64,000 nucleotides of DNA from Fodinisporobacter ferrooxydans. GTDB lineage: Bacteria; Bacillota; Bacilli; Tumebacillales; MYW30-H2. Under the pieces are notes generated by a model. The model was given only the letters and a program-made list of their open reading frames with translations, made no database searches and was not told where the DNA came from. Positions 1-64,000 of the stretch are shown here, in pieces. The DNA is taken from NCBI RefSeq assembly GCF_022818495.1, contig NZ_CP089291.1, positions 3,055,501 through 3,119,500 of the forward strand, given 5' to 3'. Position numbers and translations under genes: made by a program. Position 1 is the first letter of the stretch; each line of letters begins with the position of its first letter.

Positions 1-1
1 G

Positions 2-748
2 TTAGAATCATGGCAGTCCTATGTGACTTGGGCGCATACGTTTTCAGAGATCCCTCCATGTGATTCCGTTGTGCTGACAAATGAAGTATTGGACGCTTTC
101 CCCGTGGATATTGTCAGGAAAATGAATGATGGCTGGATGCAAAAATGGATCGATTGGGATCCTTCTCCATCAGCTTTTCGAGAAGTTTGGCGCGAATTGC
201 AAGATATGCAAGCGCTGGAATATATGGAAACAATGCAAGCAGCGGTGAATGAGGAGAAACAGGAAACATTCCCTTATGAGTGGAATCGCGGCATGCCGAA
301 ATTTGTCCATGACGTAGATCGCGTGGTTCGCTCCGGACTTGTAATCACAATCGATTACGGTGGTGATGCAGAAGAGCTGTATGGTCTTCATCACCCCCTT
401 GGAACGGTTCGCTCTTTTTTCCACCATCAGGTTTCGAATGATGTTCTGGCGAATCCAGGGCAGCGGGATATTACGGCTGATGTAGATTTTAGCTGTCTGG
501 AACGGTTGGCGCAAGCACATGGCTGGATTCGCGAGCGATATGAAACACAAGGACGTTTTTTGGTGCACGCAGGTATTTTAAATCGCCTGCAAGATACATT
601 TCGCCAACCATATGATGATGCTGCAAGAAAGCGCAATATGGCCATCAAACACTTAATTTTGCCGGGCGGAATGGGCGATGCGTTTCGCGTTGCCGTTCAT
701 CGTTTGCCTTTGAACCGCCCATCGTCGGAGGAATCGGCATGTTTTTAA
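2..748 (+). CDS. MidA-like SAM-dependent methyltransferase (DUF185), 5' end missing
   Basis: The frame is open at the left edge, so the gene starts outside the window; 248 C-terminal residues are present. The segment TNEVLDAFPV matches the S/TNExxDAFPV signature of the MidA/NDUFAF7 family (class I SAM-dependent protein arginine methyltransferases). ITIDYGG and the block GTVRSFFHHQ...ANPGQRDITADVDF match the family's DYG motif and its 'GTLR..H....PG..D.T..VDF' region. In mitochondria the family modifies a complex I subunit; the bacterial role is unclear. The SAM-binding glycine loop should lie upstream of the window. A tiny ORF overlaps the stop codon. Family is confident, substrate unknown. 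Confidence 0.85.
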   Translation, partial: LESWQSYVTWAHTFSEIPPCDSVVLTNEVLDAFPVDIVRKMNDGWMQKWIDWDPSPSAFREVWRELQDMQALEYMETMQAAVNEEKQETFPYEWNRGMPKFVHDVDRVVRSGLVITIDYGGDAEELYGLHHPLGTVRSFFHHQVSNDVLANPGQRDITADVDFSCLERLAQAHGWIRERYETQGRFLVHAGILNRLQDTFRQPYDDAARKRNMAIKHLILPGGMGDAFRVAVHRLPLNRPSSEESACF

Positions 749-828
749 AACGCTTGTCAATCGTATTGATCCTATTGGGTGTTTTGTTCCTGATCCTTGG
801 ATATCGATATTGGTTTGCGATGAAATAG
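739..828 (+). CDS. Small single-pass membrane peptide (29 aa)
   Basis: A 29-residue ORF starts with ATG inside the last codons of the methyltransferase gene, preceded by TCGGAGGAATCGGC (a good GGAGG site, 7 nt spacing). It reads MFLKRLSIVLILLGVLFLIL, then GYRYWFAMK: a basic N-terminus, one hydrophobic segment of about 17 residues, and an aromatic/basic end. That is typical of a small inner-membrane peptide. The 10-nt overlap with the upstream gene suggests translational coupling. No family is recognised. It could be spurious, but the ribosome binding site and the clean transmembrane pattern argue for a real gene. Confidence 0.5.
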   Translation: MFLKRLSIVLILLGVLFLILGYRYWFAMK

Positions 829-945
829 TAATTACATGGAAATCAGGCAGATATATTGCTCATAAAAATGTCTCCCAAAGAACATATATTTTAAATATGC
901 CATACTAATTCCTGATTTAGTATAGAAAAAAAGAGAAATAGCGTG

Positions 946-965
946 TATGATATATACGATATATC
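946..965 (+). promoter_or_regulatory. CcpN-like operator upstream of gapB
   Basis: TATGATATATA (946-956) matches the published B. subtilis CcpN consensus TRTGHYATAYW at every position. TACGATATATC (955-965) overlaps it and resembles the same consensus, with mismatches at position 3 (C for T) and at the end. CcpN represses gapB, pckA and sr1 during glycolytic growth. The site lies about 20-38 bases before the gapB start, where it would block RNA polymerase. No ccpN gene is in this window, so the assignment rests on the motif and the gapB context. Confidence 0.5.
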
Positions 966-983
966 TTTGGGAGGGGAAATAGT

Positions 984-2006
984 ATGGCACGAATTGCAAT
1001 CAATGGATTTGGTAGAATTGGTCGGGCGGTATTTCGAGGAGCATTGCTGGATCCGACGATTGATATTGTCGCAATCAATGCGGCGACAGATGTCAGCACA
1101 ATGGTACATTTGATTCGCTATGATTCCATATATGGTTCTCTTAATTTGCCGGTAGAGATCGACGGCGATTTTTTGCATGTAGCAGGGCGAAAAATTCGAA
1201 TGTTCCATACGCGGAACATATCCGATTTGCCTTGGGGAGAATTGGATATAGAAGTTGTCATTGAAGCCACGGGAAAATTCCGTTCCAAAGAGGAAGCTTC
1301 CCTACACATCGCCCAAGGGGCAGAACGGGTCTTGATTACAGCACCTGGCAAAAACGAAGATATTACGATCGTCATGGGTGTGAATCAAAAGAATTTCGAT
1401 CCGCAAGCACACCAGGTGATCTCAAATGCCTCCTGTACGACCAATTGCCTGGCGCCGATTGTAAAAGTTTTAAACCAAACCTTCGGGATTGAGTATGGGA
1501 TGATTACAACGGTTCATTCCTACACGAATGACCAGAATGTATTGGATAATCCACATAAGGACTTGCGGCGGGCGAGAAGTTGCGCCCAATCGATTATCCC
1601 GACGACGACAGGCGCCGCAAAAGCAGTGGCCAAAGTGTTGCCGGAAATCAAAGGAAAATTAACGGGACTGGCAGTACGCGTACCGACACCGAATGTATCC
1701 TTGGTGGATTTGGTGATCAATACAAGAGAAATCGTATCTGTCGAAGCTGTCAACCAGGCATTTCGGCATGCAGCGGAACATGAGCTGAAAGGCATATTGC
1801 GGGTTTCTGATGAACCTTTGGTATCTGTAGATTTTGTCGGTGAATCCCATTCCTCCATTATCGACGCATTGTCCACGTTGGTGATCGAGGAGCGAATGGT
1901 AAAAGTGTTAGGCTGGTATGACAATGAGTGGGGATATTCGCAGCGAGTGATCGATTTGGCCCGCCATGTAGTGCTCGAAAGCAAAAAGCTGGCATCAGTT
2001 TCCTGA
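984..2006 (+). CDS. gapB: Glyceraldehyde-3-phosphate dehydrogenase, gluconeogenic GapB type
   Basis: This 340-residue GAPDH interconverts 1,3-bisphosphoglycerate and glyceraldehyde-3-phosphate. The Rossmann motif INGFGRIGR is at residues 6-14 and the catalytic Cys is C151 in SNASCTTNC, with the usual HSYTNDQ and NPHKDLRRAR blocks following. The coenzyme-specificity position reads INAA (31-34), lacking the Asp that selects NAD in glycolytic GapA, so NADP preference and a gluconeogenic role are likely. Sequence blocks such as DIPHKDLRRA-type stretches and EDxTIVMGVN look GapB-like. The start follows a GGGAGGGG site. A terminator overlaps the 3' end, so the gene is monocistronic, and a CcpN-type site lies upstream. 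Confidence 0.93.
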   Translation: MARIAINGFGRIGRAVFRGALLDPTIDIVAINAATDVSTMVHLIRYDSIYGSLNLPVEIDGDFLHVAGRKIRMFHTRNISDLPWGELDIEVVIEATGKFRSKEEASLHIAQGAERVLITAPGKNEDITIVMGVNQKNFDPQAHQVISNASCTTNCLAPIVKVLNQTFGIEYGMITTVHSYTNDQNVLDNPHKDLRRARSCAQSIIPTTTGAAKAVAKVLPEIKGKLTGLAVRVPTPNVSLVDLVINTREIVSVEAVNQAFRHAAEHELKGILRVSDEPLVSVDFVGESHSSIIDALSTLVIEERMVKVLGWYDNEWGYSQRVIDLARHVVLESKKLASVS

Positions 2007-2019
2007 TGCCAGCTTTTTT
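1983..2019 (+). terminator. Intrinsic terminator of gapB
   Basis: AAAAAGCTGGCATCAG (1983-1998) pairs with CTGATGCCAGCTTTTT (2003-2018) across a 4-nt loop and ends in six T residues. The hairpin includes the gapB stop codon. Confidence 0.93.
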
Positions 2020-2036
2020 AGCATAACTGTCTATAC

Positions 2037-2086
2037 GTGCGTGTTCAAAAAGTTGTTGAAGTTTTGACTACTTTTTGAACATCCTC
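2037..2086 (+). repeat. Dispersed hairpin repeat, copy 1
   Basis: GTGCGTGTTCAAAAAG (2037-2052) and CTTTTTGAACATCCTC (2071-2086) frame 18 nt. The inner arms TGTTCAAAAAG/CTTTTTGAACA are perfectly complementary. Nearly the same 50-bp element recurs at 40483-40532, and a variant with compensating arm changes is at 8857-8896. In this copy the right arm forms the spacer of a near-consensus promoter. Confidence 0.75.
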
Positions 2087-2092
2087 TATAAT
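2064..2092 (+). promoter_or_regulatory. Sigma-A promoter of the cysteine desulfurase-thiI pair
   Basis: TTGACT (2064-2069), a 17-bp spacer, then TATAAT (2087-2092): a near-consensus vegetative promoter. It sits after the gapB terminator and about 50 bp before the desulfurase. The spacer is the right arm of the dispersed repeat, so a protein or DNA structure at the palindrome would occlude polymerase. Confidence 0.8.
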
Positions 2093-2145
2093 GATTGACG
2101 AGTTTAGGAAAGCCAGAAATGTAAAGGGGAGGTGATTTGCAAAAC

Positions 2146-3300
2146 ATGATTTATTTGGATACGAGTGCAACGACCCCTGTTCTGCCGGAAATCATGGATA
2201 TCGTGACACGCACCTGTTTAACGAATTTCGGCAACCCCTCTTCCTTGCATCGGTTAGGGGTGCAAGCGGAAACAATCATCGAGGACGCACGGGTGACGTT
2301 GGCAAAAATCTTGCGTGCGAAACCACAAGAAATTATATTCACCGGCTCTGGGACAGAGGCGAATAATATGGCGGTGCTTGGAAGCGCCAGGTTGTATCAA
2401 AATCGCGGGAAACATATCATCTCTACGGCCATCGAACACGCAAGCGTGCTGGAAGCGCTGCGGCAATTGGAGCGGGAAGGGTTTGACGTGACATATGTGC
2501 AGCCGGACGACCGGGGATTCGTCAGCGTGCAGGATGTGGAGGATGCTCTGCGTCCAGATACGATCTTGATCAGCATGATGTATGTGAACAATGAAACAGG
2601 AGCGATTCAGCCGGTGCAGCAAGTGGGTGAATTGGTGAAAGACAGACCAAAGACACTCTTTCACGTCGATGCGATTCAGGCATTCGGAAAACTGCCGATC
2701 GATGTGGACAGGCTGCATGCGGATTATGTATCGGTCAGCGGCCACAAGATTCACGCACCGAAAGGCATCGGGGCATTGTATATGAGGCGGCAGCGCAAGA
2801 TTCAACCGATCGTATGGGGCGGGGGACAAGAACAAAATTGGCGTTCCGGAACGCAAAATGTGCCGGGAATTGCAGCAATTGGACAGGCGGCCGCCATGAT
2901 GCAAGAACATCTTGCAGAATATACGAAACGCATGTCCGAATTGCGGGATTTGCTGTGGCGGAAGATCGAGCAAAACATTCCGGATATTTCGATACACTCG
3001 CCTGTGGGCGCACAGGAAATTGCACCGCATATTCTCTACGTGTCATTTCCAGGTGTACGTGCAGAAGTGTTGCTGCATGCGCTGGAAACAGACGGAATCT
3101 ACGTTTCTACCGCATCTGCCTGTTCTTCAAAAGAAATGCGGCATAGCCATGTATTGAAAGCGATGGGAAAAACGCCGGAGCAGATGAATTCGGCGATCCG
3201 ATTCAGCGTTTCCCCCTTTTTACAAGAAAAAGATATTGAATGTACTGTGGATCGGTTACACTATCACGTACAGGATTTACGGTTATTGATGCGGAGGTAA
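2146..3300 (+). CDS. Cysteine desulfurase (NifS/IscS family)
   Basis: A PLP enzyme that takes sulfur from cysteine as a persulfide. With thiI directly downstream, its likely partner is ThiI for 4-thiouridine in tRNA, as for the NifZ-ThiI pair of B. subtilis. From ATG 2146 it has 384 residues: MIYLDTSATT at the N-terminus, the EHAS histidine near residue 98, PLP lysine K201 in SGHKIHAPKG, and catalytic C326 in STASACSSKE. GGGGAGGTGAT lies at 2126-2136. TTG 2137 is an in-frame alternative only 4 nt from GGAGG; ATG 2146 gives the usual family N-terminus but longer spacing. thiI follows after 6 nt. Confidence 0.92.
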   Translation: MIYLDTSATTPVLPEIMDIVTRTCLTNFGNPSSLHRLGVQAETIIEDARVTLAKILRAKPQEIIFTGSGTEANNMAVLGSARLYQNRGKHIISTAIEHASVLEALRQLEREGFDVTYVQPDDRGFVSVQDVEDALRPDTILISMMYVNNETGAIQPVQQVGELVKDRPKTLFHVDAIQAFGKLPIDVDRLHADYVSVSGHKIHAPKGIGALYMRRQRKIQPIVWGGGQEQNWRSGTQNVPGIAAIGQAAAMMQEHLAEYTKRMSELRDLLWRKIEQNIPDISIHSPVGAQEIAPHILYVSFPGVRAEVLLHALETDGIYVSTASACSSKEMRHSHVLKAMGKTPEQMNSAIRFSVSPFLQEKDIECTVDRLHYHVQDLRLLMRR

Positions 3301-3306
3301 TCGAAT

Positions 3307-4524
3307 TTGTATCAGGCGATGATTGTACGGTATGGAGAAATAGGAACAAAAGGAAAAAATCGATCATTTTTTGAGAAAACATTAGTGGAAAATATCCGCC
3401 GGATGTTACATCAGTTGCCAGGGACCAAAGTGTCGCGCACAAGCGGGCGGATCCTGGTGCACGTGGAGCAAGCCGAGCGGACAGAAGAAGCGATCCGTTT
3501 GCTGCAGGATGTGTATGGAATCGTCTCGATCAGTCCGGTAGCAGTTGCCGCATTGGATATTGAGGAGATCAAACGTACGGCGCTCAATGAACTGCAGGAA
3601 GCCCGCAAACACAAACAGGTGCGTACATTTCGGGTTTCCACAAGTCGATCCAATAAAAACTTTCCACAGACCTCGATGGAAATCAGCCGTAATATAGGAG
3701 GGTATCTGCTCCATGTGTCGGATGGAGAACTGCAGGTGGATTTGCATGCGCCCGATTGCATCGTTTCCATTGAAATCCGGGAACAGGATGCATATGTATA
3801 TACACAGGAATTTGCGGGACAAGGAGGGCTTCCGGTCGGCACGGCCGGGAAAGGTCTGTTATTATTGTCCGGCGGCATCGACAGCCCGGTTGCCGGTGTC
3901 ATGGGAATGCGCCGCGGCCTTACGCTCGAGGCTATTCATTATCACAGTTATCCGTTTACGAGTGAACGGGCGCTGCAAAAAGTGCAGACGCTTGCACAGA
4001 TTCTTTCCTACTATGGCGGCAGTATCCGTCTGCATGTCGTACCGTTTACGGAGATTCAGAAACAAATTCGGCAGCATTGCCACGAAGAATTATCTGTCAC
4101 GATCATGCGCCGCTTTATGTTTCGAATTGCGGCGGCGATCGCGGAAAAAAGGAAGATCAAGGCGCTGTTGACCGGCGAGAGCTTGGGGCAGGTAGCAAGT
4201 CAAACGATTGAGAGCATGCATACGATTAACGCAGTTACCAACATGCCTGTGCTAAGGCCATTGATTGCATCAGACAAAACCGATGTGATCCGGGTAGCCA
4301 GGCAAATCGGCACATATGAAACGTCCATTTTGCCTTATGAGGATTGCTGCACGATTTTTTTGCCCAAGCATCCGGCTACAAAACCAAAGCGTGAAGATGC
4401 GGAAAAAGAAGAACAAAAATTAGAGGTAGCTGCTCTTGTACTGGATGCGGTTGAAAAAACAGAAGCTTTTTTTTATCGTGCCGATGAACTTGCGTTTGAT
4501 ATCCATTCTGCAAGGAAACGTTAA
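3307..4524 (+). CDS. thiI: tRNA 4-thiouridine synthase ThiI
   Basis: ThiI adenylates U8 of tRNA and inserts sulfur delivered by a cysteine desulfurase; it can also serve thiamine biosynthesis. The 405-residue protein has an N-terminal ferredoxin-like plus THUMP region (about 1-165) and a PP-loop ATPase domain beginning LLLLSGGIDSPVAG (184-197). GESLGQVASQT and the C-terminal YEDCCTIFLPKHPATKP block are typical of the family. As in B. subtilis, there is no C-terminal rhodanese domain, so the desulfurase must deliver sulfur directly. The TTG start at 3307 has GGAGGTAA about 8 nt upstream. It is the second gene of a two-gene operon. Confidence 0.95.
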   Translation: MYQAMIVRYGEIGTKGKNRSFFEKTLVENIRRMLHQLPGTKVSRTSGRILVHVEQAERTEEAIRLLQDVYGIVSISPVAVAALDIEEIKRTALNELQEARKHKQVRTFRVSTSRSNKNFPQTSMEISRNIGGYLLHVSDGELQVDLHAPDCIVSIEIREQDAYVYTQEFAGQGGLPVGTAGKGLLLLSGGIDSPVAGVMGMRRGLTLEAIHYHSYPFTSERALQKVQTLAQILSYYGGSIRLHVVPFTEIQKQIRQHCHEELSVTIMRRFMFRIAAAIAEKRKIKALLTGESLGQVASQTIESMHTINAVTNMPVLRPLIASDKTDVIRVARQIGTYETSILPYEDCCTIFLPKHPATKPKREDAEKEEQKLEVAALVLDAVEKTEAFFYRADELAFDIHSARKR

Positions 4525-4620
4525 AAGGTTACGTGAAAAGGAATCGCGAGTCGGACAAACATCCGTGAATACATATTCCCTCTCACATTGGAAATTCTAA
4601 GTATTGTGGGAGGTGATCCT

Positions 4621-4815
4621 GTGAAGTGGTGGAAGCGACTGTTGCGGAAACGATTGAAACGTGCGTTTGGATGGAAAGAGCTGCAGCGAGCCATCCGGCT
4701 TGTATCCGCCATGTATCGAGTGGCAAAAAGCTTGACTGCATTGAGCGGGGCTTTGCGAAGCGGGGAATCAAGGAATTTGCTGCGCATGTTTTATAAGGTA
4801 ATGAGCAAACGTTGA
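4621..4815 (+). CDS. Small basic hypothetical protein (64 aa)
   Basis: A GTG start at 4621 follows GGGAGGTGATCCT, an almost perfect ribosome binding site. The product is very basic, opening with VKWWKRLLRKRLKRAFGWK and continuing as probable amphipathic helices (LVSAMYRVAKSLTALSGALR). It has no clear transmembrane segment. It lies between thiI and rsfA and ends at a hairpin terminator, so it may be read through from thiI. I do not recognise the family; membrane-surface or nucleic-acid binding are possibilities only. Confidence 0.65.
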   Translation: MKWWKRLLRKRLKRAFGWKELQRAIRLVSAMYRVAKSLTALSGALRSGESRNLLRMFYKVMSKR

Positions 4816-4847
4816 AAGAGAAGGGAGCAGAATCTTCCTTCTCTTTT
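4815..4847 (+). terminator. Intrinsic terminator after the small basic gene
   Basis: AAAGAGAAGG (4815-4824) pairs with CCTTCTCTTT (4837-4846) and runs into T residues. It closes the desulfurase-thiI-small gene unit. Confidence 0.8.
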
Positions 4848-4877
4848 GTTTAAAGTTTTATTCTCTTGGCAATACAG
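4848..4877 (+). promoter_or_regulatory. Candidate sigma-F promoter of rsfA
   Basis: GTTTA (4848-4852), a 15-nt spacer, then GGCAATACAG (4868-4877). This fits the forespore sigma-F pattern GYWTA / GGNRANAHTW with mismatches at the end of the -10 element. In B. subtilis rsfA is read by sigma-F, which supports the call. The -35 element abuts the preceding terminator. Confidence 0.4.
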
Positions 4878-4941
4878 ATACTAGGTTAGATTCAGAGATT
4901 ATGCATATACATAAGTATCTGGGATTCAGGGAGGTAAAACT

Positions 4942-5634
4942 ATGAAAACAGTTCGGCAAGATGCTTGGGCAGAAGAGGATGACTTACTGCTTGCAGAGAT
5001 CATTTTACGTCATATACGAGAAGGCAGTACACAATTGCTGGCATTCGAGGAAGTCGGGGAGCGTCTGGGTCGCACGGCAGCAGCGTGTGGATACCGCTGG
5101 AATGCGTGTGTGCGAAAACAATATGCAGCGGCCATTGAAATTGCAAAAGCGCAGCGAAAAGAAAACAAAAGTACATTGCAACAACCTGTACAAACCTACC
5201 GAAATAAACTTGTAGCAAAGCAATCCGACCCCTATGAGGCGGTATTTGAAGATGAGCAAGAATTCGAGGATGTATCACTGGCGAATACAGTTACATGGCA
5301 TGACGTCATACACTTTTTAAAACAGAATAAAAATGAGCATCAACAATTAGTCTCTCGTATACGCCAATTAGAAAAAGAAGTAGAGAGATATGAATTGGAA
5401 GCGGCAACTGTTCGCCAACAATATGAACAGATGCATGAAGAATACGATCACCTGAATGAAAAACACCAAACGATGACAAATGATTATAAAATGTTGGTGC
5501 GGATTATGGAACGTGCGCGCAAACTCACGATTCTTGAGCCGGATCTGGAAAATGAGCAGTCACAGTCCAAATCTGACTCCGACTCCGACAAACATTCAGC
5601 ACAACTCAGCGTAATGGAACGGATGGATGTATAA
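4942..5634 (+). CDS. rsfA: Prespore-specific regulator RsfA
   Basis: RsfA is a Myb/SANT-like DNA-binding protein that tunes sigma-F-dependent genes in the forespore. The N-terminal 75 residues ([16 protein letters not shown]...[20 protein letters not shown], then [11 protein letters not shown] and VRKQY) match the RsfA/YlbO signature almost residue for residue. The centre is variable and acidic. Residues of about 125-190 form a coiled coil rich in E, Q and K ([20 protein letters not shown]) and the end is a Ser/Asp-rich tail. It is 230 residues long. The ATG follows a GGGAGG site, and a strong terminator follows the gene, so it is monocistronic. Confidence 0.93.
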
Positions 5635-5647
5635 AACGAATGGATAG

Positions 5648-5690
5648 AAAGGCAGTATGTATGCAACAATTGCAACATGCTGCCTTTTTT
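5648..5690 (+). terminator. Intrinsic terminator of rsfA
   Basis: AAAGGCAGTATGT (5648-5660) pairs with ACATGCTGCCTTT (5675-5687), with one G-T pair, and ends in six T residues. The reverse strand carries fewer T residues, so it mainly serves rsfA. Confidence 0.88.
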
Positions 5691-5712
5691 GCTTATGGAG
5701 AGATCGGATCGA

Positions 5713-6168
5713 TCAATACCCGTGCCAATACGAAGTGGGTGGATAGGGCCCGGTAAACGGCTGCGGCAGTTGCAACTGTTGCGATTGGCGATGTTGTGGG
5801 GTATGATTTGATGGAGCAGAAGGGTTTTGTAAATTTGTCAACAGGTCTTGCAAAGAAGAAGTAAGGAAATTCGATGCAAAAGATTTAACCAGCGATAACA
5901 ATAACGGCGATCCTATTACCGATTTTAATACACCTGCATCTGAGAGCGGTTTTTGCAGTGTTGTCTCCCGCAATACTTGTGCGGATGTAAATACAAGTTT
6001 GCAGTACTCCTCTACCGTTAACCCCAGAAAATCTGCTTCTTTTGCAATGGCCCCTAATGTTGCTCCATCAAGTTGCAATTGGGAAGAGTTGTTGGAATGT
6101 ATCGTTCGTCGATGTTTTGCGGATGCTCGATTTGTTTTGCGTTTGCCTTTGGAGAGATATTTTTTCAT
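5713..6168 (-). CDS. Hypothetical protein with a Pro/Gln/Tyr-rich tail (151 aa)
   Basis: A reverse-strand gene whose ATG is preceded by GGCAGGTGATAGGAACAA. The product has a basic, Ser/Asn-rich N-terminus (MKKYLSKGKRKTNRASAKHR), then a helical segment (ATLGAIAKEADFLGLTVEEY) that looks like a small folded domain. A hydrophobic stretch around residues 85-110 follows, and the last 40 residues are rich in P, Q, S and Y, ending PYPPTSYWHGY. Basic ends and an aromatic/Pro-rich tail occur in spore-coat-associated proteins, but this is only an analogy. It lies tail to tail with rsfA and divergent from the YqxD-family gene. Confidence 0.65.
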   Translation of the reverse strand: MKKYLSKGKRKTNRASAKHRRTIHSNNSSQLQLDGATLGAIAKEADFLGLTVEEYCKLVFTSAQVLRETTLQKPLSDAGVLKSVIGSPLLLSLVKSFASNFLTSSLQDLLTNLQNPSAPSNHTPQHRQSQQLQLPQPFTGPYPPTSYWHGY

Positions 6169-6307
6169 TTGTTCCTATCACCTGCCAATGCTCTGGATAT
6201 TGCATAGTATATGATAGGCGTGCAAAACTTGTAACGCAGCATGCTTCAGAGAAGTTGTCTGCAACTCAACGGTATATTTTTAAAAAATAAAAGGGGCTTG
6301 GTTTACA

Positions 6308-6754
6308 GTGGGGACGATATGGGTAGACGCAGACGGTTGTCCGAGAGGCGTTCTACACGCAGTTGAGGAACTTGCGGAAGCGTACGGATGGCAGTATCGA
6401 TATGTGGCAACATACGCACATGAACTTAATCACTCGCATCGGATTCCCATTGATCAAGGGGATCAATCCACTGATCTATATATTGTGAATCATGTGCGGG
6501 CAGGGGATATTGTCGTTACGCAAGATATCGGTTTGGCAGCGATCTGTCAAGCCCGGCTGGGAATCGGGATACATGTATCGGGACACGTGTATGAAGCAAG
6601 TGAAATGGAGTGGGTGCTCGAATTGCGCGCACAGTCTGCCAAAGCGAGAAGAGCAGGATATCGCACGAAAGGTCCGAAGAAGCGGACGGCGTCTGACGAT
6701 CAACAGTTTTATCGCGCATTGGAGCGAGTATTGCAGGAAGCGAATCATTCGTAA
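6308..6754 (+). CDS. YqxD/YaiI family protein (DUF188)
   Basis: A 148-residue PIN-like protein of unknown biochemical role. Family marks are the N-terminal WVDADGCP (Asp-rich metal-site candidate), the motif GDIVVTQDIGLAA in the middle, and the C-terminal RRAGYRTKGPKKRTASDDQQF. All three appear in the order seen in B. subtilis YqxD. The start is GTG 6308, about 11 nt after AAAGGGG; the family normally begins only a few residues before VDAD, which fits. It stands alone, about 210 nt before typA. Confidence 0.9.
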   Translation: MGTIWVDADGCPRGVLHAVEELAEAYGWQYRYVATYAHELNHSHRIPIDQGDQSTDLYIVNHVRAGDIVVTQDIGLAAICQARLGIGIHVSGHVYEASEMEWVLELRAQSAKARRAGYRTKGPKKRTASDDQQFYRALERVLQEANHS

Positions 6755-6925
6755 CGTCTGCATTCGAATCCATCCTTCTTGTCAATACTAAGCGTAGATG
6801 TTTTCGGAAATGGGAATTCGATTTGGATGTTTCAATTTGGATCGCTTATTTTCACTCCTTGTTGCAGTTTTCAAAACAATTTACAAAAGTCTTACAAAGA
6901 AAGAGTGTTCATCCATCCGCAAAGA

Positions 6926-6934
6926 TGGTATGAT
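6926..6934 (+). promoter_or_regulatory. Extended -10 promoter of typA
   Basis: TGGTATGAT (6926-6934) is an extended -10 element (TGn plus TATGAT) about 33 nt before the typA ATG. The -35 region 17 bp upstream (TGTTCA) is weak, as is usual for extended -10 promoters. Confidence 0.5.
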
Positions 6935-6966
6935 AGATCGGTATGTGCTAGAAAGGGAGGCACTTT

Positions 6967-8796
6967 ATGACACATCAAGAATTGTTGCGCAATATTGCGA
7001 TTATTGCTCACGTCGATCATGGGAAAACCACGCTGGTCGATAAACTGCTTACACAATCCGGATTGTTCCGAGCAAATGAACATATCGAAGAACGGGCCAT
7101 GGATTCCAATGACTTGGAACGGGAACGCGGCATTACGATTCTGGCGAAGAATACAGCGGTACCTTATGGGTCGTATACGATCAATATCGTGGATACACCC
7201 GGCCACGCTGACTTTGGCGGCGAGGTCGAACGGATTATCAAGATGGTGGACGGTGTTTTATTGGTTGTCGATGCGTTTGAAGGCTGTATGCCGCAGACGA
7301 AGTTTGTACTGAAAAAAGCGCTGGAACAAAACCTGACGCCGATTGTCGTATTGAACAAAATCGATCGCCCCAACGCACGTCCGGCGGAAGTCGTGGATGA
7401 AGTGTTGGAACTCTTCATCGAATTAAATGCGACTGATGAACAGTTGGAGTTTCCGGTGGTATATGCGTCTGCCTTGCAAGGAATCGCTTCACTGTCGCCG
7501 ACGGAGTTTGGCAATGACATGCAGCCGCTGTTTGAGACGATTATTCAACACATCCCGCATCCGTCCGGGGAAGTGGAAGCGCCTCTGCAATTGCAGATCA
7601 GCATGTTGGACTATAGCGAATATCTGGGAAAAATCGGAATCGGACGCATTCATCGCGGACGGGTAGCGGTCGGCGATCAAGTGGCGATCGTGAAGCGGGA
7701 CGGCGCCATTGAAAAAACGAAAGTCACCAAACTCTTTGGATTTTCCGGTTTAAATCGTCATGAAATCCAGTCGGCAGAAGTTGGGGATATTGTCGCGATG
7801 GCCGGTATTGGCGATGTATTGGTAGGCGAAACGATCAACCGGCCGGACCACATCGATCCATTGCCGCTTTTGACGATTGATGAACCTACCTTGCAAATGA
7901 CGTTTCTCGTCAACGACAGCCCGTTTGCCGGTCGGGAAGGAACACACGTGACATCCCGGAAGCTGCGCGAACGGTTGTTTAAAGAATTGGAGACAGATGT
8001 AAGTTTGCGTGTAGAGGAAACGGACAGCCCGGACTCCTTTTTGGTATCCGGGCGCGGCGAATTGCATTTGTCGATTTTGATTGAAACGATGCGCAGGGAA
8101 GGATATGAACTGCAAGTATCCAAACCGGAAGTCATTTTTAAAACCATTGAAGGCCAACACATGGAACCGTATGAACATTTGTTGGTCGATGTGCCGGAAG
8201 AGTATATGGGGTCTGTCATGGAGCGGCTCGGGACGCGGCGCGGCGAAATGGTCAACATGGCGCCGACAGACGGCAGCAATATGCGTTTGGAGTACATCAT
8301 TCCCGCTCGCGGACTGATCGGATTCCGTACTGAATTTTTGACGGAAACACGGGGATATGGCATTATGCATCACAGTTATCATTCCTATCAAGCGGTCAAA
8401 GGGGACGTAAGCGGACGGCGCGCCGGCGTGTTGATCGCAAGTGAAACAGGTACGGCGAACAGTTACGGGATCATGGGCCTGGAAGATCGCGGCATCATGT
8501 TCGTTACACCGGGGACGGAAGTATATGAAGGCATGATTGTCGGTGAACATAACCGGGAAAATGATCTGACTGTCAACCCATGTAAAGAAAAACATGTCTC
8601 GAATGTCCGATCGGCGACCAAAGATGATACGGTTCGACTCAAATCAGCCCGTATTCTCTCCTTGGAAGAAGCGTTGGAATATCTGGACGACGATGAGTAT
8701 TGTGAAGTCACACCGAAATCGACCCGCTTGCGGAAAAAATTTCTTAAAAAATCAGATCGGGATAAGTATCAAAAACAAAAAGCGTTAAAATCTTAA
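6967..8796 (+). CDS. typA: Ribosome-associated GTPase TypA/BipA
   Basis: A translational GTPase of the EF-G family that acts on the ribosome during 50S assembly and stress or cold adaptation. The 609-residue length is normal. Visible motifs are the P-loop AHVDHGKTT (about 14-22), the switch I block ERERGITILAKNTA, switch II DTPGHADFGGEVERI, and NKIDRP for guanine recognition. Domain II, two EF-G-like alpha/beta domains (SGRGELHLSILIETMRREGYE) and the BipA-specific C-terminal domain ending in a lysine-rich tail follow. The start lies after AAAGGGAGG. It appears monocistronic, with its own extended -10 promoter; I saw no clear terminator. Confidence 0.96.
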   Translation: MTHQELLRNIAIIAHVDHGKTTLVDKLLTQSGLFRANEHIEERAMDSNDLERERGITILAKNTAVPYGSYTINIVDTPGHADFGGEVERIIKMVDGVLLVVDAFEGCMPQTKFVLKKALEQNLTPIVVLNKIDRPNARPAEVVDEVLELFIELNATDEQLEFPVVYASALQGIASLSPTEFGNDMQPLFETIIQHIPHPSGEVEAPLQLQISMLDYSEYLGKIGIGRIHRGRVAVGDQVAIVKRDGAIEKTKVTKLFGFSGLNRHEIQSAEVGDIVAMAGIGDVLVGETINRPDHIDPLPLLTIDEPTLQMTFLVNDSPFAGREGTHVTSRKLRERLFKELETDVSLRVEETDSPDSFLVSGRGELHLSILIETMRREGYELQVSKPEVIFKTIEGQHMEPYEHLLVDVPEEYMGSVMERLGTRRGEMVNMAPTDGSNMRLEYIIPARGLIGFRTEFLTETRGYGIMHHSYHSYQAVKGDVSGRRAGVLIASETGTANSYGIMGLEDRGIMFVTPGTEVYEGMIVGEHNRENDLTVNPCKEKHVSNVRSATKDDTVRLKSARILSLEEALEYLDDDEYCEVTPKSTRLRKKFLKKSDRDKYQKQKALKS

Positions 8797-8856
8797 CAGT
8801 CATGAAAACAAGCACGGCTATGCTATAATGATAGTACTATAGTTTTTTCCATTCCA

Positions 8857-8896
8857 GAGCATGTTCAAGAAGCTTATACTCTTCTTGAACACGCTC
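8857..8896 (+). repeat. Dispersed hairpin repeat, copy 2 (covarying arms)
   Basis: GAGCATGTTCAAGAAG (8857-8872) pairs with CTTCTTGAACACGCTC (8881-8896) over 16 positions (one A-C mismatch), with an 8-nt loop. Compared with copies 1 and 3, AAAAAG has become AAGAAG and CTTTTT has become CTTCTT, so pairing is kept. A TATAAT at 8824-8829 upstream suggests the hairpin is in the 5' leader of the next gene. Confidence 0.7.
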
Positions 8897-8936
8897 GCAT
8901 TGTCTAACTTGATTGTCCATAAGAGGTGAAAGATTC

Positions 8937-9392
8937 ATGCCAGAAGTTGTGTATGATTCCTTGCCGGAGTCTTTGCTGCAATTCTTGCAAGGTGAGAAAT
9001 TGGTATTTGTTTCAACCATTGATCATGAAACAGGCGCACCGAACACAACAGCAATCTCTTGGATGCTTGCGAAAGATGCGCAAAACATTCGGTTTGCGAT
9101 GGATCCTCGTTCCCGCGTGATCGCCAATTTGCGCAAAGATCCGCGCATTCAGGTAACGGTGCCGGGTGCTGGATCTTGCTTTGGAATTTCCGGTATTGCG
9201 AATATAGGAGATGACGTAATGAACGGCGTGTCTCTGAAAATGGTGATGGTGGAAATTCAGTTGCAAGAAGTGCGCGATGTCATGTTTTATGGCGGCAAAT
9301 TGTCGGTGGAACCACAGTATGAAAAAACATACGATCCCAAACTTGCAAAGAAATTTGACGCCGAGATTTATACGGCATTACAGACCGATTGA
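8937..9392 (+). CDS. Pyridoxamine 5'-phosphate oxidase-like FMN-binding split-barrel protein
   Basis: The 151-residue protein has the fold pattern of small PPOX-like flavoproteins: LVFVSTIDHETGAPNTTAISWM, then FAMDPRSRVIANLRKDPRIQVTV, then GISGIANIGDD. The RSRVIANLRKDPRI helix-strand is diagnostic for this family. Members bind FMN, F420 or haem; the substrate here is unknown. The ATG at 8937 follows AGAGGTGAAAGATTC; an in-frame TTG at 8913 lies upstream of that site and is less likely. A strong hairpin repeat lies in the probable leader. Confidence 0.82.
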   Translation: MPEVVYDSLPESLLQFLQGEKLVFVSTIDHETGAPNTTAISWMLAKDAQNIRFAMDPRSRVIANLRKDPRIQVTVPGAGSCFGISGIANIGDDVMNGVSLKMVMVEIQLQEVRDVMFYGGKLSVEPQYEKTYDPKLAKKFDAEIYTALQTD

Positions 9393-9457
9393 TCGGGGAA
9401 TGCTCGCATTGTCATTTTACTTGTCATCCTAGTCCTATCCTATAACCGGTTTGCATC

Positions 9458-9472
9458 TGTAATAATATTACA
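9458..9472. promoter_or_regulatory. 15-bp palindrome, possible operator
   Basis: TGTAATAATATTACA is a perfect inverted repeat of TGTAATA around a central A. It lies about 57 bp before the ATG at 9530 and just after a possible TTACTT-N18-TATAAC promoter (9417-9446), where an operator would be expected. No regulator gene is adjacent. Confidence 0.4.
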
Positions 9473-9529
9473 AAAACAGTGCCACAGCTTGTTCTCCGAT
9501 ATTTCAGCAGTAATGAAGGAGGAGCAGTT

Positions 9530-10024
9530 ATGGAGGAGTTGTTTTTGTTCCCGCTAACCATTAAGGAAGGCCGTGTATACGATGCAAAAGGGACAGATGT
9601 CACGGAAGCCTACCAAATGTTCCAGTGCAGAAAATGTGCGGAACAGTTGCTTTCTGCATTGGAACAATTGACAATGGTCAAACAAGCAGGCAAGGAAACG
9701 AGACATATGCTTTATATCGATCATGCATACTATACGATTGCCGTGATTGAGACGTTTGTCGGCGACAATCTGTCGGAGCGCCTGCAGCTTTCATACGCCG
9801 GATGTGTGCAGGAAAATCAGCAAGGAATATGGTATCTGGAGAAAGTCAATCGCAGGATTCTGCCGCTGGAGTCGCTTGTCCAACTCTATGCTCTGGTCGG
9901 TCAATATAACATAACATTGGAAATGGCTGAAGACATTTGGGATCACCGCACTGCGATGTTTTACCTCTTATATGACAAATCCTCCATTTGGCGAAAGCAC
10001 TTGACCAGTAATGAAAGACGATGA
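9530..10024 (+). CDS. Hypothetical protein (164 aa)
   Basis: The ATG at 9530 is preceded by GAAGGAGGAGCAGTT, a very strong ribosome binding site; an in-frame GTG 51 nt upstream has none. The product begins MEELFLFPLTIKEGRVYD and contains a CRKC pair at residues 34-37 near the N-terminus. It looks like a mixed alpha/beta soluble protein (HMLYIDHAYYTIAVIETFV), with no signal peptide or transmembrane segment. I do not recognise a family. Its last 57 nt overlap the 3' end of the convergent SDR gene, an unusual tail-to-tail coding overlap. Confidence 0.7.
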   Translation: MEELFLFPLTIKEGRVYDAKGTDVTEAYQMFQCRKCAEQLLSALEQLTMVKQAGKETRHMLYIDHAYYTIAVIETFVGDNLSERLQLSYAGCVQENQQGIWYLEKVNRRILPLESLVQLYALVGQYNITLEMAEDIWDHRTAMFYLLYDKSSIWRKHLTSNERR

Positions 10025-10738
10025 AGGCAAGCAAAGAAAATGTACGACATGCGCCACATCATCAGCTGTCCCGAGCCTGCCTACAGGAGTTTCTTCCGCT
10101 AATTGCATCCGCTCTTCTTCCGTTAATTCAGAAATCATATCCGTATCGATGGCACCGGGTGCAACCGCATTTACCGTAATGCCTGCACGGGACAACTCTT
10201 TGGCTAATGCTTTTGTAAAAGCCAAAATTCCTCCTTTTGAAGCAGAATAAGCGACTTCACACGATCCGCCCGTCATGCCCCAGATCGAGCTGATATTCAC
10301 GATCCGTCCATAGTTTTGCCGAATCATCGCTGGCAGTACAGACTTGGTCAATAAATACGGACCTGTCAGATTTGTGGCAATCAGTTGCTGCCATTGTTCA
10401 TATGTCGTATCGATCAGCAGATTTGTATGACTGACTCCTGCGTTGTTAATCAAAATATCGATCTGTTCGAATGTTTCTCCTGCAAAATCGGCCAATCGCC
10501 GGATATCTTCCTGTTTGGTCACATCAGCGGCAAATGCATACGCCTGCACACCCAGTTCCTTGCAGTAAGCAACAACCGTCTGCGCCTGCTGTCTGGAAGT
10601 ATGGTAATGAACGATCACATTGGCTCCCGCTTTGGCAAGTTGATATGCACACGCCTGTCCAATCCCGCGGGCGGCTCCTGTAACGATTGCGGTTTGCCCA
10701 AGCAATGGGCGCGTGGCAAAGTTAGTTTCAAATTCCAT
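9968..10738 (-). CDS. Short-chain dehydrogenase/reductase, FabG-like
   Basis: A classical SDR, probably an NAD(P)-dependent oxidoreductase of the 3-oxoacyl-ACP reductase type. It has the cofactor motif TGAARGIGQA, NNAGVSH, catalytic serine in NISSIWG, the YSASK catalytic Tyr-Lys pair, and the PG motif NAVAPGAIDTDM. It ends in GQVLSPNGGFVI, the usual C-terminus, so the overlap with the convergent gene is real. The start used (10738) has GGAGAGGAACAA; ATG 10774 with AGGAGAG is an alternative and would add 12 residues. It is divergent from the carboxylase operon, hinting at a lipid-related role, but the substrate cannot be read from sequence. Confidence 0.88.
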   Translation of the reverse strand: MEFETNFATRPLLGQTAIVTGAARGIGQACAYQLAKAGANVIVHYHTSRQQAQTVVAYCKELGVQAYAFAADVTKQEDIRRLADFAGETFEQIDILINNAGVSHTNLLIDTTYEQWQQLIATNLTGPYLLTKSVLPAMIRQNYGRIVNISSIWGMTGGSCEVAYSASKGGILAFTKALAKELSRAGITVNAVAPGAIDTDMISELTEEERMQLAEETPVGRLGTADDVAHVVHFLCLPSSSFITGQVLSPNGGFVI

Positions 10739-10890
10739 TTGTTCCTCTCCGATCTGTAGGAAATCAATCATACGAAGAATCTCTCCTAACATAAGTATAA
10801 ACGGAAAGGATGTCAGAAATCGATGTCGAATACGTACTCCTATACGATATGTTTTTGCAACGCTTGCTGCATATTCTTTGCGTTCGATTC

Positions 10891-10918
10891 ATGTGGATCT
10901 TATGGAAACGCATACAAT
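10891..10918 (+). promoter_or_regulatory. Possible sigma-E promoter of the carboxylase operon
   Basis: CATACAAT (10911-10918) matches the mother-cell sigma-E -10 consensus exactly. The -35 region is poor (ATG at 10891-10893 instead of ATA). The homologous yng carboxylase operon of B. subtilis is sigma-E dependent, which makes the match worth noting. Confidence 0.35.
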
Positions 10919-10967
10919 GGTATAAGATCATGTGTCAGCAGGTTTCATCGATGAAAGGAGGCTAAAC

Positions 10968-12308
10968 ATGTTTGAAAAAATTCTCGTCGCCAATCGGGGG
11001 GAAATTGCCTGCCGTATTATGCGCACTTGTAAAGCTTTAGACGTCCGAACGGTTGGTATATACTCGGAAGCGGATCGCAATTCCTTGCATGTCCAGATGG
11101 CGGATGCCGCTCATCTTGTGGGACCGCCGCCGGTCGCTCAAAGCTATCTGCAAATGGATCGCATTCTTGAGATTGCCATGCAGGAACAAGTACAGGCAAT
11201 CCATCCAGGGTATGGCTTGTTATCGGAAAATCCCGAGTTTGCGAAAAAATGCGCACAGGCAGGGATTGTGTTCATCGGGCCGCAAGCAGATACGATTGAA
11301 CAGATGGGCAATAAAGTAAACGCACGAATGGCGATGAAACATGCAGGTGTTCCAGTCGTTCCGGGTACATTGCAGCCGATCGCTGACGCCGAAACGGCCG
11401 TCCGTTTTGCCAACGAAATCGGCTATCCGGTGATGGTGAAAGCCTCCGCCGGCGGCGGTGGAATCGGTATGCAGGCAGTGGCGGATGACGACTCTCTCCG
11501 CAAAGCGTTTGCGGCAAATACCAAACGGGTGCAAGCCTATTTTGGGGATGGATCGATGTATCTGGAAAAATATCTGGAATCAACCCGACATATCGAAGCG
11601 CAAATACTTGCCGATACACATGGGAATGTCTTATTTTTATGGGAGCGGGAATGCTCCATCCAGCGTCGGCATCAAAAAATTCTCGAAGAAGCGCCATCGA
11701 CGATTTTGACGGCGGATCAAAGGGAACAACTGCGGTCGATGGCACGAAACGCTTGTTCTGCACTTGGCTATGTCAATGCGGGAACGATTGAATGTCTGCT
11801 CGATCCACAGGGCTATCTGTATTTTCTTGAAATGAATACGCGGCTGCAGGTGGAGCATCCGGTCACGGAAGAAATTACGGGGTTGGATTTGGTAGCATGG
11901 CAGTTGCGCATCGCTAATGGTGAAGCGCTCACAATTAAGGATGAGGACATTTCCGTGTCCAAACACGCCATCGAATGTCGGATTTACGCAGAACGGCCGG
12001 ATACGTTTTTGCCGTCGCCTGGTACGATTACATCCTTTAAACGTCCGGCCGCTCCGTGGATCCGCCATGAATTGGCGGTAGAATCAGGGATGACAGTCAC
12101 TCCCTTTTACGATCCGATGATCGCCAAACTAATCGTAACGGGTGATACCCGCAACCAAGCGATCGAACGATTGCAGCACGCGCTTCATGCATATCAAATT
12201 GCGGGAATTCACACAAATGTACCGTTTCTGCAAACATTGGTCATACACCCGGAATTTCAAAAAGGGAATACGACAACCGATTTTATACAAAGGCATATGA
12301 AGCAATAG
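10968..12308 (+). CDS. accC: Biotin carboxylase subunit of an acyl-CoA carboxylase
   Basis: It carboxylates the biotin on the carrier protein using ATP and bicarbonate. The 446-residue protein opens with MFEKILVANRGEIACRI, the standard biotin carboxylase N-terminus. It has HPGYGLLSEN, the ATP-grasp glycine loop KASAGGGGIGM, the ERECSIQRRHQK block, and EMNTRLQVEHPVTEEITG near residues 285-302. The ATG at 10968 follows AAAGGAGG with 6-nt spacing. A separate biotin carrier starts 17 nt downstream and a carboxyltransferase follows, so the three form one enzyme. It resembles the B. subtilis yng/mcc-type carboxylase more than housekeeping AccC, but the acyl-CoA substrate is unproven. Confidence 0.93.
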   Translation: MFEKILVANRGEIACRIMRTCKALDVRTVGIYSEADRNSLHVQMADAAHLVGPPPVAQSYLQMDRILEIAMQEQVQAIHPGYGLLSENPEFAKKCAQAGIVFIGPQADTIEQMGNKVNARMAMKHAGVPVVPGTLQPIADAETAVRFANEIGYPVMVKASAGGGGIGMQAVADDDSLRKAFAANTKRVQAYFGDGSMYLEKYLESTRHIEAQILADTHGNVLFLWERECSIQRRHQKILEEAPSTILTADQREQLRSMARNACSALGYVNAGTIECLLDPQGYLYFLEMNTRLQVEHPVTEEITGLDLVAWQLRIANGEALTIKDEDISVSKHAIECRIYAERPDTFLPSPGTITSFKRPAAPWIRHELAVESGMTVTPFYDPMIAKLIVTGDTRNQAIERLQHALHAYQIAGIHTNVPFLQTLVIHPEFQKGNTTTDFIQRHMKQ

Positions 12309-12325
12309 AAAAAGGTGGGATACAT

Positions 12326-12538
12326 ATGGCGGCGATTCATGCAACGATGGCAGGAACCGTTTTACAAGTGCTTGTATCAGAAGGTGATTCTGTTCAAGCA
12401 GGACAAGATGTAATTCTGTTGGAGTCGATGAAAATGGAAGTCCCTATTTCCTCCGAGCAAACGGGAATCGTCAAGAATATTCGCGTTACCGTCGGCGATT
12501 TTGTCAATGACGAGGATGTATTGATCGAGTTGGAGTAG
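12326..12538 (+). CDS. Biotin/lipoyl carrier protein (70 aa)
   Basis: A minimal biotinyl domain with no N-terminal extension. The biotinylation site is K36 in ESMKMEVPI, flanked by the glycines expected at hairpin turns (EGDSVQAGQDV and VTVGDFVNDEDVL). The protein is just the swinging domain, as in YngHB/BLAP of B. subtilis, unlike the longer housekeeping AccB. The ATG follows AAAGGTGGG. It lies between the biotin carboxylase and carboxyltransferase genes and should shuttle carboxybiotin between them. Confidence 0.93.
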   Translation: MAAIHATMAGTVLQVLVSEGDSVQAGQDVILLESMKMEVPISSEQTGIVKNIRVTVGDFVNDEDVLIELE

Positions 12539-12572
12539 TTTTTTTGAGTAGTTTTTAAAGGAGTGATGGCAA

Positions 12573-14102
12573 ATGGCGCTGCAGGATCATTTACAGGAGG
12601 CCACGGAACGGATTTTGAAAGGCGGGGCGGATAAATATCACGAAAAAAACAGGGAACAAGGAAAATTGTTCGCGCGCGAGCGATTGCGGTTGTTATTTGA
12701 TGAAGGTACGTGGACAGAAGATGCGCTATTTGCCAACTGTCAAGACCCGGAGCTGCCGGCAGACGGTGTGGTCACCTGTCTTGGAACGATTCATGGCCGG
12801 ACTGTTGCAGTCATGGCCAACGATTCCACGGTAAAAGCCGGGTCGTGGGGATCGAGAACCGTTGAGAAAATCATCCGGATTCAGGAAACGGCAGAAAAAC
12901 TGCAGATCCCTTTGTTTTATCTGGTCGATTCTGCCGGTGCCCGCATTACCGATCAGATCGAGATGTTCCCCGGCCGCCGCGGGGCGGGACGGATTTTTCA
13001 TAATCAGGTACGGCTAAGCGGCCGGATCCCGCAGGTTTGTCTGCTATTCGGTCCTTCCGCTGCGGGGGGCGCATATATTCCCGCCTTTTGCGACATTGTC
13101 ATAATGGTGGACAAAAACGCCAGCATGTATCTTGGGTCTCCACGCATGGCGGAAATGGTGATCGGAGAAAAAGTGACGCTCGAAGAAATGGGCGGCGCCC
13201 ATATGCATTGCACAGTCAGCGGCTGCGGGGATATCCTGGCAAAGTCGGAGCAAGATGCGATTTTGCTCGGCCGCGAGTATATCCGGTATTTTCCTGCCAA
13301 TTGCAGCCAAAAGCCGGAACGCTTGCCAACCGTTGCGGCAAAGTCATTTGACAAATCGATCGAAGAAATTATTCCAGCCAACCAGAATGCGGCGTTTGAC
13401 ATGTATCAATTGATTGAACGGATTGTCGATGCAGATAGTTTCTTTGAAATCAAAAAGCGCTTTGCGGCAGAAATTATTACAGGTCTGGCGAGAATCGATG
13501 GCAGAAGCGTGGGGATTGTCGCCAACCAGTCAAAGGTCAAAGGCGGCGTGTTATTTGTCGATTCTGCCGATAAATCTGCACGGTTTCTGGCATTATGCGA
13601 TGCCTTTCATATTCCGTTGATTTTTCTTGCGGATGTCCCGGGATTTATGATCGGAACAAAAGTCGAACGGGCTGGCATCATTCGTCATGGAGCCAAAATG
13701 ATTGCGGCAATGTCCCAGGCGACTGTCCCGAAACTTTCCATAATCGTCAGAAAAGCGTATGGAGCAGGATTGTATGCAATGGCTGGGCCTGCTTTCGAGC
13801 CGGATTGTTGTCTCGCTTTGCCGACTGCGCAGATTGCCGTAATGGGGCCGGAAGCAGCAGTCAATGCCGTCTATAGCAATAAAATTCAACAACTGCCGGA
13901 GTCGGAACGCCAGGCATTTATTGAACAAAAGCGGCAGGAATATAAAGAAGATATTGATATCTATCGATTGGCCTCGGAAATGGTCATTGACGGCATCATT
14001 GCACCAAATCAATTGCGGGAAGAACTCATCCAACGATTGACGATGTATGAATCCAAATATGTTCCGGAGCTTTCCCGAAAACATCCGGTGTATCCGGTAT
14101 AA
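12573..14102 (+). CDS. Acyl-CoA carboxylase carboxyltransferase subunit
   Basis: A 509-residue subunit with both carboxyltransferase halves fused, as in propionyl- or methylcrotonyl-CoA carboxylase beta subunits and methylmalonyl-CoA decarboxylase. The N half has KLFARERLRLLFDEGTW, the oxyanion glycines of FGPSAAGGAYIPAFCD and a MGGAHMH block. The C half has IVANQSKVKGGVLFVDSADK, the biotin-side motif DVPGFMIGTKVERAGIIRHG and KAYGAGLYAMAG. The ATG follows AAAGGAG. Substrate (propionyl-, methylcrotonyl- or other acyl-CoA) cannot be fixed by eye; no enoyl-CoA hydratase or HMG-CoA lyase genes follow, unlike the B. subtilis yng operon. Confidence 0.93.
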   Translation: MALQDHLQEATERILKGGADKYHEKNREQGKLFARERLRLLFDEGTWTEDALFANCQDPELPADGVVTCLGTIHGRTVAVMANDSTVKAGSWGSRTVEKIIRIQETAEKLQIPLFYLVDSAGARITDQIEMFPGRRGAGRIFHNQVRLSGRIPQVCLLFGPSAAGGAYIPAFCDIVIMVDKNASMYLGSPRMAEMVIGEKVTLEEMGGAHMHCTVSGCGDILAKSEQDAILLGREYIRYFPANCSQKPERLPTVAAKSFDKSIEEIIPANQNAAFDMYQLIERIVDADSFFEIKKRFAAEIITGLARIDGRSVGIVANQSKVKGGVLFVDSADKSARFLALCDAFHIPLIFLADVPGFMIGTKVERAGIIRHGAKMIAAMSQATVPKLSIIVRKAYGAGLYAMAGPAFEPDCCLALPTAQIAVMGPEAAVNAVYSNKIQQLPESERQAFIEQKRQEYKEDIDIYRLASEMVIDGIIAPNQLREELIQRLTMYESKYVPELSRKHPVYPV

Positions 14103-14283
14103 GAAGTGAACAAAACAGCTGCAGGGTTGAAAGGGTATGCACTCTTTTTTCTGCGGCTTATTGTTTTTTTGAGGAAGTTGTTGCACTATGTTGTTAGAAC
14201 AAATCCTTCGATGTTCAGACGTCTTTGACATCTTCAATTGGACATCTTCATTTGAACCTTCACAGGAAAGGAAAGCAACGAAT

Positions 14284-15216
14284 GTGCAAGTAGCTATTAT
14301 TGGAGCAGGTGCTGTTGGGAAGTGGCTGGCAGGCATTCATATGCAAGCTGGAGTTAAAACGGGTTTAATCTGCAAGAATTCGCAACAAGCAAAAGCGGTA
14401 CAGCAATCAGGCATTCAAGTGATGGATACTGTTTCCGGCCGCACAAACGAGTATCCGGTCGATTGCATTGCCTGGGAACATGTAACGGCTGCGACAGTTG
14501 CTGCTGTAAAAGTATGGATTGTCTCCGTAAAAACCTATCAATGGCCGGTATTCTATGAATTATGGAGCCGAAACGTGGAACCTTTTTTGCAAGCGAGCCC
14601 ATTGGTTGTTGCTGTACATAACGGATTTGTGGATTATCGGCAAGTCTCTCCCAAAATCGCGGCACGACGAATCATTCGCAGTGTGTTGACATATGGCGTG
14701 ACAGCTGAAGAAGCCCGGTCTGTTCAGATTCGTGGAAACGGAGTATGGACGTTGGAACAGCCATCGGACTTGCATGACAGTCAAACGTTTCAGAATTGGG
14801 TGGAGGCTATAAAGCCCCGTGTGAACATCACAGTTACTTCCGACATCGATTCGGCCATCTGGCGCAAATTGCTTGTCAATTCCTGTGTGAACCCTGTGAC
14901 GGCGCTGGCAAAGCTGGAAAATGGCGTTGCTTGGGAAAATCCACATGCCCATCCCATGATGGTGGCATTGGCAAAGGAAGCACAGGAAGTGAGCCGATTG
15001 AAGTATGGAATGGAGCTGGTGGAATTGCTGCCGTATATTCAACAAGTATGTACCGATACATATTACAATCGTTCTTCTATGCTGCAGGATCTGCTGGCAG
15101 GCAGAAAAACGGAAATTGATGCATTAAATGGGCGAATTCTTCAATTGGCCAAAGAATATGGACTAAAAGCGATGCATCATCAAATCATGTATGATCTGAT
15201 AAAAGCGCAGGAATGA
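14284..15216 (+). CDS. panE: 2-dehydropantoate 2-reductase
   Basis: Ketopantoate reductase makes pantoate for coenzyme A using NADPH. From GTG 14284 the protein has 310 residues and starts with the Rossmann motif VAIIGAGAVGKWLAG. It has the family's VKTYQ segment (catalytic Lys region), HNGF, the ISSDIDSAIWRK-like block (TVTSDIDSAIWRKLLVNS) with NPVTAL, and the C-terminal SSMLQDLLAGRKTEIDALNG signature. An ATG-initiated extension to 14188 would add 32 unusual residues ahead of the nucleotide fold, so GTG with AGGAAAGG upstream is preferred. As in B. subtilis, it lies upstream of bshC and mraZ. Confidence 0.9.
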   Translation: MQVAIIGAGAVGKWLAGIHMQAGVKTGLICKNSQQAKAVQQSGIQVMDTVSGRTNEYPVDCIAWEHVTAATVAAVKVWIVSVKTYQWPVFYELWSRNVEPFLQASPLVVAVHNGFVDYRQVSPKIAARRIIRSVLTYGVTAEEARSVQIRGNGVWTLEQPSDLHDSQTFQNWVEAIKPRVNITVTSDIDSAIWRKLLVNSCVNPVTALAKLENGVAWENPHAHPMMVALAKEAQEVSRLKYGMELVELLPYIQQVCTDTYYNRSSMLQDLLAGRKTEIDALNGRILQLAKEYGLKAMHHQIMYDLIKAQE

Positions 15217-15235
15217 TCGAGGGGAGATGGGAAAC

Positions 15236-15526
15236 ATGATTCGCAATCATGTTCGGAATTTTATGGAAGAAATCGTGTGGAATCAATTGGAAGACTTGCT
15301 TCCTACAATGCCTCAAGTATGCAGTTGCGACATATGCTTGCAAGATATGTTTGCATTCGCGTTAAATCAACTGCCTCCCCGCTATATCGCAACAACAGGC
15401 GGAGAAGTATATACCAAATTGAAGTTGCTGGAGGCGCAGTACCATGCAGATATTTTAGCTGCGCTGACAAAAGCGGTCAAAGCGGTTTCGGAACATCCAA
15501 GACACGACGCTTCCGTGGATCAGTGA
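15236..15526 (+). CDS. ComFB-family protein (96 aa)
   Basis: A short protein matching the late-competence ComFB family: NFMEEIVWNQLEDLL at the N-terminus, paired cysteines in CSCDICLQDMFAFALNQLPP, and RYIATTGGEVYTKLKLLEAQ. In B. subtilis comFB lies in the comF operon; related proteins have been reported to bind cyclic di-GMP. Here it sits alone behind panE, so competence involvement is not implied. ATG 15236 has GGGGAG about 10 nt upstream; ATG 15227 is too close to it. Confidence 0.85.
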   Translation: MIRNHVRNFMEEIVWNQLEDLLPTMPQVCSCDICLQDMFAFALNQLPPRYIATTGGEVYTKLKLLEAQYHADILAALTKAVKAVSEHPRHDASVDQ

Positions 15527-15609
15527 ATAAAGCAGAAACAGCAGAATAGAAACAGAGTCTACTATTCGAATATGCGTAAAATACGAATACTACGCATTCC
15601 GTATAAAAG

Positions 15610-15642
15610 AACCTTCCTTTCTATGCCGTGGAAAGGAAGGTT
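15610..15642 (-). terminator. Hairpin terminator between comFB-like gene and hxlR
   Basis: AACCTTCCTTTC (15610-15621) pairs perfectly with GAAAGGAAGGTT (15631-15642). The reverse strand continues into CTTTTAT, so it mainly terminates hxlR. On the forward strand only three T residues follow, which gives weaker termination for the ComFB gene. Confidence 0.8.
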
Positions 15643-15998
15643 TAGTCCGTTTTGGCAGCGGAAGGATACACACCGGGACATTTAATATCCTGTTTTTTCT
15701 GGTGTTCTGCACCCCAATCCCGCAAAGCTTCCAACACAGACTTTAGGGTTTTTCCGCTCTCTGTCAGCGTATATTCGACACGCGGCGGAATTTCCGGATA
15801 GAGAGTTCTGGTCACAACTCCTTGTTCTTCCAACTCTTTCAATCGATCTGTCAATAATTTTGAGCTGATCGGGAGAGTTGCTGCAATCTCCGTAAAACGT
15901 TTTTTTCCTGCGAATAATTCACGCAATATTAAAAGGGTCCATTTTTTACCGACGACTCCTAATGTAAACTCAATGGGACAAAGATCTTGATCATGCAT
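15642..15998 (-). CDS. HxlR-family transcriptional regulator 1
   Basis: A 118-residue winged-helix regulator. DQDLCPIEFTLGVVGKKWTLLILREL is the HxlR N-terminus, followed by RFTEIAATLPISSKLLTDRLKELEEQG (recognition helix region) and the wing YPEIPPRVEYTLTESG. The single Cys at residue 6 is at the position used for thiol redox sensing in YodB, CatR and HypR. ATG 15998 follows AAAGGTGCG; a longer frame to 16127 exists but lacks a matching N-terminus. It is transcribed away from bshC, and a palindrome overlaps the bshC-side promoter, so it may control bshC as well as itself. Confidence 0.9.
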   Translation of the reverse strand: MHDQDLCPIEFTLGVVGKKWTLLILRELFAGKKRFTEIAATLPISSKLLTDRLKELEEQGVVTRTLYPEIPPRVEYTLTESGKTLKSVLEALRDWGAEHQKKQDIKCPGVYPSAAKTD

Positions 15999-16172
15999 CG
16001 AAATCGCACCTTTTTTGTAGCTTTCGTTTTGGTTTTGTAAATTTCTTATTTGAAGGTTCCATTGTCGCTTTCTTGTACACATGTTGCGTCTGGATAACTC
16101 ATTTTCTTTTAGTATACCATATTTCAAGAATACGAGTTGGATTTGGCGGGAAAAGTATACAACCCATGTTAC

Positions 16173-16201
16173 TTTACTTTTTAAAGTATATGAGGTATAG
16201 T
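16173..16201 (+). promoter_or_regulatory. Promoter with overlapping palindrome upstream of bshC
   Basis: TTTACT (16173-16178), a 17-bp spacer, then TATAGT (16196-16201). The inverted repeat TACTTT-TT-AAAGTA (16175-16188) overlaps the -35 element and spacer. Its position next to a divergent HxlR regulator makes it a candidate operator; HxlR-family sites are short dyads of the TACT...AGTA kind. Confidence 0.5.
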
Positions 16202-16245
16202 ATATTTTGGTATTCGTAAACGAATGATTCGATTGAGGTGAGTTT

Positions 16246-16350
16246 ATGGCGAAATTATTTACACTTTACCCATTATGGGCAAAACACGCTGCTATCGCTT
16301 TCGGAGCGGAATCGGTATTGACCGGTCAATATCGGAGGGCGTTTTCATGA
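16246..16350 (+). CDS. Small leader ORF coupled to bshC (34 aa)
   Basis: ATG 16246 follows GATTGAGGTGAGTTT, a good ribosome binding site. The frame encodes 34 residues (MAKLFTLYPLWAKHAAIAFG, then AESVLTGQYRRAFS). Its TGA overlaps the bshC ATG as ATGA, the classic coupling arrangement. It is the first ORF after the bshC promoter. No family is recognised. It may be a regulatory leader peptide or a small protein; a chance ORF cannot be excluded. Confidence 0.5.
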   Translation: MAKLFTLYPLWAKHAAIAFGAESVLTGQYRRAFS

Positions 16351-17966
16351 GGATTGAACGTTCGAATGTAACGGATCGTTCATTTTTAAACATATATGAA
16401 CAGGATTTTTCCCAAATATCCAATCTTTATAGCTGGAATCCGCACAACGAAGCAGACTGGCAAGCCCGCGCCGCCGAGTTGCAGTCTCGCTTTGCCGATG
16501 CAGAATATAGAAATCGCCTGGCGGATGCGCTTGTTGCCTACAATCGCTCCATTGGTGCCGGATCGCAAGCATTGGCATCGATCGAACAACTTCGCAATGG
16601 TGCATTGGCGATTGTTACGGGTCAACAGGCGGGGCTGTTCACAGGTCCCCTTTATACGATTTATAAAGCGATCACTGCCGAGTTATTGGCAAACGAATAT
16701 CAGCAGCGGTTGGGAGTGTCCGTGATACCGGTATTTTGGATTGCTTCGGAAGACCACGATTTTTTGGAAGTCAACCACATCTTTGTGCAGACATCAGAAT
16801 CCTTGTCCAAAATCGAATGGTCGAAGCAGGAAACAAGCCGAAAATCAATCGGTCATATCAAAGTTCCGGAACAGGAAGTCAATCGCCTCATCGACGAATT
16901 AAAAGCATCCACCATCGAAACGGAATTTCGGGAACAGTTGCTGCAAACCATTTATGAATGTTGGCAATCCACCGATTCGATGGCGGATTGGTTTGGGGCG
17001 TTAATGGCGCATATTTTCGAGAACAGCCGTCTTGTATTTCTGAATCCGATGTTGCATGAATTTCGTCAATTGAGCGCTTCTGTTTTCACACAAGGGATTG
17101 AATGGAATGAAGCCATTCGGAACGCCGCTTTTCAGGGAGCCGAGCAAGTTCGCAGATGCGGGTTGGAACCACAAGTTCATATCATGGGGCACAGTAGTTT
17201 GTTATTTCTGCAAATGGATAATGGCAGATACCCATTGGATTTCATCGATGGCCGATTTGCGGCGAGGGGAACAGAATATTCTTGGTCGGGGTCGGAGCTT
17301 GTGCAAATCGCCCGCACCGCTCCGGAACGGATGAGTTCAAATGTATTGCTCAGGCCGATCGTCCAGGATCATCTGCTTCCGACTTTGGCATTCGTAGGCG
17401 GCGGCGCGGAAGTCGCCTATCACGGAATGCTGAAGGAACTGTTTCATGTGTACGGCATTTCGATGCCGATCATTATGCCGCGCATTTCGATCACAGTCAT
17501 TGAAAAAGCAGCGGCAAAAAACAGCAAAAAATACAATGTTTCCATTGATTCGATCGTGTCGGGACAGGATCCTTTACAGCAGGTTTTGAGCCAGCTGGAT
17601 CCGGTAGGCGTCGACACGGTGTTTGCATCGTTTTTCGAGCAAATCGACAAGTTGTACGTGAAGTTAAAGGAGGATCTCGTGCAGATCGATCCGCAACTGA
17701 AAAAATTATCGGAAGAAAATCAACAATGGGTGCAACAACGGGTTGAATCATTGCGACAAAAAACATACCAATTTCATGAACAAAAACATGAGATTGCCGT
17801 ACGGCAACTGCAAAAACTGACTGCATCGCTATATCCGAACGGGCATCTGCAAGAACGGGTATTGAATATTTTTCCATTCTTGATCAAATATGGCCCACAG
17901 TTTGTTTCGGATTTGCGTGATCACTTGGAGAGCGGGAACTATACACATTGGTATCTCTATCTATAG
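16347..17966 (+). CDS. bshC: Bacillithiol biosynthesis cysteine-adding enzyme BshC
   Basis: BshC is thought to add cysteine to glucosaminyl-malate, the last step in bacillithiol synthesis. The 539 residues equal the usual length. Landmarks are RNGALAIVTGQQAGLFTGPL, YTIYKAITA, PVFWIASEDHDFLEVNH (HxGH-like region of the nucleotidyltransferase-like core), LLRPIVQDHLLPTLAFVGGGAE and MPIIMPRIS. The C-terminal third is a coiled coil (LKKLSEENQQWVQQRVESLR) followed by a conserved NIFPFLIKYGP end. Start ATG 16347 overlaps the upstream small ORF, and CGGAGGGCG supplies the ribosome binding site. The downstream exporter follows about 155 nt later. Confidence 0.95.
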   Translation: MRIERSNVTDRSFLNIYEQDFSQISNLYSWNPHNEADWQARAAELQSRFADAEYRNRLADALVAYNRSIGAGSQALASIEQLRNGALAIVTGQQAGLFTGPLYTIYKAITAELLANEYQQRLGVSVIPVFWIASEDHDFLEVNHIFVQTSESLSKIEWSKQETSRKSIGHIKVPEQEVNRLIDELKASTIETEFREQLLQTIYECWQSTDSMADWFGALMAHIFENSRLVFLNPMLHEFRQLSASVFTQGIEWNEAIRNAAFQGAEQVRRCGLEPQVHIMGHSSLLFLQMDNGRYPLDFIDGRFAARGTEYSWSGSELVQIARTAPERMSSNVLLRPIVQDHLLPTLAFVGGGAEVAYHGMLKELFHVYGISMPIIMPRISITVIEKAAAKNSKKYNVSIDSIVSGQDPLQQVLSQLDPVGVDTVFASFFEQIDKLYVKLKEDLVQIDPQLKKLSEENQQWVQQRVESLRQKTYQFHEQKHEIAVRQLQKLTASLYPNGHLQERVLNIFPFLIKYGPQFVSDLRDHLESGNYTHWYLYL

Positions 17967-17973
17967 ACAAGAC

Positions 17974-18120
17974 ATGTTTCCCAAAGAAATGTGGTCGAAA
18001 GAAATGGTGTTAAATGAAATGCCGGTTAAAGAAATGGATGTTATTTCTTTGTTTGTCAATTATAATAAGATCCGTGTGATTTTTAGGCGCAATCAAGTGG
18101 TTCGCAAGTATGGAGGATGA
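17974..18120 (+). CDS. Possible small ORF carrying KEM-type tandem repeats (48 aa)
   Basis: An ATG frame between bshC and the MFS gene encodes MFPKEMWSKEMVLNEMPVKE and then MDVISLFVNYNKIRVIFRRN, ending QVVRKYGG at a TGA just before the MFS start. Residues 4-23 come from four 15-bp degenerate repeats. No convincing ribosome binding site precedes the ATG, so translation is doubtful. The repeat itself is clear; the gene is low confidence. Confidence 0.25.
   Translation: MFPKEMWSKEMVLNEMPVKEMDVISLFVNYNKIRVIFRRNQVVRKYGG
17983..18042 (+). repeat. Four degenerate 15-bp tandem repeats
   Basis: Units AAAGAAATGTGGTCG, AAAGAAATGGTGTTA, AATGAAATGCCGGTT and AAAGAAATGGATGTT lie head to tail with exact 15-bp periodicity. 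The core (AAW/AAA)GAAATG is conserved and the last six bases vary. They lie in the gap between bshC and the exporter, 18 nt before a TATAAT (18061-18066). Confidence 0.75.
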
Positions 18121-18122
18121 GC

Positions 18123-19316
18123 ATGGAAGGAGCGTTAGGGAAATTAGATAACAGGCGCTTGCAAGTATGGCAAGTGTCAAATCTCGGCTTTGCCCATATG
18201 GTAAATGATTTGATGACGACAGGATTGGTACCTGCATTATTGCCTCTGTATAAACATGCGTTTCATTTGAATTATACGCAAACGGGCTTAATTGTTTTTA
18301 TGTCGTATCTCACATCTTCTGTCATGCAGCCGATTTTTGGATATTTTACCGATCGCAAGCCGAAACTCTGGCTATTGCCGGCGGGTGTCTTCCTTTCCTG
18401 TCTGGGGCTTGCTCTATCTGGGATTGCACCATCATTGCCGTGGGTATTGGTTTTCGTGGCTATTTCCGGATTGGGTTCAGGCGCGTTTCATCCGGAAGCA
18501 TCAAGAGGCGCACACCTGGCGGCAGGTCGGGGAAAAGGATTGGCGCAGGCGATCTTTCAGGTCGGCGGCAATGCAGGTCAGGCGTTCGGTCCTTTGATGA
18601 TTCCGTTGTTCCTGATGGCGACTGGAATTCGCGGAGTCATGTGGTTTTTGGCGTTGGGTGTATTTGTTTTTGTAGTATTGTGGCGTTTGCTGCCATGGTA
18701 TCGAATGCGAATGGAACAAGAGCAAAAGCGGAAACGCACAATTGAAGGAAACAACCGCATCTGGGCCGTCATTTTGCTGGTGTTTGTCGTCATTCTCAGA
18801 TCCTGGTGCCAGATTGGCGTCTCCGGTTTCCTTCCGTTTTTTTATCAACAGCAGCACATGTCGTTAAATACAGCGGAACTGTTCAATTTTTTGTTTTTAG
18901 GCGCAGGAGCCGTCGGTACGTTCATCGGCGGCACAATGTCAGACCGGATTGGGAAAAAATGGCTGTTGCTCGGCTCGATGCTGCTGTCTGCACCGTTCGC
19001 CTTTTTGCTGCCAAAATTGCACGGAACACTTGCGGCTATCGATTTGATAGCGTTTGGATTTCTCGTTCTGTCGTCATTTGCTGTAACGGTGGTCTATTGC
19101 CAAATGCTCTTGCCAAAAAACATTGCCATGGCATCCGGGTTGATGATTGGGTTTGGAGTAGGCGCGGGAGGCATTGGCGCAACCATGCTGGGTTGGATTA
19201 CCGATCATTTTGGCGTTGGAGCTGTTTTTGATTTTATTGTGTTGTTGCCGCTATTAGGTGCAATCATCAGCGCTTTTCTTGTAAATGATCAAACGCTTAT
19301 AAAAAAGCAAGCGTAA
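18123..19316 (+). CDS. MFS transporter, fosmidomycin-resistance (Fsr) type
   Basis: A 397-residue major facilitator with about 12 hydrophobic segments. The N-terminal FAHMVNDLMTTGLVPALLP and GLGSGAFHPEASRGAHLA are hallmarks of the Fsr/FosR subfamily of drug exporters. The inter-domain loop is basic (RMRMEQEQKRKR), and GGTMSDRIGKKWLLLGSML is the second MFS signature loop. ATG 18123 is 6 nt after GGAGG; an earlier ATG at 18117 touches that site. A perfect TATAAT lies at 18061-18066, with a poor -35. Position between bshC and a second HxlR regulator suggests thiol or electrophile stress regulation, but the substrate is unknown. Confidence 0.88.
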   Translation: MEGALGKLDNRRLQVWQVSNLGFAHMVNDLMTTGLVPALLPLYKHAFHLNYTQTGLIVFMSYLTSSVMQPIFGYFTDRKPKLWLLPAGVFLSCLGLALSGIAPSLPWVLVFVAISGLGSGAFHPEASRGAHLAAGRGKGLAQAIFQVGGNAGQAFGPLMIPLFLMATGIRGVMWFLALGVFVFVVLWRLLPWYRMRMEQEQKRKRTIEGNNRIWAVILLVFVVILRSWCQIGVSGFLPFFYQQQHMSLNTAELFNFLFLGAGAVGTFIGGTMSDRIGKKWLLLGSMLLSAPFAFLLPKLHGTLAAIDLIAFGFLVLSSFAVTVVYCQMLLPKNIAMASGLMIGFGVGAGGIGATMLGWITDHFGVGAVFDFIVLLPLLGAIISAFLVNDQTLIKKQA

Positions 19317-19336
19317 AAAGCATGTGGAATTTGTAA

Positions 19337-19377
19337 AAAAACCGTTCAATCGAGTTGCGGCGATTGAACGGTTTTTT
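19337..19377. terminator. Bidirectional terminator between MFS gene and hxlR 2
   Basis: AAAACCGTTCAATCG (19338-19352) pairs with CGATTGAACGGTTTT (19361-19375) across an 8-nt loop. T runs follow on both strands, so it serves both convergent genes; it includes the hxlR stop codon. Confidence 0.92.
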
Positions 19378-19687
19378 ATTGAAACCATATATTTGCCCAT
19401 TTTTGCAATTCATTCATCGAGGTTTCCAACGCTTTTCCTTTTTCGGTCAATTCATATTCGATCAGTACGGGGATTTCTGGGAACACCGTACGTTTTACAA
19501 TGCCTGCAGTCTCCAATTCTTTCAAACGTTCAGCGATCATACGGTCACTCATATTTGGAATCACTTCCGCAATGTCTTTAAAACGCTTGGGGCCTGATAG
19601 GAGTACTCGAATGAGCAATCCGGTCCACCGTTTTCCCAACAGTTCAAAGGCGGCCTCAAATTTGGGGCACATTTGCAAATGATCCAT
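19376..19687 (-). CDS. HxlR-family transcriptional regulator 2
   Basis: A 103-residue winged-helix protein: MDHLQMCPKFEAAFELLGKR, WTGLLIRVLLSGPKRFKDIA, then MSDRMIAERLKELETAG and the wing FPEIPVLIEYELTEKG. Like the first HxlR gene it has one N-terminal Cys (residue 7), again the YodB-type redox position. ATG 19687 follows TAGGTGGTGATAGGA; a GTG four codons earlier is too close to the site. On its strand TGGTATTAT (19709-19717) is an extended -10. It converges on the MFS gene and is divergent from mraZ; autoregulation and control of the exporter are inferences. Confidence 0.88.
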   Translation of the reverse strand: MDHLQMCPKFEAAFELLGKRWTGLLIRVLLSGPKRFKDIAEVIPNMSDRMIAERLKELETAGIVKRTVFPEIPVLIEYELTEKGKALETSMNELQKWANIWFQ

Positions 19688-19804
19688 TCCTATCACCACC
19701 TATTTTACATAATACCATAGATCCTATTGAAAAATAAGTATCGATCAGTCGATTTGTCTCCTGGATTTGTGCTTCAGTGCGGCAAAAGGAAATTCAGCAG
19801 TTTT

Positions 19805-19838
19805 AAAAAATCTTGCGACGATTCGGCAGGATTTTTTT
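19805..19838 (+). terminator. Orphan intrinsic terminator or attenuator upstream of mraZ
   Basis: AAAAAATCTTGC (19805-19816) pairs with GCAGGATTTTTT (19826-19837) with one G-T pair and is followed by T residues. No forward-strand gene ends here: the preceding gene is transcribed the other way and starts at 19687. It may attenuate an upstream mraZ transcript, end a small RNA, or terminate antisense transcription. Confidence 0.6.
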
Positions 19839-19862
19839 TGGTTGGGAAGAATTTGATATAGG

Positions 19863-19907
19863 GTGGTTTAAAGTGGAGCAAAGTGGTGAGTTTTGGAGCG
19901 GAAGTGG
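19863..19907 (+). promoter_or_regulatory. MraZ-binding repeat box
   Basis: GTGG occurs at 19863, 19873 and 19883, TTGG at 19893 and GTGG at 19904. The TGG cores therefore repeat almost exactly every 10 bp. Two units read AAAGTGG, the MraZ box described in mollicutes. MraZ represses its own dcw operon through such direct repeats, and the box lies immediately before the mraZ start. Confidence 0.8.
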
Positions 19908-19916
19908 GTGAGCAGG

Positions 19917-20348
19917 ATGTTCATGGGGGAGTATCAACATTCCGTTGATGAAAAAGGACGTATGATCATTCCTGCGAAATTCCGCGATGCACTCGGTGTC
20001 GGTTTTGTTTTGACACGAGGGCTGGACAACTGCTTGTTCGTATACCCGCATGATGAGTGGGAGATATTAGAAGCGAAACTCAAAACATTGCCGCTGACTC
20101 GGGCGGATGCACGCTCATTTGTCCGTTTCTTCTTTTCCGGGGCGACCGAATGTGAATTGGACAAACAAGGGCGAATCAGCATTCCCGCAACGCTTAGGGA
20201 ATACGCGGGGCTTGTGAAAGACTGTACCGTTATCGGAGTTTCCAATCGCATTGAAATTTGGGCAGCGGATCGCTGGCAGTCATACAGCAATGACGCATCT
20301 GAATCTTTCGCATCGATTGCGGAGACACTTGTAGACTTAAACCTTTAG
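19917..20348 (+). CDS. mraZ: Transcriptional regulator MraZ
   Basis: An AbrB-fold DNA-binding protein with two tandem MraZ domains; it binds direct repeats upstream of its own gene and controls the dcw cluster. The 143 residues start [20 protein letters not shown], the invariant family opening. DxKGR-type motifs appear twice: [13 protein letters not shown] and [20 protein letters not shown] and [10 protein letters not shown] also match closely. A TTG-initiated extension to 19893 would run into the operator repeats and is rejected. Spacing to rsmH is 12 nt, consistent with one operon. Confidence 0.95.
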
Positions 20349-20360
20349 AGGTGATGGATC

Positions 20361-21296
20361 GTGACAGAATTTCATCATACATCCGTATTCCATAAAGAGG
20401 CTGTGGAATTGTTACTGGTGCGGCCGGACGGATGGTATGTGGATTGTACGCTTGGCGGAGCGGGACATACAAGACAATTGCTGGACCAAAGTTCGCCAAA
20501 CGGTCAGGTCATCGCATTTGATCAGGACGAAACTGCGATTGCGAACGCAAGGCAATTGCTGCGCGAATATGGCGACCGTATACATTTGATACATGATAAT
20601 TTTCAAGCCCTTCGTTTTCACATGGAGGCAATGCAAGTAGAAGTAGATGGAGTCTTGTTTGATCTCGGAGTGTCCAGCCCGCAATTGGATGTGGGTGAAC
20701 GGGGGTTTAGCTATCAGCACGATGCCCCGCTTGATATGCGGATGGATCGCCGCAATCCATTAAGTGCGTATACCATTGTAAACGAATGGCCAAAGGAAGA
20801 AATTACCCGAATCATTCGGGAGTTTGGCGAGGAAAACTGGGCAGCGCGCATCGGTGAATTTATTGTGGAAAAACGGCAAGCGGCACCGATCGAAACGACA
20901 TGGCAATTGGTAGATGTGATTAAAGCGGCCATTCCGGCGAGAGCAAGGCGAGAGGGCCCGCATCCGGCGAAGCGAACATTTCAAGCCATTCGCATCGCTG
21001 TGAATGACGAATTGGGAGTATTTGAGCGAACGTTGAGGGATGCGCTGGATCTGGTGACACAGGGCGGCCGGGTGGCTGTCATCACCTTTCATTCGCTGGA
21101 AGACAGAATTTGTAAACAAGTCATGCAAGAATATGCGAAAGGATGTATTTGTCCGCCGCAATTTCCGATCTGCAAGTGTGGGCAAACACCTCGCGTCAAA
21201 TTGGTAACCCGCAAGCCTGTTTTGCCGACACAAGCAGAACTCGACCAGAATCCGCGGGCACGATCGGCCAAACTGCGCGTGGCGGAAAAGCTGTAA
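20361..21296 (+). CDS. rsmH: 16S rRNA (cytosine(1402)-N4)-methyltransferase
   Basis: RsmH (MraW) methylates N4 of C1402 in the ribosomal P site with SAM. The 311-residue protein has FHHTSVFHKEAVELLLVRPD, the SAM loop VDCTLGGAGHTRQLL (about 28-42) and FDQDETAI. DGVLFDLGVSSPQLD contains the catalytic region, and the family blocks RNPLSAYTIVNEW, KRTFQAIRIAVNDEL and ITFHSLEDRICK follow. The GTG start follows AGAGGTGATG. Second gene of the dcw operon. Confidence 0.96.
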   Translation: MTEFHHTSVFHKEAVELLLVRPDGWYVDCTLGGAGHTRQLLDQSSPNGQVIAFDQDETAIANARQLLREYGDRIHLIHDNFQALRFHMEAMQVEVDGVLFDLGVSSPQLDVGERGFSYQHDAPLDMRMDRRNPLSAYTIVNEWPKEEITRIIREFGEENWAARIGEFIVEKRQAAPIETTWQLVDVIKAAIPARARREGPHPAKRTFQAIRIAVNDELGVFERTLRDALDLVTQGGRVAVITFHSLEDRICKQVMQEYAKGCICPPQFPICKCGQTPRVKLVTRKPVLPTQAELDQNPRARSAKLRVAEKL

Positions 21297-21331
21297 TCGA
21301 TCATTGATAAAAATTTGGGGGAGGAACATCT

Positions 21332-21697
21332 ATGTTAGCACGCAAGCCAATCTATCAACATGAGCATACAACAACAAAGCAAACCATACCTCGAACAAAC
21401 AGCTATAGTCATGCGGCAACGAACATACAGGCAAAATCCCGGGTAAAAGAAAAAGTAAGCTGGCTGTTAACGGTGGGGATTTGCGCCAGTATGGCAATGT
21501 TTGTCGTTTCCCAGTATGCGGTCATCACAAAAACAAGTTACCAGGTGGATCAAATCAACCAGCAAATTCATGCATCCAGCACAAAGTATGAAAATCTGCA
21601 AGCAGAATCTGTCAGTCTATCAAATTCCAAGCGAATCATCGACATAGCATTGACAAAATTACATATGCAGTTCGTATCGCAACATTCGGCACGGTGA
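21332..21697 (+). CDS. ftsL: Cell division protein FtsL
   Basis: A short bitopic division protein (121 residues) that joins DivIC and DivIB to recruit and activate the septal synthase. It has a basic cytoplasmic tail (about 1-42), one transmembrane segment (WLLTVGICASMAMFVVSQYA, about 44-63), and an extracytoplasmic coiled coil (YQVDQINQQIHASSTKYENL). Sequence conservation is low in this family, so position between rsmH and pbpB is the main evidence. The start follows GGGGGAGG. The stop codon lies within 10 nt of the next start. Confidence 0.9.
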   Translation: MLARKPIYQHEHTTTKQTIPRTNSYSHAATNIQAKSRVKEKVSWLLTVGICASMAMFVVSQYAVITKTSYQVDQINQQIHASSTKYENLQAESVSLSNSKRIIDIALTKLHMQFVSQHSAR

Positions 21698-21702
21698 ATT
21701 TC

Positions 21703-23895
21703 ATGAGTCAATTTCGTTTGCGAACAGGTATTTTGCGGCTGCTTATCATTAGTCTTCTGCTTCTTTTAATTGGGCGAATCGGGTATTTGCAAATCGTCGA
21801 CGGGAAAAAATTGACCGCACTCGCGCAGGAAAATTGGGTAGAAACCAAAGATATTCAAGCGGTGCGGGGAACGATCTATGATTCTGCCGGACAAAAGCTT
21901 GCATACACATTGCCCGCTTTTTATTTGAATGTGCATCCGGAAAGCATGAAAGGCAAAGATCCGCAATATCTTGCACAAAAAATCAGCGATCTTTCCAATC
22001 GCGCGCTGCCATATGATGCATTGATTAAAATTTTTAACCAAACAGATTCAAAAGGCTGGTTTGAACTGCCCAACTATAAAATCGAACAAAAAACAAAAGA
22101 TGCGATTGTAAAATTTTTAGAAACACATTTTAAGGAACAAAGCGCGTCCATGGCCGAATACGATTCAGGGATCTATTTTATGGATACGGTCAAGCGCGAT
22201 TATCCGAACGGTGACTTTGCTTCACACGTACTCGGATTTGTCACCGGCAATGGAATTGACAAGCCGTTGCAAGGCGCTGGCGGCATCGAATATCAATACA
22301 ATTCTTTGTTGACAGGAAAACCTGGGAAAGAACGGTTTTTAAAAGATCGCGATGGCAATCCGCTGCCTTTTGGTCAACAATTGTACAAAGCGCCTGTACA
22401 GGGCAAAGACATTGTATTGACAATCGACAGTACGATTCAACGGTTTGCCGAGCAAGCGGTCGATACGATCATGAAAAAGTATTTGCCGAAAGAAGCGACT
22501 GTTATCGTGACAAATCCGAAAACAGGGGAAATCCTGGCGCTCGCCAATCGGCCGTCCTATGATCCCAATGATATTTCAAAAGCATCGGCAAATGCACTGT
22601 ATACCAACTGGGGAGTCAATGCCGTATTTGAACCGGGTTCCACATTTAAAGTCGTGACATTGACCGCAGCATTGGCGGAACACAAAATCTCATTGAACGA
22701 TACCTATCAGTCGGGATCCATCATGGTAAAAGGCGCAACGCATCCGATTTATGACTGGAACTATGTGGGTTGGGGCAGGATCACATATCGGGAAGCGATG
22801 ATTCATTCCAGTAACGTTGGCTTTGTCAATATTGGGCAAGCACTAGGCGCGGATTTGTTGTTTAAATATATCGACTTATTTGGTTTTAATCATAAAACGG
22901 GGATTGACTTGCCCGGTGAACCCAATTCGATTTTGTTTGATCCAAAGACGATCCGTCCCGTCAACTTGGCAACGACGTCGTTTGGACAAGGGATTGCGGT
23001 ATCTTCGATTCAGCAGGTAGCGGCAGTGGGCGCAGTCGCAAATGGCGGGGACCTGATGAAACCTTTTGTCATGAAGGAAGTTCGGGACCCGACTACAGGC
23101 GCGACGATTCAAGTGACCAAACCAACCGTTGTACGTCAAATCGCAACGCCGGAGATTATGAAGACGGTCCGGCAAGTCATGGCCGAAGACGTCAATAGTG
23201 ATGAAAAAGTAATCAAAGTTCCGATTGATTACCCAATGGCGGGAAAAACAGGAACCGCGCAGATTCCGGATGATCATGGCGGATATATGCCGAATGAGTA
23301 TGTTACATCATTTATCGGATTTGCACCCGTACAAGATCCAAAGCTGGAAATTTATGTGACAGTACGCAGTCCGGATCCATCGAAGGCGCCGGCGTATGGA
23401 GATATTATCGCTGAGCCTTCTGCATTGACAGTCATGAATGAAAGTTTGCACTATATGGGTGTACAGCCGCAAACGAATACCAATAGCATGACAGACAGCA
23501 AGAATCAATCACCGCAAAGCGTTGCGAATTATGCATTGGTGCCCGATCTTTCCGGACAAACGGCCACAGGCGCCGCAGCAACAGCGAAGAAAGCGGGATT
23601 CCAACTGCAAGTGTTGGGAACTGGAAAAACAATTTCCAAACAATGGCCCGCTGCCAATCAACAATTTGTACAGGGGAGCAGGATCATTGTACTGACCGGA
23701 GATTCCATCCAGCCTGGGAAAGAAAAGATGCCTGATTTGACAGGGATTTCCCTGCGGGAAGTCAGCGACATTTTATCTGTGCTCCATGTCGGGTTCGTGC
23801 CTTCGGGAAGCGGTTTTGCAGATCGGCAAAGTATACCGCCCGGGTCCGATTTGCCGGCAGGAGCTACGATTCAAGTTGACTTTAAACCGCGTTGA
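21703..23895 (+). CDS. pbpB: Penicillin-binding protein 2B (septal transpeptidase)
   Basis: A class B PBP that crosslinks septal peptidoglycan with its SEDS partner FtsW. It has a short cytoplasmic start, one transmembrane anchor (about 7-28), a dimerisation domain opening with VRGTIYDSAGQKLAY, and the transpeptidase. Catalytic motifs are S313-TFK in EPGSTFK, S369-S-N371, and K515-TG in AGKTGTAQ. The C-terminus has two PASTA-like repeats (VPDLSGQTATGAAATAKKAG and MPDLTGISLREVSDIL). About 730 residues. ATG 21703 has GGTG upstream; an in-frame GTG at 21694 overlaps the ftsL stop and is an alternative. Confidence 0.94.
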   Translation: MSQFRLRTGILRLLIISLLLLLIGRIGYLQIVDGKKLTALAQENWVETKDIQAVRGTIYDSAGQKLAYTLPAFYLNVHPESMKGKDPQYLAQKISDLSNRALPYDALIKIFNQTDSKGWFELPNYKIEQKTKDAIVKFLETHFKEQSASMAEYDSGIYFMDTVKRDYPNGDFASHVLGFVTGNGIDKPLQGAGGIEYQYNSLLTGKPGKERFLKDRDGNPLPFGQQLYKAPVQGKDIVLTIDSTIQRFAEQAVDTIMKKYLPKEATVIVTNPKTGEILALANRPSYDPNDISKASANALYTNWGVNAVFEPGSTFKVVTLTAALAEHKISLNDTYQSGSIMVKGATHPIYDWNYVGWGRITYREAMIHSSNVGFVNIGQALGADLLFKYIDLFGFNHKTGIDLPGEPNSILFDPKTIRPVNLATTSFGQGIAVSSIQQVAAVGAVANGGDLMKPFVMKEVRDPTTGATIQVTKPTVVRQIATPEIMKTVRQVMAEDVNSDEKVIKVPIDYPMAGKTGTAQIPDDHGGYMPNEYVTSFIGFAPVQDPKLEIYVTVRSPDPSKAPAYGDIIAEPSALTVMNESLHYMGVQPQTNTNSMTDSKNQSPQSVANYALVPDLSGQTATGAAATAKKAGFQLQVLGTGKTISKQWPAANQQFVQGSRIIVLTGDSIQPGKEKMPDLTGISLREVSDILSVLHVGFVPSGSGFADRQSIPPGSDLPAGATIQVDFKPR

Positions 23896-24089
23896 CAAAC
23901 GTTGCAGCACGCAGATTTGCCGCGTGCCTGCTCACGAATTGTAAAGGATTGTAATGCGATCGGCAATTCGGAATGACTGTTTGGATGGCGGCCATTTCAA
24001 AATCGATGGGTATGTTTGTCTGCCTTTTGCATATTGTGAAGATAGTAGGACTTGCTTTAGGGTTGAGGCTCGAAAAGGAGGCGTCACAA

Positions 24090-26054
24090 TTGCGAATGGC
24101 AAATGCAACGCTGAGACGTCGACTCGTCGTCGTGTTGGTGGGATTTTTCGTAGTATTCGCGTTATTGATTGTACGATTGGCGTATTTGCAATTGATCAAA
24201 TCGCCATGGCTGACAGAACAGGCCGAAAATCTATGGAAACGGAACATCCCGGTGGAAGCGATGCGCGGAACGATTTTTGACCGGGAAGGGCAGGTGCTGG
24301 CGTACAATGGGAGTGCAGCCACCGTTGTCGTGATTCCATCTCAGGTCAAAGATAAACAGGCGACTGCAGCGAAATTGGCAAAAGTATTAGATGCAAGCAC
24401 GGAAGAAATTTTAAAACGCATTCAAAAACGCACGCTTTTGGTATATTTGGGTCCGAAAGGGAGGCGAATCTCCGATGATAAGGCAAAAGCGATTCGAGAC
24501 ATGCGGCTTCCGGGCGTATTTATTACGGAAGGCGGTACACGGCTCTATCCAAATGACAGCCTGGCAGCACAAGTGCTTGGATTTACAGGTGTTGACAATC
24601 AGGGGCTGGCTGGTGTGGAAGCTGAATATGACAAGCAGTTAAAAGGCGCACCTGGGCATATCAGTTTTTTCGCCAATGCGAAAGGCCAGGAAATGCCCCA
24701 GCAAAATGATCAATATGTTCCGCCGGTAAACGGTGAAGATATGGTTTTGACGATTGACAAAAAAATACAGACGTTTGTGGAGCGGGAAATTCAAAACGCA
24801 GTGGCAGAATACAATCCGGATTCGGTAGTCGGTATTGTCGCCAACCCGAAAACAGGGGAAATTTTGGCAATGGCCAATTATCCCACATTCGATCCGGGGC
24901 ATTGGAAAGACTATCCAAAAGAGTCGTATGACCGCAATTTGGCCATTTGGAAAACGTTTGAACCTGGGTCAACATTCAAGATCGTTACATTGGCAGCAGC
25001 ATTGCAAGAGAAAAAAGTGAATTTGAAAGATTCTTTTCATGATCCTGGCTATTATGAAGTTGCCGGTCATAAAATTAAGTGTTGGAAAGCTGGAGGCCAT
25101 GGGTCCGAATCATTCCTTGAAGTAGTGGAAAACTCCTGTAACCCGGGATTTATCTTGATGGGGGAACGTTTAGGCAAAACTACGCTGTTTGACTACATTA
25201 AAAATTTTGGCTTCGGGCAAAAAACAGGTATCGATTTGCCGGGAGAAGGAAACGGAATTTTGTTCAAGCTGAATAAAGTCGGCCCATTGGAACTTGCCAC
25301 GACGTCTTTTGGCCAAGGGGTTTCTGTGACGCCGATCCAGCAAGTGATGGCGGTTTCCGCAGTTGCCAACGGCGGTGAATTGATGAAACCATTCGTGGTA
25401 AAAGAGTTTAAAGACCATTCAACCGGACAAATACTTTCCGAAACAAAGCCGACGGTTGTCAGGCGCGTGATCACGCCGGAAGTTGCACAGGAGATCCGAG
25501 GGGCTTTGGAAAGCGTCGTTGCCAGAGGTTCTGGAGCGAAAGCATACCAGGAAGGATTCCGTGTAGCCGGCAAGACAGGTACCGCACAGGTCGTGGAAAA
25601 CGGGCGCTACTCAGGCAGCCATTACATCGTGTCTTTTATCGGCATGGCGCCTGCGAATGATCCGAAGCTTGTGGCGTATATTGCAGTGGATCATCCAAGA
25701 CCGAAAGGCACACCTGTATTTGGCAGCCAGATTGCGGCGCCGATTGTGGGCCGCATACTCGCAGACAGTTTAACGTATATGCATGTGCAGCCGTCGGCAG
25801 ATGGATTGCCGAAAAAATACAAGTATCCGGACATTACACCGACTGTTATTCCTGACTTGACAGGTTTGAGCAAACAAGAAGCAAGTCGCAAAATGCTGGA
25901 AAGCAGCGCAAATTTGCGTGCCGAAATGCTTGGAAATGGAGATACTGTGATTGCACAGCGGCCGTCGCCAGGGACAAAAGTTCCGCCTGGCACTCGTATC
26001 CTATTATATCTGGGGAATAAGCCGGGAGATTCGACAGAAAAAAAGGCCAATTAA
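24090..26054 (+). CDS. spoVD: Stage V sporulation protein D (sporulation-specific PBP)
   Basis: A class B PBP needed for spore cortex peptidoglycan, working with the SEDS protein SpoVE. Domains: transmembrane anchor (about 15-35), dimerisation domain opening MRGTIFDREGQVLAYN, and transpeptidase with S294-TFK, S349-C-N351 and K495-TG. There is one C-terminal PASTA repeat (VIPDLTGLSKQEASRKMLES), as in B. subtilis SpoVD (two in PbpB). TTG 24090 has AAAGGAGG with 8-nt spacing; an upstream in-frame ATG would add 39 residues without a site. The 195-nt gap before it shows no terminator. I could not find a convincing sigma-E promoter there. Confidence 0.93.
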   Translation: MRMANATLRRRLVVVLVGFFVVFALLIVRLAYLQLIKSPWLTEQAENLWKRNIPVEAMRGTIFDREGQVLAYNGSAATVVVIPSQVKDKQATAAKLAKVLDASTEEILKRIQKRTLLVYLGPKGRRISDDKAKAIRDMRLPGVFITEGGTRLYPNDSLAAQVLGFTGVDNQGLAGVEAEYDKQLKGAPGHISFFANAKGQEMPQQNDQYVPPVNGEDMVLTIDKKIQTFVEREIQNAVAEYNPDSVVGIVANPKTGEILAMANYPTFDPGHWKDYPKESYDRNLAIWKTFEPGSTFKIVTLAAALQEKKVNLKDSFHDPGYYEVAGHKIKCWKAGGHGSESFLEVVENSCNPGFILMGERLGKTTLFDYIKNFGFGQKTGIDLPGEGNGILFKLNKVGPLELATTSFGQGVSVTPIQQVMAVSAVANGGELMKPFVVKEFKDHSTGQILSETKPTVVRRVITPEVAQEIRGALESVVARGSGAKAYQEGFRVAGKTGTAQVVENGRYSGSHYIVSFIGMAPANDPKLVAYIAVDHPRPKGTPVFGSQIAAPIVGRILADSLTYMHVQPSADGLPKKYKYPDITPTVIPDLTGLSKQEASRKMLESSANLRAEMLGNGDTVIAQRPSPGTKVPPGTRILLYLGNKPGDSTEKKAN

Positions 26055-26127
26055 ACTTTTCCCGGATTGGACGCCATGGTTGGCAAAGGAGTATCGGTTC
26101 TTGCGCCGATTTATTTTCGATAAGTTC

Positions 26128-26156
26128 TTGACAGCCTACCGGAAAGCTCATAGAGT
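26128..26156 (+). promoter_or_regulatory. Sigma-A promoter upstream of murE
   Basis: TTGACA (26128-26133), a 17-bp spacer, then TAGAGT (26151-26156). The consensus -35 and ideal spacing point to vegetative expression of murE and downstream wall genes independent of spoVD. Confidence 0.7.
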
Positions 26157-26197
26157 ACTAATTATGGATTGATTCAGGAGGATAAGGAGGCAGACCG

Positions 26198-27691
26198 TTG
26201 TTTTTACAAACACTGATTGCAAGTCTACTGCATAAACACGTGCTGGGTGCACCGGAAGCGGTAGAGATCCGGTCGATTACCTCAAACTCGAAAGAAGTAA
26301 CGGCAGGTAGTTTGTTTGTCGCCATTGTTGGAAATACCGTTGATGGACATACATTTTTACCGGAAGTGTGTGACAAGGGAGCGGTTGCGGTATTGGTAGA
26401 GCGGGCCTGTGAAGATCTCCCAAACCACGTTGTACAAATCGTTGTGCCGAGCACCAGAAAAGCCGTTGCCATTGTAGCAAGCGTCTTTTACCGACAGCCC
26501 TCGAAAGAAATGAAAGTCATTGGAGTGACAGGCACCAACGGCAAGACTACGACAACCCATTTAATTGAAAAAGTCCTGTCCGACTGTGGTTTTACAACAG
26601 GGTTGATCGGCACGATCCACATGCGGATCGGGCAGGAAGTGATCGATGTTGCCAACACGACACCGGAAGCATTGGAGCTTCAGAAAACCTTTCGAACCAT
26701 GTGTGACAGGAATACCACATATTGCATAATGGAAGTTTCTTCACATGCTCTTGAACTCTATCGCGTAGCCGGTACGCATTTTCGGACAGCGATTTTTACG
26801 AACCTGACACAAGATCATCTGGATTTTCACGGTACAATGGAGCAGTACCGAAATGCGAAAGGAAAGTTTTTTTCAAGACTTGGCAACACATACGAAGATT
26901 CGACGGAGAAACAGAGTTTTGCCGTCATTAATCGGGATGATCCGCATGCGGAGTTTTTTCTCGCACAAACCGTAGCACCTACGATTACATATGGCATCGA
27001 CCAGCCTTCCGATGTGCGGGCGCTTGATGTTCACATTACTGCAGAAGGCGTGTTCTTTCGATTGGAAACATTTGCCGGTTCTGCTGCCGTGCAATTGCGA
27101 TTGACTGGGAAATTCAGCGTCTATAATGCGTTGGCGGCCATTGCCGCTTGCTTGATTGAATCGATCCCCCTGCCTGCAATTCTACATTCCCTGGAGCAGG
27201 TGGATAACGTTCCTGGTCGATTTGAAAAAGTCGAAGAAGGACAGCCGTTTACCGTCATCGTCGATTACTCCCATACCCCGGATAGTCTGGAAAACGCCTT
27301 AAAGACCATCCAGGAGTTTGCAAAAGGGAAAATCTGGACAGTCGTTGGCTGCGGCGGTGACAGGGATCGTTCCAAACGCCCCATCATGGCGAAAATTGCC
27401 GCAACGTACAGCGATACGGCGATCCTTACATCAGACAATCCGCGCACGGAAGATCCGGATCGGATTTTGGATGACATGGAAGCCGGACTGCAAGAAATCC
27501 CAAATCTCAATTATTTTCGATTGGCGGATCGGAAGCAAGCGATCCGCTATGCCATTGAGCATGCAGATCCATCCGATTGTATCCTGATTGCCGGCAAAGG
27601 TCATGAAACCTATCAGATTATCGGGAAAACCAAATACCATTTTGACGATCGTGAAATTGCGCGTTCCGTCATACGAGGGATGGGACAATGA
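26198..27691 (+). CDS. murE: UDP-MurNAc-tripeptide synthetase MurE
   Basis: MurE adds the third stem-peptide residue to UDP-MurNAc-L-Ala-D-Glu. The 497-residue Mur ligase has the ATP loop VTGTNGKTTTTHLIE (about 110-124), TTPEALELQ, the SSHALELYRV block, and the substrate-specificity motif D413-NPR in TSDNPRTEDPDRI. DNPR marks meso-diaminopimelate rather than lysine enzymes, so the wall is probably meso-DAP type. The TTG start at 26198 follows AAGGAGGCAGACCG. The last 4 nt overlap the murF start (ATGA). Confidence 0.95.
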   Translation: MFLQTLIASLLHKHVLGAPEAVEIRSITSNSKEVTAGSLFVAIVGNTVDGHTFLPEVCDKGAVAVLVERACEDLPNHVVQIVVPSTRKAVAIVASVFYRQPSKEMKVIGVTGTNGKTTTTHLIEKVLSDCGFTTGLIGTIHMRIGQEVIDVANTTPEALELQKTFRTMCDRNTTYCIMEVSSHALELYRVAGTHFRTAIFTNLTQDHLDFHGTMEQYRNAKGKFFSRLGNTYEDSTEKQSFAVINRDDPHAEFFLAQTVAPTITYGIDQPSDVRALDVHITAEGVFFRLETFAGSAAVQLRLTGKFSVYNALAAIAACLIESIPLPAILHSLEQVDNVPGRFEKVEEGQPFTVIVDYSHTPDSLENALKTIQEFAKGKIWTVVGCGGDRDRSKRPIMAKIAATYSDTAILTSDNPRTEDPDRILDDMEAGLQEIPNLNYFRLADRKQAIRYAIEHADPSDCILIAGKGHETYQIIGKTKYHFDDREIARSVIRGMGQ

Positions 27692-29070
27692 AACGAACGG
27701 TGGCAGAAATTGTATCGATGACGCAAGGAGCGCTTGCAAAAGGGCCAGAGGATGTACTTGTGACAGGTGTTTCGACAGACAGTCGAAACATCCGGCCGGG
27801 AAATCTCTTCGTTCCGTTAATTGGCGAAACGTTCGACGGCCATCAATTCGCCGAAGCGGTAGCGGCAGCCGGTGCAGCGGCGATTTTGTGGACAGAAGGC
27901 AGGGAACTGCCGACAGTCAATTGCCCGGTGATCGTCGTCGCGGATCCATTGCTGGCGTTACAGCAGCTTGCGCATGCATATCGCAAACAGCTGCATGCAA
28001 AGATTGTAGCGATTACCGGAAGCAACGGCAAAACATCGACGAAAGACATAATTGCAAAGGTGCTCAGCGAGTCGTTTCGCGTGCAAAAAACAGGCGGCAA
28101 TTTGAACAATCATATCGGTGTACCGCTGACACTGTTGTCTTTAAAGGAAGATACAGAGATCGCCGTTGTCGAGATGGGCATGAACCACGCAGGTGAAATT
28201 CGCTTGCTCTCGCAAATTGCAGAGCCGGATGTGGGTGTAATCACAAACATCGGTGAAAGCCACTTGGAGTTTTTCGGGTCCCGTTCAGGTATTGCAGATG
28301 CAAAATGGGAATTGATCGATCAGTTGGAACAGTTGGGCGGACAACGGACGGCAGTGGTTAATGGAGATGAACCGCTGCTGCGCGAACGTGCCGGCAGGTT
28401 TTCCGGAAGACTTTTGTTTTTTGGCATTCAGCCGGGGAATGATGTGCATCCCGTACAATTGCAGCGCAATGGACTATCCGGATATACGTTTTCTGTAGGT
28501 GAAACAAATCGCTCCTTTCAACTGCCGGTTTTGGGAGAACATCAGGTGACAAACGCTTTGGCTGCCATTGCAGTGGCTCGCGAGTTTGGAATGCATGACG
28601 AAAAGATTGCTGCCGGGCTTTCCCGAGTACAGTTGACGCCCATGCGCATGCAGGTCATCCAATCGGAACAAACCGGGTGGGTCATGGTCAATGATGCGTA
28701 CAATGCGAGTCCGACTTCCATGAAGGCCGGGTTCCAACTGCTCGGCGAGTTGACAGACGTTTATAAAATAGCCGCTCTCGGCGCGATGCTGGAACTCGGG
28801 AAGCAATCGCAGGAAGCGCATCGGGAAGTGGGAGCAGCAGCTGTACAATATGGCATTCAAGAATTGTATTGTTTTGGCGAAGATGCCCGCTATATCGTGG
28901 AAGGGGCTTTGGCTTTTGGACTGCAAAAAGAAAACGCCCATTGGTATAAGGATATCGAGTCGTTGCTGACGGATCTGCGTGCAAGAATGCTGGAAGTCAA
29001 AGACGGTGTGCTTTTTGTAAAAGGATCCCGGGGGATGCGGATGGAACGGGTGGTACAAGGGCTCGAATAA
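27688..29070 (+). CDS. murF: UDP-MurNAc-tripeptide:D-Ala-D-Ala ligase MurF
   Basis: MurF completes the pentapeptide by adding D-Ala-D-Ala. The 460-residue protein has the N-terminal domain with VSTDSRNIRPGNLFVPLIGE, the ATP loop ITGSNGKTSTKDIIA, TGGNLNNHIGVPLTLL, EMGMNHAGEI and NDAYNASPTSMKAGFQLL, all typical of MurF. It starts within the murE stop, so translation is coupled. Next gene mraY follows after 42 nt. Confidence 0.95.
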   Translation: MKRTVAEIVSMTQGALAKGPEDVLVTGVSTDSRNIRPGNLFVPLIGETFDGHQFAEAVAAAGAAAILWTEGRELPTVNCPVIVVADPLLALQQLAHAYRKQLHAKIVAITGSNGKTSTKDIIAKVLSESFRVQKTGGNLNNHIGVPLTLLSLKEDTEIAVVEMGMNHAGEIRLLSQIAEPDVGVITNIGESHLEFFGSRSGIADAKWELIDQLEQLGGQRTAVVNGDEPLLRERAGRFSGRLLFFGIQPGNDVHPVQLQRNGLSGYTFSVGETNRSFQLPVLGEHQVTNALAAIAVAREFGMHDEKIAAGLSRVQLTPMRMQVIQSEQTGWVMVNDAYNASPTSMKAGFQLLGELTDVYKIAALGAMLELGKQSQEAHREVGAAAVQYGIQELYCFGEDARYIVEGALAFGLQKENAHWYKDIESLLTDLRARMLEVKDGVLFVKGSRGMRMERVVQGLE

Positions 29071-29112
29071 AACGACACATTTCAGAAACAGCAGAAGGGG
29101 GGCTTCGATCCG

Positions 29113-30075
29113 ATGGATTTGCAGACATTGCTGTTCACAGCAGCTATGTCCTTTGCCGTAGCGGTGATCTTGGGACCTTTGTGTATACCGTTGTTACGTC
29201 GATTGAAAGTTGGTCAAAGCATTCGCGCGGAAGGACCGCAAGCACATATGAAAAAATCCGGCACACCGACAATGGGCGGCATTATGACTGTCATCGCACT
29301 CGCGATTACAGCGATCAAGTTCGGCTTTGGATCGAGCCAGATTTGGCTTTTATTACTTGTTACAATCGGATTTGGCTCCATTGGCTTTTTGGATGATTTC
29401 ATCAAGGTCGTGTTAAAAAGAAATTTAGGTTTGCGCGCCAAACAAAAAATGTTCGGGCAAATTTTGGTTGCTGTCGTTTTTTATTTTATACTGTATTTTA
29501 CAGGGCAACTCAATACTACCATTTCCATACCTTTTAGCAATTATGACTTGAATTTTAGCTGGTTGTACCTTCCCTTCCTCGTTTTTTTGGTGATTGGTTT
29601 TTCCAATGCCGTGAATCTGACGGACGGACTGGATGGATTGGCTGCCGGAACATCCGCGATTGCATATGGTACGTATGCAGTGATTGCTTTTCATTTAAGC
29701 CACTATGACATTGCTTTATTTTGTGCTGCAATGGTCGGTGCCGTAGTGGGTTTTTTGGTATTCAATATTCATCCGGCAAAAGTGTTTATGGGGGATACGG
29801 GGTCGCTTGCCATCGGCGGCGGGCTGGCCGCTGTCGCGATTTTGACCAAGACGGAAATATTGTTGTTGTTGATCGGCGGCATTTTTGTCATTGAAACTTT
29901 ATCTGTAATGATTCAGGTATTTTCCTTTCAAACATTTGGCAAACGGGTGTTTAAAATGAGCCCGTTGCATCATCATTTTGAATTGGTTGGCTGGACAGAA
30001 TGGCGGGTTGTTTTGACGTTTTGGCTGGTCGAGTTTGTGGCTTGTTTGGCAGCTATTGCGATTTATCAGCGGTAA
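29113..30075 (+). CDS. mraY: Phospho-MurNAc-pentapeptide transferase MraY
   Basis: An integral membrane enzyme that joins phospho-MurNAc-pentapeptide to undecaprenyl phosphate, giving lipid I. The 320-residue protein has about ten transmembrane helices and the family's loops: [16 protein letters not shown], the metal-binding GFLDDFIKV with catalytic aspartates, [26 protein letters not shown], and [13 protein letters not shown] near the C-terminus. The ATG follows AAGGGGGGC. Operon position between murF and murD is standard. Confidence 0.96.
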
Positions 30076-30090
30076 GGAGAGAGTAGACAG

Positions 30091-31446
30091 ATGCAAGTGA
30101 ATGGGAAAGAAATCCTGGTGCTGGGGGCTGCCAAAAGCGGTGTTGCGGCAGCACTGCTGTTGCATCAACACGGCGCCATCGTGACAGTGAATGATAGCAA
30201 GCCAAGGGATGCGATTGCACATGATGTGGAATGTCTGGAGGAAAAAGGGATTCGTGTCGTGACCGGTTCCCATCCGGAAGGGATTGTTCATAAGGATCTA
30301 TACTGTATCGTCAAAAACCCGGGTATTCCCTATTCTGCAGCGCCGATCGCAGCAGCGCAAAAACTTTCGATACCGGTCTATACGGAAGTGGAGATTGCAT
30401 ATCAATATGCACAATCTCCATTTATCGGCATAACGGGGAGCAATGGGAAAACGACGACGACGACACTGGTAGGCGAGATGTTGGCATCTGCTCATGTGCC
30501 GAATGTGGTTGCAGGCAATATCGGAACAGCTCTTTCCACAATCGTCGGGGAAACAAAACCGAAGGAATGGATTGTCGCCGAATTAAGCAGTTTTCAATTG
30601 CTGGGAATTGAAACGTTTCGCCCGAAGATTGCGGCGATTTTAAATATATACCAGGCGCATCTGGATTATCATGGAGATCTGGCCTCGTATCGGGCCGCCA
30701 AAAGTCGTTTGTTGATGAACCAGACAGACGATGACTTTGCCGTGCTGAATTATGACAATGCGGCTGCGTGGGAATTAAACAGCGCGACAAAAGCCCGCGT
30801 GATTCCTTTCAGCAGGACGCAGCGTCTGGCGCAGGGCGTGTTTGTGCAGGAGGGATCTATACATATCCGCATCGGCGACAAGGATGCGGACGTTTGCAAT
30901 GTGTCGGAACTGGCCCTGCCTGGAGAACACAATCTGGAAAATATTCTCGCTGCGACTGCCATCGCATTCCTTGCAGGCGCCGGCATCGAGGCGATTCGCG
31001 CCGTGCTTTTGACGTTCCGCGGCGTCGAACACCGGCTGGAATATGTAAAGACAGTCAATCAGGTGCAATATTTTAACGATTCCAAAGCGACCAACAGCGA
31101 TGCGGCCATGCGCGCCATCGGTTCGTTTGCGCAGCCGGTCGTGTTAATCGCCGGCGGACTGGACCGCGGCGATGATTTTCGCAAGCTGGAAGAAGTGTTG
31201 GCGCGGCATGTGAAAGCTGTCGTGCTGCTGGGACAATCCCGTTTTGCCTTTGCGGAAGCGGCCAAACGCGCCCATGTCAAAGAGATCGAACTTGTGGACG
31301 GTTTGGCGGAAGCGGTCGAAAAGGCGGCACAGATGGCGGCGCCGGGGGATGTTGTGCTGTTGTCGCCCGCTTGCGCTTCATGGGATATGTTTCAATCTTT
31401 TGAAGAGCGGGGGAGCATGTTTAAACATTTCGTGCATACATTATAG
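30091..31446 (+). CDS. murD: UDP-MurNAc-L-Ala:D-Glu ligase MurD
   Basis: MurD adds D-glutamate to UDP-MurNAc-L-alanine. The 451 residues include the UDP-binding start LVLGAAKSGVAAALLL, KNPGIPY, the ATP loop ITGSNGKTTTTTLVGEM, AELSSFQLLGIETF, the HRLEYV motif, NDSKATNSDA and LIAGGLDRGDDF, and it ends LSPACASWDMFQSFEERG. All are strict MurD signatures. The start follows TAAGGAGAG, 15 nt after mraY. Confidence 0.96.
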   Translation: MQVNGKEILVLGAAKSGVAAALLLHQHGAIVTVNDSKPRDAIAHDVECLEEKGIRVVTGSHPEGIVHKDLYCIVKNPGIPYSAAPIAAAQKLSIPVYTEVEIAYQYAQSPFIGITGSNGKTTTTTLVGEMLASAHVPNVVAGNIGTALSTIVGETKPKEWIVAELSSFQLLGIETFRPKIAAILNIYQAHLDYHGDLASYRAAKSRLLMNQTDDDFAVLNYDNAAAWELNSATKARVIPFSRTQRLAQGVFVQEGSIHIRIGDKDADVCNVSELALPGEHNLENILAATAIAFLAGAGIEAIRAVLLTFRGVEHRLEYVKTVNQVQYFNDSKATNSDAAMRAIGSFAQPVVLIAGGLDRGDDFRKLEEVLARHVKAVVLLGQSRFAFAEAAKRAHVKEIELVDGLAEAVEKAAQMAAPGDVVLLSPACASWDMFQSFEERGSMFKHFVHTL

Positions 31447-31479
31447 CGATTAGAGGACAAGGGATATGGAGGTGGGGTA

Positions 31480-32586
31480 TTGTTGCAGCACAATACCAAA
31501 AATTCAGTTCCGGACTTATGGATCGCTATAACGACGCTTCTGTTATTGATCGTCGGCATCGTCATCGTTTATAGTGCGAGTGCCGTAATGGCCGCTCAGA
31601 AGTATGGAGACGCTTTTTATTATGTAAAACGGCAGTTGATTTTTGCCGGTCTTGGCGTTGTGATGATGTTTGTCATGTTGCGTTTTGAATACCGGAAGCT
31701 GGAACAATATGCAAAGCCGATGCTGCTTTTGTGCGTGTTGTTTTTGATTGCCGTGTTGATCCCGGGAGTCGGACAAATCCGCAACGGTTCCAGGGCGTGG
31801 CTGGGCATCGGTTCCTTCGGGATTCAACCGTCCGAATTTGCAAAGTTGGGAATGATTTTATTTTTTTCGTACTATTTGGCTCGGCATCAGCATAGAATTC
31901 AATCGTTTCGCACAGGACTTTTGCCGCCCCTTTTTTTGATTGTGGCATTTGTCGGATTGATCATGCTGGAGCCGGATCTCGGCCAAAGCGCCGTGTTGGT
32001 CGGCACAGGACTGTTGCTGGTGTTCGCGGCAGGCGCCCGCGTCAAGCACTTGCTTTCACTTGCGAGTCTTGGAATTCCCGTGTTTGTGGCTTTGATCATC
32101 GTTGCGCCCTATCGCTTGAAGCGCATCATATCCTTTCTTGATCCCTGGAAATATCCATTAGGGGAAGGGTATCATATCATCCAATCGTTTTTTGCCATCG
32201 GTCCAGGCGGCTTGCTGGGACTGGGGCTTGGACACAGCAGGCAAAAATTTTTTTATCTGCCGGAACCACAGACCGATTTTGTATTTTCCATATTGGCGGA
32301 AGAACTTGGGTTTATCGGTGCAGTAACTGTCCTTTTATTGTTCCTGGTGCTGATCTGGCGGGGGATTCGCACGGCCATCACCGCTCCCGATGCATTCGGC
32401 ACATTGCTGGCGACAGGCATAACAGGTATGATAGCTGTACAAGTCGTAATCAATATCAGCGTTGTGACAGGATCGATGCCTGTGACGGGAATTACTTTGC
32501 CTTTAATCAGCGCCGGCGGGTCGTCATTGACGTTGATGCTGACGGGAATTGGGATTTTATTGAATATTTCAAGGTATTCCAAATAG
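31480..32586 (+). CDS. spoVE: SEDS glycosyltransferase SpoVE/FtsW
   Basis: A SEDS-family peptidoglycan polymerase with about ten transmembrane segments. Motifs include GSRAWLGIGSFGIQPSEFAKLG, LIMLEPDLGQSAVL, the GLGHSRQKFFYLPEPQTDF extracytoplasmic loop, FSILAEELGFIG and TGITLPLISAGGSS. The 368-residue length and location between murD and murG match SpoVE of B. subtilis, which works with SpoVD on the cortex. FtsW and SpoVE cannot be separated by motif, and no other ftsW is in the window. Start is TTG 31480 behind GGAGGTGGGG. Confidence 0.9.
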   Translation: MLQHNTKNSVPDLWIAITTLLLLIVGIVIVYSASAVMAAQKYGDAFYYVKRQLIFAGLGVVMMFVMLRFEYRKLEQYAKPMLLLCVLFLIAVLIPGVGQIRNGSRAWLGIGSFGIQPSEFAKLGMILFFSYYLARHQHRIQSFRTGLLPPLFLIVAFVGLIMLEPDLGQSAVLVGTGLLLVFAAGARVKHLLSLASLGIPVFVALIIVAPYRLKRIISFLDPWKYPLGEGYHIIQSFFAIGPGGLLGLGLGHSRQKFFYLPEPQTDFVFSILAEELGFIGAVTVLLLFLVLIWRGIRTAITAPDAFGTLLATGITGMIAVQVVINISVVTGSMPVTGITLPLISAGGSSLTLMLTGIGILLNISRYSK

Positions 32587-32640
32587 ATCGACGTTTCATC
32601 AAATAGTTCAACCTTTCACAAGGAAGAAAGGGGAATGCAC

Positions 32641-33756
32641 ATGCGTGTGATTGTAACAGGCGGGGGTACGGGAGGACATATTTTCCCGGCCCTCGCTTTG
32701 GCACGTCATATAAAAGAAATGGAGCCAGACTCCGAATTTTTATACATTGGCACAGAGAAAGGGCTGGAGCATGATATCGTTCCGAAAGCGGGTCTTCCGT
32801 TTCAGACAATCGAAGTCATGGGTTTGAAACGGAAATTGGGAATCGATACGATTCGGACATTTATCGTTCTGCGCCGCGGATTAAGTCAGGCAAAACGCTT
32901 GCTGCGAGAGTTCAAGCCGGATGTAGTGATCGGTACGGGCGGCTATGTGTGCGCGCCGGTCGTGTATACGGCAGCAAAGATGAAAATCCCTACTGTCATA
33001 CATGAACAGAATGCCATCCCTGGTTTGACCAATAAAATGTTGGCGCGCTATGCCAGTGTTGTTGCCGTTTCTTTCCCGGATTCGGAAAAATATTTCAAGC
33101 GTGCCAAGCGTGTGGTTATTAGCGGCAATCCGCGAGCCAGCGAATTTCGGCGGCTGCCGGCGGATGTTGCAAAAGAATCCTTGTCGGCGCTTCATCTGCA
33201 ATCCGATAAGAAGACAGTCTTGGTGGTCGGAGGTTCCAGAGGGGCCAGGCCCATAAATGAAGCAGTCATCAGCATGCTGCAAAAGATTGAGAAAGAGAAA
33301 AAGTTTCAACTGCTGTATGTCACAGGCCAAGTGCATTATGAACAAATCAAAGAGGCATGTCGTCAAGCGGGGATCGGCGATTCGGATTGGATTTCCATTC
33401 AACCTTTTTTATACGATATGCCGAAAGTATTGTCTGCCGTCGATGTGATCGTCGGCAGGGCAGGCGCCACGTCGCTTGCGGAAATTACATCCATTGGCGT
33501 CCCGAGCATTTTAATTCCTTCGCCTTATGTAGCGAATAACCATCAGTTTTTTAATGCCAATTGGCTCGTCGAACACGGGGCGGCGCTTTTGATTCCGGAA
33601 GCCGAACTGAACGGAGAGCGGCTGTATCAAGAAATCTGCAAGATTGTCGGTTCCGCTGCAGTTGCCGGGAAAATGGCTGACCAGAGCCGGGATCTTGGCT
33701 ATCCGCATGCGGCAGAGATTTTATATACGACGATTCAACAAATCATCAAGGGCTAG
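32641..33756 (+). CDS. murG: Lipid II synthase MurG
   Basis: MurG transfers GlcNAc from UDP-GlcNAc to lipid I on the inner membrane face. The 371-residue GT-B enzyme starts MRVIVTGGGTGGHIFPALAL, with the family glycine loop. It continues GTGGYVCAPVVYTA, the HEQNAIPGLTNKML block, VVGGSRGARPINEAV, and the donor-site region DVIVGRAGATSLAEIT followed by IPSPYVANNHQFFNA. ATG 32641 is 7 nt after AAAGGGG; ATG 32635 is an alternative two codons earlier. Confidence 0.96.
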   Translation: MRVIVTGGGTGGHIFPALALARHIKEMEPDSEFLYIGTEKGLEHDIVPKAGLPFQTIEVMGLKRKLGIDTIRTFIVLRRGLSQAKRLLREFKPDVVIGTGGYVCAPVVYTAAKMKIPTVIHEQNAIPGLTNKMLARYASVVAVSFPDSEKYFKRAKRVVISGNPRASEFRRLPADVAKESLSALHLQSDKKTVLVVGGSRGARPINEAVISMLQKIEKEKKFQLLYVTGQVHYEQIKEACRQAGIGDSDWISIQPFLYDMPKVLSAVDVIVGRAGATSLAEITSIGVPSILIPSPYVANNHQFFNANWLVEHGAALLIPEAELNGERLYQEICKIVGSAAVAGKMADQSRDLGYPHAAEILYTTIQQIIKG

Positions 33757-33875
33757 GCGCATTAGGTTGGGCGTTTGTCACCGATTTCCCCGGTATGCCA
33801 TATGATGGGTATACAAGGCGTGGAAACAAGAGACATAAGAAAGTATTGTGAGAAAGTTTGGAGGTACGTTACATC

Positions 33876-34790
33876 ATGTATACGGAAAAAATCCCACAAC
33901 TGTTGGAAGCCTGTGATGTCGGTGAAGTGTTCTATCAGGAACCGCTGGCTCGCCATACAACATGGCGGATTGGCGGGCCGGCAGATGTTCTGGTCATTCC
34001 CAAAACCATCACGCACATCCGGCAGATCATGCGAATCGTCAATGCTCACCGGATTCCGGTTTTTTTTCTCGGCCGTGGATCCAATCTTTTGGTTCGCGAT
34101 GGAGGAATCCGTGGTGTAGTAGTCAAACTTTCCGATACTTTGACTCATATTTCGATCGAACCGGGCCATCAGTTGCTCGTGGAAGCTGGTCGATCCTTTG
34201 TTTCCGCCGCTAATTTCGCGATTCGCAATGGATTGAGTGGGCTCGAGTTTGCGACAGGAATTCCCGGAGCGGTTGGCGGTGCAGTGATGATGAATGCCGG
34301 GGCGCATGGCGGAGAAGTCAAGGATGTATTGGTTTCTGCCGATGTCATCGATGAGGCGGGACAAATACGTACGATGACAAATCGGGATTTTCAGTTTGCC
34401 TACAGGTATAGTTGTTTGAAAGACCATCCGTTGCCGGTTGTCCGCGCGTTGTTTCAATTGCGGCCGGGAGACGCGGAAGAAATGAAACAACGCGTGAAGC
34501 AATGGAGCAAAAAGCGCCAGTCCTCACAACCTTTGTCGATGCCGAATTGCGGCAGTGTATTTCGCAATCCGGAAGGCACATATGCGGGAAAGTTGATTGA
34601 AGATTCGGGCTTGAAAGGAACTTGTATCGGAACTGCTCAAATTTCGGAACTGCATGCAAACTTTATCGTCAACCGTGGTGGTGCGAAGGCATCCGATGTG
34701 ATTCGCCTGATTGAACTTGTACAGGCGACAATTCTTCGTAACTATGGCATTACACTCATTCCGGAAGTGCGCATCGTGGGAGAAGATTAG
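33876..34790 (+). CDS. murB: UDP-N-acetylenolpyruvylglucosamine reductase MurB
   Basis: An FAD enzyme that reduces UDP-GlcNAc-enolpyruvate to UDP-MurNAc with NADPH. The 304-residue protein has TTWRIGGPADVLVIP, FLGRGSNLLVRDGG, GLEFATGIPGAVGGAVMMNAG, the FAYRYS catalytic Tyr region, and MPNCGSVFRNPEG with the catalytic Ser. The C-terminus lacks the long type I insert, so it is type II, as in other Bacilli. GGAGGT lies 11 nt before the ATG, slightly long. murA follows 18 nt later, so both committed steps of the pathway are adjacent. Confidence 0.95.
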   Translation: MYTEKIPQLLEACDVGEVFYQEPLARHTTWRIGGPADVLVIPKTITHIRQIMRIVNAHRIPVFFLGRGSNLLVRDGGIRGVVVKLSDTLTHISIEPGHQLLVEAGRSFVSAANFAIRNGLSGLEFATGIPGAVGGAVMMNAGAHGGEVKDVLVSADVIDEAGQIRTMTNRDFQFAYRYSCLKDHPLPVVRALFQLRPGDAEEMKQRVKQWSKKRQSSQPLSMPNCGSVFRNPEGTYAGKLIEDSGLKGTCIGTAQISELHANFIVNRGGAKASDVIRLIELVQATILRNYGITLIPEVRIVGED

Positions 34791-34808
34791 ACTCCTGGGG
34801 GTGACACG

Positions 34809-36071
34809 GTGGATACGCTGGCAATTGAAGGAGGCAAGTTATTACAAGGAACCGTACGTGTACATGGAGCAAAGAATGCTGCGTTGCCCATTATGGCCGC
34901 TACACTGTTGGCAGATGGCGAATGTATACTGGAAGATGTTCCAGATTTGAAAGATATCGATGTGATGATGGAAATCCTTTCGAGTTTAGGTGCGGTGACC
35001 ACACGTTCTGACGCAATAGTAACTGTCGATGCTACGACCATTCACCAACATCTGGTGCAAGATGAAATGATGCGGAAAATGCGGTCATCCATTTTTTTAA
35101 TGGGACCACTATTGTCAAAATTTGGTCAAGTGCGCATTTCCAAACCAGGCGGTTGCACAATTGGGACGCGGCCGATTGATTTCCACTTAAAAGGAATGAA
35201 GGCACTCGGCGCTGAAATTATCGAAGCAAATGGTTATGTCGAGTGCCGGGCAAAACGGCTGCAGGGGAACCATATCTATCTTGATTATCCTTCCGTGGGT
35301 GCAACGGAAAATCTGATGATGGCTGCCGCATTGGCAGAAGGCACGACCATCATCGGCAATGCAGCACGAGAGCCGGAGATTGTGGATTTGGCGAATTTCC
35401 TTCGTTCCATGGGTGCTTCGATTTCCGGTGCCGGCGAAGACACAATCGTGATTGAAGGCGTCGATACACTGCAGCCGGTGAATTATCGGATTATCCCGGA
35501 TCGCATTGTCGCTGGTACGCTTGTATTGGCGGTAGCTGCAACAGGCGGCGATGTAGAGCTGCAAAATGTCCGACCGCAGCATTTGGGTGTAGTCTTGACA
35601 AAATTGCGGGAAGCAGGTGTGGAAATTCGTACCTATATGGATCGGATTCTGATTCGCAGACGCCGTCCCCTGACAGCGATTGACCGGATCCAGACAGCTC
35701 CATATCCAGGTTTTCCGACCGATCTGCAAGCGCCCTTTATGGCTGTATTGACATTAGCCAAAGGTACAAGTGTGATTTCCGAGACGGTTTTTGAGGAACG
35801 GTTTAAGCATGTGAGCGAATTGCAACGAATGGGTGCCAATATTAAAGTCGATTTGCGAACTGCGTTTGTACAAGGCGTTTCCAAGTTGACGGGAGCATCC
35901 GTGGCGGCGACTGATTTGCGGGCGGGAGCGGCGTTGGTGATTGCGGGCTTGGCTGCGGAAGGAACGACGATTGTTGAACAAGTGCACCATATTGATCGCG
36001 GATATCAACAAATCGAACAGGTATTGCAATCGTTGGGTGCATCGATTCAACGGACATATCGCAAATGGTAA
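34809..36071 (+). CDS. murA: UDP-GlcNAc 1-carboxyvinyltransferase MurA
   Basis: MurA starts peptidoglycan synthesis by transferring enolpyruvate from PEP to UDP-GlcNAc. The 420-residue protein opens LAIEGGKLLQGTVRVHGAKNAALPI, has catalytic C116 in KPGGCTIGTRPID (so a fosfomycin-sensitive form is expected), YPSVGATENLMMAA, AGTLVLA, and YPGFPTDLQAPFMAVL. GTG 34809 follows GGGGGTGACACG. In B. subtilis murAA lies elsewhere, near the atp operon; here it is in the dcw cluster. A terminator closes the gene. Confidence 0.95.
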   Translation: MDTLAIEGGKLLQGTVRVHGAKNAALPIMAATLLADGECILEDVPDLKDIDVMMEILSSLGAVTTRSDAIVTVDATTIHQHLVQDEMMRKMRSSIFLMGPLLSKFGQVRISKPGGCTIGTRPIDFHLKGMKALGAEIIEANGYVECRAKRLQGNHIYLDYPSVGATENLMMAAALAEGTTIIGNAAREPEIVDLANFLRSMGASISGAGEDTIVIEGVDTLQPVNYRIIPDRIVAGTLVLAVAATGGDVELQNVRPQHLGVVLTKLREAGVEIRTYMDRILIRRRRPLTAIDRIQTAPYPGFPTDLQAPFMAVLTLAKGTSVISETVFEERFKHVSELQRMGANIKVDLRTAFVQGVSKLTGASVAATDLRAGAALVIAGLAAEGTTIVEQVHHIDRGYQQIEQVLQSLGASIQRTYRKW

Positions 36072-36103
36072 TGCAACAAAATCACGGGATCATGAACAAA
36101 GAG

Positions 36104-36128
36104 CCCTTCGAATGAAGAAGGGTTTTTT
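36104..36128 (+). terminator. Intrinsic terminator after murA
   Basis: CCCTTC (36104-36109) pairs with GAAGGG (36117-36122) and six T residues follow. It separates the mur genes from the divIB-ftsAZ group. Confidence 0.8.
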
Positions 36129-36129
36129 G

Positions 36130-36437
36130 ATGCATACACAGAAAGTATTTAAATGGACTATGCTCTGTATTATTTTGTTAGATTTCAAAATGAATGCACA
36201 CATGGTATAATACGAACGCCTATCCTCATGTTTTGTTACGGACACATGATAAAAATAACCACTGGTCCTTGGCGCCTTTCAATACAAATATACAAACCCT
36301 TTGTTTGCATGCATTCATGGATATCGTTTGTTTTTATACGCCAGACTGCTTGCTTGTACTGATTACTTGCTTGTGCGTTCTTTCCATTATATAGTAAAAC
36401 ACCGGATTGGATGACATCATTGCTTAAATGGAGGAGA
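36130..36437 (+). other. AT-rich intergenic region with two candidate promoters
   Basis: About 300 nt without a supported gene; short forward frames here have no ribosome binding site and odd composition. It holds an extended -10 promoter, TGGTATAAT (36203-36211, -35 TTTCAA), and TTGCTT-N17-TATAGT (36367-36395). Both point to divIB. No further structure was found. Confidence 0.6.
36367..36395 (+). promoter_or_regulatory. Sigma-A promoter of divIB
   Basis: TTGCTT (36367-36372), 17-bp spacer, TATAGT (36390-36395), about 43 nt before the divIB start. A second candidate with an extended -10 lies about 185 nt upstream. Confidence 0.6.
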
Positions 36438-37229
36438 ATGAGTTTCATGCAACTACACTCGCAGATCGGTTCCTATCAACAACCGAAGAAACAACCGAAT
36501 CGTCCGAACCGAAAAGCCCTGATTTTTGTCGTGCTCTTTTTTATATGTGCAGCAGCTGCTATTTTTGTTGAATCACCTTTGTCAAAAGTACGTACGATTC
36601 AAGTCATCGGTGCAAAGCAAGTCCCAGCCGATCAAATTCTTCAGTGGTCGCAAGTGCAAAAAGGCGAAAGCATATGGAAAGTGCATGCTGCGGAGATTCA
36701 GGCGCAAATAAAGAAGCATCTTCCATTAATTCAAAGAGTGGATGTTGCAACGCATTATCTTACAGGTCGAGTGGATATCGCAGTTGCTGAAAAATCGATT
36801 GCGGCAGTCTATATCAGCAATGCGAAAATGTATCAGATATTGAACGATGGAACGGTCTTTGCAGAGATTCCACTCGGCAGTGCAGCGGATAAGCCGATCA
36901 TCAGCGAAGATAAGATGGAACAGGTAAAAGTAGGGCAAAAGCTGGCAAATTCCCAATTGGCCGTCATTTGCAGCCAGGTGGGAAATGTAGCGCCTTTCGT
37001 ATCGGAGCAAATCTCGGAAATACACGTGAATGCAGACAATACATGGACAGTCTTTATGAAAGACGGCAATGAAATCGAATTGCCAAGCGGAACACTGGAA
37101 ACAAATATGAAGCTGTATCCGGACATTCAAAAAAGTATTGCCGATAAAAAACTTCCGCCGGGCATGATCCATGTGTATGCAGGCAAGCTGGTATATTCAC
37201 CATTTCAAACAAACGGGAAAGGAAATTAG
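36438..37229 (+). CDS. divIB: Cell division protein DivIB/FtsQ
   Basis: A bitopic division protein that binds FtsL and DivIC and stabilises the septal synthase. It has a basic N-terminal tail (QPKKQPNRPNRKA), one transmembrane segment (LIFVVLFFICAAAAIFVES, about 28-46), then the POTRA domain starting SPLSKVRTIQVIGAKQVP, and a beta domain ending YPDIQKSIADKKLPPG. About 263 residues. ATG 36438 is 3 nt from GGAGG; ATG 36447, 12 nt away, is an equally possible start. Next gene starts 4 nt after the stop. Confidence 0.9.
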   Translation: MSFMQLHSQIGSYQQPKKQPNRPNRKALIFVVLFFICAAAAIFVESPLSKVRTIQVIGAKQVPADQILQWSQVQKGESIWKVHAAEIQAQIKKHLPLIQRVDVATHYLTGRVDIAVAEKSIAAVYISNAKMYQILNDGTVFAEIPLGSAADKPIISEDKMEQVKVGQKLANSQLAVICSQVGNVAPFVSEQISEIHVNADNTWTVFMKDGNEIELPSGTLETNMKLYPDIQKSIADKKLPPGMIHVYAGKLVYSPFQTNGKGN

Positions 37230-37232
37230 GAT

Positions 37233-37967
37233 ATGAATGTACAAAATCGGCTCATTGTTTCGTTGACGTTTATTTCCGTGATTCTCGGAACCATGGTCGC
37301 TTTGCAATATCGAACCATACATAATTCGCCTGCCCGTACGTTTCTCGAGCAGATGGACGGCAATACCAAGCAATTGCAAGCGGAATTGAATGCATTGCAT
37401 CAATTTAACAGCAAACAGGAAAAGCACTTGAATTCACTCAATCAGCAGTTGTCGCAATATGAAAAGCAGACGGCGGAAGGCTCGAGCGCGATGAAAACCA
37501 TTCAGAACGAATTAAATGAGGCGAAAATCTTGTCCGGATCGATCCCGGTACACGGGCCGGGAATCATTCTCACGATTAACGACAGTCAAAAAGCGCCGGA
37601 AAAAGGAGCAAATATCGAACTGTCACTTACACATGATTGGGATGTCCGCAGTGTGATAAACGAATTGTTTACAGCAGGTGCGGAGGCAATCTCTGTAAAT
37701 GGTGTGCGAATTGTCAGCACATCAGGCGTATTTTGCATTGGACCGGTGATTAAGGTGAACGACGTACGTCTCGTTCCGCCGTTTGATATCGATGCGATCG
37801 GGAATCCCAATACTTTGGCTACCGCCCTTAATATTCGCGGTGGAATTCTCGATTATCTGCGCAGCCGCGGCCTGGAAATTACGGCTCCCAAACAGGAACA
37901 AGACATTCATATCAAAGCATTTACAGCAGGACCCGTCGACAACGGTTCATCTGGCAATGGGTCATAA
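37233..37967 (+). CDS. DUF881 membrane-anchored protein 1 (YlxW/YlxX-like)
   Basis: A 244-residue protein of the DUF881 family found beside ftsAZ in many Firmicutes. It has an N-terminal membrane anchor (LIVSLTFISVILGTMVALQY), a coiled coil (residues about 40-95, LEQMDGNTKQLQAELNALHQ), and the DUF881 domain with GPGIILTINDS, INELFTAGAEAISVNGVRIV and FDIDAIGNPNTLATALNIRG. Its exact role is unknown; it is likely outside the cell membrane, linked to division or wall synthesis. A paralogue follows 14 nt downstream, matching ylxW-ylxX of B. subtilis. Confidence 0.85.
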   Translation: MNVQNRLIVSLTFISVILGTMVALQYRTIHNSPARTFLEQMDGNTKQLQAELNALHQFNSKQEKHLNSLNQQLSQYEKQTAEGSSAMKTIQNELNEAKILSGSIPVHGPGIILTINDSQKAPEKGANIELSLTHDWDVRSVINELFTAGAEAISVNGVRIVSTSGVFCIGPVIKVNDVRLVPPFDIDAIGNPNTLATALNIRGGILDYLRSRGLEITAPKQEQDIHIKAFTAGPVDNGSSGNGS

Positions 37968-37981
37968 GGAGGAGTTGCTCG

Positions 37982-38728
37982 ATGGATCGCCAGAAACGCT
38001 TGTTTCGGCTCAGTTTGTTTGGTATTAGTGTATTGCTCGGAGTGATGCTGACCATCCAGTACTCGGTCGCGCATCGTCCGAAACAAACCATTACCCAGGA
38101 TTACCTGTCTTTGAAAACACAAGTGCAAGTGGAACTGGAAAAACAAAAAAGGATTGAAGAATCCATCCAAAAAACACAGCAACAATTGGATGAATTTAAA
38201 CGGTCAAAAGGCAATACGGCGCAGATGAAGACTGTGATGGAAAATGAATTGTCCAAATCGAGGCAGGAAGCAGGTTTGACGCCCGTATCCGGCTCGGGCT
38301 TACGAATCATTATTTCGGATCAGCCTTCGTTTCAAGTCGGACATCCTGCGACGATTGCCGTTTTCAATGCACAGGCATTGGAAATGATCATCAATTATCT
38401 TTTCAGCAACGGCGCACAGGCGATTGCAATCAATCATCAACGGCTTGTGACTACATCGTCCATTCGACAAGTCGGCGGCATTACAGATACGGTAGGTTCC
38501 ATTCAGGTCAATGCGGTTCCGATTGCCGCCCCTTATGAGATCGATGCGATTGGTAATATTACACAAATGGAAGCCGTTCTTACCGTCAATAAAGTAGTGG
38601 AAGATTTGGCGCTCATGGGGAAAGTTGCGACAATCTATCAGGAGACCAAGAAAGACGGTATTACGCTTCCTGCCTATAACGGTTTGTTGCCAGGGCGATA
38701 TGCAAAACAGGAGGATGCAAAAAAATGA
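37982..38728 (+). CDS. DUF881 membrane-anchored protein 2 (YlxW/YlxX-like)
   Basis: A 248-residue paralogue of the preceding gene with the same plan: membrane anchor (LFGISVLLGVMLTIQYSVA), coiled coil (VELEKQKRIEESIQKTQQQL), then the DUF881 domain (GSGLRIIISDQ, NYLFSNGAQAIAINHQRLVT, YEIDAIGNITQMEAVLTV). The ATG at 37982 has AAGGAGGAG. Its end overlaps the next start as ATGA, so translation is coupled. The tandem pair looks like an old duplication conserved in gene order. Confidence 0.86.
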   Translation: MDRQKRLFRLSLFGISVLLGVMLTIQYSVAHRPKQTITQDYLSLKTQVQVELEKQKRIEESIQKTQQQLDEFKRSKGNTAQMKTVMENELSKSRQEAGLTPVSGSGLRIIISDQPSFQVGHPATIAVFNAQALEMIINYLFSNGAQAIAINHQRLVTTSSIRQVGGITDTVGSIQVNAVPIAAPYEIDAIGNITQMEAVLTVNKVVEDLALMGKVATIYQETKKDGITLPAYNGLLPGRYAKQEDAKK

Positions 38729-39075
38729 TCTGGATACCTTTGCTAGGGTTAGTAGTGGGTGTGGCGATTGGATTGGGTGTGAATGTATCCATTCCCACAC
38801 AATACAGCAGTTATTTGTCGATTGCTGTTTTGGCGGCTTTGGATACTGTTTTTGGCGGGATCCGGGCAGGTCTCGAGCGGCATTTCGACAATAAAGTATT
38901 TATCTCCGGCTTTTTTTCGAATACGCTGTTGGCGGCTTTCTTGGCGTTCATCGGAGAACAACTGGGTGTTGACTTGTATTTGGCGGCCGTATTTGCTTTT
39001 GGCGTTCGCCTATTTCAAAATATTGCCGTGATTCGCAGAGTTTTGCTAGGAAAACGAAAATCAACTGTGGAATAA
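38725..39075 (+). CDS. sbp: Small basic protein Sbp (DUF1290)
   Basis: A 116-residue membrane protein with about three or four hydrophobic segments: WIPLLGLVVGVAIGLGV, the conserved loop PTQYSSYLSIAVLAALDTVF followed by GGIRAGLERHFDNKVFISGF, and GVDLYLAAVFAFGVRLFQN. The tail is basic. It is the conserved gene between ylxX and ftsA in B. subtilis; function is unknown. Start overlaps the DUF881 gene by 4 nt. Confidence 0.93.
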   Translation: MIWIPLLGLVVGVAIGLGVNVSIPTQYSSYLSIAVLAALDTVFGGIRAGLERHFDNKVFISGFFSNTLLAAFLAFIGEQLGVDLYLAAVFAFGVRLFQNIAVIRRVLLGKRKSTVE

Positions 39076-39120
39076 TAGATTGTATGGTAATATTTTTCAT
39101 AGAAAAAATTTGCGATAAAA

Positions 39121-39146
39121 AAGGGAATTCTCAATATGCGTTGAAT
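39121..39146 (+). promoter_or_regulatory. Possible sigma-H promoter of ftsA
   Basis: AAGGGAATT (39121-39129) and TGAAT (39142-39146) resemble the sigma-H pattern RWAGGAXXT / HGAAT with one -35 mismatch and a 12-bp gap, shorter than the usual 14. In B. subtilis ftsAZ has a sigma-H promoter that boosts division early in sporulation. Confidence 0.35.
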
Positions 39147-39190
39147 TTATTCCGTTACAGGTATGTTTTCAGGCAAGGAGGTGCCATAGT

Positions 39191-40423
39191 TTGAACAAAG
39201 GAGATCTCATCGTCAGTCTGGATATCGGAACTTCGAAAGTTCGTGTCATCATTGGGGAATTGAACGGTTCCAGCATCAACATTATCGGTGTCGGATCCGC
39301 TGACGGTGACGGTATACGCAAAGGAGCAATTGTTGATATAGATAAAACGGTACAATCCATACGGGAAGCGATTGATCTGGCAGAACGAATGGTAGGAATT
39401 CAGATCAATTCCGCATACATAGGAATTGCTGGCAATCATATCGCATTGCAGAGCAGTCATGGCGTTGTGGCGGTTTCCTCACCGGATCGGGAAATCGGCG
39501 AAGAAGATATTTCGCGGGTGATACAGGCAGCCCGTGTCATGGCATTGCCGCCGGAACGGGAAATTATCGACGTTGTTCCCAAAGGATTTGTGGTGGATGG
39601 GTTAGGTGAAATTACAGATCCGCGGGGCATGATCGGCGTGCGGCTGGAAGTCGAAGCGCATATTTTGACAGGTTCCAAAACAATCATTCATAATTTGGTT
39701 CGCTGTGTGGAGCGTGCCGGCATCCAGATTGCAGGGCTTGTCTTTTTGCCCCTTGCTGCCAGTACGATCGCTCTTTCCCACGATGAATGCAAGCTTGGAG
39801 TCGCACTGATTGACATGGGTGCCGGTTCGACGAGCGTGTCGATATTCGAAAAAGGAATCTTGACAGCTACATCCGTTTTGCCGATTGGCGGCGACCATAT
39901 TACAAATGATATTGCGATCGGATTTCGAACGCAAACCGAAATCGCCGAACAGATCAAAATCAAATACGGATGTGCGCTGGTTGGATTGGCTTCTGAAGAT
40001 GAAAAATTTAAAATTCCCCGAATTGGCAGCCAAGCAGATAAGGAATATACGCAAGCGGATTTGGCCAACGTGATTGAACCGCGTTTGCAAGAAATTTTCG
40101 GCCTGATCCGAAGGGAAGTGGAACGCCTCGGATTCGCGAAGGATATTCCCGGCGGCTATGTTTTGTGCGGCGGTGTAGCGAGTCTGAACTCCGCTGACAA
40201 GCTGGCCGAGTTTGAGCTTGCTGCACCTGTAAGGATCGCGGTACCGGAATTTCTTGGCGTTCGGGATGCATCTTTTGTCAACGGTGTAGGTATCATTCGC
40301 TATGCAAGCCAACACTATATTCGAACGGTTATGGCATCTGGAAATACGAAAATGAAAACAAAAGTGAAGCAAAGCAATGGAATCATGGATAAAGTAAAAA
40401 ATTGGTTTTCTGAATTTATTTAA
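39191..40423 (+). CDS. ftsA: Cell division protein FtsA
   Basis: An actin-like ATPase that tethers FtsZ to the membrane. The 410-residue protein has the phosphate-1 motif LDIGTSKVRVIIGE, ALIDMGAGSTSVSIF (phosphate 2), GYVLCGGVASLNS (adenosine) and GDHITNDIAIG. The 1C domain lies at about 85-165 (SSHGVVAVSSPDREI). The end, GIMDKVKNWFSEFI, is the amphipathic membrane-targeting helix. TTG 39191 has AAGGAGGTG with about 9-nt spacing. Confidence 0.95.
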   Translation: MNKGDLIVSLDIGTSKVRVIIGELNGSSINIIGVGSADGDGIRKGAIVDIDKTVQSIREAIDLAERMVGIQINSAYIGIAGNHIALQSSHGVVAVSSPDREIGEEDISRVIQAARVMALPPEREIIDVVPKGFVVDGLGEITDPRGMIGVRLEVEAHILTGSKTIIHNLVRCVERAGIQIAGLVFLPLAASTIALSHDECKLGVALIDMGAGSTSVSIFEKGILTATSVLPIGGDHITNDIAIGFRTQTEIAEQIKIKYGCALVGLASEDEKFKIPRIGSQADKEYTQADLANVIEPRLQEIFGLIRREVERLGFAKDIPGGYVLCGGVASLNSADKLAEFELAAPVRIAVPEFLGVRDASFVNGVGIIRYASQHYIRTVMASGNTKMKTKVKQSNGIMDKVKNWFSEFI

Positions 40424-40430
40424 TTTATCC

Positions 40431-40458
40431 TTACAAAATTCCTAGAAACAGGTAAAAT
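40431..40458 (+). promoter_or_regulatory. Sigma-A promoter upstream of ftsZ
   Basis: TTACAA (40431-40436), 16-bp spacer, TAAAAT (40453-40458). Transcription from here would place the dispersed hairpin repeat (40483-40532) in the ftsZ 5' leader. Confidence 0.5.
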
Positions 40459-40482
40459 GAAGATAGCTTTCTTTGACTGCTA

Positions 40483-40532
40483 GTGCGTGTTCAAAAATTG
40501 GTTAAGTAAGGACTGCTTTTTGAACATCCTCT
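40483..40532 (+). repeat. Dispersed hairpin repeat, copy 3
   Basis: GTGCGTGTTCAAAAA (40483-40497) and CTTTTTGAACATCCTC (40516-40531) flank an 18-nt middle. The inner arms pair. The flanking bases GTGC and TCCTCTA match copy 1 exactly, so the two elements are homologous beyond the palindrome. Confidence 0.75.
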
Positions 40533-40590
40533 AATAGAGTCGAAACGAGTGTGGTTGCAGACGTGATGGCATACGAGGAGGACAATTTGG

Positions 40591-41664
40591 ATGTTAGAGT
40601 TTGACATGGATATTGAAGCCATGGCCCAAATTAAAGTCATCGGAGTAGGCGGCGGCGGTTGTAACGCCGTAAACCGAATGATTGAAGCTGGGATCAAAGG
40701 TGTAGATTTTATTACTGTGAATACAGATGCCCAAGCATTACATATGTCAAAAGCGGAGATACGGTTGCAAATCGGTGAAAAGCTGACACGCGGACTTGGT
40801 GCAGGAGCGAATCCGGATATCGGCAAAAAAGCTGCGGAAGAATCCAGGGAAGCGATCATGAATGCCTTGAAAGGCGCGGATATGGTATTCGTAACGGCTG
40901 GCATGGGTGGAGGCACCGGAACGGGAGCAGCCCCGGTCATTGCCGAAATCGCCAAAGAATTAGGGTCTTTAACAGTCGGCGTCGTAACAAAACCCTTCAC
41001 GTTTGAGGGCCGCCGCCGCCAAACGCAAGCGGAGACGGGGATTTCGAGCCTGAAAGAGAAAGTGGATACGCTCATCGTCATTCCCAATGATCGGCTGTTG
41101 GAAATCGTTGATCGCAATACGCCGATGCTTGAAGCGTTTCGCGAAGCGGACAACGTATTGCGCCAAGGCGTATCCGGCATTTCTGACCTAATCGCCGTAC
41201 CCGGTCTGATCAACGTCGACTTTGCCGATGTCAAAACCATTATGACGGAACGAGGTTCCGCATTGATGGGGATCGGGATTGCTTCCGGTGAAAATCGGGC
41301 GGCTGAAGCAGCAAAGAAAGCCATTTGTTCGCCATTGCTTGAGACGAGCATCGATGGAGCGCACGGTGTGTTGATGCATATTGCCGGGGGCAGCAATTTA
41401 AGCTTGTTTGAAGTAAATGAGGCAGCCGATATCGTATCTTCTGCTGCCGATCCTGAGGTGAATATGATTTTCGGCGCCGTCATCAACCAGGATTTAAAAG
41501 ATGAAATTATTGTAACGGTGATTGCGACAGGATTTGAACACAAACAGCAGGCGCCGCAAGCAAAGCCTTTGTCAAAGCTCGGACCATTCCAAACAAACAA
41601 TCTTCCGACAGGAGATAATCTGGATATCCCTGCTTTCTTGCGCCGCAATAAAAACAATTTCTAA
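40591..41664 (+). CDS. ftsZ: Cell division GTPase FtsZ
   Basis: The tubulin-like GTPase that forms the Z ring. The 357-residue protein has [12 protein letters not shown] at about 19-30, [13 protein letters not shown], the tubulin signature GGGTGTG at 106-112, and the T7 loop [11 protein letters not shown] with catalytic aspartates. The end, [14 protein letters not shown], is the conserved peptide that binds FtsA and SepF. The linker between core and peptide is short (about 25-30 residues), which explains the total below the usual 380. The ATG is 9 nt after GAGGAGG. A terminator follows. Confidence 0.97.
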
Positions 41665-41681
41665 AACGCCCCATACACAGC

Positions 41682-41714
41682 AAACATGGTAGAATGTACA
41701 CTACCATGTTTTTT
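41682..41714 (+). terminator. Intrinsic terminator of ftsZ
   Basis: AAACATGGTAG (41682-41692) pairs with CTACCATGTTT (41701-41711), followed by T residues. It separates ftsZ from the spoIIG operon. Confidence 0.88.
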
Positions 41715-41739
41715 ATTTCTTTTATTCCCCCTGCAAGAT

Positions 41740-41805
41740 TGTCGAATCTTTTTTCTATGTATCCGTCAAGTTCTGACAACCTTCGTAATAGAAATATACT
41801 ATACT
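41740..41805 (+). promoter_or_regulatory. spoIIG-type promoter with 0A box
   Basis: TGTCGAA (41740-41746) matches the Spo0A box core. CTGACA (41773-41778) and TATACT (41800-41805) are separated by 21 bp; an overlapping TATACT at 41795-41800 gives a 16-bp gap. In B. subtilis the spoIIG promoter is sigma-A dependent, has an abnormally long 22-bp spacer and needs Spo0A. The arrangement here fits that design. Confidence 0.6.
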
Positions 41806-41876
41806 ATGGACATTCCCTTGAACGGACTAGAATGTAGAATGACCCAAAAATTCATGTCTATGTAGGTGTTCCAGTC

Positions 41877-42794
41877 ATGGTTGTATATTTGGACCTCGTG
41901 TTTCTAGTCAATTTTATTCTCGATCTGTTTTTAATTTGGATGACGGGGATCGTTTTGCGGCAACGCTTGCGACTGTGGCGGGGCATCGTCTCGGCGATCA
42001 TTGGGACGGCTTACACATTCGTCATTTTTTTTCCGCAGATGCACGTTTTCATGTCAATTTCAGCTAAATTTTTGCTTTCCGTTGTCATGATTGTGTGCGC
42101 ATTTGGTTGGTATGGACCCCTCGAATGTTTAAAGCGATTGCTGTCTTTTTATCTTGTATCGTGCATGTTGGGCGGTGCGGCATATGCCATCGCTTTTCTT
42201 GTAGGCACGCAGGAGACAGCAAAAGCAGGGCTCGTATTTCTGTCTGGATCCCATGTTTTGACGGCCAATATCATCATGGTTGCATTGATTATCGCACCCG
42301 TGTTTGTATGGTTATGTTGGAAAAAGGTTTGGGTGTATATGCAGCAGATTCGCCGCCAGGAAGGGGAGCTTTGGAGCGTTCAGATTTCGGTTTGCGGCAA
42401 AGAGATGACATGTACAGGCCTTTTGGATACGGGCAATGGACTCCTTGATCCGATCAGCAAACAACCGGTTACAGTCGTGACGTTGTCAGCTTTAAAACCG
42501 ATTTTGCCTGAGGAACTCGTCAAACGTTTGGAAAGTGATTCCAGCAAGATCGTCCATGCCATTACGGAAATCGATTGGAATGAGGACTGGATGAGCCGAT
42601 TTCGGATTATTCCGTTTCGTGCGATTGGTGTATCGTCAGGGATGATGGTGGCATTTCAACCGGATCGTGTAAAACTCTGGAGAGAGAATCAGCAGGAACG
42701 GGTGATCACTCGTGGATTGATTGGAATCAGTACACAAATGATGTCGAAAACAGAAACATTTTCTGCCATCGTGCATCCACTGTTACTGGCATAA
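41877..42794 (+). CDS. spoIIGA: Pro-sigma-E processing peptidase SpoIIGA
   Basis: A membrane-embedded aspartic protease that cleaves pro-sigma-E in the mother cell when signalled by SpoIIR. The 305-residue protein has five hydrophobic segments in the N-terminal half (MVVYLDLVFLVNFILDLFLI begins the first) and a cytoplasmic protease half with catalytic D184 in LLDTGNGLLDP. The C-terminal blocks FRIIPFRAIG and LIGIST are also typical. The ATG follows TAGGTG with long spacing, so initiation looks weak. It is followed by sigE as in other spore formers. Confidence 0.93.
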   Translation: MVVYLDLVFLVNFILDLFLIWMTGIVLRQRLRLWRGIVSAIIGTAYTFVIFFPQMHVFMSISAKFLLSVVMIVCAFGWYGPLECLKRLLSFYLVSCMLGGAAYAIAFLVGTQETAKAGLVFLSGSHVLTANIIMVALIIAPVFVWLCWKKVWVYMQQIRRQEGELWSVQISVCGKEMTCTGLLDTGNGLLDPISKQPVTVVTLSALKPILPEELVKRLESDSSKIVHAITEIDWNEDWMSRFRIIPFRAIGVSSGMMVAFQPDRVKLWRENQQERVITRGLIGISTQMMSKTETFSAIVHPLLLA

Positions 42795-42924
42795 CTACCA
42801 ACCTTTGAACCGGCAACGGGACATGAAAATCAAAACACGAATGGTTCGAGCAGGATAGTAGAGTCTATGGTATGTACTATCCTTTACATAGAAGAGTTCA
42901 CATGGGATGGAAGGAGTAAATTGC

Positions 42925-43653
42925 ATGAGACCGACACTTAAATTCCGCTTACAACTCCGAATCTTACTTGTACGTATTCTCCTGCTATTGGGTGAACGTC
43001 CGCATGAGATCCATTATGTCGGAGGAAGTGAAGCGCTTCCGCCGCCGTTAACGAGGGAAGAAGAAGAATATTTGCTGGACAAATTGCCTTCGGGCGATGA
43101 AGCGATTCGCTCGATTTTAATTGAGCGGAACCTTCGACTCGTCGTTTATATTGCCCGCAAATTTGAAAATACAGGCATACATATTGAAGATTTGGTATCT
43201 ATTGGAACAATTGGATTGATCAAAGCGGTCAATACGTTCGATCCGGAGAAAAAAATCAAACTTGCGACATATGCGTCCCGCTGTATCGAAAATGAAATTT
43301 TGATGTATTTGCGGAGAAATAATAAGATTCGTTCCGAAGTCTCCTTTGACGAGCCCTTGAACGTCGATTGGGATGGCAATGAATTGTTGCTGTCCGATGT
43401 ACTAGGCACGGAAAACGATACAATCTATCGAAATATCGAAGAGCAAGTCGACAGAAAATTGCTTTATAAAGCATTGGATAAATTAAACGAGCGGGAACGG
43501 AAAATCATGGAGTTGCGGTTCGGTTTGGCGAATGGTACGGAAATGACGCAAAAAGATGTTGCTGATCTATTAGGAATCTCTCAATCGTATATTTCACGTC
43601 TTGAAAAGCGTATTATAAAACGTTTGCGGAAAGAATTCAACAAGATGTTGTAA
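42925..43653 (+). CDS. sigE: Mother-cell sigma factor sigma-E (pro-form)
   Basis: The early mother-cell sigma factor, made as an inactive precursor. The first 30 or so residues form a hydrophobic/basic pro-peptide; by alignment with B. subtilis, SpoIIGA should cut around H30-Y31, just before [11 protein letters not shown]. Region 2 ([40 protein letters not shown]) and region 4 ([20 protein letters not shown]) are nearly identical to the B. subtilis protein. It has 242 residues. ATG 42925 is 7 nt after GGAAGGAG; ATG 42907 precedes that site. Confidence 0.96.
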
Positions 43654-43654
43654 T

Positions 43655-43683
43655 GCATAAAATATCCCTCCGAGGACATACTG
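43655..43683 (+). promoter_or_regulatory. Candidate sigma-G/sigma-F promoter of sigG
   Basis: GCATA (43655-43659), a 17-bp spacer, then CATACTG (43677-43683). This fits the forespore pattern GYATR / CATAMTA with one mismatch. B. subtilis sigG is autoregulated from this position. Confidence 0.55.
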
Positions 43684-43720
43684 ATACTCGAATTACGGCG
43701 GTCATCAGTCGGGAGGGAGT

Positions 43721-44500
43721 ATGATGAAACGAAATAAAGTTGAAATCTGTGGAGTAAACACAGCTCAACTTCCAGTACTCACGAATGCAGAAATGCGCGA
43801 ATTGTTCGTGCGAATACAGCAAGGAGATCTGTCCGCCAGAGAAAAACTTGTGAATGGAAATCTTCGCTTGGTTTTGTCTGTAATTCAGCGTTTTAATAAT
43901 CGCGGCGAGTATGTTGATGATCTGTTTCAGGTTGGTTGTATTGGATTGATGAAAGCGATCGATAATTTTGATTTAAGTCAGAATGTTAAGTTTTCTACAT
44001 ATGCAGTACCGATGATTATTGGTGAAATTCGCCGTTATTTACGTGATAACAATCCGATTCGGGTCAGTCGCTCGCTTCGGGACATCGCTTACAAAGCGTT
44101 GCAAGTACGGGATTCCTTGACGAATCAAAACTTGCGTGAGCCATCGATCGTAGAGATTTCCGAAGCCATGGAAGTGCCGAAAGAAGATGTCGTATTCGCA
44201 TTGGATGCGATTCAAGATCCTGTATCACTGTTTGAGCCGATTTATCATGATGGCGGTGACCCGATTTATGTGATGGATCAAATCAGCGACGAGAATAATC
44301 AGGATATTTCCTGGGTTGAAGAAATTGCCATTCGGGAAGCTTTACAAAAACTGAATGAGCGGGAGAAAAAAATTCTTGCCATGCGGTTTTTTGAAGGCAA
44401 AACGCAAATGGAAGTGGCGGATGAAATCGGCATATCCCAAGCGCAAGTGTCAAGATTGGAAAAAGCGGCTATCACACATATGCAAAAACACATAAAGTGA
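43721..44500 (+). CDS. sigG: Late forespore sigma factor sigma-G
   Basis: Directs late forespore genes such as ssp and germination loci. The 259-residue protein starts MMKRNKVEICGVNTAQLPVL, the diagnostic sigma-G opening. Region 2 (NGNLRLVLSVIQRFNNRGEY, FSTYAVPMIIGEIRRYLRDN), region 3 and region 4 (GKTQMEVADEIGISQAQVSR) match SigG. The codons ATG ATG give two possible starts (43721, 43724) after GGGAGGGAG. A forespore promoter lies in the 67-nt gap after sigE. Confidence 0.96.
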   Translation: MMKRNKVEICGVNTAQLPVLTNAEMRELFVRIQQGDLSAREKLVNGNLRLVLSVIQRFNNRGEYVDDLFQVGCIGLMKAIDNFDLSQNVKFSTYAVPMIIGEIRRYLRDNNPIRVSRSLRDIAYKALQVRDSLTNQNLREPSIVEISEAMEVPKEDVVFALDAIQDPVSLFEPIYHDGGDPIYVMDQISDENNQDISWVEEIAIREALQKLNEREKKILAMRFFEGKTQMEVADEIGISQAQVSRLEKAAITHMQKHIK

Positions 44501-44703
44501 AACCTGAATCAGGTGGAGTTTTTGCTCCAGCCGATTCTTGCGTGCCATAGGATCCTTTCTCCCATCCATGTTCCTTGTATCAAACATTTCTGCATGCAGA
44601 GACTTTCTTTCATTTTGTCGATTTTTCGTCTCTATTTTAGGTGAATATCATATACTGTATCATGACTATGTTTTAGCTTAGAATGGGAAGTGAATGGAGA
44701 ATG

Positions 44704-44994
44704 ATGAAAGCTTCCGAGCTACAAACAAAAGATGTCGTGAGTGTTGGAGACGGCAGAAAATTGGGAACGGTCGGAGATTTGGATATTGATTTGGAAACGG
44801 GAATGATTCGTGCCATCATAGTTCCAGGACCTACGCGATTTTTTGGCTTTTTGGCAAATGGTGAAGATTTTGTGATTCCCTGGCATCAAATCGTTCGTAT
44901 TGGCCAAGATGTGGTTTTGGTGGATATGCGAAATTTTCAGGAGATCAATGACAACACATTTAAACAAGGAAATAGCAGTTCCGGAGGATTTTAA
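44704..44994 (+). CDS. ylmC: YlmC/YmxH-family PRC-barrel protein
   Basis: A 96-residue PRC-barrel protein of the YlmC/YmxH sporulation family: MKASELQTKDVVSVGDGRKL, GTVGDLDIDLETGMIRAIIV, and the DFVIPWHQIVRIGQDVVLVD strand pair. These small beta-barrels are thought to mediate protein contacts; precise role is unknown. ATG 44704 is used, with ATG 44701 adjacent and GGAG just upstream. The 200-nt gap from sigG shows no clear promoter. A terminator follows. Confidence 0.88.
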   Translation: MKASELQTKDVVSVGDGRKLGTVGDLDIDLETGMIRAIIVPGPTRFFGFLANGEDFVIPWHQIVRIGQDVVLVDMRNFQEINDNTFKQGNSSSGGF

Positions 44995-45020
44995 CCAGGT
45001 CGCAGGCGCCTGGTTTTTTT
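44993..45020 (+). terminator. Intrinsic terminator of ylmC
   Basis: AACCAGG (44993-44999) pairs with CCTGGTT (45009-45015), followed by a run of T residues; it starts at the ylmC stop codon. Confidence 0.85.
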
Positions 45021-45142
45021 GTTATTGCAACAAACGATGGGCGATTTGGGGTATTCGTCGCTAGCAGTCTGTATTTGCCGGGATGACTTGTGTTTTGTAT
45101 GATGATAGAAATGAAACACTTTGGGAGAAGAGGGGAATTTAA

Positions 45143-45991
45143 TTGAAAGCAGCCGATCATTTTTGCTGGACAAAAGAAAATGGCATTCAACTATTGGAAA
45201 TACAGCCATGGAAGGCGGGCAAACAGATCTACGGATGCTTTACGACGAGGGTCGGCGGTGTGAGTACGGGCAACTTTGACGGACTGCAAGTAGGATTGCA
45301 TGTTGGCGATCAGACGGCACATATCCTTCAGAATCGTTCCCGCATCTGCGAGACCATTGGCGTCGGTCTCTGCCAATGGGTAGCGGCAGAACAAGTACAC
45401 GGCGATCAAATCGCCATTGTAACGGCATCCGATCAAGGCAAAGGAAGTGAAACGAAGGAATCGGCAATCCCCGCTTGCGATGCAATGATTACAAACGAGC
45501 ATGGCATAGTCCTGACAACCTACGCGGCTGATTGTGTTCCTTTGCTGTTTTATTCGCCTGCAGGTGTCGTTGCCACTGCACATGCCGGATGGAAGGGAAC
45601 GGTGCAGAATATTGCGGGGAAAACCATCCAGCAGATGCAACAGCGGTTCGGTTGCCTGGCCGAAGAAATACAAGTGGCGATCGGCCCTTCCATCGGAGCA
45701 TGCTGCTATGAAGTCGATGAAGTTGTCTATCAGGCATTTGCCAAGCTGAATCTGACAGACGTACTTACACCTGTGGAAGGAAAGGAAGAATTGCACTGGA
45801 TGTGCGATTTGTGGCTGGCCAACAAGCAATTGCTGCTGCGTGCGGGTGTCAGCGATGAAAATATATTCGTATCGGAATTGTGCACAAGCTGCCGCACAGA
45901 TCTATTTTTCTCCCATCGAAAAGAAAAAGGGAAAACAGGTCGATTCATGGGGATCGTATATTTGCCGGAGCATGGATTTCTGGGTGAATAG
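45143..45991 (+). CDS. pgeF: Peptidoglycan editing factor PgeF (YlmD/YfiH, multicopper-oxidase-like fold)
   Basis: The YfiH/LACC1 family; bacterial members remove wrongly placed L-Ser from muropeptide precursors, and several have purine nucleoside phosphorylase or adenosine deaminase activity. The 282-residue protein keeps the zinc-site motifs: EQVHGDQ, TYAADCVPLLFY, THAGWKGTVQNI-like HAGWKGT, GPSIGACCYEVDEVV, and LCTSCRTDLFFSHRKEKG. The start is TTG 45143 after GAGGGGAATTTAA. It is the first gene of the ylmDEFGH-divIVA series. Confidence 0.9.
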   Translation: MKAADHFCWTKENGIQLLEIQPWKAGKQIYGCFTTRVGGVSTGNFDGLQVGLHVGDQTAHILQNRSRICETIGVGLCQWVAAEQVHGDQIAIVTASDQGKGSETKESAIPACDAMITNEHGIVLTTYAADCVPLLFYSPAGVVATAHAGWKGTVQNIAGKTIQQMQQRFGCLAEEIQVAIGPSIGACCYEVDEVVYQAFAKLNLTDVLTPVEGKEELHWMCDLWLANKQLLLRAGVSDENIFVSELCTSCRTDLFFSHRKEKGKTGRFMGIVYLPEHGFLGE

Positions 45992-46047
45992 AAGGAAAAA
46001 AGTGTCGAAACTCGAATACATAATAGGGATAAAGGAACGAAAGCAGA

Positions 46048-46749
46048 GTGATCGGAACCATGGATTTTTTTGATCGGGTTCAAAGTGTGCGGCGGCGGAT
46101 TCAGACTGCTTGCGAGCAAGCACAACGCAATGTTTCATCTGTAAGATTGGTGGGTGTTACCAAATATATCGGACCTGTGGAATTGGCGGAATTATACCGG
46201 GCGGGTGTACGGGAGTTTGGTGAAAACCGGCTGCAAGTGGCAAAGCCCAAATTGGAAGCTGCCCGGGTCAACCACTGGAAAGACGTTACATGGCACTTCA
46301 TCGGCCAATTGCAAACAAATAAGGTGAAAGAAGTACTGCGCGAATTTACATGGATACATTCATTGGATCGTTGGCCATTGGCATTGGAAGTAAACAAGCG
46401 TGCGCAAGAACTTGGTTTGCGCGTGCCATGTTTGCTGCAAATCAATGTTTCAGGCGAAGAAACAAAAGCAGGGCTTGCCGCCAATGAAGCGTTATCGTTT
46501 CTTGAAGCGGCACATTCCTTGTCTCACATACAAGTGTGCGGGTTGATGACGATGGCTCCGCGGGCGGATGTTCCGGAAGAGATTCGATATGTGTTTCGGG
46601 GCTTAAGGGAACTTCGCGATCATTTGCAGTCAGCGGGGCATGCCGGTATACAGGAATTGTCGATGGGCATGTCACAGGACTTTGAAGCGGCGATACTGGA
46701 AGGTGCAACGATCGTCCGAATCGGGCAGACATTATTGCCGGACCGCTAG
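46048..46749 (+). CDS. ylmE: PLP homeostasis protein YlmE/YggS
   Basis: A PLP-binding single-domain barrel (PLPBP family) involved in vitamin B6 and amino-acid homeostasis. The 233-residue protein has the PLP lysine in RLVGVTKYI, FGENRLQVAKPK, WHFIGQLQTNKVKEV, LLQINVSGEETKAG, GLMTMAP, LSMGMSQDFEAAI and a C-terminal GATIVRIGQTL phosphate-binding stretch. All family motifs are in order. GTG 46048 follows AAAGGAAC; ATG 46060 is an alternative start. Confidence 0.93.
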   Translation: MIGTMDFFDRVQSVRRRIQTACEQAQRNVSSVRLVGVTKYIGPVELAELYRAGVREFGENRLQVAKPKLEAARVNHWKDVTWHFIGQLQTNKVKEVLREFTWIHSLDRWPLALEVNKRAQELGLRVPCLLQINVSGEETKAGLAANEALSFLEAAHSLSHIQVCGLMTMAPRADVPEEIRYVFRGLRELRDHLQSAGHAGIQELSMGMSQDFEAAILEGATIVRIGQTLLPDR

Positions 46750-46821
46750 AACCTTTGATAGCTGTTGGAATTGCCATCCTTCTATACTTTACTTCAATCT
46801 TTCACAGATAGGGATGAGAAT

Positions 46822-47271
46822 ATGGCGCAATTTGTAAATAAAATGTTAACGTTTTTTGGATTGTCGGACGATCCGGAAGAAGAGTTCCAGCAAGCGGCAG
46901 ATGCCAAGGCGAATCCACAAGTGGTGCCGATCAATCAAGAGGATGCCGGAGCAGCGTCCCGCAAAGGAACAGTCGTAAGTCTGCATGCACAAAAACAGGT
47001 AAAAGTCGTTTTATGTGAGCCGCAAGGGTATGATGACGCTGCAAGCATCGCGGATCATCTTCGCAATCGCCGGTCGGTCATCGTGAATTTGCACAAGTCT
47101 CCATATGAGCAGGCTGTCAGAATTATCGATTTTTTAAGCGGAACCACATATGCTTTATCGGGAACGATGCAAAAACTCGGGCCGCAAGTATTTCTGTACG
47201 CTCCCGAAAATGTGGACATTCAAGGAAGCATATCGGAAATATTGGGGAAAGCCCCGGAATCCTTCAAATGA
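46822..47271 (+). CDS. sepF: Cell division protein SepF
   Basis: SepF forms arcs on the membrane and bundles FtsZ, overlapping with FtsA as anchor. The 149-residue protein has an N-terminal membrane helix (MAQFVNKMLTFFGL), a variable acidic linker, and the SepF core (KQVKVVLCEPQGYDDAASIA, NRRSVIVNLHKSPYEQAVRI, DFLSGTTYALSGTMQKLGPQ, VFLYAPENV). ATG 46822 matches the family N-terminus; an in-frame ATG at 46765 would extend ahead of the membrane helix. ylmG follows 9 nt later. Confidence 0.94.
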   Translation: MAQFVNKMLTFFGLSDDPEEEFQQAADAKANPQVVPINQEDAGAASRKGTVVSLHAQKQVKVVLCEPQGYDDAASIADHLRNRRSVIVNLHKSPYEQAVRIIDFLSGTTYALSGTMQKLGPQVFLYAPENVDIQGSISEILGKAPESFK

Positions 47272-47280
47272 GGTGCATGA

Positions 47281-47571
47281 ATGGCAAATTTGATATTGCA
47301 ATCGGTTTATCACATCCTTGAAATCTATTGGTATGTCCTTGTCGCACGTTTTATCCTATCGTGGCTTCCTGATATGGAGTCGACGGCGCTGGGCAAATGG
47401 ATCTATCGACTGACCGAATTTTATTTTGCGCCGTTTCGCAGGATCATACCGTCGATTCGCATGGGGATGGCATATCTTGATCTGTCGATGATGGTAGGAT
47501 TTATTGCGTATTGGTTTCTGGAACAAGGAATCTTATACGTGTTGCAATTGGTATTCGGGATGGTCGCTTAA
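47281..47571 (+). CDS. ylmG: YggT-family membrane protein YlmG
   Basis: A 96-residue protein with two transmembrane segments (ILEIYWYVLVARFILSWLP and LDLSMMVGFIAYWFLEQGIL). Between them lies the family loop YRLTEFYFAPFRRIIPSIRM, the conserved 'P.L.P.RRI.P' type block. YggT proteins are conserved near sepF and affect division or envelope, but their activity is unknown. ATG 47281 follows GAGGTG with 5-nt spacing. Confidence 0.92.
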   Translation: MANLILQSVYHILEIYWYVLVARFILSWLPDMESTALGKWIYRLTEFYFAPFRRIIPSIRMGMAYLDLSMMVGFIAYWFLEQGILYVLQLVFGMVA

Positions 47572-47573
47572 CG

Positions 47574-48356
47574 ATGCTGGAACGAATTTCCGTGCATTTT
47601 CGACCGGAAGAAAAGCCGTTTCTGCAGCGAGTGGAAGAATGGCTGGAACGGGCAACCCGGCAGCATCGAATCGAAGTCACACATTTTTTGAACCCAAGAC
47701 AAGCAAATATCCTGCAGATTGTCGGCAGAACCGTCGGCGATGCAAATATCGGCACGTTTGGCGGGCCTGTCTTTGCCGAGCGGGTGCGTGCCGTGATTGT
47801 TCCTTCCTATTCTCAACCGGAGCTTGCCGATGCGCGCTTGGCTGCGATTCGCATGCATGTTGCAGGGAACGGCAAAATGCTTGGTCATGGGGATTATCTT
47901 GGAGCATTGCTTGGGGCAGGTATCGTCCGCGAAAAAATCGGCGACATTTATGTGCGGGAAGACGGCTGCGACGTGATCGTTGCGGAAGAGCTCGTCGCCT
48001 ACTTTTTGCAGCAGATGTCGGGCGTGGGGCGGTTTCCCGTGGAATTGGCGCAAATTCCACTGAGCCAGGTGCTGGCGAAAGAACCAGAAACCGATACACG
48101 CACCGTAACGGTCGCTTCGATGCGGCTTGATGCGGTTGCGAGTGAAGGGTTTCGAATCAGCCGCGGGAAAATGGCTGAAACCATCCGCTCAGGTGCATGT
48201 CAACTCAATTGGCAAGTGACCACAGATCCTTCCCAGGACGTATTTGCAGGCGATGTCATCAGCGTACGCGGTTTGGGAAGAATGCGTATTCTGGAGCTTG
48301 GCGAGCAGCGATCGAAAAAGGGCCGTTTGTTTGTCACGATTGGAAACTACGTATAG
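47574..48356 (+). CDS. ylmH: S4-domain RNA-binding protein YlmH
   Basis: A 260-residue protein with an N-terminal YlmH domain (LGHGDYLGALLGAGIVREKI, GDIYV) and a C-terminal S4 RNA-binding domain (RLDAVASEGFRISRGKMAET, IRSGACQLN). B. subtilis YlmH/RqcP acts with RqcH in ribosome-associated quality control, stabilising peptidyl-tRNA on stalled 50S subunits; this fits the same family. The ATG is 2 nt after the ylmG stop with a poor binding site, so coupling is likely. An upstream in-frame ATG inside ylmG is rejected. Confidence 0.92.
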   Translation: MLERISVHFRPEEKPFLQRVEEWLERATRQHRIEVTHFLNPRQANILQIVGRTVGDANIGTFGGPVFAERVRAVIVPSYSQPELADARLAAIRMHVAGNGKMLGHGDYLGALLGAGIVREKIGDIYVREDGCDVIVAEELVAYFLQQMSGVGRFPVELAQIPLSQVLAKEPETDTRTVTVASMRLDAVASEGFRISRGKMAETIRSGACQLNWQVTTDPSQDVFAGDVISVRGLGRMRILELGEQRSKKGRLFVTIGNYV

Positions 48357-48380
48357 AAATGGATGTGAGAAAATTGGCAG

Positions 48381-48397
48381 ACTTTTTGAACATCCTC
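48381..48397 (+). repeat. Degenerate copy of the dispersed hairpin repeat
   Basis: ACTTTTTGAACATCCTC is identical to the right arm and flank of copies 1 and 3 over 15-17 bases, and AAAATTGG at 48371-48378 resembles the left middle part of copy 3. The left palindromic arm is missing. It lies between ylmH and divIVA, inside a 31-codon ATG frame (48360-48455) that has no convincing ribosome binding site. Confidence 0.55.
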
Positions 48398-48491
48398 GAC
48401 CCGAGCGAGCAGGATTCCAACGATTTGCGTCGAATATTTGCCGAGAAGTCTTAAATATGTCGAATTCTGCCGTTATCAGGAGGTTCTATAC

Positions 48492-48962
48492 ATGCCGTTA
48501 ACTCCATTGGATATTCACAATAAAGAGTTTAGCAAGGCGTTTCGCGGATATAATGAAGACGAAGTAAACGAATTTTTGGATCATGTGATAAAAGATTACG
48601 AAGGACTCATCCGTGAAAATAAAGAATTGCATAATCGGATCGTTGAATTGGAAGAGCGTTTATCACATTTTACAAATCTTGAAGAAAGTTTAAGCAAGTC
48701 GATTCTTGTCGCACAGGAAGCGGCGGAAGAAGTCAAGACAAATGCGCGGAAAGAAGCGCAATTGATCGTAAAGGAAGCAGAAAAAAATGCGGACCGCATT
48801 ATCAACGATTCTTTGATCAAATCGAGAAAAGTCGCAGTAGAAGTGGAAGATATGCAAAAACAGGCATCTGTTTTTCGTGCCCGCTTTCGTTCTCTCATTC
48901 AAGCTCAATTGGAGATGTTGAATGGGGGAGAATGGGATAAAATCGAAAAACACGATGACTGA
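48492..48962 (+). CDS. divIVA: Cell-pole/septum protein DivIVA
   Basis: DivIVA senses negative membrane curvature at septa and poles and recruits MinJ/Min proteins and, in sporulation, RacA. The 156-residue protein has the lipid-binding N-terminal domain (MPLTPLDIHNKEFSKAFRGY, NEDEVNEFLDHVIKDYEGLI) and two coiled-coil stretches (about 40-60 and 80-140). ATG 48492 follows AGGAGG with 8-nt spacing. An in-frame start at 48438 lies upstream of that site. Confidence 0.95.
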   Translation: MPLTPLDIHNKEFSKAFRGYNEDEVNEFLDHVIKDYEGLIRENKELHNRIVELEERLSHFTNLEESLSKSILVAQEAAEEVKTNARKEAQLIVKEAEKNADRIINDSLIKSRKVAVEVEDMQKQASVFRARFRSLIQAQLEMLNGGEWDKIEKHDD

Positions 48963-49032
48963 TTCGAACTACCGTTTCAGTGGGCAAGGCAGCGGCAGCC
49001 GCCTATTCGTGCGATCGTGTCAACAGCTGCAG

Positions 49033-49062
49033 TTGCTTTTGCATTTGAATGTCTGGTACTAT
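49033..49062 (+). promoter_or_regulatory. Promoter of ileS with flanking dyad
   Basis: TTGCTT (49033-49038), 18-bp spacer and TACTAT (49057-49062) preceded by TGG (extended -10). The 9-bp arms CATTTGAAT (49042-49050) and ATTCAAATG (49072-49080) enclose the -10 region and predicted start site. Confidence 0.5.
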
Positions 49063-49132
49063 ATAAAGGATATTCAAATGGGGACGACGAGATCGTTTCG
49101 TTTTCGCGTGAATGCTTACAATTGATACATAT

Positions 49133-49345
49133 CGATAACGTCGAGGAAGACAGTCATTCAGGGATCCGGACAGAGAGCTGGGAAAAGGTGTGAGCCCGGT
49201 ACGGTAATCGAATGTGATCACCTTCTGAGTTATCGTCGGATGAGCCGCGATACAGGCGAAAAGCGGTTCTGCTTAGCAGAACAATTAGGGTGGTACCACG
49301 GGAATTGGAAACCTCTCGTCCCTTCGGATGATGAGGTTTTTTTCT
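49133..49345 (+). promoter_or_regulatory. T-box leader of ileS (tRNA-Ile riboswitch)
   Basis: Stem I is closed by CGATAAC (49133-49139) and GTTATCG (49229-49235). A likely specifier codon ATC (Ile) sits in GTGATCACC at about 49215-49223. The T-box sequence TTAGGGTGGTACCACGG spans 49286-49302 and pairs with the uncharged tRNA end. The terminator stem AAACCTC (49309-49315) / GAGGTTT (49333-49339) is followed by T residues. Uncharged tRNA-Ile should favour readthrough into ileS. Confidence 0.92.
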
Positions 49346-49387
49346 ATTTTACAGGCGCAACAATTCAAGGAGGACAGTGAGGACAGT

Positions 49388-52162
49388 ATGGATTTTGCAA
49401 AAACACTAAACTTGCCACAAACGGATTTCCCAATGCGCGGGAATTTGCCGCAAAGAGAACCACAGATTCAAGAACGTTGGGAACAATTTGATCTTTATAA
49501 CAAAGTTCAGGAAAAACGACGAGGAAAAGAGAAGTTTATTTTGCATGACGGGCCGCCATACGCCAATGGAGATATTCACCTTGGGCATGCCTTGAATAAA
49601 ATCATCAAAGACATCATCGTGAAGTTCAAAACCATGGATGGGTACGACTCTCCCTATGTACCTGGATGGGATACGCACGGTTTGCCCATTGAACATGCGA
49701 TCATTACAAAGAAGGGCATTAACCGTCGGGAAGTATCTGTCGTAGACTTCCGTGAAATGTGCAAACAGTATGCCCTTGATTTTATCGAACGGCAAAAAGG
49801 CCAATTTAAACGGTTAGGCGTAAGAGGAGATTGGGTCAATCCGTACATTACATTAAAGCCGGAATACGAAGCAAGCCAAATCCGCGTATTCGGGGAAATG
49901 GCGAAAAAAGGATATATTTATAAAGGGTTAAAGCCTGTGTATTGGTGCGCTTCTTGTGAAACGGCTTTGGCAGAAGCGGAAATCGAATATCATGACAAAA
50001 CATCGCCAAGTGTCTACGTAACATTTGATGTGACAGACGGGAAGCAAGTGTTGCCGGCTGGTTCGAAAATCGTCATCTGGACGACGACGCCATGGACGAT
50101 TCCGGCGAATGTGGCAATTGCCCTGGGACCGGATTTTGAGTATGAAGCGGTTCGCGCAGGTGGCCAAATTCTCTTGTTTGCATCTGCACTGCGGGATTCT
50201 GTATTGAAAGCCGCCGGGTTGTCCGGTGCATCTGTGGAACAACTGGGGACCTGGAAAGGCAGAGAGCTGGAGGGTGTGGTTGCTGCACATCCATTGTTTG
50301 ACAGACAATCTGTCGTAGTCTTGGGCGATCATGTAACACTGGATGCCGGTACGGGATGCGTGCATACGGCTCCTGGCCACGGGATGGAAGACTATGAAGT
50401 AGGGTTAAAATATCAATTGCCGATCTTGGCGCCGATCGACGATCAGGGCAAATTTACGTCAGAAGCGGGCGCATACCAAGGACAATTCTATTTGAAAGCA
50501 AATCAGGCCATCCGCAATGATTTGCAGGCGTCCGGGCATTTATTGACAGATCAATCGATTTCCCACCAATATCCACATTGCTGGCGTTGCAAAAATCCGG
50601 TGATGTTCCGGGCGACTGAACAATGGTTTGCATCGATCGACAAATTCCGCGAACAATTGCTGCAACAAATTGCAGAAGTGGAATGGATTCCAGGCTGGGG
50701 ACAGCAGCGCTTGCACAATATGATGGCAGATCGTCAGGATTGGTGTATTTCGAGGCAGCGGGTATGGGGTGTGCCGATTCCGATTTTCTACTGCAGGGAC
50801 TGCAACAAGGAATTGATTACAGACGAAACCATCGAACATGTGGCGAATTTGTTTGCGGAGCATGGATCACAGGTGTGGTTTGCGCGGGAGGCGGAAGATC
50901 TCTTGCCGCCAAATACGGTTTGCAGTTGCGGACATACCCATTTCCGCAAAGAAACGGACATTATGGATGTTTGGTTCGATTCCGGTTCCAGCCATGCGGC
51001 TGTTTTGGCAAACCGTCCGGAATTGCGCTGGCCGGCTGACTTGTATTTTGAAGGATCCGACCAATATCGCGGCTGGTTTAACTCTTCTTTATCCACGGCA
51101 GTTGCCGTAAAAGGCCAGGCGCCATATCGCACCGTCTTGTCGCATGGATTTGTGTTGGATGGAGAAGGCCGGAAAATGTCCAAAAGTTTGGGCAATGTGG
51201 TCGACCCATTAAAAGTCATGCAGCAATTGGGCGCCGATATTTTACGGTTATGGGTGGCGTCTGTCGATTATCGCTCGGATGTGCGCGTCTCTGATGCGAT
51301 TTTAAAGCAAGTGGCGGAAGTATACCGCAAAATCCGCAATACGTTCCGATATTTGCTGGGGAATTTGTTCGACTTTGATGCGGGCAAGAATCTCGTGCAA
51401 AAGCTGGACATGCCGGAAATCGATCGCTATACATTAAACAAGCTGGAACGGGTCGAAGAGCGGTGCTTGAAAGCGTACCGGGATTATGAATTTCACATTG
51501 TGTATCACGCAGTGCACAATTTCTGTACGGTCGATTTAAGCCAATTTTATTTGGATGTTTTGAAAGACCGCTTGTATACATCGCTGCCGAACTCGACCGC
51601 CCGGCGCAGCGCCCAAACGGTTCTCTACCATACACTGCATAGTCTCGTGCGGATCATGGCGCCGATTTTGACACATACGGCAGACGAAGTTTGGCAGTAC
51701 ATGCAAGGGAACGCATATGAAAGTGTCCAATTTGCCGGCTATGATGAACTTCTGACCGGATGGAAAGATGACGAGCTGGAGAAGAAGTGGGCGAATATTT
51801 TAAGAGTTCGCGATGAAATCGCCAAAGCATTGGAAACTGCGAGAAAAGACAAGCGGATTGGTCAATCCTTAGAAGCTTTTGTTGAAATTTATCCGGATAC
51901 GAAGACATTCGACATTTTGCAAGGCGTCGATCAGCTTGACAAAGTGCTGATCGTGTCGAAAGCGCAAGTGTATCAGCCGGATGCAGAGGTTCCGGCAGAT
52001 GCTGCAAGGTTGGAAGGGCTGGCTGTCCGCGTATCGGCAGCGCCGGGGGAAAAGTGTGAACGCTGCTGGGTGATTCTCGAGGATGTCCATGCACATGATG
52101 AGTTGGGGATGCTGTGTCCGTCTTGTGCATCGACACTTGACCAGATGGAACAGGAGATCTGA
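49388..52162 (+). CDS. ileS: Isoleucyl-tRNA synthetase
   Basis: Charges tRNA-Ile. The 924-residue class I synthetase opens with the bacterial-type [20 protein letters not shown]. It has the HIGH motif as HLGH (64-67) in [15 protein letters not shown], the CP1 editing domain ([35 protein letters not shown]), [23 protein letters not shown], and KMSKS at about 596-600 in [10 protein letters not shown]. The C-terminal zinc site is CERCW...CPSC. This is the short-type IleS typical of Bacilli. Start ATG 49388 has GAGG 5 nt upstream; a stronger AAGGAGG is 16 nt away. Confidence 0.96.
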
Positions 52163-52183
52163 ATTTGCGAATGCAACATACAA

Positions 52184-52216
52184 AAAAGCCGCGTCTCGGC
52201 AGGAGGCGCGGCTTTT
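52184..52216. terminator. Bidirectional terminator after ileS
   Basis: AAAAGCCGCG (52184-52193) pairs with CGCGGCTTTT (52207-52216). A T run follows on the forward strand and the A run gives T residues on the reverse strand, so it can serve ileS and the convergent small gene. Confidence 0.85.
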
Positions 52217-52256
52217 CTTATCGTACTCATTGTACTTATTTCTCTAGCCGATTGTA

Positions 52257-52436
52257 CTAGCCAATCAATTTTACACTGATAAACAAAAAGATGCCTAAAA
52301 GCAGGATGCCAAAAAAATAAGGAGTGCCATGTATTTGATAGTGGAACACCATTTTTGTTGCAAAACTTGCAGCGATTCCGGTGCCCCCGATCCAAAAGCA
52401 GATAGATGCCAAGCTCTGTATACGCTCTCGCTTCAT
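52257..52436 (-). CDS. Small two-pass membrane protein (59 aa)
   Basis: On the reverse strand ATG 52436 is 9 nt after GGAAAGGA. The product reads MKRERIQSLASICFWIGGTG, then IAASFATKMVFHYQIHGTPY and FFGILLLGIFLFISVKLIG. It has a basic start and two hydrophobic segments separated by a polar HYQIHGTPY loop. Two in-frame ATGs upstream (52445 and beyond) are too close to or ahead of the site. No family is recognised. It lies tail to tail with ileS, downstream of a shared terminator. Confidence 0.6.
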   Translation of the reverse strand: MKRERIQSLASICFWIGGTGIAASFATKMVFHYQIHGTPYFFGILLLGIFLFISVKLIG

Positions 52437-52613
52437 CAGAATCATTCCTTTCCAAAAGAGAGACGTATGAAAGTAATTGATTTGAAACAAGTGTAGTATA
52501 TCTGACCACATGTGAAAAGCGGATTGGCAGCTGCAATTTGACTATCTTATGAACATTCCACAGAATAGATTTCCATGGAAAGGTAAAAACTAGCGCACAT
52601 AGGGGGGACTTGT

Positions 52614-52940
52614 GTGAACGAGCAAACGCGTGGGGATCATAAGGTCAGTGCCAAAGGAGCAGAATTGGAAAGACAGTTGGAAAAGCTTGCGGGATACATG
52701 GAACGGATCAATTTGGGCGACTATATCCAATTGATCAATCGCCCAAGGCGGTTGGTCTGGATCAATTTTATCAGCGGCCTTGCGCGCGGTGTCGGTATCG
52801 GTATCGGGTTTACGGTATTGGCGGCTCTTTTCGTCTATACGCTGCAGGCGTTGGAAGTGTTGAATCTTCCCATTGTCGGTACATTTATTGCCGATTTGGT
52901 GCGGATCGTGCAAGCCCAGCTACATACCCCCACAACATAG
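52614..52940 (+). CDS. DUF5665-family membrane protein
   Basis: A 108-residue protein with a polar N-terminus containing GAELERQLEKLAGYMERINL and GDYIQLINRPRRLVWINFIS, then one hydrophobic segment (GLARGVGIGIGFTVLAALFVY). The RPRRL...NF..G..RG.G...GFT arrangement is characteristic of DUF5665 proteins of Bacilli. Function is unknown. GTG 52614 follows a run of six G residues. yteA follows after 18 nt, suggesting cotranscription. Confidence 0.78.
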   Translation: MNEQTRGDHKVSAKGAELERQLEKLAGYMERINLGDYIQLINRPRRLVWINFISGLARGVGIGIGFTVLAALFVYTLQALEVLNLPIVGTFIADLVRIVQAQLHTPTT

Positions 52941-52958
52941 GGAAAGGAGCATCTGTGA

Positions 52959-53636
52959 ATGTTGACAACAGAACAACTTCAAGTGTTGCGAGAGCGGCTT
53001 TTACAAGAGCGGGATGAACGAAACCGAAAATTGGAAAATACAGATGCCTATGGTTTAGCAACACAAATGCGTGATTCCCTGGGAGAATTGTCGATGTATG
53101 ACAATCATCCGGCAGATATCGGCGATGAGTTATTTGAACGGGGCAAGGATCTTGCTTTGCGGGAAGCGGATTCCCTCTCGCTCGAACGGATCGATCAGGC
53201 GCTTGGGCGGATGGAGGACGGAACATACGGGATCTGCGAACAGTGCGGAGAGCCCATTTCCTTTGCGCGTTTGCAAGCAGAGCCCGCAGCCGCCCGATGT
53301 ATCGATTGCCAGGAAATCTTGGAGTCGAATACTGTGGAAAACAATCGTCCGGTGGAAGAAAATTTTTTATTCCCCGGATATGGAAGGACAAATCTGGATA
53401 CACAAGACCAAACGGGATTCGATGGGGAAGACTCCTGGCAGGCAGTTGACCGATTCAACCAAATTCCCAATTATGAAAACAACTACAACGATATTGAATA
53501 TGATGACAATGAAGGAATTGTGGAAGATACCGATCGAATTACAAATCAAATGTACATCGATCAATTGCCGGACAAGCCCCAATACACGTTGTTGGTGGAT
53601 GAATATACGTTGCCGGAAGAAGATACGGAACGTTAA
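52959..53636 (+). CDS. yteA: YteA-type DksA/TraR zinc-finger protein
   Basis: A 225-residue protein with an N-terminal coiled coil (LRERLLQERDERNRKLENTD), the acidic block HPADIGDELFERGKDLALRE, and the C4 zinc finger CEQCGEP...CIDC (about 91-115), as in DksA/TraR proteins. The long acidic C-terminal tail (DTEDRITNQ-type, TLPEEDTER) fits the YteA/YocK branch of Bacilli. DksA relatives bind RNA polymerase; the role of YteA is not defined. ATG 52959 is 9 nt after AAAGGAG. Confidence 0.88.
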   Translation: MLTTEQLQVLRERLLQERDERNRKLENTDAYGLATQMRDSLGELSMYDNHPADIGDELFERGKDLALREADSLSLERIDQALGRMEDGTYGICEQCGEPISFARLQAEPAAARCIDCQEILESNTVENNRPVEENFLFPGYGRTNLDTQDQTGFDGEDSWQAVDRFNQIPNYENNYNDIEYDDNEGIVEDTDRITNQMYIDQLPDKPQYTLLVDEYTLPEEDTER

Positions 53637-53721
53637 ATTTGCCGCATGTTGTCCCCGTTCGCATTCCTGTGTTAAAATGGCAACGCCTAGGTACGCAGGA
53701 AGACAAGACGAGGTGACTCCT

Positions 53722-54207
53722 ATGTTTGTATATATCATTGCAATTGTTGTCATTGCGATTGATCAATGGTTAAAATTTTTAGTCAAGTTTCACATGCAGG
53801 AGGGCCAGACGATCCCGATTCTGGAACCTTTCGTATCGATTACGTCGATTCGAAACCCTGGTGCGGCTTTTGGCATGCTGCAGAATCAGACCTGGTTGTT
53901 TATTCTGATCGCCTGTGCTGTCATTGTGGCAGGGATCGTATTTGAACGGCGCACGTCCCATGAGAATCGGACGCTCCTGCGCTTGGCGATCGGTTTGTTG
54001 GTGGGGGGAGCTATCGGCAACTTAGTTGATCGAATTCTTTATAAAACAGTTGTCGATTATGTCAATGTGCAAATTTTTGTCTTTAATTTTGCCGATGCAG
54101 CGATTACATTTGCCGTTATTTTTTTCCTCATCGACGCGCTTTTCCGAGATGGAAAACAAACGTCAAACTCCCAATCGACAGCAAAGGATGAGGTTGACGA
54201 TGTATAA
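53722..54207 (+). CDS. lspA: Lipoprotein signal peptidase LspA
   Basis: Cleaves signal peptides of diacylglyceryl-modified prolipoproteins in the membrane. The 161-residue protein has four transmembrane segments and the family motifs DQWLKFLV, RNPGAAFGML, GGAIGNLVDRILY with the first catalytic Asp, VVDYVNVQ, and FNFADAAIT with the second catalytic Asp. ATG 53722 follows CGAGGTGACTCC. Open frame extends far upstream through yteA in another frame, which is not coding. Its last 8 nt overlap the pseudouridine synthase start. Confidence 0.95.
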   Translation: MFVYIIAIVVIAIDQWLKFLVKFHMQEGQTIPILEPFVSITSIRNPGAAFGMLQNQTWLFILIACAVIVAGIVFERRTSHENRTLLRLAIGLLVGGAIGNLVDRILYKTVVDYVNVQIFVFNFADAAITFAVIFFLIDALFRDGKQTSNSQSTAKDEVDDV

Positions 54208-55312
54208 GGAGTCAATGCATAAAGAATCAATCCGTAACGAGTCGATGCCAAAACCGACGCGAAAACAACGGACACGTAAAGTTGAAACGGCAGCCGTGGA
54301 AAAAGATGCCGCCCAAGGATTCCATGTTGATCAGGAATTTGACCGGAAACTTGACTGGGAATTTGCTCTGGAATCCTTTGATCTTGACGAATACGCCGGG
54401 GAGCGTTTGGAGCTTTCCATCGGCGGGCAGGAAGCAGGAGAGCGGGTCGACCGGGCCCTTTCCCGTTTGTTGGGGGTTTCCCGCAGCCAGGTGCAAGCAT
54501 GGATTGCGGACGACCGGGTGATTGTCCGCGAAAAGCCGATTCGGGCAAACTATAAAGTGCGGGAAGGGGACCGGGTGCAGATCGATGTTCCGGAGCCGGA
54601 ACCACTGGAAGTTCAGCCGGAAAATATTCCACTGGATATCCTTTTTGAAGATGGGGAAGTCATCGTCGTCAATAAACCTCGGGGCATGGTGGTGCATCCG
54701 GCACCTGGACATCTGCATGGCACGCTTGTCAACGCGATTCTTTACCATTGCAAGGATTTGCCGGGCATCGGCGGTGTGATGCGGCCAGGGATCGTTCATC
54801 GCATCGACAAGGACACTTCCGGGGTACTGATGGTCGCCAAAACAGACCGTGCGCATCAATCCTTGTCCGAACAGTTAAAAGCACATGCGGCACAGCGAAA
54901 GTATATCGCACTTGTTCATGGGCAAGTATTGCACAATCTTGGAACGATCGATGCCGCCATCGGCAGACATCCCGTCCATCGCAAGCAGATGGCGGTTGTG
55001 AAACAAGGCGGACGACATGCGGTTACGCATTTCAGCGTGTTGGAGCATTTTCAAAACTATACGCTGCTGGAACTGAAATTAGAAACCGGCCGCACACATC
55101 AGATTCGCGTACATATGCAGTTCATCGGGCATCCGCTCGCGGGGGATCCGGTATATGGACTGAAAAAAACATTGCCGATCGAAGGGCAGGCACTGCATGC
55201 ACAGACACTTGGTTTTATCCATCCTGCAACAGGCAAATATATGGAGTGGTCTGCGCCGCTGCCGGAGGATATGATTCGCTTGCTCGAGATGCTGCGGTCC
55301 ATGGACTCTTGA
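54200..55312 (+). CDS. rluD: RluD-type 23S rRNA pseudouridine synthase (YlyB) with N-terminal extension
   Basis: An RluA-family enzyme of the lspA-pyrR region (YlyB in B. subtilis). Domains: an extra N-terminal segment of about 80 residues (charged, starting with KES-type repeats), an S4 domain (GERVDRALSRLLGVSRSQVQ), and the synthase domain with VVNKPRGMVVHPAPGH, catalytic Asp in HRIDKDTSGVLMVAKT, and LKLETGRTHQIRVHM. Length is 370, against about 300 usual, because of the extension. ATG 54200 has GAGG 6 nt upstream and overlaps lspA by 8 nt. A shorter form starting later cannot be excluded. Confidence 0.9.
   Translation: MYKESMHKESIRNESMPKPTRKQRTRKVETAAVEKDAAQGFHVDQEFDRKLDWEFALESFDLDEYAGERLELSIGGQEAGERVDRALSRLLGVSRSQVQAWIADDRVIVREKPIRANYKVREGDRVQIDVPEPEPLEVQPENIPLDILFEDGEVIVVNKPRGMVVHPAPGHLHGTLVNAILYHCKDLPGIGGVMRPGIVHRIDKDTSGVLMVAKTDRAHQSLSEQLKAHAAQRKYIALVHGQVLHNLGTIDAAIGRHPVHRKQMAVVKQGGRHAVTHFSVLEHFQNYTLLELKLETGRTHQIRVHMQFIGHPLAGDPVYGLKKTLPIEGQALHAQTLGFIHPATGKYMEWSAPLPEDMIRLLEMLRSMDS
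54206..54250 (+). repeat. Three degenerate 15-bp repeats at the start of the rluD-type gene
   Basis: Units AAGGAGTCAATGCAT, AAAGAATCAATCCGT and AACGAGTCGATGCCA lie head to tail, encoding KESMH-KESIR-NESMP. The unit length and AA(G/A)GA(G/A) start resemble the 15-bp repeats at 17983-18042. Confidence 0.65.
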
Positions 55313-55374
55313 TTTCGGACGAATCGACGTTTGCTGCAAGATGGTTTTCGATTTCATGTGTTTTCGATTTTATG

Positions 55375-55403
55375 TTGACGAACCGGCCGAACTTTGCTAA
55401 TGT
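55375..55403 (+). promoter_or_regulatory. Candidate promoter of the pyr operon
   Basis: TTGACG (55375-55380), 17-bp spacer, TAATGT (55398-55403). The -35 is good and the -10 weak. It lies about 40 bp before the first PyrR-binding hairpin. Confidence 0.45.
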
Positions 55404-55445
55404 GTTTGTAGCAATCATGAATATTTTGTCGAATTTCATCACCAG

Positions 55446-57432
<1,987 letters not shown>

Positions 57433-57443
57433 ATCAAATACTT

Positions 57444-57558
57444 CCTTTAAAACCTTCCAGTGAGATGGTAAAGGATCAAACGCAGAAAATGACTCCTTCA
57501 TGTCGGTCATTTTCCATGGCGAACCGCTCCTTACCTTGAAACAGTAAGGAGCTTTTTT
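57444..57558 (+). promoter_or_regulatory. PyrR-dependent attenuator between uraA and pyrB
   Basis: PyrR hairpin: lower stem CCTTT/AAAGG (57444-57448/57470-57474), upper stem ACCTTC/GATGGT with one U-U mismatch, and hexaloop CAGTGA (57458-57463) matching CNGNGA. AAAATGAC/GTCATTTT (57487-57513) forms a middle hairpin. The terminator is GCTCCTTAC (57526-57534)/GTAAGGAGC (57544-57552) followed by six T residues. Confidence 0.87.
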
Positions 57559-57722
57559 GCAAAAGGAGTTTTTTTGCGGCAGTTGGTTAGACGGAGAAGT
57601 CTCAAATGGAATCTGCCTGGATTCACACATGGGAAGTGTGGCGAGTCAAGAGATCGCTTTCCAGGCCGATCGAAACAAAAAGCAAAAGGGATCGCAGCAA
57701 CTTCATACTGGGGGGTTATTTT

Positions 57723-58649
57723 GTGAATACAACACATGCATGTGAACATGTAATCAGCGCCAAACAATTCAATCGTGAACAATTGGACCGGTTATTTCAA
57801 GAAGCCGGTCGGATGCCGATGTATCGCCGCTTATTGGAACGGCCATTGAACGGCAAGATTATGGCTTCCTTATTTTTCGAGCCCAGTACGCGGACGCGTT
57901 TTTCCTTCGAATCTGCGATGATGCGATTGGGCGGCCAGGTGATCAGCACGGAAAATGCGCGGGAATTTTCATCGGCGATCAAAGGGGAGACTTTGGAAGA
58001 TACGATTCGGGTGGTTTCTCAGTATGCGGATGTAATCGTACTGCGGCATTTTGAGCAAGGGGCGGCAAGACGGGCGGCAAGCGTCTCGGAGATTCCGGTG
58101 ATTAATGCGGGAGATGGCGCCGGAGAGCATCCGACGCAGGCATTGCTGGATTTGTACACGATTCAGACAGAGCTTGGCACGATTGACGGAACGCATATCG
58201 TCATGATCGGAGATCTTACATACGGCCGGACGGTACATTCCTTGTCCATGCTGTTGACAAATTATCGGGACATTCGCGTCACATACGTATCGCCGCCGCA
58301 AACCCAAATTCCGGCACACGTCAGAGAAGAGATTGCAGCAAAAGGGATTCGGGTGGTGGAGACGGATGATTTGGTGAAAGCCGTGCAAGATGCGGATGTG
58401 CTCTATCAAACCCGTGTTCAGAAAGAACGTTTTCCGTCATTGGAAGTGTATGAAGAAGTAAAAGGGAAATATGTGATCGATCCGCACATGATGGAACATT
58501 TGCAACAGCATGCCATCATCATGCATCCATTGCCGCGGGCCGGCGAGATATTGCCGGAAGTCGATCAAGACCCTCGTGCCGCCTACTTTCGTCAGGCCAA
58601 AAACGGCGTAGACGTGCGAATGGCTTTGCTGCTGAAATGCTGTCTATGA
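57723..58649 (+). CDS. pyrB: Aspartate carbamoyltransferase catalytic chain
   Basis: PyrB condenses aspartate with carbamoyl phosphate in the second step of UMP synthesis. The 308-residue protein has the carbamoyl-phosphate motif FFEPSTRTRFSFE, GAGEHPTQALLD, MIGDLTYGRTVHSLSMLL, YQTRVQKERF, and the aspartate-site block HPLPRAGEI. No regulatory pyrI is present, as is normal in Bacilli. GTG 57723 follows GGGGGG; an in-frame ATG at 57606 precedes it but gives an odd N-terminus. About 150 nt separate it from the attenuator terminator. Confidence 0.95.
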   Translation: MNTTHACEHVISAKQFNREQLDRLFQEAGRMPMYRRLLERPLNGKIMASLFFEPSTRTRFSFESAMMRLGGQVISTENAREFSSAIKGETLEDTIRVVSQYADVIVLRHFEQGAARRAASVSEIPVINAGDGAGEHPTQALLDLYTIQTELGTIDGTHIVMIGDLTYGRTVHSLSMLLTNYRDIRVTYVSPPQTQIPAHVREEIAAKGIRVVETDDLVKAVQDADVLYQTRVQKERFPSLEVYEEVKGKYVIDPHMMEHLQQHAIIMHPLPRAGEILPEVDQDPRAAYFRQAKNGVDVRMALLLKCCL

Positions 58650-58706
58650 TAATAAAGGAATGAGGCGGATGCTGTTTCACCGCAAATAGTAGGAGGAGGA
58701 AAAAGT

Positions 58707-59981
58707 ATGGGATACGTTTTGAAACATGGCACGATCATTGGCGAAAATACACGGCTGGAACAAGTGGATGTTCTGGTCGAAGGCAATCGAATCAAGCAAA
58801 TCGGGATTGACATTGACAGCACAGGACATACGCTGATCGATTGTACGAATTTGTTTATCAGCCCTGGATTTATCGATATGCATGTACATTTGCGCGAACC
58901 GGGCTTTGAATATAAAGAAACGATCGAGTCGGGGTCAAAAGCAGCAGCAGCCGGCGGGTTTACAACAGTCGCATGTATGCCGAATACCAGACCGGCGACG
59001 GATAACGCTGACATCGTACGCTTTATTATCGAGCAGGCGAACAAGCACGGGTATGCCCGCGTATTGCCGATTGCAGCGATCACTGCCGGGCAAAAAGGGG
59101 AAGAATTGACGGATATTCCAGCATTGAAAGAAGCAGGCGCTGTCGGGCTGTCGGATGACGGCCGCGGGGTGCAGCGGGCGGACCGGATGAAGCGGGCGAT
59201 GGAGATCGCCAAACAATATGACATGCCGTTGATCATTCATGCGGAAGATGAGACACTTTCCGGCAAAGGCTGCATGAACGCCGGAGAAGCGGCAGAGCGG
59301 TTGGGACTGCCGGGGATACCGGATGATGCGGAAGCGGTGATGGTGGCACGGGATATCGTTTTGGCGGAAGTCACCGGCGCACATTTGCATGTGTGCCATG
59401 TGAGCGCGAAATCCGTGATCGAATTGATCCGCTATGCAAAAGGACGGGGGCTGCCGGTAACCGGAGAAGTGGCGCCGCACCATCTATTGTTGACAGATGA
59501 TCAAATCGACCCCGATAATTCCGATTGGAAAGTGAACCCGCCGCTGCGGACAAAGCGGGATCGAGAGGCATGCATCGAAGCGTTTCTCGACGGCACATTG
59601 GATATCGTTGCGACAGATCATGCGCCGCACAGTGTGGAAGAGAAACAAAAACCGTTTACGGAAGCGCCTTTTGGCATGGTAGGCTTGGAAATCGCCTTTC
59701 CCTTGATGTATACACATTTTGTGAAAACAGGCCGCATGACGCTGAATGAATTGGTCGACCGCATGGCAACGAGGCCGGCGAAGCTGTTCAAGCTCCAAGG
59801 CGGACGGATCCAACCGGGTGAACCAGCCGATTTGACCGTTCTCGATTTGCATGCGACAAAAGTGATTGACCCTGCATCCTTCCTGTCCAAAGGGAAAAAT
59901 ACGCCCTTTGCCGGACAAAAGGCACAAGGCTGGCCGGTGTTGACAATGGTCGATGGCGTTGTTTCTTTTGATGCCAGATAA
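58707..59981 (+). CDS. pyrC: Dihydroorotase PyrC
   Basis: Closes carbamoyl aspartate to dihydroorotate. The 424-residue class I amidohydrolase has the zinc motif DMHVHLREPG, ETIESGSKAAAAGGFT, the MPNTRPATD loop, HAEDETL and HVCHVS histidines, and the catalytic TDHAPHSVEEK. The ATG follows GGAGGAGGAAAAAGT. It lies 57 nt after pyrB and 36 nt before carA. Confidence 0.96.
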   Translation: MGYVLKHGTIIGENTRLEQVDVLVEGNRIKQIGIDIDSTGHTLIDCTNLFISPGFIDMHVHLREPGFEYKETIESGSKAAAAGGFTTVACMPNTRPATDNADIVRFIIEQANKHGYARVLPIAAITAGQKGEELTDIPALKEAGAVGLSDDGRGVQRADRMKRAMEIAKQYDMPLIIHAEDETLSGKGCMNAGEAAERLGLPGIPDDAEAVMVARDIVLAEVTGAHLHVCHVSAKSVIELIRYAKGRGLPVTGEVAPHHLLLTDDQIDPDNSDWKVNPPLRTKRDREACIEAFLDGTLDIVATDHAPHSVEEKQKPFTEAPFGMVGLEIAFPLMYTHFVKTGRMTLNELVDRMATRPAKLFKLQGGRIQPGEPADLTVLDLHATKVIDPASFLSKGKNTPFAGQKAQGWPVLTMVDGVVSFDAR

Positions 59982-60016
59982 GACAGCAAGAACGAAACAC
60001 AAGGAGAGTGAAATCG

Positions 60017-61096
60017 ATGAAGGCACTGCTGCTATTGGAAGATGGTACGCTTTTTGAAGGCAAAGGCTTTGGCGCGACCGGTTCTCAAGTGGGTGAAGTG
60101 GTTTTTAATACAGGCATGACCGGCTATCAGGAAGTTTTGACAGACCCGTCTTACTGTGGCCAAATCGTGACAATGACATATCCGCTGATCGGCAATTACG
60201 GCACAAATGCAGATGATATGGAAGCAACGCTGTCGTTTGCAAAAGGATTTGTCGTCCGGGAAGCGTGCGACATGCCAAGCAACTGGAGAAATCGCAAGTC
60301 TTTGCACGACTATTTGGCACATTATGGCGTGATTGGGATCGAAGGCATCGATACGCGCATGCTGACAAAGCGCATCCGCACCAAAGGAACGCTGAAAGGC
60401 GTGATCGCAAGCGGCCCGAACCTGTCGGCGGAAGACGCAAAAAGCTATTTGCAGCAAGATTTGCGCACAGACCAGATTTTGCAAGTGACGACCAAAAGCC
60501 CGTATCGCTGCCCGGGCAGCGGCCGCCGGGTTGTGGTCATGGATTACGGCGTCAAAGGCGGAACCATTCGCTCATTGATCAACCGGGATTGCGATGTGAT
60601 CGTTTTGCCTGCAAACGCGACGCTGCAAGACGTATTGGCATGGGATCCGCAAGGAATTCTGCTTTCCAATGGTCCCGGCAATCCGGATGATATCCCATTC
60701 GCGGCCGAGTTGGTGCGGGAGTTGCTCGGGAAAATCCCGATCTTTGGGATCTGTATGGGACATCAGGTCATATCGTTGGCGTGCGGCGCAACAGCCAAAC
60801 GGTTGACATTCGGCCATCGGGGCGCCAATCATCCGGTGAAAGATTTGCGCAACAAGCGCGTCTATATCACCAGCCAAAACCACGGCTATGTGATTGATGA
60901 GGCATCGTTGCGGAGTACGGAGCTGGAATTGACGCATATCAATCTGAATGATGGCACAGTCGAAGGTGTTCGCCATACTCGTTTTCCTGCTTTCTCCGTT
61001 CAGTATCATCCGGAAGCACGTCCAGGTCCTGATGATTCCGACTATTTATTCGATGAATTCATGGCATTGATCGATCAATTCTGGGAGGGACGCTAA
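60017..61096 (+). CDS. carA: Carbamoyl phosphate synthase small subunit
   Basis: The glutaminase subunit that supplies ammonia to CarB. The 359-residue protein has the CarA-specific N-terminal domain ([37 protein letters not shown]) and a class I glutamine amidotransferase domain with nucleophile Cys in GICMGHQ and the HPEA histidine-glutamate pair. In B. subtilis the pyrimidine-specific copy is pyrAA. ATG 60017 has AAGGAGA; an in-frame GTG at 60008 is inside the binding site. Confidence 0.95.
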
Positions 61097-61097
61097 C

Positions 61098-64000
61098 ATG
61101 CCGTTGCAACAAGGATTACGCAAAATATTAGTGATTGGTTCCGGTCCCATCACCATCGGACAAGCTGCCGAGTTTGACTATGCCGGAACACAAGCATGCC
61201 AGGCGTTGCGCGAGGAAGGCCTGGAAGTTGTCCTGATCAACAGCAATCCGGCAACGATCATGACAGATCCCGATATGGCGGACAAAGTCTATATCGAACC
61301 ACTCACATTGGAATTTGTCGCACAAATCATTCGCCAGGAACAGCCGGATGGATTGCTGCCGACACTCGGCGGACAAACGGGATTGAATATGGCTGTACAG
61401 TTGGCGGAAGCCGGCGTGCTCGACGAATATGGCGTAAAGCTGCTGGGAACGCCCCTTGCTTCCATCAAACAGGCGGAAGACCGGGAAGAATTTCGGACTC
61501 TGATGAGACAATTGAACCAGCCGGTGCCGGAAAGCGCCATTTGCAACACATGGGAAGAAGCCCTCGCATTTGCAGAGAAAGTCGGTTTTCCATTGATTAT
61601 TCGCCCTGCGTATACGCTTGGCGGAACCGGCGGCGGAATCGCCGAAACGATGGATGCGTTTCAGGAAATTACGCAAGTGGGGTTAAAATTGAGTCCCATT
61701 CATCAAGTATTGGTGGAGCGCAGCGTGGCCGGTTTTAAAGAAATCGAGTATGAGGTCATCAGGGACGGCCATGACAACTGTATTATTGTCTGCAACATGG
61801 AAAACATCGATCCGGTCGGCATTCATACGGGTGACAGCATTGTGGTCGCGCCGAGCCAGACGTTGTCCGACCATGAATACCAGATGCTGCGTTCTGCGAG
61901 TTTGCAAATTATCCGCGCATTAGGTGTGGAAGGCGGCTGCAACGTACAGTATGCTCTTGATCCGCACAGCTTCCAATATTATGTCATCGAAGTCAATCCG
62001 CGGGTTAGCCGCTCCAGCGCGCTGGCTTCCAAGGCAACCGGATATCCGATTGCCAAAGTGGCGACGAAAATCGCTCTCGGTTTTACATTGGACGAAATTC
62101 AAAATCCGATCACCGAGCAAACGTACGCTGCCTTTGAGCCGGCATTGGATTATGTGGTGACAAAAATTCCCCGCTGGCCCTTCGATAAGTTTATAAAAGC
62201 AAAACGGGTGCTCGGCACGCAGATGAAAGCAACAGGTGAAGTCATGGCGATTGATCGCACATTTGAATCGTCATTGATGAAAGCGATCCGTTCCCTGGAA
62301 ACAGGTGTCACAAGTTTATATTTAAAAGGCGTTGCAACGATTTCCGATGAAGAATTGGAAACCCGCATCCGCCACGCCGACGATGAACGCTTGTTCCTGG
62401 TGGCAGAAGCGGTAAGGCGGGGAACGTCAATCGAAACGCTGCATGACTGGTCAAAAATTGACCGTTTCTTCTTGCGAAAAATCGGCAAACTGGTGCAACT
62501 GGAACAGCAACTGAAAGAATCCCTGGATGCTGATATCCTCCTGCAGGCGAAACGCAACGGCTTCCTGGATCAAACTATCGCGGCATTAAGTGGCATTAAG
62601 CCGGAAGAGATATTCGCCATGTGCCGGCAGCTTGGCATCAAGCCCGTGTATAAAATGGTCGATACGTGCGCTGCCGAATTTGAAGCATCCACACCTTACT
62701 ATTACAGCGCATATGAAAAGGAAGACGAAGTGCGGGACAGCAGCAGCCGGAAAGTCCTCGTACTGGGATCCGGTCCGATTCGGATCGGGCAGGGGATCGA
62801 ATTTGACTACTGTTCCGTACATGCCGCATGGGGATTGAAGAAAGCAGGTTTTGAGTCGATTATTATCAACAACAATCCGGAAACGGTCTCGACCGATTTC
62901 AATACGGCAGACCGCCTGTACTTCGAGCCGCTGCATCCGGAAGATGTGCTGCATGTGATCGAGCGGGAACAACCGGAAGGCGTCATCGTGCAATTTGGCG
63001 GCCAGACGGCGATCAACCTGGCAGCGCCTTTACAGGAAAAAGGCGTGAAGATCCTCGGTACGTCGCTGGACAATATCGATCGCGCGGAAGATCGGGAACG
63101 GTTTGATCAAATGCTGGAGCAACTGGAGATTCCAAGGCCTGCCGGGAAAACGGTGTTTTCTGTGGCGGACGCGGTGGAAGCGGCCGATCGGCTGGGCTAT
63201 CCGGTGCTTGTGCGGCCATCCTATGTTTTGGGCGGCCGGGCGATGGAAATCGTCTATAACAGCGATGAACTGATGTCGTATATGCAGCATGCGGTACAAA
63301 TATCCGATACGCATCCGGTCTTGATCGATCGCTATCTGACCGGGAAAGAAGTGGAAGTCGACGCCATTTCCGACGGCGAGAACGTTTTGATTCCGGGGAT
63401 TATGGAGCATGTGGAGCGTGCCGGCGTGCACTCCGGTGATTCCATCGCCGTATATCCTGCGCAATCGATCGATGAAGCGACCAAACAAACGATTGTGGAT
63501 TACACGATCCGAATCGCTCGTGAACTGAACATCAAGGGACTTTTGAACATTCAGTTTGTGGTGCACAAAGAGGCTGTGTACATCCTGGAAGTGAATCCTC
63601 GTTCCAGTCGAACGGTTCCTTTCTTGAGCAAAGTGACAGGTGTGCCGATGGTAGATGTAGCGATGCAGGCCATTCTCGGCACGAAGCTGTCCGATCTTGG
63701 CTACCATACAGGTTTGTGGCCGGAGCCGAATGATGTCGCTGTAAAAGTGCCTGTGTTCTCCTTTGCCAAATTGCGTCGCGTCGATGTGACTCTCGGACCG
63801 GAAATGAAATCGACAGGCGAAGTCATGGGCCGGGAAAGCACCTATGCGAAGGCGCTGTATAAAGGGCTTTTGGCTGCGGGCATGAAAATCCCGACACACG
63901 GCAGAATTATTTGTACAATCGCCGACAAGGACAAACAGGAAGCGCTGCAAATTCTCAAACGGTTTGCAGGGTTAGGGTTCCAATTGATTGCGACACAGGG
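61098..64000 (+). CDS. carB: Carbamoyl phosphate synthase large subunit, 3' end outside window
   Basis: CarB makes carbamoyl phosphate from bicarbonate, ammonia and two ATP. About 967 of roughly 1,070 codons lie in the window and the frame is open at the right edge. It starts [20 protein letters not shown] and [20 protein letters not shown], the standard opening. Both ATP-grasp halves show: [10 protein letters not shown] with [16 protein letters not shown], and [10 protein letters not shown] with [15 protein letters not shown]. Each is followed by an E.NPR.SRS motif. The missing part is the C-terminal allosteric domain end. ATG 61098 is 1 nt after carA and follows GGGAGGGA. It is the last visible gene of the pyr operon. 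Confidence 0.96.

Follow-up and report, generated by a model that had tools for sequence, protein, structure and literature searches.

An HxlR-type operator at the bshC promoter, probably inherited from a deleted OYE gene

In Bacillus, Spx governs the bacillithiol genes according to the available part of PMC4360819, and the locus described here raises the question of whether a regulator encoded beside bshC could control bacillithiol synthesis as well. In the window, the whole 64-kb stretch of DNA analysed, hxlR1 (15642..15998, minus strand, start codon ATG at 15998) encodes a 118-aa HxlR/DUF24 regulator carrying Cys7 and Cys107, and bshC (16347..17966, plus strand) encodes the cysteine-adding enzyme of bacillithiol synthesis. 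The gene layout and the matches of HxlR1 to PF01638 (E 2.4e-32, 111.1 bits against a cut-off of 20.8) and of BshC to TIGR03998 (508.9 bits against 265.8), PF10079 and PF24850 agree with the sequence-only reading that an HxlR-family gene is divergent from bshC. The region is directly preceded by comFB (15227-15526, plus strand), convergent with hxlR1, and a terminator-like stem-loop of 16 pairs lies between the two (15609..15643, a consensus match only, on the plus strand); hxlR1 is followed by a 247-nt intergenic region, a 34-codon ORF (16246..16350, plus strand) to which the Shine-Dalgarno-like GAGGTG belongs, and bshC, whose start codon overlaps the stop of the ORF (ATGA). Of 87 other bshC loci, 4 likewise have comFB in the vicinity, every one of them in family f48. 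We suggest, with a probability of roughly three in four, that HxlR1 represses bshC from an operator inherited from an OYE gene and is released by thiol oxidation, so controlling bshC together with a tandem pair of OYE genes elsewhere in the genome. Direct control of bshC by HxlR1, as far as sequence can indicate it, is likely.

The bshC-side promoter-like site, a consensus match only, consists of a -35 TTTACT (16173-16178) and a -10 TATAGT (16196-16201) separated by 17 nt (16173..16201, plus strand). It is the sole plus-strand match of this kind in 15500-16500, where both strands together give 4 against a shuffle mean of 2.4 (sd 1.7), no clear excess. That an inverted repeat overlaps this -35, as had been proposed, is borne out: TACTTTTTAAAGTA is present at 16175-16188, over TTTACT. 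Perfect 6-bp inverted repeats occur, however, in 53% of shuffled 247-nt intergenic regions when the gap may be 0-12 and in 17% when it is at most 2, and TACTTTNNAAAGTA has a single location in the 4.86-Mb genome, the reversed control also giving one per strand. Beyond chance at the bshC promoter are the four AAAGTA/TACTTT half-sites in the intergenic region, against 0.35 in shuffles (fraction 0.0005, for a half-site that itself came from the tested sequence), and a 21-mer common to orthologous loci. This 21-mer, GTTACTTTACTTTTTAAAGTA (16168..16188, plus strand), has the core TACTTT-N7-AAAGTA (16170-16188) and extends over the -35 and into the spacer; the half-site count also picks out an extra AAAGTA upstream of it (16152..16157, plus strand).

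The orthologous loci define what the element is. A search with HxlR1 of 398 genomes of the class placed seven genomes of one same-order family, f5, far above the rest at 75-79% identity (72-81% over aligned segments), the next best matches being about 60% identical; all genomes compared lie outside the window genome's own family. TTACTTTAC stands beside hxlR in all seven f5 genomes: complete in the six in which hxlR and a gene for an OYE-type NADH:flavin oxidoreductase are divergently arranged, and reduced to one half in G008, whose locus has lost OYE and whose retained hxlR is divergent from mraZ. Over its 21 bases the operator of the window is identical at 20 to that of G009 and at 16-17 to those of the other five OYE loci, and in each of the six the element contains a -35-like TTTACT, followed after 16-17 nt by a -10-like hexamer (read by eye). 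Because these six loci conserve TACTTT-N7-AAAG with a varying spacer, we reject as the operator the 6-2-6 palindrome that the sequence-only reading had singled out; it covers half of GTTACTTTACTTTTTAAAGTA, in the wrong register. The neighbourhood resembles that of the window in lying close to mraZ, with panE near hxlR in all seven 20-kb stretches and accD in five. Among the five homologues of about 60% identity (G032, G081, G052, G033 and G067; four of these loci were covered by the matrix scan) there is neither a full operator nor an adjoining OYE gene, and G081 has a half-site.

We built a matrix from the six f5 OYE operators, excluding the window and weighting three near-identical operators at one third each. 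Scanned over the 64 kb, it places the bshC promoter first, with 26.9 bits at 16168, and the next separate site at 13.5 bits; on the independent-base background that underlies all our matrix expectations and p-values, sites of 26.9 bits are expected 5e-5 times in the window and 0.004 times in the genome. Conservation of the operator is in this respect a result read directly from sequence. One could still suppose that the resemblance is accidental and that HxlR1 and bshC are functionally unconnected, given that the 6-2-6 palindrome alone is within chance and that the gene pair is not conserved, but the matrix result, together with the remnant of an OYE gene to which we now turn, makes this scarcely credible.

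The remnant is the 34-codon ORF, which has no Pfam match. Its residues 9-33 score 27.6 bits against an HMM built from 21 OYE C-termini, and the best of 20,000 shuffled versions (18,773 scored) reaches 10.9 bits; the C-terminal ends read WAKHAAIAFGAESVLTGQYRRAFS in the ORF and FAKTAAIALGAQLELPNVYKRAF in the G011 OYE. The start of the ORF (MAKLF) alone gives 1.1 bits, equalled by 331 of 14,750 scored shuffles, which is not significant. The ATG of the ORF lies 78 nt from the operator start; in the six f5 OYE loci the corresponding distance is 64-78 nt. The C-terminal match and this spacing therefore indicate that an OYE gene once stood between hxlR1 and bshC. By its sequence, the ORF is that gene reduced in frame to its ends, and the C-terminal segment identifies the deleted gene as an OYE of the YqjM/NamA class. 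The match to OYE C-termini also led us to discard the idea of a conserved leader peptide.

Most simply, the ancestor would have had the order OYE-bshC-mraZ, with hxlR divergent from it at least in the lineage that f5 and the window share. Family f5 would then have lost bshC, G008 afterwards the OYE gene at this locus, and the window lineage the body of OYE, in that order and direction as far as the present loci suggest. bshC occurs in 2 of the 14 genomes of the order, the window's own and G006, so no f5 genome has it. The OYE scar and the operator found in OYE-bshC operons elsewhere (see below) together argue that bshC inherited the HxlR/OYE promoter. If so, the locus illustrates clearly how the deletion of a gene can change a regulon: a target is cut out, its promoter and operator stay, and the next gene inherits both. 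In G006 and in f48 loci bshC and mraZ are neighbours; in the window an MFS transporter gene (18117-19316) and a second HxlR gene, convergent with it (19376-19699, minus strand), sit between them.

Elsewhere in the window's own genome, a pattern search finds one exact match, the bshC site, and places with one mismatch at 3591082, 4662771 and 446302; with up to two mismatches the counts are 9+9 against 30+22 in the reversed control, so that the genome as a whole is not enriched. The site at 3591082 lies just upstream of tandem OYE genes (3591171-3592148 and 3592347-3593360). Its score of 23.7 bits, with about 0.06 such sites expected per genome, supports on sequence grounds an operator at the tandem OYE pair; the matrix scan gives no match before the second gene of the pair. 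The place at 4662771-4662789, which is flanked by genes for an EamA-type transporter and a peptidyl-prolyl isomerase-like protein, reaches 17.9 bits, for which about 5 are expected per genome (scaled from the per-locus figure), and is a candidate HxlR1-type operator only; that at 446302 falls inside a coding frame and was taken as chance. The genome holds all three bacillithiol genes, with BshA (531.7 bits) and BshB1 (288.3 bits) both over their cut-offs, and among them the matrix scan finds the operator at bshC only, the best match at the bshB1-bshA loci being a poor one of 8.5 bits, a score that chance would produce about 0.8 times per locus. In the 13 order genomes G001-G013 neither BshA nor BshB1 reaches its cut-off, and bacillithiol synthesis in the order looks patchy.

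Further afield we compared 87 other bshC loci, 29 of them with 1.5-kb flanks and 58, picked one per genus, with 3 kb upstream. The sequence-only reading had made conservation of the hxlR-bshC pair a test of itself, and here it fails: hxlR adjoins bshC in none of the 87 loci, with one weak match (E 8e-4) in L132. We consider this test too strict: relatives keep both the regulator and the operator, but what lies behind the operator is another gene. What survives of that reading is a role of the neighbouring HxlR protein in controlling bshC, favoured by an operator common to OYE promoters beside the orthologues and by the OYE scar; its YodB assignment (see below), palindrome register and pair conservation do not. 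panE lies near bshC in 46 of the 87 loci. An OYE gene lies immediately upstream of bshC in six of them (G217, G270, G386, G341, G332 and G350), and G377 and G297 add such operons from outside the set. Within 150 nt of OYE, the operator is found with uncorrected p of 0.0003 in G350, 0.002 in G332, 0.004 in G386, 0.013 in G270, 0.026 in G341 and 0.029 in G377, the last two sharing one site, so that five of the six loci among the 87 have a site at uncorrected p<0.05; G217 (within 150 nt of OYE) and G297 have none. OYE genes of family f3 give uncorrected p of 0.0001 in G004, with a weak HxlR-like match (22 bits) about 3 kb from OYE, and 0.06 in G005, and five OYE genes unlinked to bshC (G006, G001, G003, G002 and the second in G008) have no site (p >0.4).

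At the 87 bshC promoters themselves, 10 have p<0.05 (4.4 expected), 4 p<0.01 and 1 p<0.001, in scans for which some start codons were guessed by script. In G235 the operator stands directly before bshC (22.7 bits, p 7e-7) with TTTACT-17-TAACAT, and the 5.6 kb examined around that bshC contain no HxlR gene. Three further f11 bshC promoters (G261, G042 and G169) have no operator site. Of nine f48 genomes with bshC, six had the locus retrieved whole, and in each of these six stretches the top-scoring match, at 10 to 19 bits, precedes either OYE-bshC or bshC. The f48 and f11 genomes with the operator at bshC have no HxlR gene nearby, and a search of genome contigs with BshC gave no match. We tentatively extend our reading to a clade of Bacilli, at odds that we place just short of even: bshC, the final step in making bacillithiol, would belong to an HxlR-controlled electrophile regulon whose regulator, OYE and bshC formed a single ancestral unit; in the window's genome OYE would have been removed from within this unit, the scar, if still translated, would hand ribosomes on to bshC, and a direct, Spx-free loop would run from thiol sensor to thiol synthesis.

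These loci also bear on two other accounts of the element. HxlR1 might mainly serve the tandem OYE pair, with Spx setting bshC as in B. subtilis and binding at bshC, a relic, having little effect. bshC gained its promoter by deletion, as the scar attests, so the arrangement need not be adaptive, and Spx does control bshC in B. subtilis in the portion of PMC4360819 available. The bshC site is nevertheless the sole exact pattern match in the genome, as close to G009 as 20 of 21 bases and undecayed, unlike that of G008, and the element also precedes bshC or OYE-bshC in the G235 and f48 loci, which renders a relic quite unlikely. Alternatively the element, lying in the intergenic region that hxlR1 shares with the bshC side, might only autoregulate hxlR1. 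Such a role we regard as very improbable: the same element precedes the tandem OYE pair at another place in the genome, it precedes bshC in G235 with no HxlR gene in the stretch examined, and it is halved in G008, where OYE was lost but hxlR kept.

The regulator itself is an HxlR-family protein by sequence, and not the YodB-type sensor first supposed. Its top PDB match is YybR/HypR (4a5m, E 4e-24), and YybR/HypR, YtcD, HxlR and one more entry all rank above YodB (5hs7, E 9.8e-21); we dropped the YodB identity on this ranking, the YodB-like protein of the window being the product of the second HxlR gene (YodB in PDB, E 1.3e-34). The "YodB-type N-terminal Cys" of the sequence-only reading thus exists as Cys7, but the residue is family-wide: among the best 80 of 559 relatives kept from a search of genome contigs, at most 58% identical, its column holds Cys in 75, another letter in 2 and is not covered in 3. 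More distinctive is the C-tail Cys107, which accompanies the N-terminal Cys in HxlR1 and all seven orthologues and is absent from the four aligned homologues of about 60% identity and the four aligned paralogues. The quinone-sensing DUF24 repressors YodB, QsrR and CatR share with HxlR1 the HxlR-family fold and an N-terminal sensing Cys, and their targets include flavin and quinone reductases; they differ in that HxlR1 is nearer in sequence to YybR/HypR and YtcD, and that neither bshC nor OYE is among their known regulons as described in the source text available. YodB, a repressor, forms disulfides between Cys6 and Cys101 or Cys108 of the other subunit, an arrangement resembling Cys7 and Cys107 of HxlR1 (PMC6798810, available in part). 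HypR of B. subtilis, the best PDB match, has the N-terminal Cys in common with HxlR1, Cys7 aligning with it, and differs in its targets, in being activated by oxidation according to the accessible portion of PMC6943732, and in its "RRICP" Cys, a position that is not Cys in HxlR1 in the PDB-match alignment.

We hypothesize that the HxlR1 lineage controls an OYE-type flavin reductase via TACTTT-N7-AAAGTA over the -35 of its target, and that bshC would have become the first whole gene of that transcript when OYE was cut to the 34-codon scar. Reduced HxlR1 would most likely occupy 16168-16188 and block RNA polymerase, which the position of the operator over the -35 and part of the spacer fits. Once Cys7 is oxidized or alkylated, perhaps with formation of an intersubunit disulfide to Cys107, HxlR1 would come off the DNA and BshC would increase; since the tandem OYE pair carries the same operator, the cell would step up electrophile reduction along with bacillithiol synthesis. 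The circuit from thiol sensor to bacillithiol synthesis would in that case be one of feedback. We infer binding of the operator, thiol sensing and thiol-switched repression by HxlR1, with activation as for HypR the main alternative. HxlR and HypR are activators in B. subtilis in those parts of PMC7835342 and PMC6943732 that are available, so the sign may be wrong, and HxlR1 might activate bshC as these proteins do their targets, YybR/HypR being its nearest solved relative and HxlR a positive regulator (PMC7835342, same portion). A dimer over the -35 and spacer is however more likely to block polymerase, and the C-tail Cys recalls the repressor YodB (PMC6798810, as above), which leads us to view activation as unlikely.

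Thiol-switched repression of bshC by HxlR1 would differ from the Spx system of B. subtilis. There, as far as the available text of PMC4360819 and PMC6943732 describes it, thiol stress likewise raises bshC, through Spx control of bshA, bshB and bshC; but Spx is a global activator of all bsh genes, whereas here a local DNA element serves bshC and OYE and not bshB1-bshA. A second parallel is nemR-nemA-gloA of E. coli, in which, in the material available on it, an electrophile-sensing repressor adjoins an OYE gene that is followed by a gene for thiol-linked detoxification. NemR is of the TetR family, thus of another family than HxlR1, and the third gene encodes a glyoxalase rather than thiol synthesis. 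For S. aureus, the accessible part of PMC9152700 links an OYE to redox balance that depends on thiols, so that grouping OYE with bshC is a sensible arrangement. A search of literature mostly outside subscription papers, available in part, gave no link of HxlR to bacillithiol or bshC, of OYE to bacillithiol or HxlR, or of YqjM to YodB; the paper matched on HxlR with bshC names bshC, in the portion available, as an Spx gene. A dedicated operator of the HxlR type, on bshC as well as on OYE-bshC operons in further families, would, if our reading is correct, constitute a second, local route beside Spx that ties thiol supply to electrophile reduction.

Two minor observations concern dyads. Upstream of 76 of the 80 diverse HxlR homologues, dyads fall into several motifs, and TTACTTT-N8-AAAGTAA dyads, mainly in Bacteroidetes-type records, are suggestive only. 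Within the OYE scar, in a leader RNA whose folding does not surpass that of shuffles (z 0.19), the perfect 16-bp palindrome TATTGACCGGTCAATA (16316-16331) stands immediately before the bshC Shine-Dalgarno and may or may not be a second operator. A palindrome that long arises in 1.25% of shuffles of the 348-nt region, and one copy with 2 mismatches is present elsewhere in the genome.
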